A DNA stretch of 64,000 nt, taken from the NCBI RefSeq assembly GCF_016918765.2, contig NZ_CP092104.1, forward strand, positions 3,286,001-3,350,000, given 5' to 3'. Position 1 is the first letter of the stretch, and every line of letters begins with the position of its first letter. This DNA is from Flagellatimonas centrodinii. Its GTDB lineage: Bacteria; Pseudomonadota; Gammaproteobacteria; Nevskiales; Nevskiaceae. The notes beneath the pieces are model-generated. The model made no database searches. It was not told the origin of the DNA and worked only from the letters and a program-made list of their open reading frames with translations. Below, piece by piece: positions 1-64,000 of this stretch. Made by a program: the position numbers and the translations under genes.

Positions 1-789
1 GTTGCGGACCACCGCCAGCTTGTCATCCTTGGGCGGTGTCGCCTGCCACACCCGGCCCCAGTGACGCACCACCCCGGTCAGACGCTTGAGCTCGGCAAAT
101 GGCGCGAACTGGGTGGGGATCTGCTTCTGGGTATTTGGCTGGTTGGCGAGAAAGTGGAACGGCAGGGCATCGGTGGAGAAGCCGACATAGCCCTCTTCCA
201 TGCCGCGCTCCACCAGCGACTGCATCTGCGACAGCTCGGCTTCGCTGGGCTGGCGACTCACCGAGTCCTGCAGGCCCATGACTTCGATGCGCAGCATCGA
301 GTGCGGGATCATGGTGACCAGGTTGGGGCCCAGGGGCAGCTGGTCGAGGTGATCGAGATACTCGGCCGAGGTGCGCCAGGTGCAGACATCGGCCACCTTG
401 CGCAACACGCTCTTGGGGACATTCTCGACGCGGGCGAAACAGTCAACGATGGGGTCTTCAACGTTGCGACGCTGATTGCCATAGGCCAGCCCCAACGAGC
501 AGTTGGCCACCACCACCGTGGTCGATCCATGCCGGACCGCCTCCGGCAGGCCGGGCTCCAATTCCACTTCGAGGTCGAAGTGGGTGTGCACATCGAGCAG
601 ACCGGGCATCAACCAGCGGCCGGTCGCGTCAATCACCTGTCGCGCCTGGGCCGGCGCCAGCCGGTCATCCATCGCGGCGACACGGCCGTCCTGGACCGCG
701 ACATCCAGGGTGCGCGGCGCGGCGCCGGTGCCGTCGAACACCAGCGCGTTGCGGAAAAGCGTGTCCCACTGCGGGGTGCCGCCATCCAT
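1..789 (-). CDS. N-acyl-D-amino-acid deacylase-like amidohydrolase (3' end cut by window edge)
   Basis: An open frame runs leftward from an ATG at 787-789 and leaves the window without a stop, giving 263 N-terminal residues. The composite domain N-terminus (residues 9-60) is followed by a metal-binding H-T-H-F-D motif at residues 68-72, the usual first metal ligands of the amidohydrolase superfamily, then a beta-strand ending in VVVANCSLG. This order and spacing recall D-aminoacylase / dihydroorotase-like hydrolases (Amidohydro_3), which hydrolyse N-acyl-D-amino acids or similar amides. No signal peptide is visible, so it is probably cytoplasmic. It lies 90 bases downstream of ilvE on the same strand, with a small hairpin between. 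Substrate is not predictable; the remaining metal ligands lie outside the window. Confidence 0.8.
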   Translation of the reverse strand, partial: MDGGTPQWDTLFRNALVFDGTGAAPRTLDVAVQDGRVAAMDDRLAPAQARQVIDATGRWLMPGLLDVHTHFDLEVELEPGLPEAVRHGSTTVVVANCSLGLAYGNQRRNVEDPIVDCFARVENVPKSVLRKVADVCTWRTSAEYLDHLDQLPLGPNLVTMIPHSMLRIEVMGLQDSVSRQPSEAELSQMQSLVERGMEEGYVGFSTDALPFHFLANQPNTQKQIPTQFAPFAELKRLTGVVRHWGRVWQATPPKDDKLAVVRN

Positions 790-833
790 GCATCTACTCC
801 TGTTCGATCTTCAAGTGCGCCGCTTTAGACCGC

Positions 834-850
834 GCCTGCCGGAGGCAGGC
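834..850 (-). terminator. Intergenic hairpin between ilvE and the amidohydrolase gene
   Basis: A 7-bp perfect stem (GCCTGCC / GGCAGGC) with a 3-base loop lies between the ilvE stop and the next start on the minus strand. No T-run follows it in either direction, so it is not a clear intrinsic terminator. It may only attenuate or protect mRNA ends. Confidence 0.3.
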
Positions 851-879
851 ACTAGGAAGATTGGCCCAGATCAACCGCC

Positions 880-1803
880 TCAGATCAGCGCACGCCACTC
901 GGGATACTGGTCGGTCTCGCCCGTCACCACGTCCAGATAGGCCTTTTGCAGGATTTCGGTGATCGGCCCGCGACTGCCGTTGCCGACCGCGCGGTTGTCC
1001 ACCTCGCGAATCGGCGTGACCTCGGCGGCGGTACCGGTGAAGAATGCCTCGTCGCAGCAGTAGAGCTCGTCACGGGTAATCCGACGTTCCTTCACGGTGT
1101 AGCCATGGTCGGCCGCCAGCTGCATCACCGTGCGCCGGGTGATGCCGTCCAGTGCGCTGGTGACGTCCGGAGTGGAGAGAACACCGTTGGTCACCACGAA
1201 GATGTTCTCTGCGCTGCCCTCGGCAACATAGCCGTCAGGGTCGAGCATCAGGGCCTCGTCATAGCCGTCGCGCAACACTTCATTGAGCGCCATCGACGAG
1301 TTCAGATAGTTGGCGTTGGCCTTGGCGCGACACATCGAGGCGTTCACGTAGTGGCGTGAGAACGAACTGGTCTTGATGCGGATGCCGCGCTCCATGTTCT
1401 CGGCACCGAGGTAGGCACCCCAGTGCCAGGCCGCCACGATCACATGCGTGCGCAAGCCGGCCGCGCGCAGACCCATCCCTTCGGATCCGTAGAACACCAT
1501 CGGCCGCAGGTAGGCGGCCTCCAGCGCGTTGGCCTTGAGCACATCCTTCTGGGCCTGATTCAGCTGCGCTTCGTCCCAGGGCATGTTCATGCCGATGATC
1601 TTGGCGCTGTTGAACAGCCGCCGGGTGTGCTCTTCAAGCCGGAACACCGCCGTGCCCTGCGGCGTCTTGTAGGCGCGCACACCCTCGAAACAGCCGACAC
1701 CGTAGTGCAGCGAATAGGTCAGGACGTGCGTCGTGCACTCCCGCCAGGGCTTCATCTCCCCGTCGTACCAGATGAAACCGTCACGGTCGGCAAAAGAAGT
1801 CAT
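880..1803 (-). CDS. ilvE: Branched-chain amino acid aminotransferase
   Basis: A 307-residue class IV (fold type IV) PLP aminotransferase, the usual IlvE length. It transfers the amino group between glutamate and the 2-oxo acids of valine, leucine and isoleucine in the cytoplasm. The sequence shows the typical start (residues 1-45, with HYGVGCFEGVRAY), the probable Schiff-base lysine near residue 162 in CRAKANANYLNS, and the phosphate-cradle region EGSAENIF followed by GTAAEVTPI. The start is ATG at 1801-1803. It sits 77 bases downstream of glnE on the same strand; glnE-ilvE adjacency is conserved in pseudomonads. Nothing unusual is seen in the coding sequence. Confidence 0.96.
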   Translation of the reverse strand: MTSFADRDGFIWYDGEMKPWRECTTHVLTYSLHYGVGCFEGVRAYKTPQGTAVFRLEEHTRRLFNSAKIIGMNMPWDEAQLNQAQKDVLKANALEAAYLRPMVFYGSEGMGLRAAGLRTHVIVAAWHWGAYLGAENMERGIRIKTSSFSRHYVNASMCRAKANANYLNSSMALNEVLRDGYDEALMLDPDGYVAEGSAENIFVVTNGVLSTPDVTSALDGITRRTVMQLAADHGYTVKERRITRDELYCCDEAFFTGTAAEVTPIREVDNRAVGNGSRGPITEILQKAYLDVVTGETDQYPEWRALI

Positions 1804-1880
1804 GGCTCGAAAAATCCTTGGGGTGAGTGCGCACGAAGCCGCGAATTATAGTGCTTGCAGCTCCCGCGCCCAGCCCCCGG

Positions 1881-4583
1881 TCAATCGAGCAGCCGCTGCC
1901 ATAGCGCGCTGATCACCGCTCGCGCATCTTCGAAGGCGTTGGCGGCGACCCGATGGTCGTCGTTCTGCAGTGCGCGCCGGTGGGCTTCCAGGCGCAACTG
2001 GCGATAGGCCGCGATCAGTGCCTCCTTGTCGGCGGGGGCAATCACCCCCAGCCCGGCGAGCGCGTCCAGCTGCCGCCAGTTGTCCGACCAGCGCAGGACA
2101 TCAGGCGCGCGGTGCGCCTCACGCAGCACCAGATACTGGGTGATGAACTCGGCGTCGGTGAGCCCACCGCGACCCTGCTTGAGATCCCAGTGTTCGGCAT
2201 CGCTGCGGTCGAGGTTGGCCCGCATCTTGGCCCGCATGTCGCGTATTTCCCGCGACAGGACAGCCGGGTCTCGCGGCTGTGCCAGGACCGATCGTCGGGT
2301 TTCGGCGAACGCCGCTGCCAGCGCGGACGGCCCACAGAGAAAGCGGGCACGGGTCAGCGCCTGATGCTCCCAGGTCCAGGCCTGGCAGCGCTGATAGGTG
2401 TCGAAGCCGCGGAATGAGGTCACCACCAGTCCGGAATTGCCGCTGGGCCGCAACTGCAGGTCGACCTCGTAGACCCTGCCGGCGGCGGTCTGAGCCGACA
2501 ACACGCTGATCAGGCGCTGGGCGCAGCGGGCGAACCAGGTAGCGACATCGAGCTGACGCGCGCCCCCCACCGTATCGGCCTGTGGGTCGTCGGCATCATG
2601 GAGGAACACCAGGTCCAGATCCGACCCATAGCCCATCTCGATGCCACCCAGCTTGCCGTAGGCGATCACGCCGAGGCCTGCCGGTGTGCCATCGGAACGG
2701 TTAGGTTGGCCATACTCGACGGCCATGTCCGCCATGGTTTGCGCCAGTGCCGCCTGCAACAGGACTTCGGCCAGCCAGGTGAGGCGGTCGCTCACCTGGA
2801 CCAGCGGCAAGGCCTCCACCAGATCGGCCGCAGCCACCCGCAGGGTCATCTCCTTCTGGAAGCGACGCAGGGTATTCATGAACGCTTCCGGGTCCTCCGG
2901 CGCCAGGTGGGCCAGACGGCCGGCGAGGTCGGCCTCCAACGCTTGACGTTCAGGCGGCGCATACAGCGCACGCGGGTCCAGCAACTGGTCCAGCAATGCC
3001 GGCGTGCGCGCGATGTAGTCGCTCAGCCAGGGGCTCGCGGCCGCCAGCTTGAGCAGCTGCGCCCGTGCCGTGGCGGAATCACGCAGCAAGCTGATGTAGG
3101 TGGCACGACCGATGATGGCCACGACAATTCCCAGCGCCCGCCGCGCCGCGATCCCCGGTTCCGGCAGCGCCAGCGACTCCTGCAGCAGTTGCGCCACCAA
3201 CACCCGCAGCCGCTCGACGGTGCGCTCACGCAACAGTCGCAGGTGCCGATCGGTGGCCAGCGCACGCAGTTCATTGGCCAGCGGCTCGGCGGGCCGCAGG
3301 CCCGCCTCGTGAAGGCGTTGCGCCACCTGGTCAGCCGCGAGCCGCCCTTCCCACAGCACCGAGACCAATCGCGCCAGCGCCGTGTCCTCTGCCACCTCCT
3401 CCTGAAACACCTCGTTGAACTGCGCCCGCACCCGGTTCCGCACGTCGGCCCAGGTTGCGGCCAGCGCCGTACCGTCGACTGCCCCCAGCGCCTCGGCCAG
3501 ACGCTGGCGGGTTGCGGCGGCGTTCGGGAACCGATGGGTCTGTTCATCGGCCTGCATCTGGATGGCATTCTCCAGGCGCCGCAGGAACACGTAGTCGGCA
3601 TCCAGCTGCGTCGCCACGGACGCATCCAGCATGCCGGCCTGCCCCAGATATTCGAGCGTCGGCCGCAGCTGCGGTGAACGCAGCCGTCCGTCCTGACCGC
3701 CGCGAATGAGCTGGAAGCTCTGGACGATGAACTCCACCTCGCGAATACCGCCTGCCCCGAGTTTGACGTTGTCCTCCAGCCCCTTGCGGGCCACCTCCTC
3801 CTCGATCATGCGCTTCAGCTCACGCAGGCTGTTGACGGCATCGAAGTCGAGATAGCGGCGGTAGACGAATGGCCGCAGGCTGGCCAGCAGCCGGTGTCCC
3901 GCCGCGACGTCGCCCGCCACCGGCCGCGCCTTGATCAGGGCATAGCGCTCCCATTCGCGACCGTGGACCTGGTAGTAGTCCTCCATCGCCGAGAAGCTGG
4001 CAGCGGGGGCGCCGGCACTGCCGAACGGCCGCAGCATCCAGTCGACCCGATAGACGTATCCGTCCTCGGTGTGCTCGGCCAGCAGGCTGGTGAATCCCTG
4101 CACCACCTTGGCGAAGAACGCGCCGTTGTCGAGCGGGGCGTCGGCGTCGGTCTCGCCGCCTTCGGTATAGGTGAAGATGAGATCGATATCGCTGGAGAAA
4201 TTGAGCTCGCCGCCCCCCAGCTTGCCCATGCCCAACACCACCGGCGAGACCGCCTCCCCCACCCGATTGCGCGGGCGCCCGTAGCGCCGCATGGCACTGT
4301 CCATGGCCACCTGCAGTGCCATCTCGCAGGCGCGGTCGGCAAGATCGCTGAGCGCCGACAGTGTCTCGGCCAGCGGCGCCCGGCCATCGAGATCACGCAC
4401 GGCGATGCGGGCACGTTCCCGCAGGACCTCACGCCGCAGGATGCGCATGGCTGCCGCGCGTTCAGACGGCACCTCGGCAGGCCAGACAATGTCCGCCCGG
4501 CACAGGGCCTCGTCGGTGAACCATTCCGGTTCACGTTCAGCCAGTGCGGCCAGCCAGGGGCTGCGGTTCAGGGCGTCGGACAT
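1881..4583 (-). CDS. glnE: Bifunctional glutamine synthetase adenylyltransferase/adenylyl-removing enzyme
   Basis: This 900-residue protein carries both nucleotidyltransferase-fold halves of GlnE. The N-terminal adenylyl-removing half has GMGKLGGGELNFSSDIDL near residues 117-135; the C-terminal adenylylating half has YGKLGG...YGSDLDLVF near residues 650-672. Both keep the paired aspartates. It controls glutamine synthetase activity by adenylylating or deadenylylating a tyrosine in response to PII and glutamine. It is shorter than the 946-980 residues of E. coli or Pseudomonas GlnE; the shortfall is about 50 residues at the N-terminus. The ATG at 4581-4583 overlaps the end of the upstream amidase gene by 16 bases, so expression may be coupled. 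A further upstream start would run into amidase sequence. Confidence 0.96.
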   Translation of the reverse strand: MSDALNRSPWLAALAEREPEWFTDEALCRADIVWPAEVPSERAAAMRILRREVLRERARIAVRDLDGRAPLAETLSALSDLADRACEMALQVAMDSAMRRYGRPRNRVGEAVSPVVLGMGKLGGGELNFSSDIDLIFTYTEGGETDADAPLDNGAFFAKVVQGFTSLLAEHTEDGYVYRVDWMLRPFGSAGAPAASFSAMEDYYQVHGREWERYALIKARPVAGDVAAGHRLLASLRPFVYRRYLDFDAVNSLRELKRMIEEEVARKGLEDNVKLGAGGIREVEFIVQSFQLIRGGQDGRLRSPQLRPTLEYLGQAGMLDASVATQLDADYVFLRRLENAIQMQADEQTHRFPNAAATRQRLAEALGAVDGTALAATWADVRNRVRAQFNEVFQEEVAEDTALARLVSVLWEGRLAADQVAQRLHEAGLRPAEPLANELRALATDRHLRLLRERTVERLRVLVAQLLQESLALPEPGIAARRALGIVVAIIGRATYISLLRDSATARAQLLKLAAASPWLSDYIARTPALLDQLLDPRALYAPPERQALEADLAGRLAHLAPEDPEAFMNTLRRFQKEMTLRVAAADLVEALPLVQVSDRLTWLAEVLLQAALAQTMADMAVEYGQPNRSDGTPAGLGVIAYGKLGGIEMGYGSDLDLVFLHDADDPQADTVGGARQLDVATWFARCAQRLISVLSAQTAAGRVYEVDLQLRPSGNSGLVVTSFRGFDTYQRCQAWTWEHQALTRARFLCGPSALAAAFAETRRSVLAQPRDPAVLSREIRDMRAKMRANLDRSDAEHWDLKQGRGGLTDAEFITQYLVLREAHRAPDVLRWSDNWRQLDALAGLGVIAPADKEALIAAYRQLRLEAHRRALQNDDHRVAANAFEDARAVISALWQRLLD

Positions 4584-6055
4584 TCGGGCGGCAGGGTATC
4601 GAACCAGGGGTATTCGGCTTCCAGCTGGGCGCCGATCTGCAACAGACGGTGCTCATCGCCCATCGGCGCGTTGAACATCACACCGGTCGGCAGGCCCTGC
4701 GGATCGGGAAACAGGGGCACGGTCATCGACGGCGTCCCGGTGAGGTTGGCGAGCTGGGTAAACGGGACCCGGGCAAGCTGCTGCACGGCCATCTGGTCGA
4801 CCAGCCCGCTGGCGGTCAGCGCCCGGCCGATGCCCAGCGCCAGGATCGGTCGCAGCAGGGTCGCCTGCCAGCCCGGCAGCTGCTGGCTGCCGACCGTCGC
4901 CGGCGGTTGTGCCACCGAGGGGGTCAGGTACAAGTCATAGCGCTGGTAGAAGCGCCCGAGGGCGCGACTGAAATCATTCCACTGACGATGGGCGCAGACA
5001 TAGTCGCCCGCCGACAGGGTATCGCCGATCAGTGCCAGTGCCCGGGTGTCGGGCTCGAAGTCGGCGGCACGGATGCCGGCGGCCACCGCACTGGCGACCG
5101 TCGCGGCGGTCTGTCCGAAGTACATCACGAAGAAGGCCCGGGCCAGTGCCTGACCGTCGATGTCCGGCTCCGCCTGCTCGACCTCGTGCCCGAGACGGGC
5201 CAGGGTTTGAGCGGTGCGCTCGACGGCGTCGGCGCAGGCCGGTGCCACCGGGGTGCCGATCGGCGAGCGGGTGCTGTAGGCAATCCGCAGCCGCGGCGGC
5301 ACCTCGCGTGCAGCCTCTGCCCAGGGCCGGTCCGGCGGGGCCACGCGGTAGGGATCGCCCGCCGCGGTGCCGGCCATCACATCGAGCATGGCCGCAGCAT
5401 CGCGGATGCTGCGACAGACAATGCCGTCGGAGCTGGCACCCTCCCAGACTTCGGCAGCCGCCGGACCGACCGAGACCCGACCACGGCCCGGCCGCAGGCC
5501 GACCAGGCCGCAGAAAGCCGCCGGGATGCGAATCGATCCACCACCGTCGTTGGCGCCCGCCATCGGCACGATGCCCGCCGCCACCGCCGCCGCCGCACCG
5601 CCACTGGACCCCCCCGGCGTGCGCGTCAGATCCCAGGGGTTGCGGGTGGCGCCGAACAGGCGCGACTCGGTATAGCCCTTGAGCGCCAGCTCGGGTATCG
5701 CGGTCTTGCCGAAGATCACCAGCCCCGCCGCCAGCCAGCGTTCGACCATGTGGGCATGCGCCGGCGCAACGTGGTGACGGAAAGCGACCGACCCGTGCGT
5801 GCTGCGGACTCCGGCATGATCCTGGACGATATCCTTGATCAGGAACGGCACCCCCGCGAACGGCCCGTCCAACGGCCCCAGAGCGCGTTGCCGGGCGATC
5901 TCGGTCATCGGTATCACCACCGCGTTCAAGGCCGGATTGACGGCGGCACAGCGGTCCAACGCCAGTTGCAGCAGCTCGCCGGCGCTGACATGACCGGCGG
6001 CCACTTCGGCTGCAAGGCCAGTGCCGTCATGGCGGCGGTACTCTTCAAAACGCAT
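4568..6055 (-). CDS. Amidase signature family enzyme
   Basis: A 495-residue amidase signature (AS) hydrolase. The Ser-cisSer-Lys triad is visible: Lys74 in FLIKD, the [14 protein letters not shown] motif with Ser150/151, and the likely nucleophile Ser174 in [10 protein letters not shown]. Such enzymes hydrolyse a wide range of carboxamides. There is no gatB or gatC nearby, and the C-terminal half is not GatA-like, so a role in tRNA amidation is unlikely. ATG at 6053-6055 is preferred over an in-frame TTG three codons upstream because a GGGAG Shine-Dalgarno lies 9 bases before the ATG. It overlaps glnE by 16 bases and probably heads the amidase-glnE-ilvE unit. Substrate unknown; no signal peptide. 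Confidence 0.9.
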
Positions 6056-6170
6056 GAATCGCAACTCCCTGTCGGCTGCCCCGCAATCGGGTGCCGCAGC
6101 GTAGCAAAACCGACATGCTCGGCCGCTCGGGTGTCACACGACTGCGGCGGCATTCCCGGAGGCGTCGACT

Positions 6171-6198
6171 CTTGAAAACGCCCAGGCCACACCCATTT
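6171..6198 (+). promoter_or_regulatory. Sigma-32 (heat-shock) type promoter of hsp20
   Basis: CTTGAAA at 6171-6177, 13 bases, then ACCCATTT at 6191-6198. This matches the known RpoH consensus (CTTGAAA, 11-17 bases, CCCCATNT) at all 7 bases of the -35 and 7 of 8 of the -10. The predicted start near 6204 gives a leader of about 30 bases before the Hsp20 ATG. Confidence 0.8.
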
Positions 6199-6236
6199 CA
6201 AGGGGGTACCTGTTACACCCCTTCAAGGAGGTTCCC

Positions 6237-6671
6237 ATGAGTCTGATCCGCTATGAGCCCTGGACCCTGCACCGGGAGCTGTTCAATGAATTCAACCGTT
6301 TCGTCGAGCGCACCGCCAGCGACGCCAGCAGCGGTGCCACCGCTGACTGGGTACCGCCGGTCGATATTGAGGAGTACGCCGACCGCTTCGTGATTCACGC
6401 CGATGTTCCCGGCGTCGATCCGGCCAGTATCGAGGTGACGCTGGAGAAAGGTGTGCTCACCCTGTCCGGCACCCGTGCCCGACCGGTGGAGCAGGACGGG
6501 ATCGAACACCGACGCAGCGAACGCGTCAACGGTCGATTCCATCGCCGCTTCACGCTGCCGGATACCGCCGATGCCGAGGCGGTCAGCGCCAGCGGCAAAC
6601 TTGGCGTGCTGGAAGTGGTGATTCCCAAGCGCGCGCAGGAGCAGCCCCGCCGCATCGCGGTCACCCACTGA
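6237..6671 (+). CDS. Small heat-shock protein, Hsp20/alpha-crystallin family
   Basis: A 144-residue ATP-independent holdase that binds unfolding proteins in the cytoplasm. Residues about 38-140 form the alpha-crystallin domain, beginning WVPPVDIEEYADRFVIHADVPG and containing the conserved GVLTLSG and the late strand LGVLEVVIPK near the C-terminus. The start is fixed by a strong AAGGAGG at 6225-6231, five bases before the ATG. A sigma-32-type promoter lies just upstream and an intrinsic terminator just downstream, so it is probably a single-gene heat-shock transcript. The next gene on the strand is a DnaJ-class co-chaperone, which fits a small proteostasis locus. An IbpA-like function is likely, but the exact subfamily is not assigned. 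Confidence 0.93.
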   Translation: MSLIRYEPWTLHRELFNEFNRFVERTASDASSGATADWVPPVDIEEYADRFVIHADVPGVDPASIEVTLEKGVLTLSGTRARPVEQDGIEHRRSERVNGRFHRRFTLPDTADAEAVSASGKLGVLEVVIPKRAQEQPRRIAVTH

Positions 6672-6742
6672 CGGCGTGAGGGTCTGGTGACGGCTACACT
6701 GCCGTCATCGTCGGCGCCGGCGAACCGGTTGGCCGCGACCTG

Positions 6743-6769
6743 GGGGGCGCCATCAGGCGCCCCCTTTTT
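6743..6769 (+). terminator. Intrinsic terminator after hsp20
   Basis: A perfect 9-bp GC stem (GGGGGCGCC / GGCGCCCCC) with an ATCA loop is followed at once by five T. It lies 71 bases after the hsp20 stop and 38 bases before the cbpA start, so cbpA should need its own promoter or read-through. Confidence 0.9.
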
Positions 6770-6807
6770 GTTGCACTGATATTTCCAAGAACACTGCTTC
6801 AGCCGCC

Positions 6808-7656
6808 ATGGACTACAAGGACTACTACAAGATTCTCGGGGTGCCGCGCAGCGCCAGTGCGGACGACATCAAGCGCGCCTATCGCAAATTGGCGCGCGAG
6901 TTCCACCCCGATCGCAACAGCTCGCCCGATGCCGAAACGCGCTTCAAGGAGGCCAATGAGGCCAACGAGGTGCTGAGCGACCCCGAAAAGCGCAAGGCCT
7001 ACGATGCCCTCGGCAGCAACTGGAAACAGGGGTCCCGGTTCACCCCGCCGCCCGGCTGGGAGGGCAATTTCGGGGGTGCCGCAGGCGGCGGCTTCTCCGA
7101 TTTCTTCTCCACCCTGTTCGGCGGCGGCGTCGGTGGCATGGGCGGCATGGGCGGGTTCGAGGGCGCGCGCGCACCTCGCGACAGCCGCGCCAGCCTCAGT
7201 ATCCAGCTGGAAGACAGCTTCGAGGGGCGCAGTCGGAATCTGACCCTCAATGGCCGCCAACTGTCGGTGCGGATCCCGAAGGGCATCACCGCCGGTCAGA
7301 CCATTCGCCTGAGTGGCCAGGGCGGTCATGGCGGTGATTTGCTGCTGGAGGTGCAGTTCGCCAACGATCCGCGCTTCTCGGTGGACGGTCGCGACATCCA
7401 GCACACCCTCGAGGTGCCGGCATGGACCGCCGCGCTGGGCGGGGCCGTCAACGTGCCGACGCTGGGCGGAACGGTGGAACTGAAAGTGCCCGCCGGCAGC
7501 CGCAGCGGCCGCAAGATGCGCCTGAAAGGACGCGGTCTGCCCGGCTCGCCGAGCGGCGACCAGATCGTGACGCTGGCGGTCCATGCCCCGGCCGCCAACA
7601 CGCCGGCGCAACGACAGGCCTACGAGGCCTTGCGGGCAGCATTCGACGGGACCTGA
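6808..7656 (+). CDS. cbpA: CbpA/DnaJ-class J-domain co-chaperone
   Basis: A 282-residue type II Hsp40. The J domain occupies residues 1-70 with the HPD signature at residues 33-35, which stimulates DnaK ATPase. A Gly/Phe-rich linker follows (about residues 82-120, with [16 protein letters not shown]), then the two beta-sandwich substrate-binding domains of the DnaJ C-terminus. The cysteine-rich zinc finger of DnaJ proper is absent, as in CbpA. E. coli CbpA is slightly longer at about 306 residues. It partners DnaK and may bind curved DNA like CbpA, though that is not shown here. The gene follows hsp20 on the same strand and is convergent with the SIMPL gene across 24 bases. Confidence 0.9.
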
Positions 7657-7680
7657 TTCAGCGCTCGCCCGCGGGCGTCA

Positions 7681-8379
7681 TCAGTCGAGCCGGTATTCCA
7701 CCGTCGACACCACCCGCACCACTTTGATATCCGGGGTCCCGGCATCGCGGTCGGAGATGGTGATGACCCCCTGATTGGCATTGCGGATGCCGCCGACCTC
7801 GCTGTTGGAGTCGGTGGCGAACTGCTCCGCGGCGCGACGGGCGTTGCCGGTGGCCTCGGCAATCAACTGGGGCTTGATCTCGTTGAGCCCGGTGAACACA
7901 TATTCCGGCGGCGGGCTGTAGGCCGCAAAGACCACGCCCTGCCGCACCAGCTCGCCAGCGTTCTGCATCGCCCGCTTGACGCCCTTGGCGTCGTTGCTGC
8001 GCACCGTCAGGGTGGTCTCGGCGCGATACCGGAAACGGTTGGCGCTGGCATCGCCGTAGGCTTCGGCGCGGAAGTCCTGCAGCCGCGGCGGGCCACTGGA
8101 CACCTCGACATCCTCCAGCCCCTGCTGGCGCAGGAACGCACGGACCTGCTCGGCATTGCGCTCCAGTGTTGCGTAGAGCGCCGGCAGCTCATTGGCCGCT
8201 TCGACGAAAGTGATCGGCCAGATCACCAGATCGGCCGGCACTTCAACTTCCGCCAGGCCCTTGACGGTGACGTAACGGTCGGCGGTGCGTAGTGCGCGCA
8301 GGCCGTCGGCCACCCACCAGCCACTGGCGGCAAGGGCAGCCGCAAGGGCCAGTGAACCCAGGGTATTGGGTGCGGACAT
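7681..8379 (-). CDS. SIMPL (DUF541) domain protein, probably periplasmic
   Basis: A 232-residue protein with an N-terminal hydrophobic segment (residues about 5-27, LGSLALAAALAASGWWVADG), probably a signal anchor or uncleaved signal. The rest matches the SIMPL/DUF541 pattern: VTVKGLAEVEVPADLVIW near the start and a C-terminal VVSTVEYRLD. The family occurs in the periplasm or outer envelope and has loose links to oxidative stress and outer-membrane integrity; its molecular function is not settled. ATG at 8377-8379 is chosen because GGAGGAG lies a few bases upstream and the longer frame adds an unrelated arginine-rich leader. It is divergent from mfd, with about 106 bases between. Confidence 0.82.
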   Translation of the reverse strand: MSAPNTLGSLALAAALAASGWWVADGLRALRTADRYVTVKGLAEVEVPADLVIWPITFVEAANELPALYATLERNAEQVRAFLRQQGLEDVEVSSGPPRLQDFRAEAYGDASANRFRYRAETTLTVRSNDAKGVKRAMQNAGELVRQGVVFAAYSPPPEYVFTGLNEIKPQLIAEATGNARRAAEQFATDSNSEVGGIRNANQGVITISDRDAGTPDIKVVRVVSTVEYRLD

Positions 8380-8485
8380 CGGGGGCTCCTCCAGTTTCAG
8401 ATACGACAGCCTAGCGCGTACACCGCCCGGCTGCGGGACCGGGCCCGTACAATGCCGCCCCACCCCGCGTTCCGACCCACCCGCC

Positions 8486-11400
8486 GTGACGATCCCGCTG
8501 TACGCCCTTGCCGCCGCCGAGCACGCGCTCGCGCATCCCAGCCTGACCGTCCTGGTCGCCGCCAACGAGCAGCAGGCCTACCGGCTCGAAGAGCATCTGC
8601 GATTCTTCCTGGCGGATCGCCATCCGCTGATTCACCTCGCCGATACCGAGGTGCTGCCCTACGACCCCTTCTCGCCGCATCAGGAGGTCCTGTCGCAGCG
8701 GCTGGCCGCATTGGCGGCGCTGGTGGACCGGCAGCCGGCCCTGCTGCTGGTCACCGCCGACAGCTGGCTGCAGCGACTGCCGCCAGCGGCCTGGCTGGGG
8801 GGGCGCCGGTTCGATCTTCGCGTGGGGGATCGTCTGGCGGTTGACCCGTTCCGGGCGCGGCTGGTGGCGGCCGGCTATGCCGCCGTTTCCGAGGTCCAGA
8901 CCCAGGGCGAGTTCGCCGTCCGCGGCGCCTTGATCGACCTGTTCCCGATGGGCTCGGAACAGGCCTTCCGCATCGACCTGTTCGACGAAGACATCGAGTC
9001 GATCCGCACCTTCGACCCGGAAACCCAGCGCAGCCAGGACAAGGTCGAGGCGATTCACCTGCTGCCGGCGCGTGAGTTCCCGAGCGACCGCGACGGTATC
9101 GACGGCTTCCGTCGCCGCTACCGCGAATATTTCCCCGGGGACCCGGCGCGCAGCCGCATCTACAGCGAGGTGAGCCAGGGTCAGATGCCGGGCGGCATCG
9201 AGGCCTACCTGCCGCTGTTCCACACGGACACTGCGAGCCTCGCCGACTATCTGCCCGACGATGCGCACCTGATGATGACGGCGCCGCTGGCCGAACAGCT
9301 GGAGCAGGACTGGCTGCAGATCCAGGATCGCTTCGAACGCTATTCCGGCGACCTGACACGGCCGCTGGTGCGCCCGGATGACCTGTACTTCCCCCCATCA
9401 GTGGCGCGTCGCGCGATGGCGGCATTCCAGTGGGTCGAACCCCCGACCGGGCTGGCGCCGCTGGTCGAACCGGCCGAGACGCTGATGACGCGGCTGGCGG
9501 ACAGTCCGCTGCGAACCCTGTTCGTGGCCGAATCCGCGGGACGTCGCGAAGCCCTGCTGGAGCGCCTGCGACGCCAGGGGCTGGTGCCCCGCGCGGTGGC
9601 CGACTGGCCTGCGTTCACGCAAGACCCCAGCCGCTTCGCCATCACCCTCGGGCCGGTGGACGAGGCGGTGACCCACCCCGAGGCGGGCTGGCGCGTGATC
9701 GGCGAGGCAGCGCTCACCGGACGGCCGCTGCCGGTGGTGCGCCGGGCGCGCGCCACCAAGGTGCGGGATCCCGACACCCTGCTACGGGATCTGTCCAGCC
9801 TGCACCTGGGCTCACCGGTGGTGCATGTCCAGCATGGCGTCGGCCGCTACGCCGGCCTCACCACGCTGGAGGCCGGCGGCGCGCTGGCGGAATATCTGGT
9901 GCTGGAATACGCCGGCGGCGACAAGGTGTATGTGCCGGTCGCCTCGCTCAACCTGATCCACCGCTACACCGGCAGTGAAGAGGACAAGGCGCCGCTGCAC
10001 AGCCTCGGCTCCGAGCGTTGGAAGAAGGCACGCGCCAAGGCACGCGAGAAAGCCCATGACGTCGCCGCCGAGCTGCTGCAGATCCAGGCCCGTCGTCTGG
10101 CCAAGCCGGGCGAGCCAATCGTCTGGGACGATGACGACTACCAGCGCTTTTGCGCCGGCTTTCCATTCGAGCCGACGCCGGACCAGCAGACCGCGATCGA
10201 AGCGGTGTTGGCGGATCTGGCCTCCGACAAGCCGATGGACCGGGTGGTTTGTGGCGACGTCGGCTTCGGCAAGACCGAAGTCGCGCTGCGCGCCGTCTTC
10301 GCCGCCGCCCGCGCCGGACGCCAGGTCTGCCTGCTGGCACCGACCACGCTGCTGGTCGAGCAACATGCCAAGAACTTTGCCGATCGCTTTGCCGACTGGC
10401 CGCTACGGGTGGCCGCGCTATCACGCATGCGTACCGGCAAGGAGCAGACCGCCCTGCTGAAGCAGCTGGAGGAGGGTTCTCTCGACGTGATCATCGGGAC
10501 CCACCGTCTGCTGCAGCCCGATATCCGCTTTCACAAGCTCGGCCTGGTGGTGGTCGATGAGGAGCACCGCTTCGGCGTCCGCCACAAGGAGACGCTCAAG
10601 AATCTGCGGGCCAACGTCGACCTGCTGACGCTGACCGCGACACCGATTCCGCGCACCCTCAACATGAGCCTGGCCGGCTTGCGCGATCTGTCGATCATCG
10701 CCACCCCGCCGGCCTCGCGCATCGCCATCAAGACCACCGTCGCAGAGTGGGACAACGCGCTGGTGGTGGAGGCCTGCCAGCGCGAGCTGCGTCGCGGCGG
10801 CCAGATCTACGTGCTGCACAACGAGGTCACCAGCATCGAGCGCTTCAGCGCCAATCTGCGCGAACTGGTGCCCGAGGCCCGTATCCGCGTCGCCCACGGC
10901 CAGATGCGCGAACGCGAGCTGGAGCAGGTGATGCTGGATTTCTACCACCAGCGTTTCAATGTTCTGGTGTGCACCACCATCATCGAGTCGGGCATCGACG
11001 TCCCCAGCGCCAACACCATCCTCATCGACCGCGCCGACAAGCTGGGGCTGGCACAGCTGCACCAGTTGCGGGGCCGGGTCGGCCGCAGCCACCACCGAGC
11101 CTATGCCTATCTGCTGGTCCCCAGCCTGCGCGGCCTCAGCGCCGACGCGCAGAAGCGCCTTGATGCCATCGAAAGTCTCGGCGATCTCGGCTCCGGCTTT
11201 GCCCTGGCCACTCACGACCTTGAGATCCGTGGTGCCGGTGAGCTGCTGGGCGACGATCAGTCCGGCCAGATCGAGGAGGTTGGCTTTACCCTTTATGCCG
11301 AATTGCTGGCGCGTGCGGTCAAGGCGATCCAGCGTGGCGCCCTTGACGACAGCCCCTTCGGCAGCAGCGAGTGTGAAGTCGACCTCGGAATCGCCGCGCT

Positions 11401-11827
11401 GATTCCCGACGACTATGTACCCGATATCGCCACCCGGTTGACCCTCTACAAGCGAATCAGCGAAGCCGAAAGTGCGGATATCCTGGCCGAGCTGAGGGTG
11501 GAAATGATCGACCGCTTCGGCTTGTTGCCGCCGCCGGCCGAGCGCCTGTTCGATCAAGCCAACCTGCGAATTGCGCTGGCCACCCGCGGCTTCCGACGGC
11601 TGCGAATCGGTGAGCGTTCGGCCACGCTTGATTTCGGGTCCGCGCCCCGCTTTGATCCGCTGCAACTGATCAAGCTGATACAGACCGATCCGCGGCGCTA
11701 TAAGCTTGAGGGCCAGAAGTGCCTGCACGTCTATCTCGATTTCGCCGAGCCGGCGACCCGCGCCGAACGCCTGATGCCGCTGTTCGACGCGCTGCCACCC
11801 GCTCCCCGTCCGGAGGCCCCCGCCTGA
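8486..11827 (+). CDS. mfd: Transcription-repair coupling factor
   Basis: A DNA translocase that removes RNA polymerase stalled at lesions and recruits UvrA. From the proposed GTG start it is 1113 residues, against about 1150 in E. coli. The N-terminal UvrB-like module contains LPYDPFSPHQE and GALIDLFPMGS. The RNA polymerase-interacting Tudor-like domain (VVHVQHGVGRYAGL) follows. The SF2 motor has Walker A GDVGFGKTE, a DEEH box in VVVDEEHRFG, and motif VI in QLRGRVGRS. The C-terminal D7 UvrA-binding region is present. No ATG occurs near the homologous N-terminus; GTG 8486-8488 is the best start, though an in-frame extension exists upstream. The stop shares one base with the next gene's ATG. 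Confidence 0.97.
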   Translation: MTIPLYALAAAEHALAHPSLTVLVAANEQQAYRLEEHLRFFLADRHPLIHLADTEVLPYDPFSPHQEVLSQRLAALAALVDRQPALLLVTADSWLQRLPPAAWLGGRRFDLRVGDRLAVDPFRARLVAAGYAAVSEVQTQGEFAVRGALIDLFPMGSEQAFRIDLFDEDIESIRTFDPETQRSQDKVEAIHLLPAREFPSDRDGIDGFRRRYREYFPGDPARSRIYSEVSQGQMPGGIEAYLPLFHTDTASLADYLPDDAHLMMTAPLAEQLEQDWLQIQDRFERYSGDLTRPLVRPDDLYFPPSVARRAMAAFQWVEPPTGLAPLVEPAETLMTRLADSPLRTLFVAESAGRREALLERLRRQGLVPRAVADWPAFTQDPSRFAITLGPVDEAVTHPEAGWRVIGEAALTGRPLPVVRRARATKVRDPDTLLRDLSSLHLGSPVVHVQHGVGRYAGLTTLEAGGALAEYLVLEYAGGDKVYVPVASLNLIHRYTGSEEDKAPLHSLGSERWKKARAKAREKAHDVAAELLQIQARRLAKPGEPIVWDDDDYQRFCAGFPFEPTPDQQTAIEAVLADLASDKPMDRVVCGDVGFGKTEVALRAVFAAARAGRQVCLLAPTTLLVEQHAKNFADRFADWPLRVAALSRMRTGKEQTALLKQLEEGSLDVIIGTHRLLQPDIRFHKLGLVVVDEEHRFGVRHKETLKNLRANVDLLTLTATPIPRTLNMSLAGLRDLSIIATPPASRIAIKTTVAEWDNALVVEACQRELRRGGQIYVLHNEVTSIERFSANLRELVPEARIRVAHGQMRERELEQVMLDFYHQRFNVLVCTTIIESGIDVPSANTILIDRADKLGLAQLHQLRGRVGRSHHRAYAYLLVPSLRGLSADAQKRLDAIESLGDLGSGFALATHDLEIRGAGELLGDDQSGQIEEVGFTLYAELLARAVKAIQRGALDDSPFGSSECEVDLGIAALIPDDYVPDIATRLTLYKRISEAESADILAELRVEMIDRFGLLPPPAERLFDQANLRIALATRGFRRLRIGERSATLDFGSAPRFDPLQLIKLIQTDPRRYKLEGQKCLHVYLDFAEPATRAERLMPLFDALPPAPRPEAPA

Positions 11828-12435
11828 TGTCCCGCATGCTGTTCTGCCTGATGCTTGTCCTGGCGTGGCCGGCACACGCCGAGACCCAACGTTACCGCGT
11901 CGACCTGATCGTCTTCATCGATCTGCGAACCCCCTCGGAGCCGGCCGACGCTGCGCGCATGCCGCCGCCAGACAGCGCCCTGTCGATCGACGATACTGCT
12001 ACGCTTGCCGCCAGCGGCATCACGGTGCTGGCGGACACGGCGTTCGGACTCGACACCGAGTGGGCGCGGTTGCGTAACTCACGCAATCTGCGCCCGCTGG
12101 CGCGCCTGGCCTGGATCCAGCAGGCGCCACCGGCGGATCGGGGGCCGCGACTGCGTTTGCGACAGGGTGAGCCGATGTCGGTGACGGTCGCCGACACCCT
12201 GCTGCCGGTGAGCCTGTCGTCACTCGAGGGCAGCGTGGCGTTGCGGCGCAGCCGCTTCCTGCACCTGGATGTCGACCTGCATTTCACCGAAGAACAGGTG
12301 GACGGCTGGCGCCAGTACCAACTCCGCGACACCCGACGCATGCGGCGCGACGAACTTCACTATCTCGACAGTCCCAAGCTCGGCGTACTGGCGCGCGTCA
12401 CGCAGGTCGACGAGCGGACGACGGACACCCCTTGA
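11827..12435 (+). CDS. CsiV-like (DUF2803) periplasmic peptidoglycan-binding protein
   Basis: A 202-residue exported protein. A clear signal peptide covers residues 1-18 (MSRMLFCLMLVLAWPAHA, cleavage after A-H-A). The mature part begins ETQRYRVDLIVFIDL and ends with a strand-rich region (RRSRFLHLDVDLHF, DTRRMRRDELHYLDSPKLGVL). This pattern, and the position immediately after mfd with a one-base TGATG overlap, match the CsiV family of gammaproteobacteria. In Vibrio cholerae CsiV activates the peptidoglycan synthase LpoA/PBP1A system. The assignment rests on remembered family pattern and gene order, not a search. It is convergent with the FecR/SPOR gene, which is also a predicted cell-wall protein. 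Confidence 0.65.
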   Translation: MSRMLFCLMLVLAWPAHAETQRYRVDLIVFIDLRTPSEPADAARMPPPDSALSIDDTATLAASGITVLADTAFGLDTEWARLRNSRNLRPLARLAWIQQAPPADRGPRLRLRQGEPMSVTVADTLLPVSLSSLEGSVALRRSRFLHLDVDLHFTEEQVDGWRQYQLRDTRRMRRDELHYLDSPKLGVLARVTQVDERTTDTP

Positions 12436-12450
12436 GCGGCCGTCTCCGGG

Positions 12451-13455
12451 TCAGCGCAGGGTCTGGATCCAGGCGCTCTCGACCTCGGCCTCACGTGCCA
12501 GACGCGCGACCAGAGCCTTCGCCTCGCCCACCGCCATCAACCCGCTGAACTGCACCCGGAACCAGGTCTTGCCGGCAACATCTGCAGCGACGATGCGATG
12601 GCCCTGGAAGCCCCGTGACGTCAACGTCTCGCCAAAGGCGACCGCCAGCGGTCGTTTCGGAAATGACCCGGCATTCACCACCCAGCCCCGTGCCGGCGCA
12701 GGGGCCGCCACCGGCCCCCGAGCTACCCGCAAGGGCACCGTCGGGGTCCCGTTGATGGCGCGATTCATCGCGGCTGCGAATGAGGCCGAGCGGCTGGCCT
12801 CCGGCGCCTTGGTGGCCACCGGCAGCGGCACGCCACCCTGCAGTGAGACCGCCAGCCGTCGCAGCGCGGTTGCAGCCGTCAGGGTTTTCGGGGTGAAGGC
12901 CAGCGGCCGCGGCGGCTGTCCGATCTGCAGGCGGTGGCAGCTGCGTCCCGCTACCTCCTGGGGCGCCCGGCGACCCCGTACTGCGATCGCAGCACGGCCG
13001 GCAATGATGCAGAACAAGGCCTGGCCCTGGTGGGCCTCGACCAGATAGTCACCCTGGGCGAGATTAAGCCGAACGCCGCTGAGATCAACCACCACCGGCC
13101 ACGCCTGCCGTGACACGTCCGTTTGCCAGCGCAGCCGCAGATATCCCGACGCCAACGCCACCTGGGTCACCGCTTCGGGCGCGTCAGCCGACGGCAGGGC
13201 GAGCAACGACAACTCGGCGTCGCTCCCCAGTTCAAGATCGCCGACGCCGGCAAGACGAACATCGGCACGTCCGGTAGCGGCCGTGCGCACACGATCGCCC
13301 ACGACCAGCGTCGCACCATCAGCGAGTGCTACCGCTGGCCCCGAGCCACCCAGCCGCTGGATATCGTTTGCATCGCGCAGCGTCGCTGCGTGGCTGCTGA
13401 CCGCCACCAGACACAATGCAAGCCACCATCGCCGACTAGCCGCCGCCACCGCCAC
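12451..13455 (-). CDS. FecR-like and SPOR-domain periplasmic protein
   Basis: About 334 residues from GTG 13453-13455; the exact start is uncertain because other GTGs and a longer frame to 13515 exist. The chosen start gives a good signal peptide (RRWWLALCLVAVSSHA). Mature residues about 25-180 resemble the FecR beta-domain (GDRVRTAATGRADVRLAG ... LAQGDYLVEA ... IAGRAAIAVRG). The last 75 residues form a SPOR domain (WVVNAGSFPKRPLAVAFGE ... WFRVQFSGL), which in other proteins binds glycan strands lacking stem peptides at the septum. It overlaps the end of the upstream GGDEF/EAL gene by about 20 bases and ends the minus-strand operon. There is no TonB or sigma factor partner nearby, so a FecR signalling role is unlikely. 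Confidence 0.78.
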   Translation of the reverse strand: MAVAAASRRWWLALCLVAVSSHAATLRDANDIQRLGGSGPAVALADGATLVVGDRVRTAATGRADVRLAGVGDLELGSDAELSLLALPSADAPEAVTQVALASGYLRLRWQTDVSRQAWPVVVDLSGVRLNLAQGDYLVEAHQGQALFCIIAGRAAIAVRGRRAPQEVAGRSCHRLQIGQPPRPLAFTPKTLTAATALRRLAVSLQGGVPLPVATKAPEASRSASFAAAMNRAINGTPTVPLRVARGPVAAPAPARGWVVNAGSFPKRPLAVAFGETLTSRGFQGHRIVAADVAGKTWFRVQFSGLMAVGEAKALVARLAREAEVESAWIQTLR

Positions 13456-16321
13456 CGCCCTCACCCAGCAATTCGCTGAAGGGGCGACTTCGCGAAATCG
13501 CCCAGCCCTGCGCATAGTCCACCCCCATCGCGGCCAGCGTCTTCAACAGTTCCGGCTCTTCGACGTGCTCGGCAATGGTCTTCAACCCCATCTCGTGCCC
13601 GATGCGGTTGATCGCATCCACCATGCCGCGATCGACGCGACTCTGCAGCATCGAGCGGACAAAACTGCCATCGATCTTGATGAAGCTGACCGGCAGGTTG
13701 CGCAGGTAGGAGAACGACGCCATGCCGGCACCGAAGTCGTCAAGTGCAAACCGGCAGCCGACATCGGCCAGACGCTGGATGAATCGCCGTGCCTCACTGA
13801 GATGGGTGATCGCCGCCGTCTCGGTGATCTCGAAGCACAACTGTTCCGGCGCCACGCCATAGTGATCGAAGCGCGACAGCAGATACCCAACGAACTTCTC
13901 GTCGTTGACGGTCAGGCCCGAAAGATTGACCGCGTAGAGCACACCGTCGACCGGGCGCTGGGCAATCCCCGCCAGCGCCGCGTTGACGACCCAGCGGTCG
14001 AGCGCACCCATCAGAAAAAACCGCTCCGCCGCCGGGATAAACAGGTTCGGGGGCACCAGTTTCCCGGGGGTATCCTCATCACGCAGGCGTACCAGCAATT
14101 CGCGGTACACCACCTGCGTCGGCTCGCCACACCGCACCACGTCCTCGTAGTGCAGCTCGAACCGGTGGTGATCAAGGGCGCGGTTGATCCGCGCAACCAT
14201 GCCCATCTCGCCCTGCCGCCGTGAGAACTCGTCACTGACGCCAGCCACCCGCAGACGATCACGGCCGGCATCCTTGGCGGCGTAGCAGGCAGCATCCGCT
14301 TCCGACAACACTCTGGCGGCGCCGGCGGTATGCGCATCAATCGGCACCGCGCCGATGCTCAACGTCAGGCCATAGGCGCGACCCTCCCACTGAAAGCGGA
14401 ACTGCCGCGCGGCCTCCATGAGCCCCTCGACCAGACGCAGGGCCTCATCGGTTTCGAGGCCGTCGATGAGGATGCCGAACTCATCACCACCCAGGCGCGC
14501 GAGGGTATCCTGCGGCCGCAGTCGGCCGCGCAGCAGGCTGGCGAACTGACGCAACAGCTCATCACCCGCAAAGTGACCAAGGGTGTCGTTGATCACCTTG
14601 AATTGATCGAGATCCAGATACGCGAACAGGTGCCGCACCTGTTGCCGTCGTGCACCCAGCAAGGCGGTCGACAGGCGCCGCTCGAACTCGTCACGGTTGA
14701 CCAGGCCGGTCACCGGATCATGAGTGGAACGATAGGCCAGCTGTTCGGCCAGCAGGATCTGCTCGGTGGTATCGGCGATGACCACGATCGCACCCGCACC
14801 GGCTTCGTCGAGTGCCAGTGCATCCACACGGACACTGATCCGGCGGCCGTCGCGTGCAACCAGTGTGCAGTCTTCGCGACTCAGGGCCTGCGGCGTCGCT
14901 GACAGCACCGCCAGCAGCAGCTGGTCGACCGCCGTGCCGCCGGCATCCAGCAGCCGCAGTACCCGTTCATAAGGCTGTCCCAGTGCTTCGTCGCGCCGCC
15001 AACCGGTCAATCGTTCGGCGGCACCCGAGAATTCGACGATATGACCTTCGCCGTCGGTGGTGATCACCGCTTCCCGCAACAGCGCGCCGATCATGTTCAA
15101 CCGCCGCTGATTGGCGGTCAGGGCCGGGGCCCCGTCGGCCGCGGCTGGCTCGGGCCGCAACACCAGCAATGCGTCTGCCCCCAACGGGCGGGTACTGACC
15201 CGCACCGGCTTGAGGCCTGACACCGCACGCACCATCGCCTTCTTGTCGTCTTGTTCGCTGCCGACATCCGAAAACAGAGCATCGGGTTGCAGCCAGACCC
15301 GTGCGTCGCTGTTCACCAAATGGTCGAGGGGCCGATTGACCAGGCCGCTGAAGGCGGGGTTGGCCGTCACCACGCGACCCTCGCTGGTCACCACGACGGC
15401 GGGCTCCCGCAACACTGACAGCAGCGCCTCGGCGGCAGGGATCGCCGCCGGTTGGGGACTGTGCCGACGCTGGCGCCGTTCGACCCGACGAAACAGCACG
15501 GGCAAGGCGATATCGCGATCGTCCGGGTGAGCGGCAAACAGGTCGGGGTGTACCAGTGCGCGCTCGCGGGCGCCGACCAGCAAGTGGCCTTGCGGGTGCA
15601 GCGCGCCGTGCAACGCCTCCTGAACCTGACGCTGCATGGGCAGTGCAAGCCCTTCAAGGACGCTACGGCAGCTGATCAAATCGATCCCGTTAAGGGGCGG
15701 CGGCTCGACCACGTCGTGCAGCAAAAAACTGCAGCGTTCGAGCAACGCCGGCTGCAACGTGGCACCGCCGTCGGCGTCGGCCAGCAGCTGTGACCGCAGG
15801 TCCGACGGCACCGCGCGCAACTCCGACGCGGAAAGACGGCCACTGCGTGCAAGGGCCAGCGCCTCGGGATCAACATCGGATCCCAGCAGGCGCCAGCCGG
15901 CAGCGGCAGGACTGTCCTGGAGAACGTGCCCCATCAGCAGGGCCAGGGCGACAACTTCTTCCCCGGGGCCGCACCCGGGCACCCAGACCTGCGGTCGCGT
16001 GCAATCGGCAAACCATCGAGGTAGGGCGCGTGCGAGGGCAGCATGAAGTTCGGGGTCACGAAAGATCTGTGCTTGCGGTAACAGCAAATGCTGTGCCAGC
16101 AGTTGCAGTTCCTCAGGCTGCTGTGACAGCAGATCGGCATAGGCTGCAAGTGATTCCAGCGCCTGCCGCCGCAGACGCTTGTCGAGCCGACGCAGGACGC
16201 GGGTTCGCGGCAGGCTGGCGATCTCGACCGCCGTCTGTTCACTCAGCATCCGGTCGATACGCCGGAACGCGTCTGCGTCCTCGGGTGCCAGCTCTGTCTG
16301 CGAGGCCGAGGCCGGGCTCAT
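13436..16321 (-). CDS. CheR-like methyltransferase / PAS / PAS / GGDEF / EAL fusion protein
   Basis: A 961-residue cytoplasmic protein with five regions. Residues about 20-285 resemble CheR: FRDPELHAAL at 87-96, a SAM-type loop GCGPGEE at 116-122, DLISCRSVL at 214-222 and a final HPQGHLLVG. Two PAS-like domains follow at about 300-390 and 410-525. The GGDEF domain spans about 533-692, with GGDEF at 611-615 and an RxxD inhibitory site at 602-605. The EAL domain covers about 710-950, with ELL at 741-743, Asn799, DDFG at 861-864 and Lys882, so most catalytic residues are kept. It ends in seven glycines. The ATG overlaps the MTI phosphorylase stop by 4 bases. It probably makes or degrades c-di-GMP; whether the CheR part methylates anything is unknown. 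Confidence 0.9.
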   Translation of the reverse strand: MSPASASQTELAPEDADAFRRIDRMLSEQTAVEIASLPRTRVLRRLDKRLRRQALESLAAYADLLSQQPEELQLLAQHLLLPQAQIFRDPELHAALARALPRWFADCTRPQVWVPGCGPGEEVVALALLMGHVLQDSPAAAGWRLLGSDVDPEALALARSGRLSASELRAVPSDLRSQLLADADGGATLQPALLERCSFLLHDVVEPPPLNGIDLISCRSVLEGLALPMQRQVQEALHGALHPQGHLLVGARERALVHPDLFAAHPDDRDIALPVLFRRVERRQRRHSPQPAAIPAAEALLSVLREPAVVVTSEGRVVTANPAFSGLVNRPLDHLVNSDARVWLQPDALFSDVGSEQDDKKAMVRAVSGLKPVRVSTRPLGADALLVLRPEPAAADGAPALTANQRRLNMIGALLREAVITTDGEGHIVEFSGAAERLTGWRRDEALGQPYERVLRLLDAGGTAVDQLLLAVLSATPQALSREDCTLVARDGRRISVRVDALALDEAGAGAIVVIADTTEQILLAEQLAYRSTHDPVTGLVNRDEFERRLSTALLGARRQQVRHLFAYLDLDQFKVINDTLGHFAGDELLRQFASLLRGRLRPQDTLARLGGDEFGILIDGLETDEALRLVEGLMEAARQFRFQWEGRAYGLTLSIGAVPIDAHTAGAARVLSEADAACYAAKDAGRDRLRVAGVSDEFSRRQGEMGMVARINRALDHHRFELHYEDVVRCGEPTQVVYRELLVRLRDEDTPGKLVPPNLFIPAAERFFLMGALDRWVVNAALAGIAQRPVDGVLYAVNLSGLTVNDEKFVGYLLSRFDHYGVAPEQLCFEITETAAITHLSEARRFIQRLADVGCRFALDDFGAGMASFSYLRNLPVSFIKIDGSFVRSMLQSRVDRGMVDAINRIGHEMGLKTIAEHVEEPELLKTLAAMGVDYAQGWAISRSRPFSELLGEGGGGGGG

Positions 16322-17067
16322 GGCTGCCGCTGCAGCAGGTCGCCCAGCAGACGCCGCACCTGCGCCATCCCGGTCTCGATCGACTGGGCGATCTCGGCGT
16401 GAATATCACCCTCGCCCATCACTCCCGCTCCCCAGTTCACCGACACTGCCAGACAGGCGTAGGGCAGTCCGCGCTCACGCGCCAGAGCCGCTTCGGGCAT
16501 GCCGGTCATGCCGACCATGTCACAGCCGTCGCGGGCCATGCGGCGGATCTCGGCGGCGGTTTCCAGGCGCGGGCCCTGGGTCACCCCGAGCACGCCCTCG
16601 CCGGCCAACGCCACGCCACTGTGGCGGGCGCTGTCGCGCAGCGACTGGCGCAACGCGGCGTCATAGGGGGCAGTGAACTCCACATGGTCGAGCGACGCGC
16701 CGTCGCTGCCGTCGGCATAGCTGTGCGCCCGCCCCCAGGTGTAGTCAATCAGGTCCGCCGGCAGCGCCAGCGCCCCGGGGGGGAACCAGCGCGCGATACC
16801 ACCCACCGCAGCGATGGCCACCACGCCCCGCACCCCGAACTGCGCCAGGGCGGCGATGTTGGCGCGGTAGTTGATTGCATGTGGCGGCAACCGGTGGCCC
16901 TCGCCATGGCGCGCCAGGAACACCACCGGATGTCCCCCGATTTGGCCTTCCTGCAGCGGCGCCGACGGTAGCCCCCAGGGTGTCTCAAGGCGATGGTGGG
17001 CGACCGTGGTCAGCCCCGGCCATTGGTTCATGCCGGTGCCGCCGATGACCGCCAGCGGTGCCTTCAT
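16318..17067 (-). CDS. S-methyl-5'-thioinosine phosphorylase (MTAP/PNP family)
   Basis: A 249-residue member of the MTA phosphorylase / purine nucleoside phosphorylase family, with the phosphate loop IGGTGM at residues 8-13, HGEGHRLPPHAINYRAN at about 54-70, VTQGPRLET near 165 and GMTGMPEA near 188. In Pseudomonas the homologue next to nagZ (PA3004) phosphorolyses methylthioinosine to hypoxanthine and methylthioribose 1-phosphate. Methionine salvage there runs through deamination of methylthioadenosine. The neighbouring hpt gene would recycle the hypoxanthine to IMP. It overlaps hpt by 4 bases upstream and the GGDEF/EAL gene by 4 bases downstream. MTA phosphorylase is the alternative; the operon context favours the thioinosine enzyme. 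Confidence 0.87.
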   Translation of the reverse strand: MKAPLAVIGGTGMNQWPGLTTVAHHRLETPWGLPSAPLQEGQIGGHPVVFLARHGEGHRLPPHAINYRANIAALAQFGVRGVVAIAAVGGIARWFPPGALALPADLIDYTWGRAHSYADGSDGASLDHVEFTAPYDAALRQSLRDSARHSGVALAGEGVLGVTQGPRLETAAEIRRMARDGCDMVGMTGMPEAALARERGLPYACLAVSVNWGAGVMGEGDIHAEIAQSIETGMAQVRRLLGDLLQRQP

Positions 17068-17627
17068 GTCGATGCCCCTGCCAACCGGACGGCGTAGATG
17101 GCGGGGAGATGGCGCAGATATTCCTTGTAGTCCATGCCGCAGCCGAACACGTAGCGGTCGGGTACGGTGAGGCCGATGAATTCGGCCTTGACGCCGGGCG
17201 CCTTGCGCTTGTGCAGCTTTTCGGCCAGCACAACCGTCTTCAGACTGGCGGGCCGTTGACCGAGAATGGCAGACTGAATCGCAGCCAGGGTATGGCCTTC
17301 ATCGAGGATGTCGTCGATCACCAGCACATGACGGCCTTCCAATGGGGTACTCGGCTCCGCCTTCCACACCAGCCCTGCACCTACCGTCTCACCGCGGTAA
17401 CGGGTGGCATGCAGGTAATCCAGCTCGAAGGGGAAATTGAGTCGCTTGATCAACTCGGCGGTCGGCACCAGGCCACCGATCATGGTGCACAGCAATAGCG
17501 GATCGAGCTGCCCGTACTCGGCGCGCACGGCGCGGGCCAGACGATCGTAGGCGGCCCCGACAGCGGCAGCATCATGCAGACAGTCGGCGTTCTGCAACAC
17601 TGCCTGGGCTTCTTCATAGCGGCTCAT
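17064..17627 (-). CDS. hpt: Hypoxanthine-guanine phosphoribosyltransferase
   Basis: A 187-residue type I phosphoribosyltransferase. The PRPP-binding signature VLVIDDILDEGHTLAA lies near residues 101-116, with the phosphate loop region IGGLVPTAEL near 50-59 and the purine-contacting C-terminal part FGCGMDYKEYLRHLP. It converts hypoxanthine or guanine plus PRPP to IMP or GMP. The start is ATG 17625-17627, preceded by AAGGGAG at a good distance. A longer frame exists but has no homologous character. It overlaps nagZ and the MTI phosphorylase gene by 4 bases each, so translation is probably coupled. The neighbour directly supplies hypoxanthine. Confidence 0.93.
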   Translation of the reverse strand: MSRYEEAQAVLQNADCLHDAAAVGAAYDRLARAVRAEYGQLDPLLLCTMIGGLVPTAELIKRLNFPFELDYLHATRYRGETVGAGLVWKAEPSTPLEGRHVLVIDDILDEGHTLAAIQSAILGQRPASLKTVVLAEKLHKRKAPGVKAEFIGLTVPDRYVFGCGMDYKEYLRHLPAIYAVRLAGAST

Positions 17628-18604
17628 GACGAACTCCCTTGCGCGGGCCGGCGGTACAGCGTCTGCAGGCGGACGCTGGCGGTGGGGCGGGGTCGCACGT
17701 TGCGCAACGCGTCCACCAACCCAAGCGTAGCAGCCCGATCGTTGCACACCAGCAACATGTCCGACCCGGCATCAAGTGCCATCCGCGCGCGCGTTTCCAT
17801 GTCGCCGATGGCGGCCGCCCCGCCCATCGACAGATCGTCCGAAAACACCACGCCCTGAAAGCCGAGCTGCTTGCGCAGGATGTCCTTGATCCAGCGACGC
17901 GACAACGATGCCGGCGTCGGATCCACCGCGGTGTAGCGTACATGCGCGGTCATCAGTGACTCGATGCCGTCTTCGATCAATGCCCGGAACGGCATCAGCT
18001 CGGTACGCTCGATCTCCGCCAGCGACCGACGATCCACTGGCAGTTCGTGGTGGCTGTCGGCCGTCACTGCCCCATGTCCCGGGTAGTGTTTGCCGGTGGC
18101 GGCGAGGCCGGCGGCGTTGAGACCGCTGCGAAAGGCCCGGGCCAGTGCCACCAGGGTGTCGCGGTCATCGGCGAAAGCGCGGTCGCCGATCACACCGGAC
18201 ACGCCATGGTCGATATCCAGCACCGGGGCAAAGGGCAGATCAATACCGAAGGCGGCCAACTCGTCGCCGATGGTGCGCCCCACCGTGCGCGCCTCGTCCA
18301 ACGCCATCGGCGCCGACTCCTGATAGCGCTGCCCCAGGCTGCGCATCGCCGGTAGACGGCTGAAGCCGACGCGGAACCGCTGGATTCGCCCCCCTTCATG
18401 GTCCACCGCCACCAGCAACCGCGGCGACTTGATGCCGTGAATGTCGTCACAGAGGCGCTTCAGTTGCTCAGGATCGCGATAGTTGCGGGTAAACAGGATC
18501 ACCCCGCCGACCAACGGATGGGCCAGCAGCTCGCGGTCTTCGGGCGTCAATTCCAGCCCGCCGACATCAATCATCAGGGGGCCGATCAAGGGAGTGTCAG
18601 GCAT
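17624..18604 (-). CDS. nagZ: Beta-N-acetylhexosaminidase NagZ (GH3)
   Basis: A 326-residue cytoplasmic glycoside hydrolase family 3 enzyme. It removes GlcNAc from 1,6-anhydro-MurNAc peptides during cell-wall recycling. Visible motifs are VDHEGGRIQRFR near residue 70, KHYPGHGAVTADSHHELP (catalytic histidine loop, about 161-178) and VFSDDLSMGGA with the nucleophile aspartate near residue 249. No signal peptide is present, as expected. ATG 18602-18604 overlaps the upstream YkuD gene by 8 bases and the downstream hpt gene by 4. In bacteria with AmpR/AmpC systems NagZ products tune beta-lactamase induction; no ampR or ampC is seen in this window. Confidence 0.95.
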   Translation of the reverse strand: MPDTPLIGPLMIDVGGLELTPEDRELLAHPLVGGVILFTRNYRDPEQLKRLCDDIHGIKSPRLLVAVDHEGGRIQRFRVGFSRLPAMRSLGQRYQESAPMALDEARTVGRTIGDELAAFGIDLPFAPVLDIDHGVSGVIGDRAFADDRDTLVALARAFRSGLNAAGLAATGKHYPGHGAVTADSHHELPVDRRSLAEIERTELMPFRALIEDGIESLMTAHVRYTAVDPTPASLSRRWIKDILRKQLGFQGVVFSDDLSMGGAAAIGDMETRARMALDAGSDMLLVCNDRAATLGLVDALRNVRPRPTASVRLQTLYRRPAQGSSS

Positions 18605-19076
18605 GCAGGTAAACCGGCGTACCCGGCCGGATGCGGTCGTAGAGTTCAATGATGGCGTCATTCGCCACGCGGATGCAGCCCTTGGAGCCAGGCGTGCCGA
18701 GGGCGGTGACGGGCGGCGTACCGTGCAAATAGATGTAGCGACGAAATGTATCGACACAGCCCAGTCGATTGAAGCCCGGCTCGGTGCCCGACAACCAGAG
18801 GATACGGGTGAGGATCCAGTCGCGGCCCGGCTGCGCGGCGTGCGCTTCGGCGGTCCACAGCTCGCCGGTCCAGCGCCGACCGCGCAAGACGGCGTTCTCC
18901 GGCAGCCCGGCTCCGATCATCGCGCGCACCCGGTGCCGACCGCGCGGTGTACAACCGGAGCCATTGATCTCGCCGATGCCATTGGCACCGGTCGACACCG
19001 GCACCACCATCCGATCACGGCCGGCCTCGACCAGCCGCAACTGCTGGGCGCTGAGATCGATATCGATTTCAACCAC
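18597..19076 (-). CDS. YkuD-fold L,D-transpeptidase/L,D-carboxypeptidase without signal peptide
   Basis: A 159-residue YkuD domain with almost nothing else. The active site is complete: histidine in YIYLHGTPPVTALG and catalytic cysteine in SKGCIRVANDAI, about 25 residues from the C-terminus. Classical YkuD enzymes are exported and form 3-3 crosslinks or attach lipoprotein. Here the protein begins VVEIDIDLSAQQLRL, directly at the domain, with no signal peptide. GTG 19074-19076 is the likely start, with GGAG and AGGGA upstream; it overlaps the CYTH gene by 8 bases and nagZ by 8. A cytosolic YkuD enzyme acting as an L,D-carboxypeptidase in peptidoglycan recycling (ElsL of Acinetobacter baumannii) is known to me, and adjacency to nagZ suggests the same job. 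That function is inferred. Confidence 0.85.
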   Translation of the reverse strand: MVEIDIDLSAQQLRLVEAGRDRMVVPVSTGANGIGEINGSGCTPRGRHRVRAMIGAGLPENAVLRGRRWTGELWTAEAHAAQPGRDWILTRILWLSGTEPGFNRLGCVDTFRRYIYLHGTPPVTALGTPGSKGCIRVANDAIIELYDRIRPGTPVYLHA

Positions 19077-19554
19077 GTTCCCTGGGGCTCCACTGTGAAA
19101 AGGGGCGCAAGGCCAGTTGATGGTTGTAATACCGGGAGAGTTCGGTGACCTCCTGCCCCAGCCAGTCCGGCGTGATGATGGTTTGATCGACCGTTGCGAG
19201 CTCCACCTCTGCGACGACCAGGCCGTCGTTCTCGAGATGAAATTCGTCAATCTCCCAGGTCAGTCCGTCGCGCTCGATGAAGTGACGGGTCTTCTCGACC
19301 CGACCGACCGACAGGGTGTCGAGCATCTCCTGCGCATCCATCAGCGGCACCGGGTAGTCGAACTCGGCACGGGCTGCACCCACCACCGCCGCCTTGATGT
19401 TGAGGCGCGCATCGTCGCCCGCCACCCGCACGCGGATGGAGGTACGCCCCCCGGTGTCCACCAGATACCCCTGGGCCATCCGCCGCGACCGACCGACCTC
19501 GCTGCGCCAGGCATCAGAGCGAAGCAGGAATTTTCGTTCGATTTCTAGCGGCAT
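19069..19554 (-). CDS. CYTH domain protein (triphosphate tunnel metalloenzyme)
   Basis: A 161-residue single-domain CYTH protein. It opens with the hallmark E-x-E-x-K motif in LEIERKFLL (residues 3-11) and has alternating charged strands typical of the triphosphate tunnel (RTSIRVRV, LNIKAAVVG, TWEIDEFHLENDGLVVAEVEL). Members hydrolyse inorganic triphosphate, thiamine triphosphate or nucleoside triphosphates, or cyclise ATP, in the cytoplasm; the substrate cannot be told from sequence. ATG 19552-19554 begins a tightly overlapping run of genes. The upstream gene is rlmD, 65 bases away. In Pseudomonas relA follows rlmD at this place; here a CYTH gene does. Confidence 0.88.
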   Translation of the reverse strand: MPLEIERKFLLRSDAWRSEVGRSRRMAQGYLVDTGGRTSIRVRVAGDDARLNIKAAVVGAARAEFDYPVPLMDAQEMLDTLSVGRVEKTRHFIERDGLTWEIDEFHLENDGLVVAEVELATVDQTIITPDWLGQEVTELSRYYNHQLALRPFSQWSPRERG

Positions 19555-19619
19555 GGAGAGGCCATGAGGGGTTGAAGATGCGGCATTGTGCCGATGGCGG
19601 ACGGGATCGACCCGGTGAC

Positions 19620-20939
19620 TCAGAGACGCTCGAACAAGGCCATCGATTCGACATGGGCGGTGTGCGGGAACATATCCATGACCCCGGCCCGGGTCAGACG
19701 ATACCCGTGATCACGAACCAGCGTGCCGGCATCGCGCGCCAGTGTGCCCGGATGGCAGGAAACGTAAACAATACTGCGCGGCTGTTTGGCGGCGATCAGC
19801 GGCATCATGGCTTCGGCACCACTCCGGGGCGGATCGAGCAGAACGCGATCAAAATCGCCGGCGAGCCAGTCAGCATCGGCCCCACTGGTGAACAGGTCGG
19901 CTTTCTCGAAGCGAACGGTCAGGCCGGCACGGGCAGCATTGTCACGGGCCCGTTGCACCAGTCCGGTGTCGCCCTCCACGGCCACCAATTCGACCCCATG
20001 TCGCGCCAGCGGCAGCGAAAAATTGCCGAGGCCGCAAAACAGTTCAAGGATACGCTCGCCGGCGCGCGGTGCCAGCCATTCGATGGCCTGATTGACCACC
20101 CGCTGGCTGATGAAGCCGTTGACCTGGATGAAATCGGCGGGCCGGAACTGCAGCCGCAGGTCAGACCCATCCGGCGAGTAGTCCAGAACCTGCGCCGGCG
20201 GCGTCAGTGGCGTAATGCTGTCGAGCCCGCCCGGCTGCAGCCGGATTTCCAGACCGGTATCCAGCGCCAGCTGCCGCAGGATCGCGAGGTCCTCCTCGCT
20301 CGGCGGCGCCAGCACCCGCACGGCAAGACAAACGTGGTCAGCGGCAGCCATCTCGATTTGCGGAATGCGGTCGGCAATGCTCATGCGCGCAAAGGCATCG
20401 GCCAGCACCCGCAGGCGCTCGCCGACCCGGGGATCGAGCACCGGGCAGGACTGCAATTGGGCCAGAAAGTGGCTGCGGCGCTCGCGGAACCCCACCAGCA
20501 CTCCCCCCTTTTTCGGGACCTTCTTGACGCCGATGCGGGCGCGTCGCCGGTAGCCCCAGACCGGGCCGGTAATGGGGGGCGCCACGGCCTCCGGCGTGAC
20601 CTGGCCGATACGCGCCAGGGCATCGAGCATCTGTTTCTGCTTGAAGCGGATCTGCGCCTCGGGCGCCAGGTGCTGCAGGGCACAGCCGCCACAGAGACCG
20701 AAATGGGCACAGCCGGGTTCGACCCGATCTGGACTGGCAACCTCCACCGCGACCGTCTGCCCCTCGTCGGCAGCGCGCCCGGTATCGACATAGCGAAAGC
20801 GCACCCGTTCACCGGGGAGGCTGTCGGCAATGAAGACCACCTTGCCGTCGAGCCGTGCTACCCCCCGACCGTCTTCCGCCAAATCCACCACCTCGGCAAG
20901 GAATTCACCCTCGGGCGGGCGCCGATTGCGACGCCTCAT
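19620..20939 (-). CDS. rlmD: 23S rRNA (uracil-1939-C5) methyltransferase RlmD
   Basis: A 439-residue RlmD/RumA. An N-terminal TRAM domain (residues about 10-70) is followed by cysteines in GCAHFGLCGGCALQH plus a later SCPVLD, which ligate the 4Fe-4S cluster. The SAM-dependent methyltransferase domain has ILELFCGLGNFSLPLA, DPPRSGA and the catalytic cysteine region VYVSCHPGTLARD. It methylates U1939 of 23S rRNA. ATG 20937-20939 overlaps the cysM stop by 4 bases. cysM-rlmD order matches Pseudomonas, where relA follows; that gene is not here. Confidence 0.95.
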   Translation of the reverse strand: MRRRNRRPPEGEFLAEVVDLAEDGRGVARLDGKVVFIADSLPGERVRFRYVDTGRAADEGQTVAVEVASPDRVEPGCAHFGLCGGCALQHLAPEAQIRFKQKQMLDALARIGQVTPEAVAPPITGPVWGYRRRARIGVKKVPKKGGVLVGFRERRSHFLAQLQSCPVLDPRVGERLRVLADAFARMSIADRIPQIEMAAADHVCLAVRVLAPPSEEDLAILRQLALDTGLEIRLQPGGLDSITPLTPPAQVLDYSPDGSDLRLQFRPADFIQVNGFISQRVVNQAIEWLAPRAGERILELFCGLGNFSLPLARHGVELVAVEGDTGLVQRARDNAARAGLTVRFEKADLFTSGADADWLAGDFDRVLLDPPRSGAEAMMPLIAAKQPRSIVYVSCHPGTLARDAGTLVRDHGYRLTRAGVMDMFPHTAHVESMALFERL

Positions 20940-21826
20940 GCCGGAAACAGACCGGTGGAGATGTAGCGATCCCCCCGGTCGCAGGCGATCGACACAATGG
21001 TTGCGCCCTGCACACGCTGGCACAGCTGCAAGGCGGCCCACATGGCACCGCCCGACGATGGCCCGCAGAACAGCCCCTCGATCGAGGCCATCTCGCGCAT
21101 CACCCGTTCAGCATCGGCCGTGGCGACCTCGATGACCTCATCGACCCGCGGCCGCTCAAAGATGCGCGGCAGGTAGGCCTCCGGCCATTTGCGGATACCG
21201 GGAATGGATGACTCGCCATCGGGCTGAACACCGACGATACGAATATCAGGGTTCCGCTCCTTCAGGTAGCGCGAACAGCCCATGATGGTGCCCGTTGTCC
21301 CCATGCTGGAAACAAAATGCGTGATCGAGCCCCCTGTGGCCTCCCAGATTTCCGGTGCTGTGCCCTCGTAGTGCGCGCGCGGGTTGTCCGGGTTGGCGAA
21401 CTGGTTGAGCACCCGCCCACGACCTTCGGCTGCCATCCGGTCGGCGAGGTCACGTGCGCCTTCCATGCCCTCTGCCTGGCTGACCAGCACGATCTCGGCG
21501 CCAAACGCCCGCATGGTCGCCCGGCGCTCCGCGCTCATGTGTGCCGGCATCACCAGCACCATGCGGTAACCCAGCACGGCCGCCGCCATCGCCAGGGCGA
21601 TACCGGTATTTCCCGAGGTCGCCTCGATCAGGGTGTCGCCGGGATGGATCTCGCCGCGCTCCTGCGCGCGCCGGATCATCGAGTAGGCCGGCCGGTCCTT
21701 GACCGAGCCCGCGGGGTTGTTGCCTTCCAGCTTGGCGAACAGGCGGTTGTCGCCAATTCCGGGCAGCCGTGTGAGTTCAACAAGGGGGGTGTTGCCGATG
21801 GTGTCAGCAAGCGTCATGGTGTGCAT
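20936..21826 (-). CDS. cysM: Cysteine synthase B
   Basis: A 296-residue fold-type II PLP enzyme that makes cysteine from O-acetylserine and sulfide or thiosulfate. The Schiff-base lysine is in NNPAGSVKDRPA near residue 43, the substrate loop is EATSGNTGIA, and GPEIW/THFVSSMGTTGT and CDRGDRY are as in E. coli CysM rather than CysK. Two ATGs are possible (21826 and 21817, three codons apart); the first is used here. It overlaps rlmD by 4 bases and is divergent from the GacS-like kinase gene, 48 bases away. Gene order matches Pseudomonas gacS-cysM-rlmD. Confidence 0.95.
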   Translation of the reverse strand: MHTMTLADTIGNTPLVELTRLPGIGDNRLFAKLEGNNPAGSVKDRPAYSMIRRAQERGEIHPGDTLIEATSGNTGIALAMAAAVLGYRMVLVMPAHMSAERRATMRAFGAEIVLVSQAEGMEGARDLADRMAAEGRGRVLNQFANPDNPRAHYEGTAPEIWEATGGSITHFVSSMGTTGTIMGCSRYLKERNPDIRIVGVQPDGESSIPGIRKWPEAYLPRIFERPRVDEVIEVATADAERVMREMASIEGLFCGPSSGGAMWAALQLCQRVQGATIVSIACDRGDRYISTGLFPA

Positions 21827-21874
21827 GGACGGAATCGTAACCGACCGGCCGCCCTGCGGCGAAAATGAACTGTC

Positions 21875-24130
21875 ATGACCTCGCTAGCCCTCCTCCGCCG
21901 CTGGTTCCCGTTCGCCATCTGGTTTGTGCTGCCGTTGCTGTGGCTGGCGGCCGGCGGCGCCGCGCTGCTGATGTTGCTCGACCCCGCCGGACTGTCGCTG
22001 GGTCTGCGCCTTCTGCTCGGGGGCATCTGGGTCGGAACCGCGCTCCTGTTGGCCTGGGTCGCGACGCGACTGGCGCGCCCTTGGCGCGTCCTCGCCACCG
22101 TAGCCCGCTACCTCGCCCAGGGACGTCGCGAGCGGCGGGCGCCGGCCGACCTGCCGGCGTACGCGCAGGCCGTGGCCGAGCCTCTCAACGAGGTGGGCCG
22201 GACCATCACCCAGTTGCGCGACCACCAGGACACCCTGGTCATGCAGACCACCGCCCGGCTCAAGGCCGACCAGGAGCGGTTGCAGGAGATGAATGCCGAG
22301 ATGCGACGTGCCCTGCACACCACCCAGGCGGCAGCCCGCTCGCAGTCGGAATTGTTCTCCAATCTGTCGCATGAGCTGCGGACACCGCTCACCGGGATCC
22401 TCGGCTATGCAGACCTACTGCGCCGTTCCACGCTCGATGCGGAACAGGAACAGTACGTCGCCACCCTCGACAAGTCGGCGCGCGGCATGCTGACGATGAT
22501 CAACGACCTCCTCGACTGGAGCCGTATCGAGGCCGGACGCCTGCGCCTGCACGAGGAGCGCTTCGAAGTTCACGACGTCATTGAAGATGTCACCACACTG
22601 CTGGCGCCACTGGCCTACGAAAAGTCGCTGGAACTGGTCCGCATCGTCTATCACGACGTCCCCCAATGGTTGTCCGGCGATGCCCAGCGCTTGCGGCAGG
22701 TCCTGACCAACCTGTTGTCGAATGCCATCAAGTTCACCGAGCAGGGCGAAGTGGTGCTGCGGGTGATGCGCGAGCGCGAGGATGAACGGCATCTGTGGTT
22801 GCGACTGACGGTGGCCGACACCGGCATCGGTATCTCTGCCGAGCAGCAAGCCAATCTGTTTCAGCCGTTCCAGCAGGCGGGGCCGAGCAGCGGCGGCAGC
22901 GGCCTGGGGCTGTCGATCAGTCGAAAGCTGACAGAGCTGATGGGCGGCAACGTGACGCTGGAAAGTACCCTCGGCAGTGGCTCGATCTTCAGCGTGCTGG
23001 TGCCGCTGCGCCTGCCGGCCGACGCCAGCAGCCGCGACCTGCCCGACCGCCGTCTCGCGGAACGCACGGTTTGGCTGTTGGAACCCCACGATACGGCACG
23101 CCTGGCGCTCACCCACAGTCTGGCCTTCTGGGGACTCAACGTGGTGCGCTTTGAAACCGCCGAAGCCCTCAACGAGCGCCTGCAGCTGGCCCACAACCTG
23201 CCGTCGCTGGTGGTGGTCGGGCTACGGCCCGCCGATGTGGAGCGCCTGCGCCCGGTGCTGCAACGTTGCGCGGAACACCGCCCCCCGCTGTTGGCACTGG
23301 TGGCCTCGGCTTCGCTGGACGTGCAACTGCGGGTGCGCGCTCTGGGGGCGGCCGCCTGCCTGCCGAAGGCGGTCGGTCGGCAGACGCTGCTGCAAACCCT
23401 GCTCGACCTCAGCACCGAAACCCGAACCGAGCGTCCGCTGAACGGCCGCCGGGCGGTGGTGGCCGACAACAATGTCGCCAACCTGCGGTACCTGTCGCTG
23501 CTCTGCGTCGACCTCGGTCTCGACGTTCTGGAGGCACGCGACGGCGCCGAAGCCCTGGCCTTGTGGCGCGAGCACCGCCCCGAATTCGTGCTGCTGGATG
23601 GCCGCATGCCGCGGCTTTCTGGCGCCGCTTGTACCGAGGCCATACGCGGCAGTGAGGGCGGTGACGGTGCCCGCATCGTGGCGATCAGCGCCCATCTGGA
23701 GCCCGAGGAGCGCCGCGCCTTTCTGGATGCCGGTGCCGATCATATTCTGCTCAAGCCCTTCGACGAACGGCAGTTGTTGCACGCCCTGCAGCCGGGCCAG
23801 CAGTCGCGTCCCGCACCGTCATCGCAACTGCTGGTGGAAGACCCCGAGCTGCTGCAGCTGCTGGCCGAGGAGCTACCCTTGCAGCTGGAAGAACTCGACG
23901 CTGCCTGCGAGCGCGACGACCTGCCTGCCGCCCGCGAGGCGGCCCATCAGCTGCGCGGGACCGCCGCGTTCTATCATCTCGGTGACCTCCGACAATGCGC
24001 CGGAACCCTCGAGCAACGCCTGCAGCAGGTCGATGCGGTAGCCGAGGTCAAGGCCGAATGTCAGGCCATCCGCAGTGCCGTCGGCCGTGCCCTAAACGAT
24101 CTCCAGCGGCGGCGGGCGTCGCGGGCCTGA
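21875..24130 (+). CDS. gacS: GacS/BarA-type tripartite hybrid sensor histidine kinase
   Basis: A 751-residue membrane kinase. Two hydrophobic helices (about 12-34 and 43-66) are joined by only a few residues (DPAGLSLG), so there is almost no periplasmic domain. A HAMP-like region (66-120) and coiled coil follow. The HisKA domain has [13 protein letters not shown] with His166. The HATPase domain shows N, G1 (ADTGIGIS) and G2 (GGSGLGLSI) boxes. A receiver-like domain lacking the acceptor aspartate comes next (VWLLEPHD ... LVVVGLRP), then a true receiver ([11 protein letters not shown]) and a C-terminal HPt ([11 protein letters not shown]). It probably signals to a GacA/UvrY regulator encoded elsewhere. 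GacS itself has a periplasmic sensor domain, so this is a GacS-like kinase by layout and place, not certainly the orthologue. Confidence 0.85.
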
Positions 24131-24502
24131 ACCCTCAAGCACCACGGTGGCCAGCACCCAATCGTCCTGATCGGTCAATGCCAGATGGGCCAGCTCGATC
24201 CCGCGGGTCTGCAACACCCCCGCGAGCCGGGCGCTGAACACCAGTCGCGGCGCCCCGTTGACGGCGCGCAACACACCGCTGTCGACGTGGCTGACGCCGC
24301 GAAATCCGGTCCCCAAGGCTTTCACCAGCGCCTCCTTGGCGGCAAAGGCCTTGGCCAAGCGGTTGACCGGGTCGGTCACATCCGCCAGCGCCGCCTGTTC
24401 GGCCGGCATCAGCAACTTGTGGCAGAAGCGGTCGCCATGCCGCTGCCAGACCGCCGCGATGCGCGAGGTACGAATCAGGTCATTACCGAGCCCGAGGATC
24501 AT
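24092..24502 (-). CDS. acpS: Holo-[acyl-carrier-protein] synthase
   Basis: A 136-residue phosphopantetheinyl transferase that moves 4'-phosphopantetheine from CoA to apo-ACP. The magnesium ligands are visible: Asp8 in GLGNDLI and Glu57 in [16 protein letters not shown]. The ATG overlaps the pdxJ stop by 4 bases. The last 39 bases overlap the 3' end of the convergent kinase gene; the C-terminal tail [13 protein letters not shown] goes past the usual domain end. It is the last gene of the rpoE-to-acpS minus-strand run, in its conserved place after pdxJ. Confidence 0.95.
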
Positions 24503-25251
24503 GCGGCGATCACACGCGCCTCGGACATCGCGCGCCGCATTTCCGCGACCGCTGCCGGCAACCCGACCAGAATTGCGCGGGCGATGATGCTGTGGCCGAT
24601 GTTGAGCTCCACCAGTTCCGGGATGCGCGCGATCGCCGCCACGTTGTCGAGGTGCAGCCCGTGGCCGGCGTGCACCTCCAGACCCGCCGTCAGGGCCTGC
24701 CGCGCGAAATGGCGAATCCGCGTCAGCTCCACGCGCTGCGCCTCGCCACCGGTATCGGCGTAACGGCCGGTGTGGATCTCGACCTGCGGCGCGCCGACCT
24801 CAACGGTCGCCGCCAGTTGGTCATCATCGGCATCAATGAACAGCGCCGGAACGATCCCCTCGGCCATCAACCGACGACAGGCGTCACGCACGGCGGTGCG
24901 ATGCCGCACCACGTCGAGGCCGCCCTCGGTGGTGACCTCTTCGCGTCGCTCCGGTACCAGACAGGCGAATGCCGGTCGGGCGCGACAGGCCAGCGCGATC
25001 ATTTCGCCAGTGACTGCGATCTCGAGGTTCACCGGTACCGGACTGCGGGCCACCAGCCGCACCACGTCATCGTCCTGGATGTGACGCCGGTCCTCACGCA
25101 GATGGATGGTGAGGCTGTCAGCGCCTCCGCTGGCGGCAATCAGACCGGCCTCGACCGGATCAGGATAAGCCGTACCGCGTGCCTGCCTGACGGTGGCCAC
25201 GTGGTCGATGTTGACGCCCAGACGCAGTGGGGGAATGACGGCGGAATGCAT
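24499..25251 (-). CDS. pdxJ: Pyridoxine 5'-phosphate synthase
   Basis: A 250-residue TIM-barrel enzyme that condenses 1-deoxyxylulose 5-phosphate with 3-amino-2-oxopropyl phosphate to pyridoxine 5'-phosphate. Conserved stretches are [17 protein letters not shown] near the start, HLREDRRHI with the catalytic histidine, ICLVPE-like [26 protein letters not shown] and the C-terminal [12 protein letters not shown]. Start is ATG 25249-25251. It lies 9 bases after recO and overlaps acpS by 4 bases, the normal gammaproteobacterial order. Confidence 0.96.
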
Positions 25252-25260
25252 GAGCCGATC

Positions 25261-25980
25261 TCAACGGGAGGGGGCCGTATTATCGCCGAGCCGGGCCCGC
25301 AGGCGCCGCAACAGCAGCGGCGTCTGTAACGGTCGTCCGCCCAGGGCGGCGTCGAGTATGGCACGGAGCAGTTGCCGGGCCTCACGCCCGGCTGCGTCCG
25401 GCAACGGCTGGTCGGCCAGCAACCGCTCTACGGTGTCGCCCGACACCGATCCACGCCCGTCCGGCTGCAGTCCGACCTCGGCGGTCCAGCGGTAGCGCTG
25501 CGCCCGACGCAGATCATCCGGCGCCGCCAGGCCGAAGCCGATCTCGTCGAGCAAGTGGCGCTCGAAGTGGCGCAAGGCGTCGTCGGCAGCCGCGTCAGGC
25601 AGCCTCAGCAAGACATGGGCGTACACCGGAAACAACCGGGGGTGGGGGTCATCGCGGGCCAGCAATTTGAGCAACAGCTCGTTGACATACCAACCGTAGA
25701 ACACCCGCTCACCCGTCAGCGGTGTCGGGGTGCCATCGGCCTCGGCAAGGCTCAGGGTCTGCAGTTCACCACGCCCCTGCAAACCGACCTGCAGCGGCAC
25801 GAACGGCTGCAGCAATCCGCGCATGCGGCTGCGGGGCCCGCGCGCACCGCGGGCAATGGCACCCACCCGCCCACGGTGCTGGGTGAACAGTTCGATCAGC
25901 AGCGAGGTATCGCCATAGGGTCGCGCCTGCAGCACATACGCTGGCGTCAGTGGCCCGGGCCCCGACTGCCCTGCCGCCAT
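25261..25980 (-). CDS. recO: DNA repair protein RecO
   Basis: A 239-residue RecO. It loads RecA onto SSB-coated single strands with RecR in the RecF pathway. An N-terminal OB fold (AYVLQARPYGDTSLLIELFTQHRGRVGAIARGAR) is followed by the helical domain with ERVFYGWYVNELLLKLL and LRHFERHLLDEIGFG. Zinc-finger cysteines are absent, as in most proteobacterial RecO. ATG 25978-25980 is chosen over an in-frame TTG at 25995 that would overlap era. It starts 1 base after the era stop. Confidence 0.93.
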   Translation of the reverse strand: MAAGQSGPGPLTPAYVLQARPYGDTSLLIELFTQHRGRVGAIARGARGPRSRMRGLLQPFVPLQVGLQGRGELQTLSLAEADGTPTPLTGERVFYGWYVNELLLKLLARDDPHPRLFPVYAHVLLRLPDAAADDALRHFERHLLDEIGFGLAAPDDLRRAQRYRWTAEVGLQPDGRGSVSGDTVERLLADQPLPDAAGREARQLLRAILDAALGGRPLQTPLLLRRLRARLGDNTAPSR

Positions 25981-25981
25981 G

Positions 25982-26866
25982 TCAGTCGCCGCCAATACCG
26001 AACTGTTGCAGCGAGCGCATGTCGTCGCTCCAGTTCTCGCGCACCTTGCACCACAGCTTCAGATACAGCTTGCGGCCCTGCTGACGCTCCCATTCGCGGC
26101 GGGCGGCTTCACCAATCTTGCGCAGCTGCTCGCCTTTCTCGCCGACCACGATGCCCTTCTGCCCTTCACGTTCGACCCAGATCACCGCGTGGACGCGATC
26201 AAGACGACCTTCCTGTTCGAACGACTCGATGCCGACAGTGGTGGCGTAGGGCAACTCCTGGTGAAGGTTGCGCACCAGCTTCTCGCGAATCAGTTCGGCC
26301 AGGCCGAAGGCATCGTCATACCCCACGACCATCTCTTCGGGATACAGCGGCGGGCCCTCGGGCATCCGCGCCATCAATTCTGTCAGCAGCGGATCGAGAT
26401 TCTGCCGTTTGATGGCCGACAGCGGCACCACGAACGCAAACGGATGCCGGGCCGACAGTTCCGCCAACAGCGGCAGTAGGGTCGCCTTGTCGGCGATGCG
26501 ATCGATCTTGTTCACCACCAGCCCGACAGGGGTTTGCAGCCGTGCAAGGCGTGTCAACACGGCCGCATCTTCGTCGGTCCAGCGACCGGCCTCGACCACG
26601 AACAGCACCACATCGACATCGGCGAGCGCACCCACCGCGGCGTCATTCATCACCTGGTTGAGGGTGCGCTTGCCACCAAGGTGAAGGCCCGGAGTATCGA
26701 CGAAGACGATCTGGCCTTCGGGCCGGTGCACCACACCCTGGATGCGGTGCCGGGTGGTTTGCGGTTTGTGGCTGACGATGCTCACCTTTCGCCCGACCAG
26801 CGCGTTGACCAGCGACGACTTGCCGACATTGGGACGACCGACCACCGATACCAGTCCGCTATGCAT
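25982..26866 (-). CDS. era: GTPase Era
   Basis: A 294-residue GTPase that binds the 3' end of 16S rRNA and helps 30S assembly. The G domain has G1 GRPNVGKSSLVN (residues about 9-20), G3 DTPGLH, G4 NKID and a following SAIK. The C-terminal KH domain contains AVIWVEREGQKGIVVGEKGEQLRKIG. The start at ATG 26864-26866 overlaps the rnc stop by 8 bases. rnc-era coupling is the rule in bacteria. Confidence 0.97.
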   Translation of the reverse strand: MHSGLVSVVGRPNVGKSSLVNALVGRKVSIVSHKPQTTRHRIQGVVHRPEGQIVFVDTPGLHLGGKRTLNQVMNDAAVGALADVDVVLFVVEAGRWTDEDAAVLTRLARLQTPVGLVVNKIDRIADKATLLPLLAELSARHPFAFVVPLSAIKRQNLDPLLTELMARMPEGPPLYPEEMVVGYDDAFGLAELIREKLVRNLHQELPYATTVGIESFEQEGRLDRVHAVIWVEREGQKGIVVGEKGEQLRKIGEAARREWERQQGRKLYLKLWCKVRENWSDDMRSLQQFGIGGD

Positions 26867-27563
26867 CACCGTTCTCCTGCGGGACCGGTCGCATGACCAC
26901 CCCCAATTGTTCAAGCAGCAGACGCGCCGCCCGCTGTTCTGCCTCGCGCCGGCTGCCCGCTTCCGCCTCAGCGTGTCGCGGGTCGCCCGCCAGTGTGCAA
27001 CGGACGGTAAAGCGGCGGCGATGTGGCGGTCCATCAGCCGCCAGTACCTGATAGCCCGGCAATGCCAGCCCCTGTCCCTGCAGCCATTCCTGCAGGCGGG
27101 TCTTGGGGTCCTTCAGCGATTCAGGGTCCGGCAGCGCCTGCAGCCGCGCGGCGAACCAGTCCAGGCAGCAGCGCTGTGCGGCCTCGAAGCCGCCATCGAG
27201 CCAGATCGCGCCGAGAAGCGCCTCGAGCGCGTCGGACAGAATCGAGTCGCGACGGTGACCGCCGGTTTTGCGCTCGCTCTCACCGAGCCGCAGCAAGCTA
27301 CCGAGCTCAAACCCGCGGGCGATACCGGCGAGTGTCGCCTCGCGCACCAGACTGGCCCGCAGACGTGACAGCGCACCCTCGTCATCTCGTGGCCGACACG
27401 CATAAAGCGCGGACCCGATGACAGCGTTGAGCAGACCATCGCCGAGGAATTCGAGCCGCTCATTGTTGCTGCCACCGCAGGACCGATGGGTCAGCGCCTG
27501 TTCCAGCAGCGCCGGCGACTGGAACTGATAGCCGATCGCCGTCTGCAGCCCCGCAGGGGTCAA
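26859..27563 (-). CDS. rnc: Ribonuclease III
   Basis: A 234-residue double-stranded RNA endonuclease for rRNA and mRNA processing. The catalytic domain carries the signature NERLEFLGDGLLN near residues 34-46 and DALEALLGAIWLDGG with the second acidic pair. A double-stranded RNA-binding domain covers about 155-225 (DPKTRLQEWLQGQG ... AEAGSRREAEQRAARLLL). The start is an unusual TTG at 27561-27563 whose TTGA overlaps the stop of the DUF4845 gene by 4 bases; this start gives an N-terminus aligning with E. coli Rnc. Confidence 0.96.
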   Translation of the reverse strand: MTPAGLQTAIGYQFQSPALLEQALTHRSCGGSNNERLEFLGDGLLNAVIGSALYACRPRDDEGALSRLRASLVREATLAGIARGFELGSLLRLGESERKTGGHRRDSILSDALEALLGAIWLDGGFEAAQRCCLDWFAARLQALPDPESLKDPKTRLQEWLQGQGLALPGYQVLAADGPPHRRRFTVRCTLAGDPRHAEAEAGSRREAEQRAARLLLEQLGVVMRPVPQENGDA

Positions 27564-27931
27564 AGGCCCGCGCCTGACATCGGCACGCTGTCCTCGAACT
27601 CCAGCACCAGCGACACGTTGGCGACCAGGTGACGGCGTGCCTCGTAGTAATAGCTCAGCTGGCGGCCGCCACTGGTCCGCACCACGCGGACTTCCTTGGG
27701 GCTCAGCTCCTCGATGCTCTCGATATCCCAGTAGCGCTGCAGACCCTTGCGAACCTCGGTGACACTACCTGGGGCATCAAGGGCAACCGCATTGACCGCA
27801 CGTGCGATCTTCATCTGGTTGAGATAGACCGGCAGGCAGGTGAACACCAGCAGGGTGACGATGCCGATGCCAGCGAACAGGCACAGCATCCCGAACCAGC
27901 CGAGACCACGTTGTTGTTGACGATTGAGCAT
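27560..27931 (-). CDS. DUF4845 membrane protein
   Basis: A 123-residue protein with one N-terminal membrane helix (about 10-33, GWFGMLCLFAGIGIVTLLVFTCLPVYLNQMK) and a small extracytoplasmic domain of about 85 residues (VNAVALDAP ... SVTEVRKGLQRYWDIESIEEL ... VVRTSGGRQLSYYYEARRHLVANVSLVLEFE). It matches the DUF4845 family always found between lepB and rnc in many beta- and gammaproteobacteria. No function is known. ATG 27929-27931 has AGGAG five bases upstream and is preferred over the GTG two codons before it. It starts 16 bases after lepB. Confidence 0.85.
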   Translation of the reverse strand: MLNRQQQRGLGWFGMLCLFAGIGIVTLLVFTCLPVYLNQMKIARAVNAVALDAPGSVTEVRKGLQRYWDIESIEELSPKEVRVVRTSGGRQLSYYYEARRHLVANVSLVLEFEDSVPMSGAGL

Positions 27932-27947
27932 GACCACTCCTAGGGAC

Positions 27948-28736
27948 CTAGCGAACCTTCATACCGATACGTGAGACGTCGACACGATAGCGCTCACTGT
28001 CCCAACTCATCCAGATCAGGAAGGCCTTGCCCACCAGGTTCTGGGCCGGCACCGTGCCCCAGCGCCTGGAGTCGTCGCTGCCGTCGCGGTTGTCGCCCAT
28101 GGCGAAGTATTCGCCCTCGGGCACGACGAAGTCGAAATCGTCGGCGGGACGTTCAGGGTTGACGATGATCTGGTGGCCGTCTTCACCCAGCGCCTCTTCA
28201 AGCCTATGGACCGAACCGTAAGGCCCGGAAAACACGCCAGCCGGCGTGAGCGCGACCGGATCACCGTTGAGAAAAAGCTGCTTGTCGATGTAGGTGATCC
28301 GGTCGCCGGGAAGACCGACGATGCGCTTGATGAAATCCTTGGAAGGATCCACCGGCCAGCGAAACACCACCACGTCACCGCGCTCAGGCCAGCCACCGAC
28401 CGGCACCAGACGACGGTGGAACACCGGGTCCCGCAGACCATAAGAGAATTTGTTTACAAGAATGAAGTCACCGACGCTGAGGGTCGGGATCATCGAGCCG
28501 GAGGGAATGCGGAACGGCTCCGCGACAAACGCCCGCAACACCAGCACCACCACGATCACCGGAAAAAATGAGCGGCAGAACTCGACCGCGCCGTTGGCCC
28601 GAGCTTCCTCCCCGCCGTGGGCACGCCGGGGCGCCAGCCACACGCGGTCGGCCAGCCACACCAGACCGGTAATCCCCGCCGCCAGCGTCAGGATGACCAT
28701 GAAGTCCCAGTGGAACATCGGATGGGCCGCGTTCAT
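27948..28736 (-). CDS. lepB: Signal peptidase I
   Basis: A 262-residue inner-membrane serine peptidase that removes signal peptides. Two N-terminal helices (about 11-34 and 56-70) precede the periplasmic catalytic domain. The Ser/Lys dyad is visible: Ser81 in [11 protein letters not shown] and Lys137 in [12 protein letters not shown]. Box E ([14 protein letters not shown]) follows near residue 212. ATG 28734-28736 overlaps the lepA stop by 4 bases. The lepA-lepB-rnc-era order is canonical. Confidence 0.97.
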
Positions 28737-30541
28737 TTGCGGCGGTCCACGCCAAGCACCGCCAGGAAGGCCTCCTGCGGGATTTCCACGCTACCGATCT
28801 GCTTCATCCGCTTTTTCCCCTCTTTCTGTTTCTCCAGCAGCTTGCGCTTGCGGGAGACATCCCCTCCATAGCACTTGGCAATCACGTCCTTGCGCAGTGC
28901 CTTTACCGTGGTCCGGGCGATGATCTTGGAACCGATCGCCGCCTGAATGGCGATGTCGAACATCTGCCGGTGAATCACCTCCTGCATGCGCTCACAGAGA
29001 TCGCGACCACGCGGGTAGGCACTATCACGATGCACGATGCTGGCCAGCGCATCCACCTTGTCGCCGTTGACCAGCACGTCAAGCTTTACCAGGTCGGCAC
29101 TCTGGAACCGCACGAATTCGTACTCGAAGCTGGCAAAGCCCCGCGACACGCTCTTGAGGCGGTCGAAGAAATCCACCACCACTTCCGCCATCGGCATCTC
29201 CACCTCGAGCTGCACCTGCGAACCAAGATAGCGAAGATTCTTCTGCACCCCCCGCTTCTCCATGCACAGCTGCATCACCGGGCCGACATGGGTTTGCGGC
29301 ATCAGCACACGAGCATTGATGATGGGTTCCAGCAGGTCCTGATACTCACCCGGCGGCGGCAGCTCGGCCGGGTTCTCGATCTTGTAGGTCTCGCCGTCGT
29401 TGCCCATCACCTCGTACACCACCGAAGGGGCCGTGGTAATGAGGTTGAGGTTGTACTCACGCTCCAACCGCTCCTGCACGATCTCCAGATGCAGCATGCC
29501 GAGAAAGCCGATCCGGAACCCGAACCCCAGCGCGCTGGAGTTTTCCGGTTCGAACTGCAGGGCGGAATCGTTGAGCTGCAACTTCTGCAACGATTCACGA
29601 AAATCTTCAAAGTCATCGGCATCGATCGGGAACATGCCGGCGAATACTCGCGGCTGTACCTTGCGAAACCCGGGCAGCGCCGCGGCGCAGGGTCGCGCTG
29701 CATCGGTAATGGTATCCCCCACCGGCGCGCCGAAGATATTCTTGATGCCGGCGATCAGGAAGCCCACCTCGCCGGTCCGGATGCGGTCCTTGAACACCCG
29801 CTTGGGGGTGTGGACGCCGAGCATGGTCACTTCGTGGTCCTTGCCGGTCGACCACACGCGGATCTTCTGCCCCTTGCGCACTTCACCGCTGATGATGCGC
29901 ACCAGCGACACCACGCCCAGATAGGGATCGAACCAGGAATCGGCAATCAGCGCCTGCAGCGGGGCATCGGGATCGCCCTGCGGCGGCGGCAACTTCTCGA
30001 TCACCGCTTCGAGTACAGCCGCGACGTTGAGGCCGGTCTTGGCGGAGATGCGCAGGGCATTCTTCGCTTCGATGCCGATAACCTGCTCGATCTCGTCGGC
30101 CACCCGCTCCGGCTCGGCATTGTGGAGGTCGACCTTGTTGAGCACCGGCAGCACTTCCAGGTTCTGTTCCAACGCGGTGTAGCAGTTGGCAACCGACTGG
30201 GCCTCCACCCCTTGCGAGGCATCGACCACCAGCAAGGCACCCTCACAGGCTTCCAGCGATCGGGAGACCTCGTAGGAGAAATCGACATGCCCAGGGGTAT
30301 CGATCAGGTTGAGCTGATAGGTCTCGCCATCCGCAGCGGTGTAGTCCAGCGATACCGCCTGCGCCTTGATGGTGATACCGCGTTCACGCTCGATCGGATT
30401 GCTGTCGAGCATCTGCTCCTGCAGCTCGCGCTCTTCCACCCCCTTGCAGAGCTGAATGAAGCGATCGGCCAGCGTTGATTTGCCGTGATCGATATGGGCA
30501 ATGATGCAGAAGTTGCGGATATTTGGGAGGGACTGCTTCAT
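28733..30541 (-). CDS. lepA: Elongation factor 4 (back-translocase LepA)
   Basis: A 602-residue translational GTPase; family length is about 600. The G domain has [13 protein letters not shown] (G1), ITIKAQAV (G2), DTPGHVDFS (G3) and NKVDL (G4) within residues 1-190. The LepA-specific C-terminal domain ([33 protein letters not shown]) is intact. ATG 30539-30541 is used; a longer frame adds an unrelated leader. A 169-base spacer separates it from the glutaredoxin-like gene upstream, containing an 18-bp palindrome, so it may also have its own promoter. Confidence 0.97.
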
Positions 30542-30642
30542 GAATCCGAGAGGTCCGGCGCGACGCTGTGAGAACGGCCGCCTTGCGGACGGCGACGGGA
30601 ACGACAGGTGGACGCCTTGGGTGGCGGGTGGTGGTGCAACAC

Positions 30643-30660
30643 CGGCCCGGCGCCGGGCCG
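30643..30660. repeat. Perfect 18-bp GC palindrome upstream of lepA
   Basis: CGGCCCGGCGCCGGGCCG reads the same on both strands and can form a very stable short hairpin. It lies in the 169-base gap between the glutaredoxin-like gene and lepA, with no T-run beside it. An attenuator, RNA-processing site or protein-binding site is possible. Confidence 0.5.
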
Positions 30661-30710
30661 AAGCCCGCAACGCCCGCTGCCGCCGACTTCGACGCCGCCG
30701 GCCTCAGGCC

Positions 30711-30989
30711 CTAGTCGTCGCTGTCGGCCGGAGAACCGGCGCCGCGCAGTATAGCGGAGCCCCCGCGCGACCAGAGCGCGGACAGGCTTTCGGCGTCGAT
30801 TCGACCACTCAGCAGCAGCAGCCCCTGGGGGTCGAGCAGCACCGGGATACGGTCGCCGTAGCGGCGCTTCCAATCGGGATCGCTGTCGACATCGACCAGC
30901 TCCACCTCGACTCGGCCGTCGAACCGGATGGCCAGCGCGGCATCCTCGCAGAGCTCACAGCCGGGGCGGGTAAGCAGGCGGTAACTCAC
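30711..30989 (-). CDS. Glutaredoxin/thioredoxin-fold protein (DUF836 family)
   Basis: A 92-residue small redox-fold protein. It begins SYRLLTRPGCELCEDA with a C-E-L-C motif at residues 11-14 in the place of the thioredoxin CxxC, then VELVDVDSDPDWKRRYGDRIPVLL with the cis-proline of the fold. This is the pattern of the DUF836 glutaredoxin-like family. The GTG start overlaps the mucD-like stop by 4 bases (GTGA), so it is cotranslated with the sigma-E operon. A thiol-disulfide role is likely; the partner is unknown. Confidence 0.82.
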   Translation of the reverse strand: MSYRLLTRPGCELCEDAALAIRFDGRVEVELVDVDSDPDWKRRYGDRIPVLLDPQGLLLLSGRIDAESLSALWSRGGSAILRGAGSPADSDD

Positions 30990-32410
30990 CGGCGACCCTG
31001 CCGTTCGGCAAGCGGAATATCGAGCGCCAGGAACAATGGCGCACCTCGCCGCTGGACCAGTACCGGCACCGTCGCGCCGGGGGTAAGGCGGGCAACCACT
31101 TCGTCGAAGCGGTCCGGCGAGTCGACAGTCTGCCCGTTCAACTGCAACAGTACATCGCCGGGCCGCAAGCCGGCCCGCAACGCCGGGCCATCCAGCACTT
31201 CGGTCAGCCGAACCCCGCCTGACAGGACCTGGGCGTCACGCCGCTCCTCCGGGCTCAGGGCGCGGATCACCAATCCCAGCGCCCCACCCACCTCGGCCTG
31301 CAGCGGCGGGGGCGATGGCGACACGGTGGGCCGGAGGGGCGCCAAATCACTATCGGGTCGGGCGGCGGCCGAGCCATCCAGCGTGCCGACTTCCAGCCGG
31401 ATCTCCACCCTGCGGCGATCCCGCACCAGGTCCAGTGTCACCATGTCACCCGGGTCGACGCTGCCGACCAACGGCGGCAGTTCGCGGGAGCTCGGCAGCG
31501 CCTGACCGTTGAATCGCAGGATCACGTCTCCCGCGCGAAGCCCGGCCTGTTCCGCCGGTGAATCCGGCAGTACATCGGTGACCCAGGCGCCCTCGGCCTT
31601 GTCGAGCGACAGCTCGCGTGCCTGACTGCGGCTGACGGCCTGAACCACCAGGCCCAACCAGCCGCGGGTGACGGTGCCCCGGTCGCGCAATTGCCGCGCC
31701 ACCTTGTCCGCCACGTCCACCGGAATCGCAAACGCCACGCCTGTGCTGCCACCGGTCTGGCTGAAGATCTGCGAATTGACCCCCACCACTTCGCCACGCA
31801 GGTTGAACAGCGGCCCGCCGGAGTTGCCGGGGTTGATGGCCGCATCGGTCTGGAGGAACGGCACGTATTGCTCGCTGTCGAGCGCGCGGCCCTTGGCCGA
31901 AATGATGCCCGCGGTGACCGAGTAGTCGAAACCGAACGGCGAGCCAATGGCCAATACCTGCTGTCCGGGCCGAACCAGGCGGGCATCGGCCAGACGCGCC
32001 GCCGGCAAGCCGGTGGCATCAATGCGCAACAGCGCCAGGTCGCTCGGTTCATCGTGACCGACGAGCGTGGCCTCGAACTGACGCCGGTCGAGCAGGCGGA
32101 CAAAGATTTCACGGGCGTCGCGGATCACGTGGTAGTTGGTCAGCACATAGCCATCCGCCGACCACACAAATCCTGACCCCAGCGATTGCGGCGCACTCAG
32201 GTCCGATTCCTCGTCCACCGCCGGATGTCCGACGGGCAGCCCCAGGGGATCGCTGACCGTACTGATATTGACCACCGAGGGCGAAACCTGCTCCACCAGG
32301 TCGGCGACGGCGTCGTCACCACCACCTGCACGGTCGCAAGCGCTGACCAGCACCAGCCCGCACAGCAGGAGCACGGCTGCCGGGCCGCGCGACGTCAAAG
32401 GCATCCCCAT
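30986..32410 (-). CDS. mucD: MucD/DegP-like periplasmic serine protease with predicted lipid anchor
   Basis: A 474-residue HtrA-family protease and chaperone. The trypsin-like domain carries His94 (NYHVIRDA), Asp124 (EPSDLALLRI) and Ser197 (INPGNSGGPLF). Two PDZ domains follow at about 255-350 and 380-465. The N-terminus (LLLCGLVLVSACDRAGG) ends in a lipobox with Cys25, suggesting a lipoprotein rather than the soluble periplasmic form usual for MucD/DegP. Two ATGs (32410 and 32404) are possible. It overlaps the rseC-like gene on one side and the glutaredoxin-like gene by 4 bases on the other. In Pseudomonas MucD degrades misfolded envelope proteins and restrains sigma-22. Confidence 0.93.
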   Translation of the reverse strand: MGMPLTSRGPAAVLLLCGLVLVSACDRAGGGDDAVADLVEQVSPSVVNISTVSDPLGLPVGHPAVDEESDLSAPQSLGSGFVWSADGYVLTNYHVIRDAREIFVRLLDRRQFEATLVGHDEPSDLALLRIDATGLPAARLADARLVRPGQQVLAIGSPFGFDYSVTAGIISAKGRALDSEQYVPFLQTDAAINPGNSGGPLFNLRGEVVGVNSQIFSQTGGSTGVAFAIPVDVADKVARQLRDRGTVTRGWLGLVVQAVSRSQARELSLDKAEGAWVTDVLPDSPAEQAGLRAGDVILRFNGQALPSSRELPPLVGSVDPGDMVTLDLVRDRRRVEIRLEVGTLDGSAAARPDSDLAPLRPTVSPSPPPLQAEVGGALGLVIRALSPEERRDAQVLSGGVRLTEVLDGPALRAGLRPGDVLLQLNGQTVDSPDRFDEVVARLTPGATVPVLVQRRGAPLFLALDIPLAERQGRR

Positions 32411-32468
32411 CCCCCCGAGGCGACCAGCGGCCGCAGAAACCGCATTATCGAAAGCGGTCACGATTGCA

Positions 32469-32939
32469 TCAACCCCGGACGGCACATCCCTCCGGCGCCG
32501 CGTCGCGCCTTAGCAGCACCGGCTGGAATCCCGGGCGTCGCTTCACCCGCTGACTGAACCCGCGGGTCACGGCAAAACCCGCGACCAAGCCCAGCAGGCC
32601 GAATCCGGCCACCAGGAGGTCATGGGCCTGCAATGCCAGATGAGCAAAGGTGCCGCTGGCCAGCAGACCGGCCACCGGCACCGCATAGACTGCGAGCGCG
32701 GCCTGCATCAGCGCGCTTTCGTCGATCCCGATGATCACCGTATCGCCCGCCACCGGCATCGGCACCGCGCGACCGGGATGCACCTCGATATCGGGGCGCC
32801 TTGAACTGACCAGGCGGTTGATCATGCCACCGCCACAGCCACGACCTTCACGGCAGCGGGCACAGCTTTCGTTGCCGAAGGGACGAACCCAGACCTGCCG
32901 ACCGTCGACGCGGCTGACCACCGCGCGCTCTTCGATCAC
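32469..32939 (-). CDS. rseC: RseC/MucC-like sigma-E regulatory membrane protein
   Basis: A 156-residue protein with cysteines at about 26, 29 and 35 (CARCREGRGCGGG), a short beta region (VHPGRAVPMPVAGDTVIIGI) and two membrane helices near 78-100 and 105-125. This is the RseC pattern; the role of the cysteines, maybe redox sensing or an iron-sulfur cluster, is unsettled. The GTG start overlaps the rseB stop by 4 bases. Order rpoE-rseA-rseB-rseC-mucD is that of algU-mucABCD in Pseudomonas. Confidence 0.88.
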   Translation of the reverse strand: MIEERAVVSRVDGRQVWVRPFGNESCARCREGRGCGGGMINRLVSSRRPDIEVHPGRAVPMPVAGDTVIIGIDESALMQAALAVYAVPVAGLLASGTFAHLALQAHDLLVAGFGLLGLVAGFAVTRGFSQRVKRRPGFQPVLLRRDAAPEGCAVRG

Positions 32940-33967
32940 GGCGGTGTATCCGCCACCGCGTGATCGGTTTCAGGCAGCACGCCGTCAGCAATCAGCTTGA
33001 TGGTCTGCCGGGGGACTTCACCGACCACGGTGACCTGCATCGACCCCACCAGACGTCGATAGGCGTTAACCGCGCCCATGGCATTGAGCGGGCGTGGCGC
33101 CGCCATCAGGCGCCCCTGCCCCTGGCGGCCGAAAACCGACACCGCAGAGAGTCCGTCGGACAGGACCCAGTGCTGGATGTTGCCGCCACCCCCTGGCAAG
33201 GTCCGTTGGACATGCATCACCACTTCGAAACCCTGCGGCAGATGCTGAAAGGCCCAGGGAGCCCGCGACGCGTCGGTGGCCGCAACGGTGCCGCCTGCGA
33301 CCTGTCCTACCAGCGCCTGGGGTGATGGCGCCGCTTCCTGGACGACCGCCTGATAGTCGGCCAGTCGCTCCGGGCTGATCTCGAACGCGGCATCCGGAAT
33401 CTCGACCGGGAACTGCACCTCGGTGAACATCATCTGTTCAAGCGCTTCCCCTCGGTGGTCGCGCAGGGTGACCTTGATCGGCACCCGGGTCTCGGCGTCG
33501 GCCCAGATCTCGTAGCCATAGCGAAACTGGTCACGCGGGACGATGGCGATGCCCTGACAGTCACGACCGGCAATGCGCTGACGTCCCAGATCTTCCAGCT
33601 GGTACACCTGTGCAATACGCGCTACCTGGGCAGCGGACAGCACCGGAAACAGGCCTTGCGGCGTCGGCTGCGGCGCCGTCGACAGCTTGCGATTCTTCGG
33701 CAGCAGACAGGTGACGGTGTCACCCTGTTTGAGAATTTCGCGCGGGGCGCCCGTCAGGCTCTGCACCCGTTCCCGTTCCTGTCCCTCGTGAAAGCGGTGG
33801 GTGACGCGAAACGTCTCCAGCGTGTTGTCGCCGCGGTAGATCATTACCCCGGCATAGTTGCTGGTGCGAGCGGCATGGCTCATGTCGACCAGCCAGGTCT
33901 CGGGGTCCGCAGCCTGGGCGCCGACACTGAGTCCGGCCCCCACTGCCGCGATCCACAAGCGCGACAT
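32936..33967 (-). CDS. rseB: Sigma-E regulator RseB/MucB
   Basis: A 343-residue periplasmic protein. A signal peptide covers residues 1-19 (LWIAAVGAGLSVGAQA). The large N-terminal LolA/LppX-like fold (about 22-205, starting WLVDMSHAARTSNYAGVMIYRG) and a smaller C-terminal domain (about 235-330) are both present. RseB binds RseA and blocks site-1 cleavage; lipopolysaccharide or mislocalised lipids release it. The ATG shares one base with the rseA stop. Confidence 0.94.
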   Translation of the reverse strand: MSRLWIAAVGAGLSVGAQAADPETWLVDMSHAARTSNYAGVMIYRGDNTLETFRVTHRFHEGQERERVQSLTGAPREILKQGDTVTCLLPKNRKLSTAPQPTPQGLFPVLSAAQVARIAQVYQLEDLGRQRIAGRDCQGIAIVPRDQFRYGYEIWADAETRVPIKVTLRDHRGEALEQMMFTEVQFPVEIPDAAFEISPERLADYQAVVQEAAPSPQALVGQVAGGTVAATDASRAPWAFQHLPQGFEVVMHVQRTLPGGGGNIQHWVLSDGLSAVSVFGRQGQGRLMAAPRPLNAMGAVNAYRRLVGSMQVTVVGEVPRQTIKLIADGVLPETDHAVADTPP

Positions 33968-34593
33968 CAGCGTGCGTCCTCCGCCGTGGAGACAGCCACC
34001 GGGCGGACGCCGTCGGTGGTGTGGGCGGCGAACCGCGCGTAGCGCAAGGTGCCCCCGACGCCCTGGCTCGCCAGCGCGTTGTTGTGTTCCAGCAAATAAT
34101 TGTTGAGCAGCCAGGTCTCGTCAGCGTCCAGCGGCTGGGCGAGGCCGTCGTTGGATACCAACCGCAGGTCGCGCGGGGCGGCCACCGGGGCTGCCGCATC
34201 GGGATCGGTAACGCTATCGGCGACGGCCGGATCGGCCAGCGGTGCGGTGTTGAGGCTCAGGGTCACCGCCACCATCGCCACACTGGCCGCCACCGCGAGG
34301 CCGGCGAGCGGCTGCCAAATCGGCCGGCGCCGGCGTGCCGCCAGTGACGCCACCTGCGGATGCGCCAACGCCAGCGGCAACGGCTCGGCACGAACCGCCT
34401 GCATCAGGTCGGATACCCAGGTGTCACGGCTTGCGGGGATGCGGGTGCCGTCGCCGGCATCGCGCGCGGCACACAGCCGCGACCAGGTCTGCAGCAAGGC
34501 AGGGTCGGCATCGGTCTCGGCAAGCAGCCGATCCAGGTCATGGGGAGCGAGCTCCCCGTCCATCAGTGCCGAAAGGCTTTCATGCGTGTTCAT
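33967..34593 (-). CDS. rseA: Anti-sigma-E factor RseA/MucA
   Basis: A 208-residue single-pass membrane protein. The cytoplasmic sigma-binding region opens MNTHESLSALMDGELAPHDLDRLL (residues 1-24) and extends to about residue 90. A membrane helix lies near 92-114, preceded by RRRR. The periplasmic part is about 90 residues and would bind RseB. Regulated proteolysis by a DegS/AlgW-like protease and RseP would free the sigma factor; those genes are not in the window. It follows rpoE after 80 bases. Confidence 0.92.
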   Translation of the reverse strand: MNTHESLSALMDGELAPHDLDRLLAETDADPALLQTWSRLCAARDAGDGTRIPASRDTWVSDLMQAVRAEPLPLALAHPQVASLAARRRRPIWQPLAGLAVAASVAMVAVTLSLNTAPLADPAVADSVTDPDAAAPVAAPRDLRLVSNDGLAQPLDADETWLLNNYLLEHNNALASQGVGGTLRYARFAAHTTDGVRPVAVSTAEDAR

Positions 34594-34673
34594 GGCATCA
34601 CACCGTCAATGCAGACTGGTACCGCACGGCGCCCGGAAAGTTCCGGACACCCCTGAAAAACCGGACGATTGCG

Positions 34674-35255
34674 TCAATCATTGCTCATCAACGGGCGAAT
34701 GACCGCATCAATCGCTTCCCGTGCACGGAAGATACGCGAACGGACCGTCCCGATGGGGCAATCCATGGCTTCCGCAATCTCCTCGTACGACAGGCCCTCC
34801 AACTCGCGCAGCGTGATCGCCTTTCGCAGGTCGGGCGGCAGGCCACTGATCACCTCGCCCACCTTGGTCTTGATCTCCTCCGACAGCAGAATCGCTTCGG
34901 GCGTGTTGGTGTCGCTTAGATGCTCGGTATGCCCGTAAAGTTCAGCGTCGGCAACATCGATGTTGCTCTGGCCGCTGGGCCTGCGCGACTGCGCCACCAG
35001 ATGATTCTTGGCGGTATTGATGCCGATACGGTAGAGCCAGGTGTAGAAGGCGCTGTTGCCCTGGAAGCCGCCAATGGCCCGGTACGCCTTGATGAAGGTT
35101 TCCTGCGCCACATCGGGCGCGTCGGCATCGCCCACCAGTCGGCTGACCAGCTGGATGATCTTGTTCTGGTACTTGCGGACCAGCAGCTCGAATGCCCGGA
35201 CGTCGCCGCCCTGGACCCGTGCTACCAGCTGTTCGTCCACGTTCGTGTCGCTCAT
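34674..35255 (-). CDS. rpoE: RNA polymerase sigma factor RpoE/AlgU
   Basis: A 193-residue ECF sigma factor. Region 2 (about 20-90) contains AFELLVRKYQNKI and DVAQETFIKAYRAIGGFQGNSAFYTWLYRI; region 4 (about 130-185) contains LPPDLRKAITLRELEGLSYEEIAEAMDCPIGTVRSRIFRAREAI. It directs the envelope-stress regulon. ATG 35253-35255 gives MSDTNVDEQLV, close to the AlgU N-terminus; the longer frame is non-homologous. A sigma-E-like promoter upstream suggests autoregulation. nadB is divergent, as in Pseudomonas. Confidence 0.97.
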   Translation of the reverse strand: MSDTNVDEQLVARVQGGDVRAFELLVRKYQNKIIQLVSRLVGDADAPDVAQETFIKAYRAIGGFQGNSAFYTWLYRIGINTAKNHLVAQSRRPSGQSNIDVADAELYGHTEHLSDTNTPEAILLSEEIKTKVGEVISGLPPDLRKAITLRELEGLSYEEIAEAMDCPIGTVRSRIFRAREAIDAVIRPLMSND

Positions 35256-35314
35256 GCGTCCCGCATTCTGCAGCAGCACCGCCAAGCCGAACGGCGACCC
35301 GCTACACTCACTAC

Positions 35315-35342
35315 CCTTGAAGATCACGTGTGTGTTGCGTTC
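35315..35342 (-). promoter_or_regulatory. Sigma-E-type autoregulatory promoter of rpoE
   Basis: On the minus strand GAACGC (35342-35337) is followed after 16 bases by TCAAGG (35320-35315). The known sigma-E/AlgU consensus is GAACTT, 16-17 bases, TCNNA. The -35 core GAAC and the spacing fit exactly; the -35 end and the -10 are imperfect. It lies about 60 bases before the rpoE ATG. Confidence 0.6.
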
Positions 35343-35506
35343 GTAAGAAGCACACGCGGCGCCGACGTCCCCCATGTGACGGACGGCGACCGAGTGGCCC
35401 GTCCGGGCGTTGGAGAACACCCGGAGCGCGCAACGCGCAGTCCGATCGACCGCCCCGAAGGGTCGTTGGCGGATTCGATCCCGACATTCTACAAATAAGG
35501 CGCGCC

Positions 35507-37108
35507 ATGGGTGAGACCGATGTGCTGATTCTGGGCAGTGGCGCTGCGGGCCTGACCTGCGCCCTGCGCCTGGCCAAGGCCGGCGTGGCCGTCACGGTAG
35601 TCTCCAAGGGCCGTCTGGCCGGCGGCAGCACGCTGTGGGCCCAGGGCGGAATCTCCGCGGTCTTCGATGCCGACGATTCGACCGACCGCCATGTTGAAGA
35701 CACCCTGGTGGCCGGTGCCGGCCTCTGCGACGAGGCGGCGGTGCGCTTCACGGTCGAGCGCGGGCCAGCCTGCATCCGCTGGCTGCAGGATCAGGGCGTG
35801 GCCTTCACCCTGGACGACGAACACCCCGGCGGCGGCCTGCACCTGACCCGCGAGGGCGGGCACTCTCACCGGCGGGTGGTCCACGCCGCCGACGCCACCG
35901 GCCGTGCGGTCGAGACCACCCTGTCGTCCCTGGCCGCCGCCCACCCCAACATCCAGGTGCTCGAACATCACCTGGCGGTCGACCTGATTGTCGGGCCCGA
36001 GGGGCGGGCCCAGGGCGCCTACCTGCTCAACATCCTCAACCATGAGGTGAAGGCCCACGCCGCCCGCGCCGTGGTGCTGGCCACCGGGGGCGCCAACCAG
36101 GTCTATCTCTATTCCAGCAACCCGCACGGCGCCTCCGGCGACGGCATTGCCATGGCCTGGCGCGCCGGCTGCCGCGTGGCCAACATGGAATTCATGCAGT
36201 TCCATCCGACCACGCTGTTTCACGCCGACAACCGCAATTTCCTGATCAGCGAGGCATTGCGCGGTGAGGGCGCACAGCTGCGGCTGCCGGATGCCGCCAA
36301 TCAGGCCGGCGAACGCTTCATGCCGCGCTTTGACCCCCGCGGCGAGCTGGCACCGCGCGACGTGGTCGCCCGCGCCATCGACCACGAGATGAAGCGGCTG
36401 GGCCTGCGTTACGTGTTTCTCGACATCACCCATCAGCCGGCCGACTTCATCCGCCAGCACTTCCCCAGCATTTACCAGCGCTGCCTCAAACTGGGGATCG
36501 ACATCACCACCCAGCCGATCCCGGTGGTGCCGTCGGCACATTTCACCTGCGGCGGGGTGCTGACCGACCTGCGTGCGCGCACCGACGTCGACGGCCTCTA
36601 TGCCGTTGGCGAGGTGGCCTGCACCGGTCTCCACGGCGCCAACCGGCTGGCGTCCAACTCGCTGCTCGAATGCCTGGTGTTCGGCAAGGCGGCCGCCGAT
36701 GACCTGCTGCCGCGCCTGGCGGGCTGGTCGGCTCCCGGGCCCCTGCCCGTCTGGGACGAGAGCCAGGTCACGGATTCCGACGAGGACGTGGTGGTGAGCC
36801 ACAACTGGTTGGAGCTGCGCACCTTCATGTGGGACTACGTCGGCATCGTCCGCACCACCAAACGCCTGGAGCGGGCGCAGCATCGGATCGAGCTGCTGTC
36901 ACGCGAGATCACCGAGTACTACAGCCACCACACCGTCAGCCCCGATTTGCTGGAACTGCGCAATCTGGTGACGGTCGCCGACCTCATTGTCCGTTCGGCC
37001 CTGCAGCGTCACGAAAGCCGCGGTCTGCATCACACACTGGATTATCCGGGGAGCCTCAGCAACGCGCGCCCCTCGGTGTTGCCCGGGCGCAGCCGCGACG
37101 GCGGCTAG
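35507..37108 (+). CDS. nadB: L-aspartate oxidase
   Basis: A 533-residue FAD enzyme that oxidises L-aspartate to iminoaspartate, the first step of de novo NAD synthesis. The Rossmann motif [14 protein letters not shown] is at about residues 6-19. [25 protein letters not shown] and [20 protein letters not shown] are family-typical, and the C-terminal helical domain is complete. ATG 35507-35509 has AAGG at 35497-35500; a longer frame upstream lacks homology. It is divergent from rpoE. Its stop overlaps that of ygfX by 4 bases, both using the CTAG at 37105-37108. Confidence 0.97.
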
Positions 37109-37542
37109 CCCAGCATCGACAGCCGGGCCCGCAGCCGCCGCATGCCGTCGGCGCCGACCTCGTCACCCAGCAACAGCCGGCTGTAGCGTTTGCCATCGTC
37201 GACGCGCTGCCAGCGCAGCAGCAGCCACTGACCGTGGACGATGCTGTGATCAAGCAAGGTCACCGCCTGCGCGCTGCCGCCGACCCAGATGCGCCATTCG
37301 CCCTCGCTGTCCCAGACCACCCGACTGACCGCGCGACGACCCATACCGAGCGCCGGATGCTGCCGCAGCGCCACCCACGACAGCGCGATCAACCCGGCGA
37401 CCGCCACCATCGGCCAGCCGGTCGGCAGGCAGAACGGCAGCATCGCCGCTGGCAGGGCATGAACCCAGAGGGCCAGCTGCAGCGCCCGCCGCGAGGGCCG
37501 CAGCCGCAGATCAACGGTGGATGCGAAGTTCCCGGATGACAT
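37105..37542 (-). CDS. YgfX (CptA)-like inner-membrane protein
   Basis: A 145-residue protein with a basic N-terminus ([18 protein letters not shown]), two hydrophobic helices (about 20-37 and 42-58) and a C-terminal cytoplasmic beta region ([13 protein letters not shown] ... [15 protein letters not shown]) with [23 protein letters not shown] at the end. This layout, and a 32-base overlap with sdhE, match the YgfX/CptA family, described as the partner of YgfY/SdhE in enterobacteria. YgfX has been reported as a toxin acting on FtsZ/MreB; whether that applies here is unknown. ATG at 37540-37542. Confidence 0.72.
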
Positions 37543-37744
37543 CCTGGTAAACCTCCGGTACGTCGGCATAGCCCATGGCCCATGCCCAGATATCAGGGTC
37601 CTCTGCCTGATCCAGCAGCTGCTCGAAGGCTGCCCGCTCGGCCTCCGGTGCCGCCGGATAACGCTCGGCATGGTAGCGGCTCACCATCACGTCGAGCTCC
37701 TTCATGCCGCGTCGCAGCAACCATTTCAGACGTGCCTGATCCAT
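37511..37744 (-). CDS. sdhE: Succinate dehydrogenase flavinylation/assembly factor SdhE
   Basis: A 77-residue SdhE (SDHAF2 family) protein. The conserved R-G-x-x-E motif is in LLRRGMKELDVMV (residues 9-21), followed by FEQLLDQAEDPDIWAWAMG typical of the family. SdhE helps attach FAD covalently to SdhA. It lies 64 bases downstream of sdhB, behind a strong hairpin, and overlaps ygfX by 32 bases. Confidence 0.93.
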   Translation of the reverse strand: MDQARLKWLLRRGMKELDVMVSRYHAERYPAAPEAERAAFEQLLDQAEDPDIWAWAMGYADVPEVYQDVIRELRIHR

Positions 37745-37762
37745 CCACCCTCCAAACGCAGC

Positions 37763-37785
37763 GGGGCGGCCCCAAAGGCCGCCCC
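37763..37785 (-). terminator. Strong hairpin between sdhB and sdhE
   Basis: A 9-bp perfect GC stem (GGGGCGGCC / GGCCGCCCC) with a 5-base loop. The minus strand afterwards reads GCTGCGTTTGG, so there is only a weak T stretch. It may lower sdhE-ygfX expression relative to the structural genes rather than stop transcription fully. Confidence 0.5.
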
Positions 37786-37808
37786 GATCAACAACCGGGC
37801 CACCGTGC

Positions 37809-38594
37809 TCAGACGGTGCGTTCCACCATCATCTTCTTGACCTCGGCAATCGCCTTGGCCGGGTTCAGACCCTTTGGACAGGTCTTGGTGCAATTCATGA
37901 TGGTGTGACAACGATACAGTTTGAAGGGGTCTTCCAATGCATCCAGGCGTTCGCCGGTGGCTTCGTCGCGCGAATCCACCAGCCAGCGGTAGGCCTGCAT
38001 CAGGATCGCCGGTCCCAGGTAGCGATCGCCATTCCACCAGTAACTCGGGCAACTGGTGGAGCAGCAGGCGCAGAGGATGCATTCGTAGAGGCCATCGAGC
38101 TTGGCCCGCTCTTCTTCGCTCTGCAGCCGCTCACGGGTGGGCGACGCCGAATCGGTTTTCAGCCACGGCTCGATCGAGGCGAGCTGGGCGTAGAAGTGGG
38201 TCATGTCCGGCACCAGATCCTTGACCACCGGCATGTGCGGCAGCGGGTAGATGCTGACGTCCCCTTTGACTTCGTCGCAGGGCTTGATGCAGGCCAGGGT
38301 ATTGCCGCCGTCGATGTTCATCGCGCAGGAACCGCAAATGCCCTCGCGGCAGGACCGGCGGAAGGTCAGGCTGGCATCGGTCTCGTTTTTGATCTTGATC
38401 AGGGCGTCGAGCACCATCGGCCCGCAGCTGTCCATGTCGACGTCATAGGTGTCGACCCGCGGATTGGCGCCGGTGTCCGGGTCATAGCGGTAGATCTTGA
38501 AGGCGCGGACGTTCTTGGCGCCGGCCGGGGCCGGATAGTGCTTGCCGGCGGACTTGTCGATCTTCGAGTTCTGGGGAAGCGAAAACTGGGCCAT
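37809..38594 (-). CDS. sdhB: Succinate dehydrogenase iron-sulfur subunit
   Basis: A 261-residue electron-transfer subunit of complex II. The 2Fe-2S cluster cysteines are in [22 protein letters not shown]. The 4Fe-4S and 3Fe-4S cysteines are in [16 protein letters not shown] and [17 protein letters not shown]. It passes electrons from SdhA flavin to the SdhC/SdhD quinone site. ATG 38592-38594 follows a 103-base gap after sdhA that holds a large inverted repeat. It is slightly longer at the N-terminus than E. coli SdhB (about 238 residues). Confidence 0.97.
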
Positions 38595-38613
38595 GGTTGC
38601 TTACTCCGTAAGC

Positions 38614-38684
38614 GGGAATCGTGAATGGGGAATCGGAAATCGTGAGGCGCGGGGGCTGCTGTCGATTCCCCATTCTCGATTCCC
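38614..38684. repeat. 22-base inverted repeat (GGGAATCG type) in the sdhA-sdhB spacer
   Basis: The left arm at 38614-38635 and the right arm at 38663-38684 are complementary at 21 of 22 positions, with 27 bases between. Each arm has GGGAATCG and GGGGAATCG units (or complements), and a further GATTCCC follows at 38685-38691. Repeats built from GGGAATCG/CGATTCCC units are common between genes in Xanthomonadales. In the sdh mRNA this would form a long stem exactly between sdhA and sdhB. It resembles a dispersed REP- or MITE-like element; no second copy was seen in the window. Confidence 0.85.
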
Positions 38685-38697
38685 GATTCCCGGCTGT

Positions 38698-40491
38698 TCA
38701 ATACTTGCGTGCGACAGGCGGAATGTGGTCGACGTCGGCATCCATCGGCTGCAGATGCACCGGACGGAAATCGAGCTTCACCTCGGTGTCGGCGACACGC
38801 CAGGCGACGGTGTGCTTCATCCAGTTCTGGTCGTCCCGGTCCTTGATGTCGTCACGGGCGTGGGCACCGCGGGATTCCTTGCGGTTCTCGGCGCCGACCA
38901 CGGTGACCAGCGCCTGCCCGAGCAGGTTGTCCAGCTCGAGGGTTTCGATCAGGTCGGAATTCCAGATCAGCGACCGGTCGCTCACCTTGAGGTCGGTGTT
39001 GAAGCCCCCGATCAGGGCCTTCAGCTTGTCGATGCCCTCCTGCATCAGCGGTCCGTCACGGAACACCGCGCAGTGCTTCTGCATCGCCTTCTGCATGTCC
39101 AGCCGCAGCGATGCGGTGGTGGTCCCGCCGGAGGAATTGCGCAGCTTGTCGAGGCGGGCCAGCGAGGCATCTTCAGAACGTCCGGACAGCTTCTTGTGCG
39201 GCTGTCCGGCCTTGACGATCTGCGCGGTACGGATGGCCGCGGCGCGACCGAACACCACCAGGTCCAGCAGCGAGTTCGAACCCAGACGGTTGGCACCATG
39301 CACGGACACGCAGGCCGCCTCGCCCACCGCCATCAGGCCCGGGACCACGCTGTCGGGGTCGCCGTCCTTGAGGGTCACCACCTCGCCGGTGTAGAGGGCT
39401 GGAATGCCCCCCATGTTGTAGTGCACCGTCGGTACCACCGGGATCGGCGCCTTGGTGGCATCGACACCGGCAAAGATTCGGGCCGATTCGGTAATGCCCG
39501 GGAGCCGCTTGTGCAACACCTCCGGCCCCAGGTGCTCCAGATGAAGGTGAATGTGGTCGGCTTCCTCCCCGACCCCCCGACCTTCGCGAATCTCGGTGGC
39601 CATCGACCGGCTCACCATGTCCCGCGGCGCCAGGTCCTTCACGCTCGGCGCGTAGCGTTCCATGAAACGCTCGCCCTTGGCGTTGGTGAGATAGCCACCC
39701 TCACCCCGCGCACCTTCAGTGATCAGACAGCCTGCGCCGTAGATGCCGGTGGGGTGAAACTGGACGAACTCCATGTCCTGCAGCGGCAAGCCGGCGCGCT
39801 GCACCATGGCGTTGCCGTCACCCGTGCAGGTGTGGGCGGAGGTTGCCGAGAAATAGGCCCGACCATAGCCGCCGGTGGCGAGAATCGTCATGTGGCTGCG
39901 GAAGCGGTGAATCTTGCCGGTCGCCATCTCCAGCGCCAGCACCCCACAACACTGCCCGTCGTCGTCCATCAGCAGGTCGAGCGCGAAGAACTCGATATAG
40001 AACTGCGCTTTGCACTTGAGGCTCTGTTGATAGAGCGTGTGCAGCATCGCGTGACCGGTACGATCCGCCGCAGCGCAGGTGCGCTGGGCCGGCGGGCCCT
40101 TGCCGAACTCGGTGGTCATGCCCCCGAACGGACGCTGGTAAATGGTGCCATCCGGCGTCCGCGAAAACGGCACGCCATAGTGCTCCAGCTCGATCACGGC
40201 GGGAATCGCCTCGCGCGTCATGTACTGGATAGCGTCCTGGTCGCCGAGCCAGTCCGAGCCTTTCACCGTGTCATAAAAGTGCCAGCGCCAGTCGTCGCGA
40301 CCCATGTTGGCCAGCGCCGCCGAAATGCCGCCCTGGGCCGCCACGGTGTGCGACCGGGTCGGGAACACCTTGGTGATGTTGGCAGTCTTCAGACCGGACT
40401 CGGCAAGCCCGAGCGTGGCACGCAGACCGGATCCACCGGCGCCCACCACCACCGCGTCATATTCGTGATGAACAATCTCGTATGCAGACAT
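38698..40491 (-). CDS. sdhA: Succinate dehydrogenase flavoprotein subunit
   Basis: A 597-residue flavoprotein that oxidises succinate to fumarate on the cytoplasmic side of the inner membrane. It shows the FAD fold [15 protein letters not shown], the histidine for covalent FAD in [37 protein letters not shown] and the C-terminal [21 protein letters not shown] 40489-40491 is preferred over a GTG four codons upstream. It is third of the sdhCDAB genes, 60 bases after sdhD. Confidence 0.98.
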
Positions 40492-40551
40492 CGACTCAAA
40501 CACTCCGTTGAACGGGGTCGGACGCGGGGCGCGCCCGGCGGGGTGACGACC

Positions 40552-40923
40552 TCAGGCCAGCGCGACCTTGAGTACCGCAAAGATACTGGCGGCGGCGACA
40601 ATCACGTGCAGGAACTTGGACAGCATCAGGGCGACGATGCGCCCACGATGGATGTAATCCTCGATCACCACCTGGATGCCCAACGCCGAGTGGTACAGGG
40701 TGACGGCGAGGAACAGGATCAGGGTGACCGCCACGCTCGGGTCCGACACCCAGTGCCGGACCACGGCGAAATCATTGCCGGCGAACCGCGCCACCGAGAA
40801 CACGAACCACAGTGCCAAAGGCACCAGGGCAACCGCGCTGACGCGCTGCACCCAGAAGTGATGAACGCCTTCCTTGGCCGAGCCAAGGCCACGGGCGCGA
40901 GACAACGGAGAACGCAGACTCAT
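40552..40923 (-). CDS. sdhD: Succinate dehydrogenase membrane anchor subunit SdhD
   Basis: A 123-residue membrane anchor with three helices (about 30-48, 57-78 and 98-118). The family stretches GVHHFWVQRVSAVAL and LYHSALGIQVVIEDYIH are present; the latter holds the haem-side histidine and the conserved aspartate-tyrosine. It binds ubiquinone and haem b with SdhC. It starts 9 bases downstream of sdhC. Confidence 0.94.
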   Translation of the reverse strand: MSLRSPLSRARGLGSAKEGVHHFWVQRVSAVALVPLALWFVFSVARFAGNDFAVVRHWVSDPSVAVTLILFLAVTLYHSALGIQVVIEDYIHRGRIVALMLSKFLHVIVAAASIFAVLKVALA

Positions 40924-40932
40924 GTCGACCTC

Positions 40933-41337
40933 CTAGGCCAGCAGGGCCAGCGCCCACACGGCGCCGGTCAGCAACAACGACACCACCACGCTGATGTAGC
41001 CGGAGGCATAAGCCGACGACAACTCAAGCGCATACCCGGCATCCCACACCAGATGACGGATCCCGTTGCACAGGTGATACATCAGCGCCCAGGTCCAGCC
41101 GAACAGCAGAAACTGTCCATACCAGGCGTTCATGTGCGCGGCGAACGCGGTGTAGGCCTCCGGCCCGCTGGCCAGGGCAATCAGCCAGCCAGCCACCAAC
41201 AAGGTGCCGAGGCTGAGACCGATACCGGTAATGCGATGGATAAAGGACAACACCGAGGTCAGCTGAAAGCGGTAGTACTGCCCCAGCATGAAAGGGGACA
41301 GTGGCCGCGCAGGCACTTGCGGTTTGGAGGCGCTCAT
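40933..41337 (-). CDS. sdhC: Succinate dehydrogenase cytochrome b556 subunit SdhC
   Basis: A 134-residue anchor subunit with three membrane helices (about 35-57, 68-95 and 110-132). Family motifs are SFIHRITGIGLSLG, which contributes the quinone site serine and arginine, and YHLCNGIRHLVWDAG with the haem-ligand histidine. ATG 41335-41337. It follows the DUF1674 gene after 60 bases and precedes sdhD by 9. Confidence 0.96.
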   Translation of the reverse strand: MSASKPQVPARPLSPFMLGQYYRFQLTSVLSFIHRITGIGLSLGTLLVAGWLIALASGPEAYTAFAAHMNAWYGQFLLFGWTWALMYHLCNGIRHLVWDAGYALELSSAYASGYISVVVSLLLTGAVWALALLA

Positions 41338-41397
41338 TCCGGCTCCCGGAGGGACGTGAAAGGGGGGCGGCTGGCGCTTCAGGCCGGCCGCGGAGGT

Positions 41398-41604
41398 TCA
41401 AAAGTCAATGCACCGGCCGTTCTTTTCCCAATCGCCATAGCGGGTCGGGTCCAAGCCGTTCTGACGCCCCCCGATCTCACGTACGGCAGGCGCTTCGCGC
41501 CTCGGCAGTGCAGACAGGGGCAAGGCCTCGGGCACCGATGGCCGAGACTCGGCGTTGTCGGGCGCGGGGGATGAAATGTCAGAATCGGTGCTCACAGCCT
41601 GCAT
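41398..41604 (-). CDS. SDHAF4-like (DUF1674) succinate dehydrogenase assembly factor
   Basis: A 68-residue protein whose last 25 residues (EIGGRQNGLDPTRYGDWEKNGRCIDF region) are the DUF1674 / SDHAF4 signature; the rest is a disordered, proline-rich leader. In mitochondria SDHAF4 binds flavinylated SdhA and protects it until SdhB joins. The gene heads the sdh operon, 60 bases before sdhC, so a role in SdhA maturation is likely. ATG 41602-41604 is chosen over an upstream TTG; the Shine-Dalgarno (AGGAG) is rather far at 12 bases. The ORF is divergent from ygfZ with 38 bases between. Confidence 0.87.
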   Translation of the reverse strand: MQAVSTDSDISSPAPDNAESRPSVPEALPLSALPRREAPAVREIGGRQNGLDPTRYGDWEKNGRCIDF

Positions 41605-41642
41605 AGTGTGACAAATCTCCTGAAGTCCTGGCAATCAAACGT

Positions 41643-42554
41643 ATGAAAGACCTCTACCTCGGCGCCCTTCCCGACCTCGCCCTGACCCGCGTGCGCGGCG
41701 CCGACGCGCGCACCCTGCTGCAGGGACAGCTGTGTGGCGACGTGCAAACCGTCGACGCCGAGCACAGCCTGTTCACCGCACTCAACAGTCCGCGGGGCCG
41801 CATGCTCGCCACACTGCATGTGTTGCCGGCCGACGACGGTTTTTGGCTTGAGGTCAACGCCGACATGATGGCCGCAACCGTCCAGCGGCTGCGGATGTTC
41901 GTCTTGCGCTCGGACGTCCAGTTCGAACCCGTGGCGCCGGCCACCGGCCTCCGTGGCCTGATGGGCGAGGCGGCGCCCGACTGGCTCACCCAGCGCAACT
42001 GGCCGGTACCTGCCGCCGCCTTCATGGTGACCCATGGCGACGGCATCACCATCGCCCGACGTCCCGGTCGGGTGCCACGCTTCACCCTGGTGGGCGACGC
42101 CGAGACCCTCGACAGCCTGCCCGCGATCGCCGCCGATCAGCTGACGGACGCCTGGCATGCAGCGGACATCGAGGCGGGCGTGCCCACCGTCTACCCGGCG
42201 ACCCGCGACGAGTTCATTCCGCAAATGGCCGGCCTCGACCGATTTGGCGGCATCAGCTTCACCAAGGGCTGCTACACCGGCCAGGAGGTGATCGCCCGCC
42301 TCCATTACCTCGGCCAGGCCAAGCGATCGCTCTACCGGGCGCGCACCACCGGCACCGCCGCAGCCGGCGACCGGGTCCTTCGCACCGAAGGTGACAGCGC
42401 CGTCGGCGAGGTGGTCGATGCCCGCCACGATGGTGATGCCTGGCAGGTCCTGACCGTAATCCAGGATGCGGCGGCAGGCGACAGCCTGCACCTCAACAAC
42501 GCGTCACTTTTTGATCTCCAGCCGGTTTCCGGGCAGTCTGCAGGCTCCGATTGA
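41643..42554 (+). CDS. ygfZ: Folate-binding iron-sulfur cluster assembly protein YgfZ
   Basis: A 303-residue GcvT-fold protein. The diagnostic motif is KGCYTGQEVIAR near residue 212, which carries the conserved cysteine. YgfZ uses tetrahydrofolate and helps maturation or repair of some iron-sulfur proteins, including MiaB; the human homologue IBA57 supports 4Fe-4S assembly needed for complex II. Its place divergent from the sdh operon therefore makes sense. ATG 41643-41645; no strong Shine-Dalgarno is seen. Confidence 0.93.
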   Translation: MKDLYLGALPDLALTRVRGADARTLLQGQLCGDVQTVDAEHSLFTALNSPRGRMLATLHVLPADDGFWLEVNADMMAATVQRLRMFVLRSDVQFEPVAPATGLRGLMGEAAPDWLTQRNWPVPAAAFMVTHGDGITIARRPGRVPRFTLVGDAETLDSLPAIAADQLTDAWHAADIEAGVPTVYPATRDEFIPQMAGLDRFGGISFTKGCYTGQEVIARLHYLGQAKRSLYRARTTGTAAAGDRVLRTEGDSAVGEVVDARHDGDAWQVLTVIQDAAAGDSLHLNNASLFDLQPVSGQSAGSD

Positions 42555-42581
42555 GCGCGGCACCGCCGTAAGGAATCCGTC

Positions 42582-44021
42582 ATGAACCCGTTGCGTGCCG
42601 CCCTACTGCTGGCCTGCCTCTTCGCCACCCTTCCGGCGGCCGCCAGTCAGGACACCCGTCAGCTCGACGCGATCCCGATGGTGGCCACCGATGCCGCATC
42701 GGTAAGCGCGGCGGTCGCGATTGCCCGTGACATTCCACGTCGATTCGCGGTGCCCCAGCCCCTGACCCTGGACGTCGCCGATGGCGCCTGGACCACCGAC
42801 GGCGACCACGCGGTGTGGCAACTGCGACTGTTCTCCGCCGACGCCCGGCAGCTCGCGGTGGCGGTCAGCGACATCCGGTTGCCCGACGGCGGCCGCCTGA
42901 GCTGGCAACCAATCGACGGCGGCACCCCCGGGCATGACTTCCCCGACCACGCTGACGGCCTGTGGTGGTCACCCTTCGTGCCGGGCGCCTGGGGGCTGTT
43001 GACGGCAACCCTGCCGGTCGCCGGGCGTGACACCTTCGCACTCACCGTGACTACGGTCTTCCACGCCTTTGTCGGCGAGGGTGCGTCGATGGCCAAGGCC
43101 GCCGGCAGCTGCAACGTCGACGTCGCATGCCCGCAGGCCAATGCCTGGCGCTTGCAACAGGCCGCCACGGTTCGGCTCACCATCGCCAACACCGCCCTGT
43201 GCAGCGGCACCCTGGTCAGCAACACCGCCAACAACGGACGCCCGCTGATCCTCACCGCCAATCACTGCGGGATTACGGCCGGCAACGCGCGATCGACCAC
43301 CGCATTGTTCAACTTTGAGCGCGACACCTGTGGCAGTGGCGTCGGCCGGCTGTCGGACACGGTCGAAGGCGCCGACCTGGTCGGCACCGCCGTTGAAGCC
43401 GACACCGCACTGATCGTGCTGCGGTCACGGCCACCGGCGGCCTTTGGCGCCCGCTACAGCGGCTGGAACGCCCGCCCGACATCCCAGGGGGCCCCGCAGA
43501 GTGGTGCCGCCCTTCACCACCCCGACGGCGACGTCAAGAAGATCAGCCTCTATGGCACCCCGGCACGGGCGGTCGACAATGTCCAGATCGGCGGGCTCCT
43601 CGGCGGCTTCCAAAGCGATGCCTGGGGGGTCCGCTGGACCCAGGGCACCACCGAGCAGGGCTCCTCCGGCGGCGGGCTGTTCGACCAGAGCGGACTGCTG
43701 GTCGGCGTTCTCTCGGGCGGCACCGCCAGTTGCAGCAATCTGGATGGCGAAGACTACTTCGGTCGTCTGGAGCGCGCCTTCAGCACCAGCAGCGCCATCG
43801 CCAACGCACTCGACCCGGTCGGCAATGGCACTGCCCGCCTGTCGTCCACCAGCAACGACGGCGGCCTGCCCGCCCTCAGCGATGGCGGTGGGGGCGGCGG
43901 CGGGCTCAGCCTGCTGGCAGGACTGGCGGCCGGTCTGTGGTGGCGCCGGCGGCGCGCAGTCGCTGCAACAACGGCAACGTCAGCAACAGCAAGAGTGCCG
44001 CGCCGAGCCCGATCCACATGA
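42582..44021 (+). CDS. Secreted lysyl-endopeptidase-like serine protease with GlyGly-CTERM-like tail
   Basis: A 479-residue exported protease. It has a signal peptide (residues 1-21, RAALLLACLFATLPAAAS), a propeptide to about 170, then a chymotrypsin-fold domain with cysteine pairs (SCNVDVACP). The triad is His228 (LTANHCG), Asp274 (EADTALIVL) and Ser362 (GSSGGGLF). The pattern recalls Lysobacter/Achromobacter lysyl endopeptidases. Near the C-terminus a poly-glycine stretch, hydrophobic helix (LSLLAGLAAGLWW) and RRRR match a GlyGly-CTERM signal, processed by rhombosortase and linked with type II secretion. About 21 further residues follow, which is unusual. The last 116 bases overlap the convergent POT gene. 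AAGGA precedes the ATG. Confidence 0.88.
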   Translation: MNPLRAALLLACLFATLPAAASQDTRQLDAIPMVATDAASVSAAVAIARDIPRRFAVPQPLTLDVADGAWTTDGDHAVWQLRLFSADARQLAVAVSDIRLPDGGRLSWQPIDGGTPGHDFPDHADGLWWSPFVPGAWGLLTATLPVAGRDTFALTVTTVFHAFVGEGASMAKAAGSCNVDVACPQANAWRLQQAATVRLTIANTALCSGTLVSNTANNGRPLILTANHCGITAGNARSTTALFNFERDTCGSGVGRLSDTVEGADLVGTAVEADTALIVLRSRPPAAFGARYSGWNARPTSQGAPQSGAALHHPDGDVKKISLYGTPARAVDNVQIGGLLGGFQSDAWGVRWTQGTTEQGSSGGGLFDQSGLLVGVLSGGTASCSNLDGEDYFGRLERAFSTSSAIANALDPVGNGTARLSSTSNDGGLPALSDGGGGGGGLSLLAGLAAGLWWRRRRAVAATTATSATARVPRRARST

Positions 44022-45468
44022 AGGTCGTGAAAACGCTGCCGTAGTGGGCCAGTAGCGCGGCCGGCGTCAATGTCGCGTCGCGCTCCAGCGCCGCCAGGGT
44101 ACCGAGCCGGCCGGCCAGCATTTCGCCGAATGCCGAGGCGAGAAACCACACGCCCATCATCAAGCCGGCCACCCGCGCCACCGACAACCGGGTCACGGCG
44201 GATAGTCCGATGGGTGACAGCATCAACTCCCCCACTTCCATGACCAGATACGCCAGCACCAATCCCCAGAGCGGCGCCAACCCATTGGCCTGCGGGTGCG
44301 TCGAGGCCCAGGCCAGCACCCCCATCGACAGCCCGGCGCAGGCCAGCGCCAGCACGAATTTGAGGGCATCCGACGGGTTCCGCCGGCGGCGGTCGAGCCA
44401 CGGCCACAGCCAGGCAAACAGCGGCGCCAACAGGAAGATGAAGACGGCCCCCAGCGCCCCCAACTGACTGGCATTCCATTCAATACCGAGGGCATGCCGG
44501 TTCATTGCACGGTCGGCAAAGGCATTCCAACTGCCATAGCTTTGCTCGTACAGCCCCCAGTAGACGGTGCTGACCGCGATCAACACCATCAGCAGGACCA
44601 TCCGCCCACGCTCAGCCGGTGTGCATTCGCGCAGCACGAAACGGCCCCACCAGGCCAGCAGCACGCCGGCTGCCACCAGCGCCACCGCCTCGGTGGCGCT
44701 CAGGGTCAGCGTGTCCAGCAGGGTCAGATGCAGCTGCAACAGGGGCCAGATCAACGCCACCACCAGCAGCGTCAACCCGGCCACCACCGCCGCCGGCGGT
44801 GCCCGGCGTCCGGACGGCATCCCACCCCGCCCGGCAAAGTGCCGCCGCCCGCGGAGGAAGGTGAGCAGCCCCAGTGCCATGCCGAGGCCGGCGAGCCCAA
44901 AGCCATAGCGCCAGCCCCAGGTCTCGCCCAGATAGCCGCATAGCAGCGCGGCGCTGAAAGCGCCGAGATTGATCCCCATGTAAAACCAGGTGAAGCCGGC
45001 ATCGCGGCGCGGATCATCCTCGCGGTAGAGCTGCCCCACCAGTGTCGAGATGGCGGGCTTGAGCAGGCCGACGCCCGTGATGATCAGCGCCAGTGCCAGA
45101 TAGAACACCTGCAAGGCCGCCGTATCCTGCACCCGCAGGCCGTTGACCTCGGTCGCCGGCGTGCCCTCCCAGGCCATCGCGAGGTGGCCGGCGCACAGCA
45201 GCACCGCGCCCAGCACCACCGCCCGCCGCAAACCCAGCCAGCGATCGGCTGCCAACCCGCCAAGCACTGGCATGGCATAGGCCAGGCCGCCATAGGTCCC
45301 CAGCAACAGAAACGCCTCACGGTCACTGAACTGGTGATGCTTGGTGACATAGAAGAACAGCAGCGCCTTCATCCCGTAGAACGAAAAACGCTCCCACATC
45401 TCCGTGAGGAAACAAACATACAGACCGCGGGGGTGGCCCCAGAGCGTAGGCGCGGTGTCACGGTGCAT
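43906..45468 (-). CDS. Proton-dependent oligopeptide transporter (POT/PTR family)
   Basis: A 520-residue major-facilitator transporter for di- or tripeptides. The proton-coupling motif is in MWERFSFYGMKALLFFYVT (residues about 17-35), and GGLAADRWLG is the loop 2-3 signature. The predicted 12-14 helices span the length. It imports small peptides with protons across the inner membrane. ATG 45466-45468. Its 3' end overlaps the secreted protease gene by 116 bases in antisense; a secreted protease and a peptide importer next to each other could form a nutrient path. Confidence 0.93.
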   Translation of the reverse strand: MHRDTAPTLWGHPRGLYVCFLTEMWERFSFYGMKALLFFYVTKHHQFSDREAFLLLGTYGGLAYAMPVLGGLAADRWLGLRRAVVLGAVLLCAGHLAMAWEGTPATEVNGLRVQDTAALQVFYLALALIITGVGLLKPAISTLVGQLYREDDPRRDAGFTWFYMGINLGAFSAALLCGYLGETWGWRYGFGLAGLGMALGLLTFLRGRRHFAGRGGMPSGRRAPPAAVVAGLTLLVVALIWPLLQLHLTLLDTLTLSATEAVALVAAGVLLAWWGRFVLRECTPAERGRMVLLMVLIAVSTVYWGLYEQSYGSWNAFADRAMNRHALGIEWNASQLGALGAVFIFLLAPLFAWLWPWLDRRRRNPSDALKFVLALACAGLSMGVLAWASTHPQANGLAPLWGLVLAYLVMEVGELMLSPIGLSAVTRLSVARVAGLMMGVWFLASAFGEMLAGRLGTLAALERDATLTPAALLAHYGSVFTTFMWIGLGAALLLLLTLPLLQRLRAAGATTDRPPVLPAG

Positions 45469-45526
45469 GGTCGGCGCAGGTTCGATTCAGCGCCGAGTAT
45501 AGGCGTCGACCCAAGGCTGGCGTTTC

Positions 45527-45546
45527 AACATACCCTGGGGTATGTT
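45527..45546. promoter_or_regulatory. Perfect palindrome, candidate operator, before the MMPL exporter gene
   Basis: AACATACCCTGGGGTATGTT: two 9-base arms fully complementary around a central TG. It lies 29 bases before the exporter start and 58 bases before the divergent POT start. The ATACCC...GGGTAT core is like CsoR/DUF156-family operators, but no such repressor gene is in the window. Confidence 0.7.
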
Positions 45547-45575
45547 ACCGCCGTCAACGCTAGAGAGAAATCCGC

Positions 45576-47903
45576 ATGGAAGCACGCATCGCACAGTGGC
45601 TGGTCCGACATCGCTGGATCGCATTTACCACCGGAGTCGTCCTGCTCGCCGCGCTGACGCTGGGTGCCCGCAGCCTGTGGTTCGAATCGAGTTACAAGGT
45701 CTTCTTCGACGCTGGCGACCCACAGCTGATGGCGCACGAAGCGATGGAAGCGGCCTATACCAAGGCTGACAACGTCGCCTTTGTGGTGGGCGCCCCCGAC
45801 GGCGAAACCGTGTTCACCCCGCGCACCCTCGGTGCCCTGCATGCGCTCACCGCCGAAGGCTGGACACTGCCGCGCGCCATTCGCGTGGACTCGGTCACCA
45901 ACTTCCAGCACACCCGGGCCGACGGTGACGAACTGATCGTCAACGATCTGGTGCCGGATCCGGCGGCGGTCACGCCCGAGCGTGCCCGCGAGCTGCAGGC
46001 CATCGCATTGGATGAACCGGCGGTGGTCGGGCTGATACTGGCCGACGATGCGCGGGTCGCCAGCGTCAACGTGCGGATGGAACTGCCGCTGGACAGCCGC
46101 GAGGTGACGCCCGCCACCACCGAAATCATGACGGCGGCGCGGGCAATGAAAGCCCGCTACCAGGCCGCCTACCCCGAGCTCACCTTCCACCTGATGGGTC
46201 AGGTGGTGGTCAACCACGCGTTCAATGAGAGCGCCGAATCCGATGCCGGCACTCTGGTACCCATGATGTTTCTTGCGGTCATCGTGCTGCTCGGCGCCTT
46301 TCTCCGGTCGGCTGCAGCAACCGCGGTGACCACACTAGTGGTGATCTCCGGCATCTTCATCACCGTCGGCGTTGCCGGCTGGCTGGGCTACCAGCTCAAC
46401 CAGGTCAACATTTCCGGTCCGATCATCATCCTCACCCTCGGTGTCTCCGACTGCGTGCACGTGCTGGTGCACTACCTGCGTGACCTGCGCCAGGGGATGA
46501 GCCGCGACGAGGCGATGCAACACGCGCTACGCATCAACCTGATGCCGGTGTTCCTGACCACGGTGACGACCGCCATCGGCTTCTTCTCGCTCAATGCCAG
46601 CGACTCGCCGCTGTTCCGCGAGCTCGGCACCATGGTCGGGCTTGGCGTGATCGGGGTGATGGCAATGACGCTGACCCTGCTGCCGGCGCTGATGATGGCC
46701 CTGCCGATGCGGATCCGGGTCCAGGCCGGCGACGACAGCCGCCGCTTCTCCTTGCGTGGGCTCGCCGACCACATCCTCCGACACCAGTCCGCATACTTCT
46801 TCAGCGCCCTGGCGGCGGCCGCCAGTTTGCTGATGTTCGTGCCCCGCAACGATCTCAATGACGACACCGTCGAGTATTTCCACCAGGAGCTGCCGGTCCG
46901 TCAGGCCTTCGACTATGTGCAGCAGAACCTGACCGGCATCGACTCCATCGCCTACTCGCTGCCCGCAGGCGCACCGGGGGGGATCTACGACCCCGACTAT
47001 CTGGCTGCCGTCGATCAGTTCGCCACCTGGCTGCGAGCACAACCTGAAATCACCCACGTCTCGACGTTCACCGATATCCTCAAGCGCCTGAGCCAGAACA
47101 TGCATGGCGGCGACCCCGAGTGGTATCGCCTGCCGGATGCCCGCGATCTCGCCGCCCAGTACATCCTGCTGTACGAACTGTCGCTGCCGCAGGGCCTGGA
47201 CCTTGCCAATCAGGTGACGTTCGATAAATCGGCCACCAAGGTGGTGGCACAGATCGCCAACGTGAAGGCCAAGGAGATCATCGCCATCGAAGACCGGGCG
47301 CAGGCCTGGATGGCTGCCAACACCCCCGCGCTGCAGACCCCCGGTGCCGGCCTGTCGCTGATGTTCTCCCACATCGGCCAGAACAACATCAAAAGCATGA
47401 TTCGCGGCTCGCTGATCGCGCTGGTGCTGATCTCGATCACGTTGATGATGGCCCTGCGATCGATCAAGTTCGGCCTGCTGTCGCTGCTGCCCAACGCATT
47501 CCCGGCGATGATGGCCTTCGGCATCTGGGGCCTGACCGTCGGCAACGTTAACCTCGCGGTGGCCGCCGTGTTTTCGATCACGCTTGGCATCGTCGTCGAC
47601 AACACCATCCATTTCTTCAGCAAATATCTGGTCGCCCGCCGCGAGCGTGGCGCCGAGCCTGCCGAGGCCATCCGCTATGCGTTCTCGACCGTCGGCTCCG
47701 CCCTGCTGGTCACCACCGCCTCGCTGGCCATCGGCTTCTTCATTCTGGCCCAGTCCCATTTCGACGTGAATGCCTCGATGGGCCTGATGACCGCGATGGT
47801 GATCGGTCTGGCGCTGGCATTCGACCTGTTATTCTTGCCGGGCCTGCTGCTGCGCTTTGACCGCGCCCCGCGCGTCTCCCAACCGGACACGGCGCCGCAC
47901 TGA
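45576..47903 (+). CDS. MMPL/RND-superfamily exporter
   Basis: A 775-residue transporter with the two-fold RND architecture: a membrane helix at residues 10-30, a periplasmic loop (about 35-220), a group of five helices (about 220-385), a helix near 407, a second loop (about 430-605) and five more helices (about 610-765). Conserved stretches include GVSDCVHVLVHYL and the repeat GIVVDNTIHFFSKYL, each with the aspartate expected in proton relay. The family covers lipid exporters such as HpnN and MmpL. No periplasmic adaptor or outer-membrane gene is adjacent. The AidB-like gene follows after 30 bases. Substrate unknown, possibly a lipid. Confidence 0.85.
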   Translation: MEARIAQWLVRHRWIAFTTGVVLLAALTLGARSLWFESSYKVFFDAGDPQLMAHEAMEAAYTKADNVAFVVGAPDGETVFTPRTLGALHALTAEGWTLPRAIRVDSVTNFQHTRADGDELIVNDLVPDPAAVTPERARELQAIALDEPAVVGLILADDARVASVNVRMELPLDSREVTPATTEIMTAARAMKARYQAAYPELTFHLMGQVVVNHAFNESAESDAGTLVPMMFLAVIVLLGAFLRSAAATAVTTLVVISGIFITVGVAGWLGYQLNQVNISGPIIILTLGVSDCVHVLVHYLRDLRQGMSRDEAMQHALRINLMPVFLTTVTTAIGFFSLNASDSPLFRELGTMVGLGVIGVMAMTLTLLPALMMALPMRIRVQAGDDSRRFSLRGLADHILRHQSAYFFSALAAAASLLMFVPRNDLNDDTVEYFHQELPVRQAFDYVQQNLTGIDSIAYSLPAGAPGGIYDPDYLAAVDQFATWLRAQPEITHVSTFTDILKRLSQNMHGGDPEWYRLPDARDLAAQYILLYELSLPQGLDLANQVTFDKSATKVVAQIANVKAKEIIAIEDRAQAWMAANTPALQTPGAGLSLMFSHIGQNNIKSMIRGSLIALVLISITLMMALRSIKFGLLSLLPNAFPAMMAFGIWGLTVGNVNLAVAAVFSITLGIVVDNTIHFFSKYLVARRERGAEPAEAIRYAFSTVGSALLVTTASLAIGFFILAQSHFDVNASMGLMTAMVIGLALAFDLLFLPGLLLRFDRAPRVSQPDTAPH

Positions 47904-47933
47904 GCGCCATCCGCCGTATGCCAGGAGCTGCCC

Positions 47934-49580
47934 ATGTCCCTTGCCGAACAGTTCGTCACCCATTCGGTCGACAATCAGCCGCGCCCCTTCATCGACGTCA
48001 ACCTGTACGACACCGACCTCGCCCTGCGCGAAGCCGTGGCACGGGAAGGTGGCGACTGGGGTAGCCAGGCACTGCAGGATTACGGCGCAATCGCCGGCGG
48101 CGAATTGATGCGCCTCGGCTTCGAGGCCAACGAGCACAAGCCGCGCCTGAAACTGTTCGACCGCTACGGCCATCGGCTCGATGAAGTGGAATTCCATCCC
48201 GCCTATCACCGGGTGATGGCCCTGGCGATGGCCCATGGGGTGCACGCCTTTGCCTGGAACAATGCTCGCGACGGCAGTCATGTGGTGCGCGCCGGCCTTG
48301 CCTTGCTGCACAACCAGGCGGAACAGGGCAGCAGCTGCCCGCTGACCATGACCTACGCCGCGGTCCCCGCCCTGCGGCACCAGCCCGAGGTGGCAGCCGA
48401 CTGGTTGCCGCGTATCACCGGCACCGTCTACGACCCGCGCGTCGCCCCGGCTGCCAGCAAGACCGCCTGCACCATCGGCATGGGCATGACCGAAAAGCAG
48501 GGCGGCTCCGATGTCCGCACCAATACCACCCGGGCGGTGGCACAGGCCGACGGGCACTATGCACTGATCGGTCACAAGTGGTTCTTCTCGGCGCCCATGT
48601 GCGATGCCTGGCTGGTGCTGGCCCAGGCGGAGGGCGGTATGACCTGCTTTCTGGCGCCCAAGGTGGCGCCGGACGGCAGCCTCAACGCCATCCGTATCCA
48701 GCGCCTCAAGGACAAGCTCGGCAACTGGAGCAACGCCTCGTCCGAGGTGGAGTTCGAGGGCGCCTGGGCCCAACGCATCGGTGACGAAGGCCGTGGCGTC
48801 GCCACCATCCTCGACATGGTGCGACTGACCCGGCTCGACTGCATGATCGGCTCGACCGGACTGATGCGCCAGGCCACCGCCCAGGCGATCCATCACTGTC
48901 GCGAGCGGCACGCGTTCGGCAAGGCGCTGGTTGACCAGCCACTGATGCGCAACGTGTTGGCTGACCTGGCACTGGAAAGCGAAGCCGCCACCGCGCTGAC
49001 CCTGCGAGTGGCACGGGCGGTCGACGCCGCCAACCGCGACCCGGCAGAGGCCGCGCTCGCGCGCCTCGCCACGGCGGTCGGCAAATACTGGATCTGCAAA
49101 CGTGCACCGGCGCTGGTCAACGAAGCCCAGGAGTGCCTTGGTGGCGCCGGCTATGTCGAGGAAAGCCTTCTGCCGCGTCTCTACCGCGAAGCCCCGCTGA
49201 ACTCGATCTGGGAAGGCAGCGGCAACATCCAGTGCCTCGACGTGCTGCGGGCACTGTCACGTGACCCGGAAACCCGCGAGGTGCTCAGCGCCGAACTGCT
49301 GGCGGTGCGCGGCGAACACCCGATGCTTGACCAGGGCATTCAGGCACTGCACCGCGCGCTCGAAGACGTCACCACGCTGGAACTGCGGTCGCGCGCCATC
49401 GTCGAACAGATGGCCCTGACCCTGCAGGCCGCCATTCTGGTAAGGGCTGGAAACGATATCGTCAGCGACGCCTTCTGCCGGTCACGTCTCGGTGGCCAGC
49501 ATGGTCTGGCCTTCGGCACCCTGGCGGCCGATACCCCCTTGCAGCCGCTGATCGACCGCGCCCTCCCACCCCTCGCCTGA
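47934..49580 (+). CDS. AidB-like acyl-CoA dehydrogenase family flavoprotein
   Basis: A 548-residue protein close in length to E. coli AidB (541). The acyl-CoA dehydrogenase FAD motif GMGMTEKQGGSDVRTNTT is near residue 182. DFLMVRLTRLDC-like and EAQECLGGAGYVEESLLPRLYREAPLNSIWEGSGN are typical of AidB. E. coli AidB is induced by alkylation and binds DNA; its enzymatic substrate is unclear. No ada or alkB gene is nearby, so the same stress role cannot be assumed. ATG 47934-47936, 30 bases after the exporter stop, probably the same transcript. Confidence 0.9.
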   Translation: MSLAEQFVTHSVDNQPRPFIDVNLYDTDLALREAVAREGGDWGSQALQDYGAIAGGELMRLGFEANEHKPRLKLFDRYGHRLDEVEFHPAYHRVMALAMAHGVHAFAWNNARDGSHVVRAGLALLHNQAEQGSSCPLTMTYAAVPALRHQPEVAADWLPRITGTVYDPRVAPAASKTACTIGMGMTEKQGGSDVRTNTTRAVAQADGHYALIGHKWFFSAPMCDAWLVLAQAEGGMTCFLAPKVAPDGSLNAIRIQRLKDKLGNWSNASSEVEFEGAWAQRIGDEGRGVATILDMVRLTRLDCMIGSTGLMRQATAQAIHHCRERHAFGKALVDQPLMRNVLADLALESEAATALTLRVARAVDAANRDPAEAALARLATAVGKYWICKRAPALVNEAQECLGGAGYVEESLLPRLYREAPLNSIWEGSGNIQCLDVLRALSRDPETREVLSAELLAVRGEHPMLDQGIQALHRALEDVTTLELRSRAIVEQMALTLQAAILVRAGNDIVSDAFCRSRLGGQHGLAFGTLAADTPLQPLIDRALPPLA

Positions 49581-49589
49581 GCCCTCCCC

Positions 49590-50477
49590 TTGGCCTTTCT
49601 GCAATTGCGCGTGAGCAGCGCGCACCCGGGTTTCGTTGACGAAGCCCTGATGACCGCCGGCGCCCTGTCGGTGAGCTTCATTGATGCCGAGGACGACCCG
49701 GTCCTCGAACCGCTACCCGGAGAAACCCCGCTCTGGCGCAACACCGTCGTGCTCGGCCTGTTCCCGGACGGCACCGATGTCAGCGCCGTGGTCAACCTGC
49801 TACGCGAACTGGTCCCCGACGGCCATGCGGTCACGGTGGCCTCCACGCTGGTCGAGGACCAAGACTGGGTACGGGCCTGGCTGGAGCACTGGCAACCGCT
49901 GCGCTTCGGCCGTCGGCTGTGGGTCACCCCGGCGGAGAAGCGTGGCGAGATCGACGCCAACGACGCCATCATCCTCACGCTCGACCCCGGCCTTGCCTTT
50001 GGCACCGGCACCCACCCGACCACCGACCTCTGCCTGCGCTGGCTCGACGGCCTGTCGCTGAAAGGCAAGACCGTGCTCGACTATGGCTGTGGTTCGGGCA
50101 TTCTGGCGATTGCCGCCCTGCTGCTCGGGGCCGACCGTGCGGTGGCGGTGGATATCGACCCGCAGGCGCTGATCGCCACCCGCCAGAACGCCGAGACCAA
50201 CGGCGTCGCCGACCGCGTCGAAACCTATCTGCCGGAAGCCTTCACGCCGTTCGCCGCCGATGTGGTGGTGGCCAACATCCTGTCCGGCCCGCTGGTGAGC
50301 CTGGCGCCCCTGCTGGACCGATGCCTGGCCGACCATGGCGTGCTGGCGCTCGCCGGCCTGCTTGATCGCCAGGCCGACGAGGTGCGTGCCGCCTACGCCG
50401 GGTTCCTCGACTTCGCGCCCGATGCCGGGCATGAAGGGTGGACGCGGATCAGTGGCCGGCGGGCCGGCACCCGGTAG
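49590..50477 (+). CDS. prmA: Ribosomal protein L11 methyltransferase
   Basis: A 295-residue SAM methyltransferase that trimethylates L11. The N-terminal substrate-binding domain (LQLRVSSAHPGFVDEALMTAGALSVSF ... EPLPGETPLW) and the SAM motif VLDYGCGSGILAIAALLLG (about 163-181) followed by VVANILSGPL are clear. The start is TTG 49590-49592, supported by alignment with the E. coli N-terminus (MPWIQLKL). It begins 9 bases after the aidB-like stop. In Pseudomonas prmA lies near accBC and dusB-fis; those genes are not adjacent here. Confidence 0.96.
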   Translation: MAFLQLRVSSAHPGFVDEALMTAGALSVSFIDAEDDPVLEPLPGETPLWRNTVVLGLFPDGTDVSAVVNLLRELVPDGHAVTVASTLVEDQDWVRAWLEHWQPLRFGRRLWVTPAEKRGEIDANDAIILTLDPGLAFGTGTHPTTDLCLRWLDGLSLKGKTVLDYGCGSGILAIAALLLGADRAVAVDIDPQALIATRQNAETNGVADRVETYLPEAFTPFAADVVVANILSGPLVSLAPLLDRCLADHGVLALAGLLDRQADEVRAAYAGFLDFAPDAGHEGWTRISGRRAGTR

Positions 50478-50510
50478 GCGGACCGGGCGCCAACGCCGAA
50501 GACGGCCGGC

Positions 50511-51935
50511 CTACTGCAGGCGATCGATGTCGGCGGCCTGCCAACCGCCCCCGAGTGCGGTGATCAGACGAACGTAGGCATCGACCTCGGCGCTGCGGGC
50601 CTGCGCCACCGCCAGTCGCGCCTGCAGGCGACTGCGGCGGGCATCCAGCAGTTCGAGATAGGCCGAGTAGCCTTCCTCATAACGTCGCTGCGCCAAACGC
50701 TCGGCCACCGCCAGGGCCGCCGCCTGGCGGCTGCGCGCATCCCGTACTGCCGCAGCGGCACGGCGGGTTTCCAGGGCATCCAGCACCTCACCGTAGGCGC
50801 CGCGCGCCGCGCGTGCATAGCGTTCGAGGGCCTGTGTCGCCCGTGCTTCGGCCCCGGCAATACCGGCCCGGCGACGGCCACCGTCAAATACCACCTGCAA
50901 CAGATCGGCGCCGACCGACCAGATCGTCAACGGGTCCCGCAACAGCGCGCTGAGGTCGGGGCTGGCACCGCCAAAGCGGCCACTGAGCGATACCGTCGGC
51001 AGCAGCGCGCGCCGTGCCGCGCCGACGTCGGCCTGTTGGGCCTGCAGCAGGGCTTCGGCCGCGCGCAGATCGGGCCGACGATCAAGCAGGGCGGCCGGCA
51101 GACCGACCGGCACCGGCGGCAGCTCGGGCAGCTCATCGAGCGGTGCGACCGGACGCGGCAGCGCTTCGGCCGGCCAGTCGCCTGCCAGCACTGTCAGGGC
51201 CCGCTCGCTGATCCGCAGCGAACGGGTGATATCGGCGAGCTGGGCTTCGGTGTCGGCCAGTTCCGCCCGCGCGCGCTGCACGTCCAGCTCGGAAATACTG
51301 CCGAGTTGATACCGCCGCTCGTTGAGGGCGAGCGATTCCGACAACAGCGCACGGTTGTCTTGCAGTACCTGTCGCTGGGCGTCCAGTGTCTGCACCCGGA
51401 GATAGCCGCGAACCAACTCGGCTGTCACGCTCAAGCGCACGGCAGTGAGGGTGTATCCCTCGGCCAGATACCGTCGCCGGGCTGCCGCATCCTGCAGGGC
51501 GAGACGTCCCCACAGATCCAGCTCCCAACTGGCCGACACGCCCACCTGACCACGCTCGGACACCGCGCTGGCCGGCACCCCGCCCTGCGGCAACAACGCC
51601 CGTTGACGGGTGGCTCCGAGAAAGGCACCGAGCTGCGGCAGCCGGTCGGCACCCGCCTGCCGCGCCAGGGCACCCGCTTCCAGTACCCGCGCAGCCGCAA
51701 TCGACAGATCGCTGTTGTACGCCAGACCGCGAGTCACCCATGCAGACAGCGCCGGATCGCCGAACGCCGTCCACCAGTCGTCAGCCAATGTGGCGGTCGA
51801 GCGTTGCCCCACCGACGGTGGATAGCTGGTGGGGACGGCCGCCGTGATCTCGGCGGGCACCCGCCGCTCGGGCACGCCGCTGCAGGCGCTCAGTATCAGA
51901 ACCGCGGTCAGTAGCGGAACCGGGAGCGCGTTCAT
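50511..51935 (-). CDS. Outer-membrane efflux lipoprotein (OprM/TolC family)
   Basis: A 474-residue NodT-type outer-membrane factor. A lipoprotein signal is present (LLTAVLILSACSG, Cys18). Two repeated helical hairpin regions follow: DDWWTAFGDPALSAWVTRGL ... LGAFLGATRQ ... VSASWELDLWGRL, and LLDRRPDLRAAEALLQAQQADVGAARRALLP ... RRYEEGYSAYLELLDARRS. It forms the exit duct of the tripartite pump. ATG 51933-51935 overlaps the RND transporter stop by 4 bases; a much longer frame upstream is out-of-frame noise from the transporter gene. Confidence 0.95.
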   Translation of the reverse strand: MNALPVPLLTAVLILSACSGVPERRVPAEITAAVPTSYPPSVGQRSTATLADDWWTAFGDPALSAWVTRGLAYNSDLSIAAARVLEAGALARQAGADRLPQLGAFLGATRQRALLPQGGVPASAVSERGQVGVSASWELDLWGRLALQDAAARRRYLAEGYTLTAVRLSVTAELVRGYLRVQTLDAQRQVLQDNRALLSESLALNERRYQLGSISELDVQRARAELADTEAQLADITRSLRISERALTVLAGDWPAEALPRPVAPLDELPELPPVPVGLPAALLDRRPDLRAAEALLQAQQADVGAARRALLPTVSLSGRFGGASPDLSALLRDPLTIWSVGADLLQVVFDGGRRRAGIAGAEARATQALERYARAARGAYGEVLDALETRRAAAAVRDARSRQAAALAVAERLAQRRYEEGYSAYLELLDARRSRLQARLAVAQARSAEVDAYVRLITALGGGWQAADIDRLQ

Positions 51936-54900
51936 TCGCGTGTCTCCGTCGGTGCCGGATCCTGCGGTGAGTGCCGATAGACCCAGCGGAAGAAGGCCGG
52001 AATGAATAGGGTCGCCAGCAGCGTAGAGGCCACCATGCCGCCTATGACCCCGGTGCCGATCGAATGCCGCGCTGCAGACCCTGCGCCGCTGCTGAGGGCC
52101 AGCGGAATCACCCCGAAGATGAAGGCGAGGGAGGTCATCACTACCGGCCGGAAGCGCTGCCGGGCTGCCAGCAACGCCGCATCCAGGGTGTTCATCCCGG
52201 ATCGCGCGTTGAGCGCGGCGAACTCGACAATGAGAATCGCGTTCTTGGCGGAAAGGCCGATCAGCGTGACCAGACCCACCTGGAAGTAGATGTCGTTGCT
52301 GAGCCCCCGCAGTGCCACCGCCGACAACGCCCCCAGCAACGCGAACGGGACCGACAGCACCACCGCGAACGGCAGCGACCAACGCTCGTACTGGGCCGCC
52401 AGAATCAGGAACACCATCAGCAGGCCGGCCACGAAGGCAAATGCGGCGGTGTCGCCGATCTGTTGTTCCTGGTAGGCCGAGCCGGTCCAGGCCAAGGTGT
52501 AGCCGGGGTCGAGGGTCTCCTCGGCAACCTGCGCCAATGCCGCCAGCGCAGTCCCGGACGACACGCCGGCCGCCGGATTTCCCAGCATCTTCACCGCCGG
52601 GAAGCTGTTGAACCGATCGACCAACTCCGGCCCGGTTTCCTGCACGGGCGTCACCACCGTGGTCAACGGCACAAGATCGCCACCGGCCGCCCGAACGTTG
52701 ACGCCCCGCAGATCCTCGATGGTGTCGCGGGCCTCGCCTTCGGCCTGAATGATGACCTGGAACGCACGTCCATCCCGGTTGAAGTCGTTCACGTAGAGCG
52801 TGCCGAAGGTGGCCTGCGCCGCCTCGAACAAGCCGGTCAGGCTGATCCCGAGCTCGGCCGCCTTGTCGCGGTCGATCTGCAGGCGGATACGCGGGGTGTT
52901 GGCAGCGAAGGTGGTGAGCACCCCGCTCAACCGCGGATCGGCATTGGCGACATCGGCGAAGTGACGCGCCTGGTCTGCCAGCGCGGCATAGTCGGCACTG
53001 GCGCGGCTTTCGATGTAGAACTCGAACCCGCCGGTGGTGCTGAGACCGCGAATCGGCGGCGGGTTGATGCCCAGCACCTTGGCATCGCGCAGGCTGTTGA
53101 ACCCGTACTCCGCGGTCTCGGCGGCAATGGCCTTGGAACTGTCGGCCGCGGTCTCGCGCTCGGACCAATCACTGAGCGACACGAACAGCGTCGCCGCATT
53201 GGTCTGCAGGCTGCCGGCCAGCAGGTTGAAGCCCACCAGGCCCACCACCGTGCTGACACTCTCCTTGCCGCTGAGATAGTCACTGAGCTGCCGTGCAGTG
53301 CTCTCGGTCCGCGACAGCGACGACGCGTCCGGCAGCGTGATGGCGGCAATCACCGTGCCCTGGTCCTCGTCCGGCAGCAGGGCCCCCGGCACCATCCGGA
53401 ACATCAGCAGGCCGCCGAGCAGTACCGCCACGAAAAGGGCGACCGTGATCGCGGTGTGCCGCAGCAGGAACCCGACGCCGCCGACATAGCGCTCGGTCAG
53501 ACTGCGGAACCCCCGATTGAAGGCAACCAGGGGGGCGAATCGGGTCTGATGACCACTGCGCAGAAACAACGCGCACAGTGCGGGTGTCAGCGTCAGCGCC
53601 ACCACTCCCGAGATCGCCACCGAAACCGCGATGGTGATGGCGAACTGCTTGTAGAGCACACCCGACAGCCCGCCGAGAAACGCGACCGGCAGGAACACCG
53701 CGGCCAGCACCAGCACGATGGCCACCACCGGGCCGGTCACCTGTTGCATGGCCTTGAAGGTGGCGGCTCGGGCGTCCAGCCCTTCCTCCTCCATGATGCG
53801 TTCGACGTTCTCGAGCACGACGATGGCATCGTCAACCACGATACCGATGGCCAGCACCATGCCGAACAGGGTCAGTGTGTTGATGGTGAAGCCGAGCAGA
53901 TACATGCCGGCAAAGGTGCCGATCAGCGAGACCGGCACGGCCAGGCTGGGAATCAGCGTCGCCCGCCAGTTGCCGAGAAACAGGAACACCACGCCGAACA
54001 CCAGCAGGAACGCTTCAAACAGCGTTTTCACCACCTCCTCGATGGAAATGCGCACGAACCGCGTGGTGTCGTATGGAACGCGGTATTCGAGGCCCTCGGG
54101 AAACGCCGTGGACAGTTCCTGCAGCCTGGCGTTGACCCGGTCCATGGTGGCCAGGGCATTGGCCCCGGGCTGCAGGAAGATGCCCATGGGCACCGCCATC
54201 TGGCCGTTCAGGCTGGAGGTGAAGCTGTAATCCTGGGCGCCCAACTCCACCCGCGCCACATCGCGCAGCCGGGTCACCGCGCCATCCAGGCCGCGACGTA
54301 GCACGACATCACCAAACGTCTCAGGCGTGAGCAGGCGGCCCTGCGTGGTCATGGTGAAGGTGAAATCGACCGGCGTCTCCAGCGGCTCGCTGCCGATGCG
54401 GCCGGCGGGCAGCTGCGCGTTCTGGTCCCGCAGTGCCTGCGCCACGTCGGAGGGCACCAGCCCCAGCGTGTTCATCCGCTGCGGGTCCAACCACACCCGC
54501 ATGGCGTAGTACTTGAGGCCGAACAGCCGGGCATCGCCAACACCCGGCACACGCTTGAGTTCTTCCACCAGATTCAGCAACGCGTAGTTGCTGATGTAGA
54601 TTTCGTCGAAGCGGCCGTCGGGCGCAGCCAGCGTGGTCACCGCCAGAATGTCGGAGGTCGCCTTGCGCGCCACCACACCGAGCCGTCGCACCTCCTCCGG
54701 CAGCGTCGGCACGGCCGCCTGGATGCGGTTGTTCACCTCGATCAGCGCATCGTCAGGATCGGTTCCGGTGGCAAAGGTCACGCGCAGCGATACCCGGCCG
54801 TCCGATGAGCTGGTCGAGCTCATGTAGATCATGCCGGTGGCACCGTTGATCTGTTGTTCCAGCGGGGCCGCCACCGTGTCCGCCACCACTTCCGCACTGG

Positions 54901-55057
54901 CACCCGGATAGGTCGCCCGAACCGTAATCTCGGGGGGAAGAATCTGCGGAAACTGCGCAACCGGCAGGCTGCGCATGGCCGCCAGGCCCATCAGCGTGAT
55001 GATGATCGACAGGACGGTCGCGAAGATCGGCCGCCGGATGAAGAACGCTGAAAACAT
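51932..55057 (-). CDS. RND multidrug efflux transporter, inner-membrane subunit (HAE1 family)
   Basis: A 1041-residue AcrB/MexB-type pump. It begins MFSAFFIRRPIFATVLSIII and has 12 membrane helices and two large periplasmic loops. The helix 4 proton-relay aspartates are in GIVVDDAIVVLENVERIM (about residue 405). It expels drugs, detergents or bile-like compounds using proton motive force. Its ATG shares one base with the adaptor stop, and it overlaps the outer-membrane factor gene by 4 bases, so the three are one operon. Specificity cannot be told. Confidence 0.97.
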   Translation of the reverse strand: MFSAFFIRRPIFATVLSIIITLMGLAAMRSLPVAQFPQILPPEITVRATYPGASAEVVADTVAAPLEQQINGATGMIYMSSTSSSDGRVSLRVTFATGTDPDDALIEVNNRIQAAVPTLPEEVRRLGVVARKATSDILAVTTLAAPDGRFDEIYISNYALLNLVEELKRVPGVGDARLFGLKYYAMRVWLDPQRMNTLGLVPSDVAQALRDQNAQLPAGRIGSEPLETPVDFTFTMTTQGRLLTPETFGDVVLRRGLDGAVTRLRDVARVELGAQDYSFTSSLNGQMAVPMGIFLQPGANALATMDRVNARLQELSTAFPEGLEYRVPYDTTRFVRISIEEVVKTLFEAFLLVFGVVFLFLGNWRATLIPSLAVPVSLIGTFAGMYLLGFTINTLTLFGMVLAIGIVVDDAIVVLENVERIMEEEGLDARAATFKAMQQVTGPVVAIVLVLAAVFLPVAFLGGLSGVLYKQFAITIAVSVAISGVVALTLTPALCALFLRSGHQTRFAPLVAFNRGFRSLTERYVGGVGFLLRHTAITVALFVAVLLGGLLMFRMVPGALLPDEDQGTVIAAITLPDASSLSRTESTARQLSDYLSGKESVSTVVGLVGFNLLAGSLQTNAATLFVSLSDWSERETAADSSKAIAAETAEYGFNSLRDAKVLGINPPPIRGLSTTGGFEFYIESRASADYAALADQARHFADVANADPRLSGVLTTFAANTPRIRLQIDRDKAAELGISLTGLFEAAQATFGTLYVNDFNRDGRAFQVIIQAEGEARDTIEDLRGVNVRAAGGDLVPLTTVVTPVQETGPELVDRFNSFPAVKMLGNPAAGVSSGTALAALAQVAEETLDPGYTLAWTGSAYQEQQIGDTAAFAFVAGLLMVFLILAAQYERWSLPFAVVLSVPFALLGALSAVALRGLSNDIYFQVGLVTLIGLSAKNAILIVEFAALNARSGMNTLDAALLAARQRFRPVVMTSLAFIFGVIPLALSSGAGSAARHSIGTGVIGGMVASTLLATLFIPAFFRWVYRHSPQDPAPTETRE

Positions 55058-56211
55058 CAGGCGCCCCCGTCCGCTTCCGGCGGCGGCGTGTCAGGCTGGC
55101 GGACGTCCACCCGCTTGCCGTCCGACACCTTCAGGACACCCTCGGTCACCACCCGCTCGCCCGCCTTCAGCGGCCCCTCGACGATCCAGTGGTCGCGCCA
55201 GCTCTCGATGACTTTCAGCGCCCGACGCTCGGCAATGTTGTCCGGCCCGATCACCCAGGCCAGGGCACCCCGCTGCCCGAACTGCACCGCGGTCTTCGGC
55301 AGGGCCAGGCGATCGGTCAGGGTCAGCCCCTCGACCTCGACCTCGAGAAACTGCCCCGACACCAGGCAGCGATCCGGGTTGTCGAACACCGCGCGCAGCC
55401 GCAACGTGCCGGTCGCCGGATTAACGAAGGCGTCGGCGAAATCGACACGTCCATGCAAGTCACAACTGGAACCGGCGACAATGCTCACCTGTAGGCCCTC
55501 AGCCTGCAGCTGGGCACCGTCACGCAGTCGAAGAAACTCGGGTTCGGGCACCGAAAACTCAACGTAGGCCGGGTCCGACTGGATGATCGAAGTGAGCAGG
55601 TCGCCACCGGCACCGCCACCGCCGCTGACCAGATTGCCGGCGGTCACCGCCTCCTTGCTGGCAACGCCATCGACCGGCGCACGCACCTGGGTGTAGTCAA
55701 GGTTCAGCCGAGCCGAGCGTCGCGTGGCTTCGGCCGCCGCCATGCCGGCCCGCGCCTGCTGCAACGCCGCCTTGGCCTGATCGAACTCACGCCGGCTCAC
55801 CGCCCCACCCTCGACCAGCGCCTCGACCCGGGAAAACTCGGTTTCGGCCTGCGACAAGGTTGCCTGTTGCACCGCGACCTGGGCCGCCGCTTGGTCGTAC
55901 ACCGCCTGATAAGGCGCCGGGTTGATGCGGAACAGCACGTCGCCCTTCTCCACCGGCTGACCCTCGCGGTAGGCGCGTTCGACGATCTCCCCGTTCACTT
56001 GCGCCCGGATTTCGACCACCCGCGAACCCACCACCCGCGCGGGGTAGCGGAGCCGCAGCGGCAGATCCCGAATCTGCACCGCCTCAACGGTCACCACCGG
56101 CACGGCCGGCGGCGGTGGTGACGGCGCCTCGCAGGCCACCAACACCAGCAACAACAACAACCCGGCCGCGGACGACCGAAAACGGGGGACGCGGGAGGGG
56201 GGAACCGCCAT
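55057..56211 (-). CDS. RND efflux periplasmic adaptor (AcrA/MexA family)
   Basis: A 384-residue membrane-fusion protein. A lipobox (LLLVLVACEA, Cys27) predicts attachment to the inner membrane. The barrel-sandwich and coiled-coil regions include YPARVVGSRVVEIRAQVNGEIV, EGQPVEKGDVLFRI, a coiled coil (about 95-160) and LDYTQVRAPVDGVAS. It links the transporter to the outer-membrane factor. It is the first gene of the pump operon; a TetR gene is divergent with an operator-like palindrome between. Confidence 0.94.
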   Translation of the reverse strand: MAVPPSRVPRFRSSAAGLLLLLVLVACEAPSPPPPAVPVVTVEAVQIRDLPLRLRYPARVVGSRVVEIRAQVNGEIVERAYREGQPVEKGDVLFRINPAPYQAVYDQAAAQVAVQQATLSQAETEFSRVEALVEGGAVSRREFDQAKAALQQARAGMAAAEATRRSARLNLDYTQVRAPVDGVASKEAVTAGNLVSGGGGAGGDLLTSIIQSDPAYVEFSVPEPEFLRLRDGAQLQAEGLQVSIVAGSSCDLHGRVDFADAFVNPATGTLRLRAVFDNPDRCLVSGQFLEVEVEGLTLTDRLALPKTAVQFGQRGALAWVIGPDNIAERRALKVIESWRDHWIVEGPLKAGERVVTEGVLKVSDGKRVDVRQPDTPPPEADGGA

Positions 56212-56247
56212 CGCGGGACTCCGGGGACATGAACAGTTGGCGATTAT

Positions 56248-56271
56248 TATACATTCATGTATGTTTGTATA
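56248..56271. promoter_or_regulatory. AcrR-like operator between adaptor and tetR genes
   Basis: TATACA (56248-56253) and TGTATA (56266-56271) are exact inverted arms 12 bases apart; the interior (TTCATGTATGTT) is partly symmetric. It resembles the known AcrR operator TACATACA...TGTATGTA. It lies 37 bases before the adaptor start and 26 bases before the TetR start. Confidence 0.65.
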
Positions 56272-56296
56272 TCACTTCCGTCAAACTCCGAGTGTC

Positions 56297-56926
56297 ATGG
56301 CGCGCAAGACCCGTGAAGACGCACTGAAAACCCGCGATGCGTTGCTGCACGCCGCAGAGTGGCTGTTTCAGGAAAAGGGGGTGTCCCACACCTCACTGGA
56401 CGATATCGCCCGCGCCGCTGGCTGCACCCGTGGCGCCGTCTACTGGCACTTTCGCAACAAGGTGGATCTGTTCAGCGCGTTGGTGGACCGGGTTCAGCTA
56501 CCGCTGTTCGATCAGGCCGAGCAGGTCGCCACCCGCTGCGCCGACCCTATCGGCGCCCTGCACCACTTCTGCATCAACGCCGTCCGCGACATCGAGGAAA
56601 ACCCGCAGTCGCGCAATCTGCTCGACATCCTTTTCAACCGCTGCGAGTTCGTCGCCGAACTGGCCGAGGTGGAACGGCGTCAGCGCGAACGCACCCGCTT
56701 CTTCATCGACCGGCACACCGCGGCGTTTCGCCGCGGTCACGCACTGGGACTGATCCATGCCGATCTCGACCCGGCCACCTGCGCCCGCATGCTGCACAGC
56801 ATGATCCTCGGCATGGTTCGCACCTGGCTGATGGAGCCGGCGGCCTTCCCGCTGACCCAGGAGGCCACCGAAGCCCTCAACCAGTTGCTGCGCGGCTTCG
56901 GATACCCGCCGCCGACAGCACCTTGA
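56297..56926 (+). CDS. TetR/AcrR-family repressor of the RND pump
   Basis: A 209-residue TetR regulator. The helix-turn-helix is in SHTSLDDIARAAGCTRGAVYWHFRNKVDLF (about 33-62), followed by an AcrR-like C-terminal ligand domain (EAEVERRQRERTRF-like stretch LAEVERRQRERTRFFIDRH and MILGMVRTWLMEP). ATG 56297-56299 gives MARKTREDALKTRDALL, typical of AcrR; the longer frame would run through the operator. It probably represses the divergent adaptor-RND-outer membrane factor operon and itself. The next gene is convergent, 7 bases away. Confidence 0.93.
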   Translation: MARKTREDALKTRDALLHAAEWLFQEKGVSHTSLDDIARAAGCTRGAVYWHFRNKVDLFSALVDRVQLPLFDQAEQVATRCADPIGALHHFCINAVRDIEENPQSRNLLDILFNRCEFVAELAEVERRQRERTRFFIDRHTAAFRRGHALGLIHADLDPATCARMLHSMILGMVRTWLMEPAAFPLTQEATEALNQLLRGFGYPPPTAP

Positions 56927-56933
56927 ACCCGCC

Positions 56934-57773
56934 TCAGCTCATCTGCTTGCGGGCAAAGTAGGTGGTGAAACGCTGGTAGGCACTGGGGAACAGGCGCACC
57001 ACCTTGTCCAGCAGCACCGCATCGGGGCCCACCAGCACGCGGCGCTGGTCACGTTCCACGGCGCGCAGGATGATGGCGGCCGCCTTCTCGGCGGTGGTGA
57101 TGAAGTTCTTTTCGAACTTGCGGCCGGAGGTCTGCTCGTCCATGCCGATGGCGCGCACGCTGCTGTCCATTCGCGCATTGCGGGCAATGGCGGTCTTGAT
57201 CCCGCCCGGGTGCACACTGGTGGCGGACACGCCACAGTCCAGCATGTCGAGTTCCTGCCGCAGTGATTCGGTAAAACCGCGCACGGCGAACTTGGCCGCG
57301 TTGTAGGCCGACTGCGACGGTACCGCCAACAGCCCGAACAAGCTGGAGGTATTGATCACATGACCCTCGCCCGCCGCCTTGAGATGCGGCAGGAACGCCT
57401 GGGTGCCGTAAACCACGCCCCAGAAGTTGATGTTCATCAACCACTCGAAATCTTCGATCTTCATCCCCGACACGGTGGCGCCGAGGCCGACACCGGCGTT
57501 GTTGAAGATCAGGTTGGCCTTGCCGTGGTCCGCCACCACCTGGTCGGCCCAGGCCACCATGGCGGCGCGGTCAGCGACGTCGAGCCGCTGTGACGTGACC
57601 TTCACCGACGGGCTCGCGGCCGCCACCAGCTGCACCGTTTCGGCGAGGCCGGCCTCGTTGACGTCCGACAGTGCCAAATGGCAGCCGCGACGCGCCAGAT
57701 CGAGGGCCAACGTGCGGCCCATGCCGGAACCGGCACCGGTGATCGCGGCCACCTTGTTTTCAAAGTTTTTCAT
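56934..57773 (-). CDS. Short-chain dehydrogenase/reductase
   Basis: A 279-residue classical SDR with the cofactor motif ITGAGSGMGRTLA (residues 11-23), NNAGVG near 93-98, catalytic Ser in VINTSSLFG and YNAAK (Tyr about 157, Lys about 161). Asp after the second strand (LALSDVNEAG) suggests NAD preference. It lies 9 bases downstream of the Baeyer-Villiger monooxygenase gene and should be cotranscribed. An alcohol dehydrogenase and a monooxygenase together would turn a secondary alcohol into an ester or lactone; the substrate is unknown. Confidence 0.92.
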   Translation of the reverse strand: MKNFENKVAAITGAGSGMGRTLALDLARRGCHLALSDVNEAGLAETVQLVAAASPSVKVTSQRLDVADRAAMVAWADQVVADHGKANLIFNNAGVGLGATVSGMKIEDFEWLMNINFWGVVYGTQAFLPHLKAAGEGHVINTSSLFGLLAVPSQSAYNAAKFAVRGFTESLRQELDMLDCGVSATSVHPGGIKTAIARNARMDSSVRAIGMDEQTSGRKFEKNFITTAEKAAAIILRAVERDQRRVLVGPDAVLLDKVVRLFPSAYQRFTTYFARKQMS

Positions 57774-57782
57774 CGTGCCTCC

Positions 57783-59285
57783 TCAGGCCGTTTCGGGGGT
57801 ATGGGTGGGGGTCAGGGTGCGATAGTCGCGGGCGCGGACCTGGCGCGCACGGAGCCAGAACTGGAAGGTGAAACCCGGCCACAGCGCGGTGATCTTGCCG
57901 GAGCGGTGCTTGTACCAACTCTGACAACCGGTCGCCCAGATCGATTTCGACAGCTTGCCCTGCAGTTCGGCGTTGTAGTCCGCCTGTACATCGGCGTCCA
58001 CCTCCAATGCGGCGCCTTCGATCTGATGATCAAGATGCGCCAGCACCTGACAGATGTAATGCACCTGCGTCTCGATCATGAACACCATCGAGTTGTGACC
58101 GAGGCCGGTATTGGGGCCAACAATGAAAAACAGGTTCGGAAAGCCGTGAACGGCGGTCCCGAGGTACGCCTCTTCACCGTCCTGCCACGCCTGCGCCAGG
58201 GTCTGGCCGTCGCGTCCGCTGATCACCTCGGCAATCGGATTTTCGGTGGCGTAGAAGCCGGTGGCGAAAATCAGGCAGTCGACTTCGCGCTCGGTACCGT
58301 CCGCAGTCACGATGCTGTGTTCGCGGATCTCGCGGATGCCATCGGTGATCAACGCCACGTTCGGCCGGCTCAGCGCCGGATACCAGGCATTGGAAATCAG
58401 GATGCGCTTGCAGCCGATGGTGTAGTCCGGCGTCACCGCCCGACGCAGTACCGCATCCGGCACCTGGCGACGAATGTGCCGCTCCGCGACTTTCTGGAAC
58501 AGCTTCATCAGTGCCGGGTTGATGACCATGCCCATGACCCGCGCCTCATGCTCCCAATAGATCAGCGCACGATGCAGACGACGGACGATGGGCAACTTTC
58601 TGAACAGCGTCTTCTCGGTATCGGAATAGGGCCGGTCCGGACGCGGGATGATCCAGTTCGGCGTGCGTTGATAGACGTCGAGACGCCCCACCCGATCCGC
58701 AATTTCGGGGACAAACTGGATTGCCGAAGCGCCGGTGCCGATCACCGCCACCCGCTTCCCCTTGAGGTCGTAGTCGTGGTCCCACTGCGATGAGTGAAAG
58801 GTCTTGCCAGCGAAGCGTTCGACACCGGGGATGTCCGGCAGCTTGGGCTCGGCGAGGCCTCCGTTGGCTGCCACCAGCACGCGTGCGGTCAGGGCACCCT
58901 GGGTCGTCTGGACCTGCCACACCCCGCGCGTGGCATCGAACCGTGCGCTGTCGACCCGCGCGTTGAACCGGATGTGCGGTCGCAGCCCGTGCTTGTCCGT
59001 CACGTCCCGCAGGTAGGCATACAACTCGGGCTGTGTGGGGAACTTGCGCGACCAGTCGGCATTGGCTTCGAACGACAGCGAGTACAGGTGCGACGGCACA
59101 TCGCAGGCAGCGCCCGGATAGTGGTTGTCACGCCAGGTACCGCCGACATCGGCGCCGCGCTCCAACAGCACGAAATCATCGCGCCCGTCGCGCTGCAGCT
59201 GAATCGCCATGCACAGCCCGCCAAAGCCGGACCCGATGATCGCGACATCGTGATGGGGGATGCCCCCCGCGCCACCGTCTGCCAT
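57783..59285 (-). CDS. Baeyer-Villiger-type flavin monooxygenase
   Basis: A 500-residue class B flavoprotein monooxygenase. The FAD motif GSGFGG is at 18-23; GGTWRDNHYPGAACD is the second BVMO fingerprint; FAGKTFHSSQWD near 157-168 is the FxGxxxHxxxW BVMO signature; the NADPH-binding GTGASA follows. The family inserts oxygen beside a ketone or aldehyde carbonyl using NADPH and O2. It heads an operon with the SDR and faces a divergent TetR gene across a 78-base region of nested inverted repeats. Cyclic ketones, steroids or long-chain ketones are possible substrates. Confidence 0.93.
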   Translation of the reverse strand: MADGGAGGIPHHDVAIIGSGFGGLCMAIQLQRDGRDDFVLLERGADVGGTWRDNHYPGAACDVPSHLYSLSFEANADWSRKFPTQPELYAYLRDVTDKHGLRPHIRFNARVDSARFDATRGVWQVQTTQGALTARVLVAANGGLAEPKLPDIPGVERFAGKTFHSSQWDHDYDLKGKRVAVIGTGASAIQFVPEIADRVGRLDVYQRTPNWIIPRPDRPYSDTEKTLFRKLPIVRRLHRALIYWEHEARVMGMVINPALMKLFQKVAERHIRRQVPDAVLRRAVTPDYTIGCKRILISNAWYPALSRPNVALITDGIREIREHSIVTADGTEREVDCLIFATGFYATENPIAEVISGRDGQTLAQAWQDGEEAYLGTAVHGFPNLFFIVGPNTGLGHNSMVFMIETQVHYICQVLAHLDHQIEGAALEVDADVQADYNAELQGKLSKSIWATGCQSWYKHRSGKITALWPGFTFQFWLRARQVRARDYRTLTPTHTPETA

Positions 59286-59307
59286 GTGCCCGCTCCTGAT
59301 CTACTTG

Positions 59308-59354
59308 TTGACAATTGATGTTGTCAGTTTGTATCTGACAACGCCTCATGTCAA
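59308..59354. promoter_or_regulatory. Nested inverted repeats, candidate TetR operator
   Basis: GTTGTCAG (59320-59327) and CTGACAAC (59335-59342) are a perfect 8-bp inverted pair 7 bases apart. Outside them TTGACA (59308-59313) and TGTCAA (59349-59354) form a second perfect pair. The outer pair may also serve as -35 elements of divergent promoters. Together they sit centrally in the 78-base gap between the monooxygenase and TetR genes. Confidence 0.75.
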
Positions 59355-59363
59355 CATCTGACC

Positions 59364-60047
59364 ATGCCTCGCGCCAGAACCACCGCCGCCCCCGCAAAAG
59401 CCCGCACCTATCGTGGCACCCGGCTGGAAGACCGTCAGGCAGAACGGCGCCGTCGATTGATTGATGCCGGCCTCGCCTGCTTCGGCTCCGTCGGCTACCA
59501 GGGCAGTTCAGTACGCGCCGTGTGTGCCGAGGCCGGGTTGACCGAGCGCTACTTCTACGAGTCCTTCCCGCACAGCGAGGCGCTGCTCTGCGCGGTCTAC
59601 GACAGCCTGATCGAGCGACTGCTGCAACGCGCCATCGCCGCCGTCAATGATGCCTCTCCCGATCCGGTCGCCATGGCTCGCGCCGCGCTGGAGGTGTACT
59701 ACGCGTTCAACGAGGATCCTCACATTGCGCGGGTCACCCACTTCGAGATCCTCGGGGTCAGCGAGCAGGTCGATCAGCGCTACCGCCGGGCCATGGACAG
59801 CTTCGCTGGACTGATCGAACAGGCCATGCATCCGGCCGCGATGACGCCACCGCCCGGGGTGCAGATTCCCCTTGTCACCACTGGCTTGGTCGGCGCCACC
59901 GTGCAGATCACCATGCAGTGGTTTTTGTCCGGCTACCGCCTGCCCCGGGAGGCCGTCCTCAGCAGCGCGCTCAGCCTGTTCGAGGCCGTCATCGCCCACA
60001 GCCGCAAAGCGGTGCCACGCGGTAAAAGAAACCTACGTCACAGCTGA
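59364..60047 (+). CDS. TetR-family regulator next to the monooxygenase operon
   Basis: A 227-residue TetR protein with a basic, alanine-rich tail (residues 1-25) before the DNA-binding domain. The helix-turn-helix is in GSSVRAVCAEAGLTERYFYESFPHSEALL (about 48-76). The C-terminal domain (about 85-215) would bind the inducer. It is divergent from the monooxygenase-SDR operon, and its start lies 9 bases after the outer inverted repeat, which suggests repression of both directions. Inducer unknown. fis follows after 97 bases. Confidence 0.92.
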   Translation: MPRARTTAAPAKARTYRGTRLEDRQAERRRRLIDAGLACFGSVGYQGSSVRAVCAEAGLTERYFYESFPHSEALLCAVYDSLIERLLQRAIAAVNDASPDPVAMARAALEVYYAFNEDPHIARVTHFEILGVSEQVDQRYRRAMDSFAGLIEQAMHPAAMTPPPGVQIPLVTTGLVGATVQITMQWFLSGYRLPREAVLSSALSLFEAVIAHSRKAVPRGKRNLRHS

Positions 60048-60144
60048 CCGCGGTGGGTGGTTACACAGCGACCACCGGTGGAGGTATCATCGCTGCCCCC
60101 CAACGGTTCCCAAGCGGCCGTCGCCGCCCTGAAGGATGTCTTCC

Positions 60145-60405
60145 ATGCGTTCGTTTCGTGGTCATGACGTCAAGCCGCTATCGCAGGCCTTGACCGAATC
60201 ACTCGAAGATTATTTCCGTGAGCTCAATGGCCACGCACCGAAAGAACTGTATGACACCATCCTCAGCCAGGTGGAACCGCCCTTGCTGAAGATCACCCTG
60301 CGCTACACCGGCGGCAACCAGTCCAAGGCCGCCGAATGGCTGGGGCTGAATCGCGCCACCCTGCGCAAGAAGCTCAAGCAGCACAAGATCGAACCCCAGG
60401 CCTGA
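60145..60405 (+). CDS. fis: Fis-family nucleoid/DNA-binding protein
   Basis: An 86-residue Fis. The N-terminal dimerisation and Hin-activation part is KPLSQALTESLEDYFRELNG; the C-terminal helix-turn-helix is GGNQSKAAEWLGLNRATLRKKLKQH. Fis bends DNA and regulates rRNA and many growth-phase genes. ATG 60145-60147 has GAAGGA at a proper distance; the ATG at 60136 overlaps that site and is less likely. fis is directly followed by purH (6 bases), as in Pseudomonas. The usual upstream dusB gene is absent. Confidence 0.94.
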   Translation: MRSFRGHDVKPLSQALTESLEDYFRELNGHAPKELYDTILSQVEPPLLKITLRYTGGNQSKAAEWLGLNRATLRKKLKQHKIEPQA

Positions 60406-60411
60406 TCACTG

Positions 60412-61989
60412 ATGTCCCAACCCGTTCGCTGCGCCCTGCTGTCGGTCTCTGACAAGACCGGCATTCTCGATCTTGCCCGCGCCCTGCAGGCCATGGAGAT
60501 CGCCCTGCTGTCGACCGGCGGCACCTACAAGCTGCTGGCAGACGCCGGCTTGCCGGTCACCGAGGTCTCCAGCCACACCGGCTTCCCCGAAATAATGGAC
60601 GGGCGGGTCAAGACCCTGCACCCGAAAATCCACGGCGGCCTGCTCGGCCGGCGCGGGCAGGATGATGCGGTGATGGCCGAGCATGGCATCGCCCCGATCG
60701 ATCTGCTGGTGCTCAACCTGTATCCGTTCGAGGCGACCGTGGCAAAGCCCGGCTGTACGCTCGACGATGCCATCGAGAACATCGACATCGGCGGCCCGGC
60801 CATGTTGCGGGCAGCAGCCAAGAACTGGGCGCATGTCGCGGTGGTGACCTCGCCGGACCAGTACGCCAGCCTCATCGATTCGCTGAAAGCCGCTGGCGGC
60901 CTTGACCGCAGCCAGCGCTTCGCGCTGTCGGTGGCGGCGTTCAACCGGGTCGCCCAATACGATGCCGCCATCAGCAACTACCTGTCGGCCCTGTCGCTGG
61001 ATGACGCTGCCGAACAGGTGACCGGCCTCGCCGAGTTTCCCGCCCAACACACTGCCTGCTTCGAGAAAGTGCAGGACCTGCGCTACGGTGAGAATCCACA
61101 TCAGCAGGCCGCGTTCTATCGGGAGCCGCAGCCGGCCGCCGGCACCCTGGCGACCTATCGACAGCTCCAGGGCAAGGCCCTGTCATTCAACAACCTGGCG
61201 GATGCCGACACCGCCTGGGAATGCGTGCGCCAGTTCGCCACGCCCGCCTGTGTCATCGTCAAACATGCCAACCCCTGCGGTGTCGCAGTGGCCGACGATG
61301 CGCTGCAGGCCTATGAAGGCGCCTATCGCACGGATCCCACGTCGGCCTTCGGCGGCATCATCGCCTTCAATCGGCCGCTAACCGCCGCGATGGCCGAAGC
61401 CATCATCAGCCGCCAGTTCGTTGAGGTGATCATCGCCCCCGCGGTCGACGACGCGGCGCTGACTGCAACCGCAGCCAAGGGCAACGTGCGGGTACTGGTG
61501 ATCCCCGAGGGCGATGGCCGCAATCCACACGATCTCAAGCGTATTGGCGGCGGCCTGCTGATCCAGAGCGGCGACCATCGCGTGGTCACCCGCGACGATC
61601 TGAAGGTGGTCAGTCAACGGGCGCCGACCGATGCCGAACTGGAGGATCTGCTGTTCTGCTGGCAGGTGGCGAAGTTCGTCAAATCCAATGCCATTGTCTA
61701 CGCCAAGGCGCGCTGCACAATCGGCGTCGGCGCCGGCCAGATGAGCCGTGTCTACTCCGCGAAAATTGCCGGCATCAAGGCCGCCGATGAACATCTCGAG
61801 GTGGCCGGCAGTGTGATGGCCTCCGACGCCTTCTTTCCCTTCCGCGACGGCATCGATGCCGCCGCCGCCGCCGGCATCACCGCCGTCATTCAGCCCGGCG
61901 GCTCCATGCGCGATGCCGAAGTCATCGCCGCCGCCGACGAGGCCGGCATGGCGATGGTATTCACCGGCGTCCGCCACTTCCGCCACTGA
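60412..61989 (+). CDS. purH: Bifunctional AICAR formyltransferase/IMP cyclohydrolase
   Basis: A 525-residue enzyme for the last two steps of IMP synthesis. The N-terminal MGS-like cyclohydrolase domain (about 1-190) has [27 protein letters not shown] and [12 protein letters not shown]. The AICAR transformylase domain (about 200-525) contains [22 protein letters not shown] and [12 protein letters not shown]. Start ATG 60412-60414, 6 bases after fis. In Pseudomonas purD follows; here a 371-base non-coding gap and a pilus operon follow. Confidence 0.97.
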
Positions 61990-62360
61990 GTCCGCCATAC
62001 GGCGGTCGCCCGGCGCCGCTCGCGGCGCGCACCGCCGCGACCTGCCCCTGACGCCACCGACTCCTCCCGCGACCCCAGTTCGGGCGCGCCCTGACGTGCG
62101 CCCGCACCCGGCGCCTTGATGCCGGACACGCCGACACCGGCACGCAGGCGATCACGCCGTCCGTTGCGGCGTCCGGTGTCAGAGATTTTCCTACCGCTGA
62201 TCATCCATCGCCTTCCGCCCGTCCTCCGCGGCGTCGCGCATGCAGCGCGACCTCCTAGAGTTGACCGACCAGGCGCGTGAGTGAACGCGGCTCAGCAAGG
62301 ATGCAGGCCACAGCGGCGCATGGCGGATCTGCATTTTCAACCCCTTGCAAGGACACCCCG
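61990..62360. other. 371-base intergenic region between purH and the pilus operon
   Basis: No supported gene. It contains GC palindromes: CCGCC/GGCGG just after the purH stop (61992-62004), GCGCCG/CGGCGC at 62013-62028, and ACGCCG/CGGCGT at 62154-62172. None has a T-run. The right part probably carries the promoter and leader of the pilus genes; AAGGA at 62349-62353 is the ribosome-binding site of the next gene. Confidence 0.6.
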
Positions 62361-62870
62361 ATGAGCCCTCAACTGAACCCGAAAGCCCTCGCCGCACTGA
62401 CGGTGCTGTGCACCATGACCGCCGCGCACGCGGAGACGGATACCAGCAGCTTTGACGTGCTGTTGCAGATTACCGAGGCCTGCGATGTCAGCAGCACGGC
62501 ACCCAACGACCTTGATTTCGGTACCACGTCGCTGCTGACCGGCAACCTTGACCAGACCTCGACGCTGACGGTGCTGTGCACCACCGGCACCACCTTCGAT
62601 ATCGGGCTGGATGCGGGCATCAACGAATCCTCAGTGGACGACATCAGCACCCGCCGCATGACCGACGGCGACAGCAGTTATGTTGGCTATCAGCTCTACC
62701 AGGACGTGGGTCGCAGCGTCGCCTGGGGTGACACGGTCTCCACCAATACGGTGAGCAGCACCGGCACCGGTGACGATCAGAGCTTCACCGTCTATGGCCG
62801 GGTCCCAACCCAGATCACCCCCGCGGCGGGCAGCTATACCGACAACGTCACCGTCACCGTCACCTACTGA
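62361..62870 (+). CDS. Spore coat U (SCPU) domain pilin, Csu-type
   Basis: A 169-residue exported protein with a signal peptide (residues 1-24, ALAALTVLCTMTAAHA). The mature part is an SCPU domain: FDVLLQITEACDVSS, then DLDFGTTSLLTG, a second cysteine in TLTVLCTTGTTFDIGLDAG, and the C-terminal strand YTDNVTVTVTY expected for donor-strand exchange. Such proteins are the subunits of archaic (sigma) chaperone-usher pili like Acinetobacter CsuA/B, used in biofilm attachment. ATG 62361-62363 with AAGGA upstream; the longer frame lacks homology. A chaperone gene follows after 17 bases. Confidence 0.88.
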   Translation: MSPQLNPKALAALTVLCTMTAAHAETDTSSFDVLLQITEACDVSSTAPNDLDFGTTSLLTGNLDQTSTLTVLCTTGTTFDIGLDAGINESSVDDISTRRMTDGDSSYVGYQLYQDVGRSVAWGDTVSTNTVSSTGTGDDQSFTVYGRVPTQITPAAGSYTDNVTVTVTY

Positions 62871-62887
62871 CCGCCCGGATCTGGCCG

Positions 62888-63682
62888 ATGAACGTGCCGC
62901 TGCCACCACCACCGCAGCGCCGGCGACGGGTCCTGCATGCCGTCCGGGCCCTCGGCATGATGATGACAATGGTTGTCGGCATGACGATGCTCGCCCGGTC
63001 GCCGAGCGCCCTCGCCGCCGGGCTCAGCGTGATGCCGGTCAGCCTGCAATTTGCCACAGGCGAGATGATGCAGGGCCTGTGGCTCAGCAATACCGGCAAC
63101 CGCGAAATCACCGCCCAGCTTCGCCACTTCGAATGGGCCCAGCACGATGGCGACGATCAGCTGCAGCCCACCCGGGCACTGGCCGCGAGTCCGCCGCTGT
63201 TCACACTGTCGCCCGGCCAGCGGCAGTACGTGCGGATCGTGCGGATCGATCGCCAGCCGCGTGGGCGTGAACGCAGTTACCGCATCCTCGTCGACGAACT
63301 GCCCGATCCATCGCTGCCGGTTCGCCAAGGGCTCAATTTCGTCATGCGCTATTCGATCCCGATTTTTATCGAATCACCGGACACCCCCCCACAGCTTCAG
63401 TGGCAGCGTCACACCGCCGGCGACACCCTCATCCTGTCGGTGCGCAATACCGGGGCGCGGCGGGCCCAGCTCTCCGAACTGCAACTGCTCGATGTCAACG
63501 GGCGCGTGGTGTTCGAGAAGCCCGGCCTGCTTGGTTATGCACTGGCGCACAGCGGGCGTCGGTGGACCTTTGCGCTCGACAGCGCGCTGGCCGATACGGT
63601 GCGCGACATCCGCATCCACATCGATGGAAGTCCGGCGCGTGACGCACTGTCCGTCGATCCGACAACCGCGCCGTCGCGGTAG
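62888..63682 (+). CDS. Periplasmic pilus assembly chaperone (PapD/CsuC-like)
   Basis: A 264-residue PapD-like chaperone. A long signal peptide (1-44, with RRRR and a hydrophobic segment ending PSALAA) is followed by the first immunoglobulin domain (GLSVMPVSLQFATGEMMQGLWLSNTG ... FTLSPGQRQYVRIVR) and the second (LQWQRHTAGDTLILSVRNTGARRAQLSEL). It holds SCPU subunits and passes them to the usher. ATG 62888-62890. It is followed within 2 bases by the usher gene. Confidence 0.88.
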   Translation: MNVPLPPPPQRRRRVLHAVRALGMMMTMVVGMTMLARSPSALAAGLSVMPVSLQFATGEMMQGLWLSNTGNREITAQLRHFEWAQHDGDDQLQPTRALAASPPLFTLSPGQRQYVRIVRIDRQPRGRERSYRILVDELPDPSLPVRQGLNFVMRYSIPIFIESPDTPPQLQWQRHTAGDTLILSVRNTGARRAQLSELQLLDVNGRVVFEKPGLLGYALAHSGRRWTFALDSALADTVRDIRIHIDGSPARDALSVDPTTAPSR

Positions 63683-63683
63683 C

Positions 63684-64000
63684 GTGCGTGCGCTGCTGGC
63701 GCTGACCTTGATCCTGGCCCCGTTCCCGGCTGCGGTGTCGGCCCCGGGCGATCCGGCCTTGGACCAGGGCCAGGTGAACCTGATTCTGATGGAGGGCCCG
63801 GGGGTAACCGACACCGCGCGGGATCTCTATCTGGAGGTCATTCTCAACGGCGTTCACACGCGCCGGGTCATCCACGTGGTCCAGACCGACCGTGGCCAGC
63901 TCCTGGCATGGCCGGCCAACCTCCGGGACATCGGGCTGACACTGGCGGGCGTCGCGCCGTCGGTCTACCTGCCCCTGGATGCGCTTACCGAAGTCCACAG
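63684..64000 (+). CDS. Fimbrial outer-membrane usher protein (N-terminal part, cut by window edge)
   Basis: An open frame runs from GTG 63684 to the window end (105 residues, no stop). It starts with a signal peptide (RALLALTLILAPFPAAVSA) and continues with the usher N-terminal periplasmic pattern DLYLEVILNGVHTRRVIHVV ... LLAWPANLRDIGL. The usher forms the outer-membrane pore that polymerises the pilus. An in-frame GTG at 63639 is a less likely start. It follows the chaperone stop by one base. Confidence 0.82.
   Translation, partial: MRALLALTLILAPFPAAVSAPGDPALDQGQVNLILMEGPGVTDTARDLYLEVILNGVHTRRVIHVVQTDRGQLLAWPANLRDIGLTLAGVAPSVYLPLDALTEVH

Follow-up and report, generated by a model that had tools for sequence, protein, structure and literature searches.

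The mfd-csiV-mtiP-nagZ arrangement, known from Pseudomonas, is a gammaproteobacterial neighbourhood, and it is partly recognizable in the genome considered here (3.6 Mb, with its best named matches in the Nevskiales). In the window, by which is meant the whole 64,000-nucleotide stretch of DNA that was analysed, mtiP, csiV and mfd are adjacent and convergent and nagZ is close by, as in Pseudomonas and in a Thalassolituus locus (L112), but nagZ and mtiP have hpt between them, nagZ is preceded by cyth and ykuD, and a c-di-GMP gene and a FecR-SPOR gene occupy the slot after mtiP (Table 1). Enzymes related to several of those encoded here have been described in other bacteria: ElsL of Acinetobacter baumannii is a demonstrated cytosolic recycling L,D-carboxypeptidase of the YkuD family (PMC8649774), a CYTH-family enzyme of Nitrosomonas europaea is a specific inorganic triphosphatase (PMC3440374), and P. 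aeruginosa deaminates methylthioadenosine (MTA) to methylthioinosine (MTI), from which hypoxanthine is then released (reviewed in PMC6302742). A literature search turned up no description of a nagZ-hpt cluster and none of CheR-GGDEF-EAL proteins; the cluster is apparently undescribed, but an ordinary housekeeping one.

Table 1. Genes of the cluster and its convergent neighbours, with window coordinates and the profile matches on which the names rest.
Gene or product	Coordinates	Strand	Evidence and remarks
cysM, cysteine synthase B	20936..21826	-	NCBIfam NF008735, 502.9 bits, above cut-off
rlmD, 23S rRNA U1939 methyltransferase	19620..20939	-	NF009639, 515.1 bits, above cut-off
CYTH protein (triphosphate tunnel enzyme)	19069..19554	-	PF01928, 48.8 bits, above Pfam cut-off
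YkuD-domain protein	18597..19076	-	PF03734, 82.2 bits, above Pfam cut-off
nagZ, beta-N-acetylhexosaminidase, muropeptide recycling	17624..18604	-	NF003740, 421.9 bits against a cut-off of 207
hpt, hypoxanthine-guanine phosphoribosyltransferase	17064..17627	-	NF006605, 242.1 bits, above cut-off
mtiP, S-methyl-5'-thioinosine phosphorylase	16318..17067	-	NF006599, 325.5 bits against a cut-off of 223
CheR(decayed)-PAS-GGDEF-EAL protein, cytosolic	13436..16321	-	domains above Pfam cut-offs
FecR-like + SPOR protein, exported	12451..13464	-	PF05036, 28.4 bits; FecR, 21.6 bits
csiV, convergent, bounds the slot	11827..12435	+	PF10972, 90.8 bits
mfd, convergent neighbour	8486..11827	+	position shared by most relatives with a contig long enough to include it

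The first-pass annotation had described seven genes, from the CYTH gene to the FecR-SPOR gene (12451-19554), overlapping one another with no gap, and their coordinates and overlaps were borne out, all seven lying on the minus strand. The CYTH and ykuD genes overlap by 8 bp (ykuD starting with a GTG at 19076), as do ykuD and nagZ; the nagZ/hpt, hpt/mtiP and mtiP/c-di-GMP gene junctions are each 4 bp overlaps, and the c-di-GMP and FecR-SPOR genes overlap by 29 or 20 bp, depending on whether the latter starts with the GTG at 13464 or that at 13455. The gene and domain names proposed held as well, NagZ, Hpt and MTIP scoring above NCBIfam cut-offs, the CYTH, YkuD and CheR-PAS-GGDEF-EAL domains and SPOR above Pfam cut-offs, and FecR just below its own. 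Co-translation of the seven genes is plausible. The unit probably begins earlier than the CYTH gene, at cysM-rlmD, because cysM and rlmD overlap by 4 bp and the terminator scan revealed no terminator-like site in the 65 bp between the end of rlmD and the CYTH gene; the latter follows rlmD at 5-30 bp in many relatives. The promoter scan found no sigma-70-like promoter, and the c-di-GMP gene contains two weak internal terminator-like sites, fewer than in shuffled sequences. Judging from the gene layout, core and tail probably form one co-translated transcript.

The conservation of this arrangement was assessed in 58 loci around mtiP from relatives and in 80 named loci. Across them, the block reads cysM-rlmD-cyth-ykuD-nagZ-hpt-mtiP-slot, bounded by a divergent barA-like kinase gene upstream of cysM and by csiV and mfd at the other end; it is kept throughout the Nevskiales and in part beyond, with pieces found in the Arhodomonas, Thiohalobacter and Lysobacter (L084, L088 and L107) and Thalassolituus loci. 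Counting testable relatives in which a gene precedes mtiP in the same orientation, hpt is present in 57/57, nagZ in 56/56, rlmD in 50/53, cyth in 47/54 and ykuD in 44/56; cyth, ykuD, nagZ and hpt occur jointly in 37/58, and cysM precedes rlmD in nearly every relative. The full set of seven genes is found in 4/58 relatives (both congeners, G016 and G029). The combination is, thus, not confined to this strain, and the expectation that all seven would be conserved together holds for those four relatives and for the first five genes, which belong to the old core, but not for the last two, which lie in a variable slot. It is likely that the core, cysM-rlmD-cyth-ykuD-nagZ-hpt-mtiP, is an old, conserved housekeeping cluster with a variable slot between it and csiV-mfd, and that the slot genes share its transcript, not its pathway. 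The tight overlaps could nevertheless mean a stronger functional linkage than is credited here.

Other open reading frames were noticed by eye within the block. A conserved DEDD-type 3'-5' exonuclease-like frame separates cysM from rlmD in many relatives (L047:5428-6207, L033:5326-6114 and L050:5309-6082, for example) and is absent from the window's genus. A frame resembling an MscS-type channel lies between nagZ and hpt in several relatives from the order (L149:8453-9583, minus strand; L163, L104 and L148), and some Nevskia-like genomes have a 3.3 kb insert between hpt and mtiP, which in L127 (2436-4310, minus strand) encodes a CHASE2-like protein.

Two neighbouring core genes point to muropeptide recycling. 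The YkuD protein matches the ElsL model NF040925 nearly end to end, has the catalytic cysteine motif SKGCIR and has no hydrophobic N-terminus or export signal. It is probably an ElsL-type L,D-carboxypeptidase, and is described as ElsL-type rather than filed as ElsL because its score (163.1 bits) is below the exception cut-off of the model (270). With ElsL of A. baumannii it shares a cytosolic YkuD domain, the near full-length match, the SKGCIR motif and a genome without LdcA; it differs in its score below the cut-off, in an activity that is predicted only and in the position of its gene next to nagZ. NagZ (PDB 5g1m, E 1e-90) likewise has no N-terminus resembling an export signal, as befits a cytosolic GH3 enzyme, and mpl is present elsewhere in the genome (617.9 bits). 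The YkuD protein would trim tetrapeptide muropeptides in the cytosol, and NagZ would remove GlcNAc from the same imported fragments. A profile search for LdcA (S66, PF02016) found none in the window's genome or its family; among the relatives searched, LdcA is present in one genus only, in which all four genomes without ykuD carry LdcA and three have both. This pattern fits replacement of one enzyme by the other, although the sample is small and comes from a single genus (Fisher p = 0.19 for that genus, and 0.02 overall, uncorrected for kinship). An enzyme of this kind is not indispensable, since eight family members have neither ykuD nor LdcA.

The purine genes form a second pair. MtiP (PDB 3ozb, E 5e-72) is likely to be an MTI phosphorylase which, with Hpt, would serve hypoxanthine salvage. 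A member of the MTA deaminase family (NF006549, 680.9 bits) is encoded elsewhere in the genome (G000:C1:3180833), which is consistent with a preference of MtiP for MTI over MTA. As in the route of P. aeruginosa, both MTIP and MTA-deaminase-type members score above their cut-offs; here, by contrast, hpt overlaps mtiP, and hypoxanthine capture is encoded beside hypoxanthine release. The deaminase would produce MTI from MTA, MtiP would cleave it to methylthioribose-1-phosphate and hypoxanthine, and Hpt would convert the released hypoxanthine to IMP.

The themes proposed in the first-pass annotation (wall recycling, purine salvage and nucleotide signalling) were mostly right, except that the CYTH protein had been counted as signalling. 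Its N-terminus (MPLEIERKF) contains EIERK, which fits the ExExK motif, and its closest solved structures are 3typ and 2fbl (hypothetical protein NE1496). An adenylate cyclase assignment was set aside because these structures are of a Nitrosomonas-type protein, and the enzyme is probably an inorganic triphosphatase, which would hydrolyse inorganic triphosphate.

The slot after mtiP is empty in some relatives; in others it is occupied by a GGDEF-EAL protein, by a FecR-SPOR protein, by the two together or by different genes. In two loci (L058:11067-16655 and L060:7819-12477) it contains a Calx-beta repeat protein of 1500-1900 aa with an alpha/beta-hydrolase domain, and a 705-aa frame in the slot of L040 had no family match and may be spurious. 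The PAS-GGDEF-EAL region of the window's protein, used as a query, found matches of at least 48% identity in 21/60 relatives, 16 of them directly after mtiP (one inverted) and the others at different places or on separate contigs. The c-di-GMP protein has long occupied the slot. In the window's protein GGDEF is intact, with RxxD upstream, and the EAL residues E741, N799, E831, D861, D862, K882, E918 and Q938 are invariant in seven orthologs. The CheR motifs, in contrast to the canonical GC(A/S)TGEE and CRNxLIYF, read GCGPGEE and CRSVLEGL, and the orthologs also deviate in one or both.

The slot protein of G038, G045 and G048, members of another family, has a length of about 1750 aa, and that of G038 (L149; similar lengths in L156 and L159) is a CheB-CheR-PAS-GGDEF-EAL hybrid with canonical CheR motifs (GCATGEE and CRNLLIYF). 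The window's protein occupies the same position and is 48% identical to this hybrid over PAS-GGDEF-EAL and 29% over CheR, but has no CheB, no middle PAS/GAF region and none of the canonical CheR motifs. L117, L046 and L115 have PAS-GGDEF-EAL only, and the G016-type protein, read from its sister locus L117, is a 666-aa PAS-GGDEF-EAL protein without CheR. The simplest reading of these domain comparisons is that N-terminal domains would have been lost step by step at this position, starting from the CheB-CheR-PAS-GGDEF-EAL form. The slot gene would encode a c-di-GMP synthase/phosphodiesterase that is cytosolic, regulated by its PAS domain and descended from a larger hybrid.

The FecR-SPOR protein begins with a hydrophobic, signal-peptide-like segment, the only such segment that it has, and an alignment of its orthologs (excluding the out-of-frame row L054) shows that they start with a stretch resembling an export signal and continue with a middle domain, a linker rich in proline and a SPOR domain. 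A structural model with a mean pLDDT of 77 supports a FecR-like fold: it resembles the cell-surface signalling domain of PupR (E 9e-5) and, more weakly, SPOR domains, that of RlpA among them (TM-score 0.78 normalised by the target, E 0.05). The exported protein would probably bind septal peptidoglycan. Contact between it and the c-di-GMP protein is not evident, because a clear membrane segment is lacking in the latter and the former has no more than its export signal.

The two slot genes may, alternatively, form a module of their own, in which c-di-GMP turnover is tied to an exported peptidoglycan-binding protein. This is a possible but rather unlikely reading: the pair is found again, overlapping by 4 bp, in L113, L034, L056, L048 and L061, and both gene families reappear in the slot across the family, but each gene also occupies the slot without the other, about 60 bp separate them in L117 and, as neither protein has a clear membrane segment, a partner would be missing. 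Much less probable is a dedicated seven-gene system coupling c-di-GMP signalling to wall recycling and purine salvage, the joint system that the first-pass annotation had suggested and for which nothing was found in support; it was not adopted as the main reading, since the final two genes belong to the variable slot. All seven genes do overlap and are together in three congeneric genomes and again in two more family members, and a c-di-GMP ortholog lies beside mtiP in two families; however, only 4/58 relatives have the full set, most have the core without the last two genes, FecR-SPOR occurs without the c-di-GMP gene in L067, L072 and L043, and no membrane segment joins the cytosolic and exported parts. 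A variant in which the decayed CheR would bind a SAM-related molecule, the SAM/MTA status (mtiP-hpt) would set c-di-GMP and FecR-SPOR would report the state of the septal wall is highly speculative and still less probable. Mere operon packing, the chance adjacency of genes in a GC-rich compact genome, may practically be dismissed: compact genomes often have 4 bp overlaps, but the core order recurs across the Nevskiales, partly in Arhodomonas, Thiohalobacter and Lysobacter, and is conserved in distant relatives among the 58 loci. The overlaps and order are more than chance, because the same seven genes overlap in both congeners (by 11, 8, 4, 4, 4 and 4 bp) and the core order is kept throughout the Nevskiales.

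With the old housekeeping core and its variable slot as the preferred reading, a combined signalling system is unproven, and the pairing of the c-di-GMP gene with FecR-SPOR and the ElsL-type enzyme in the place of LdcA are side points open to testing. The occurrence of an ElsL-type enzyme next to nagZ across an order mostly without LdcA speaks for this class as the standard recycling carboxypeptidase in that order, and mtiP and hpt are linked as a two-step hypoxanthine salvage unit. The slot, finally, suggests a chemotaxis-type c-di-GMP protein that has shed domains in place during evolution.
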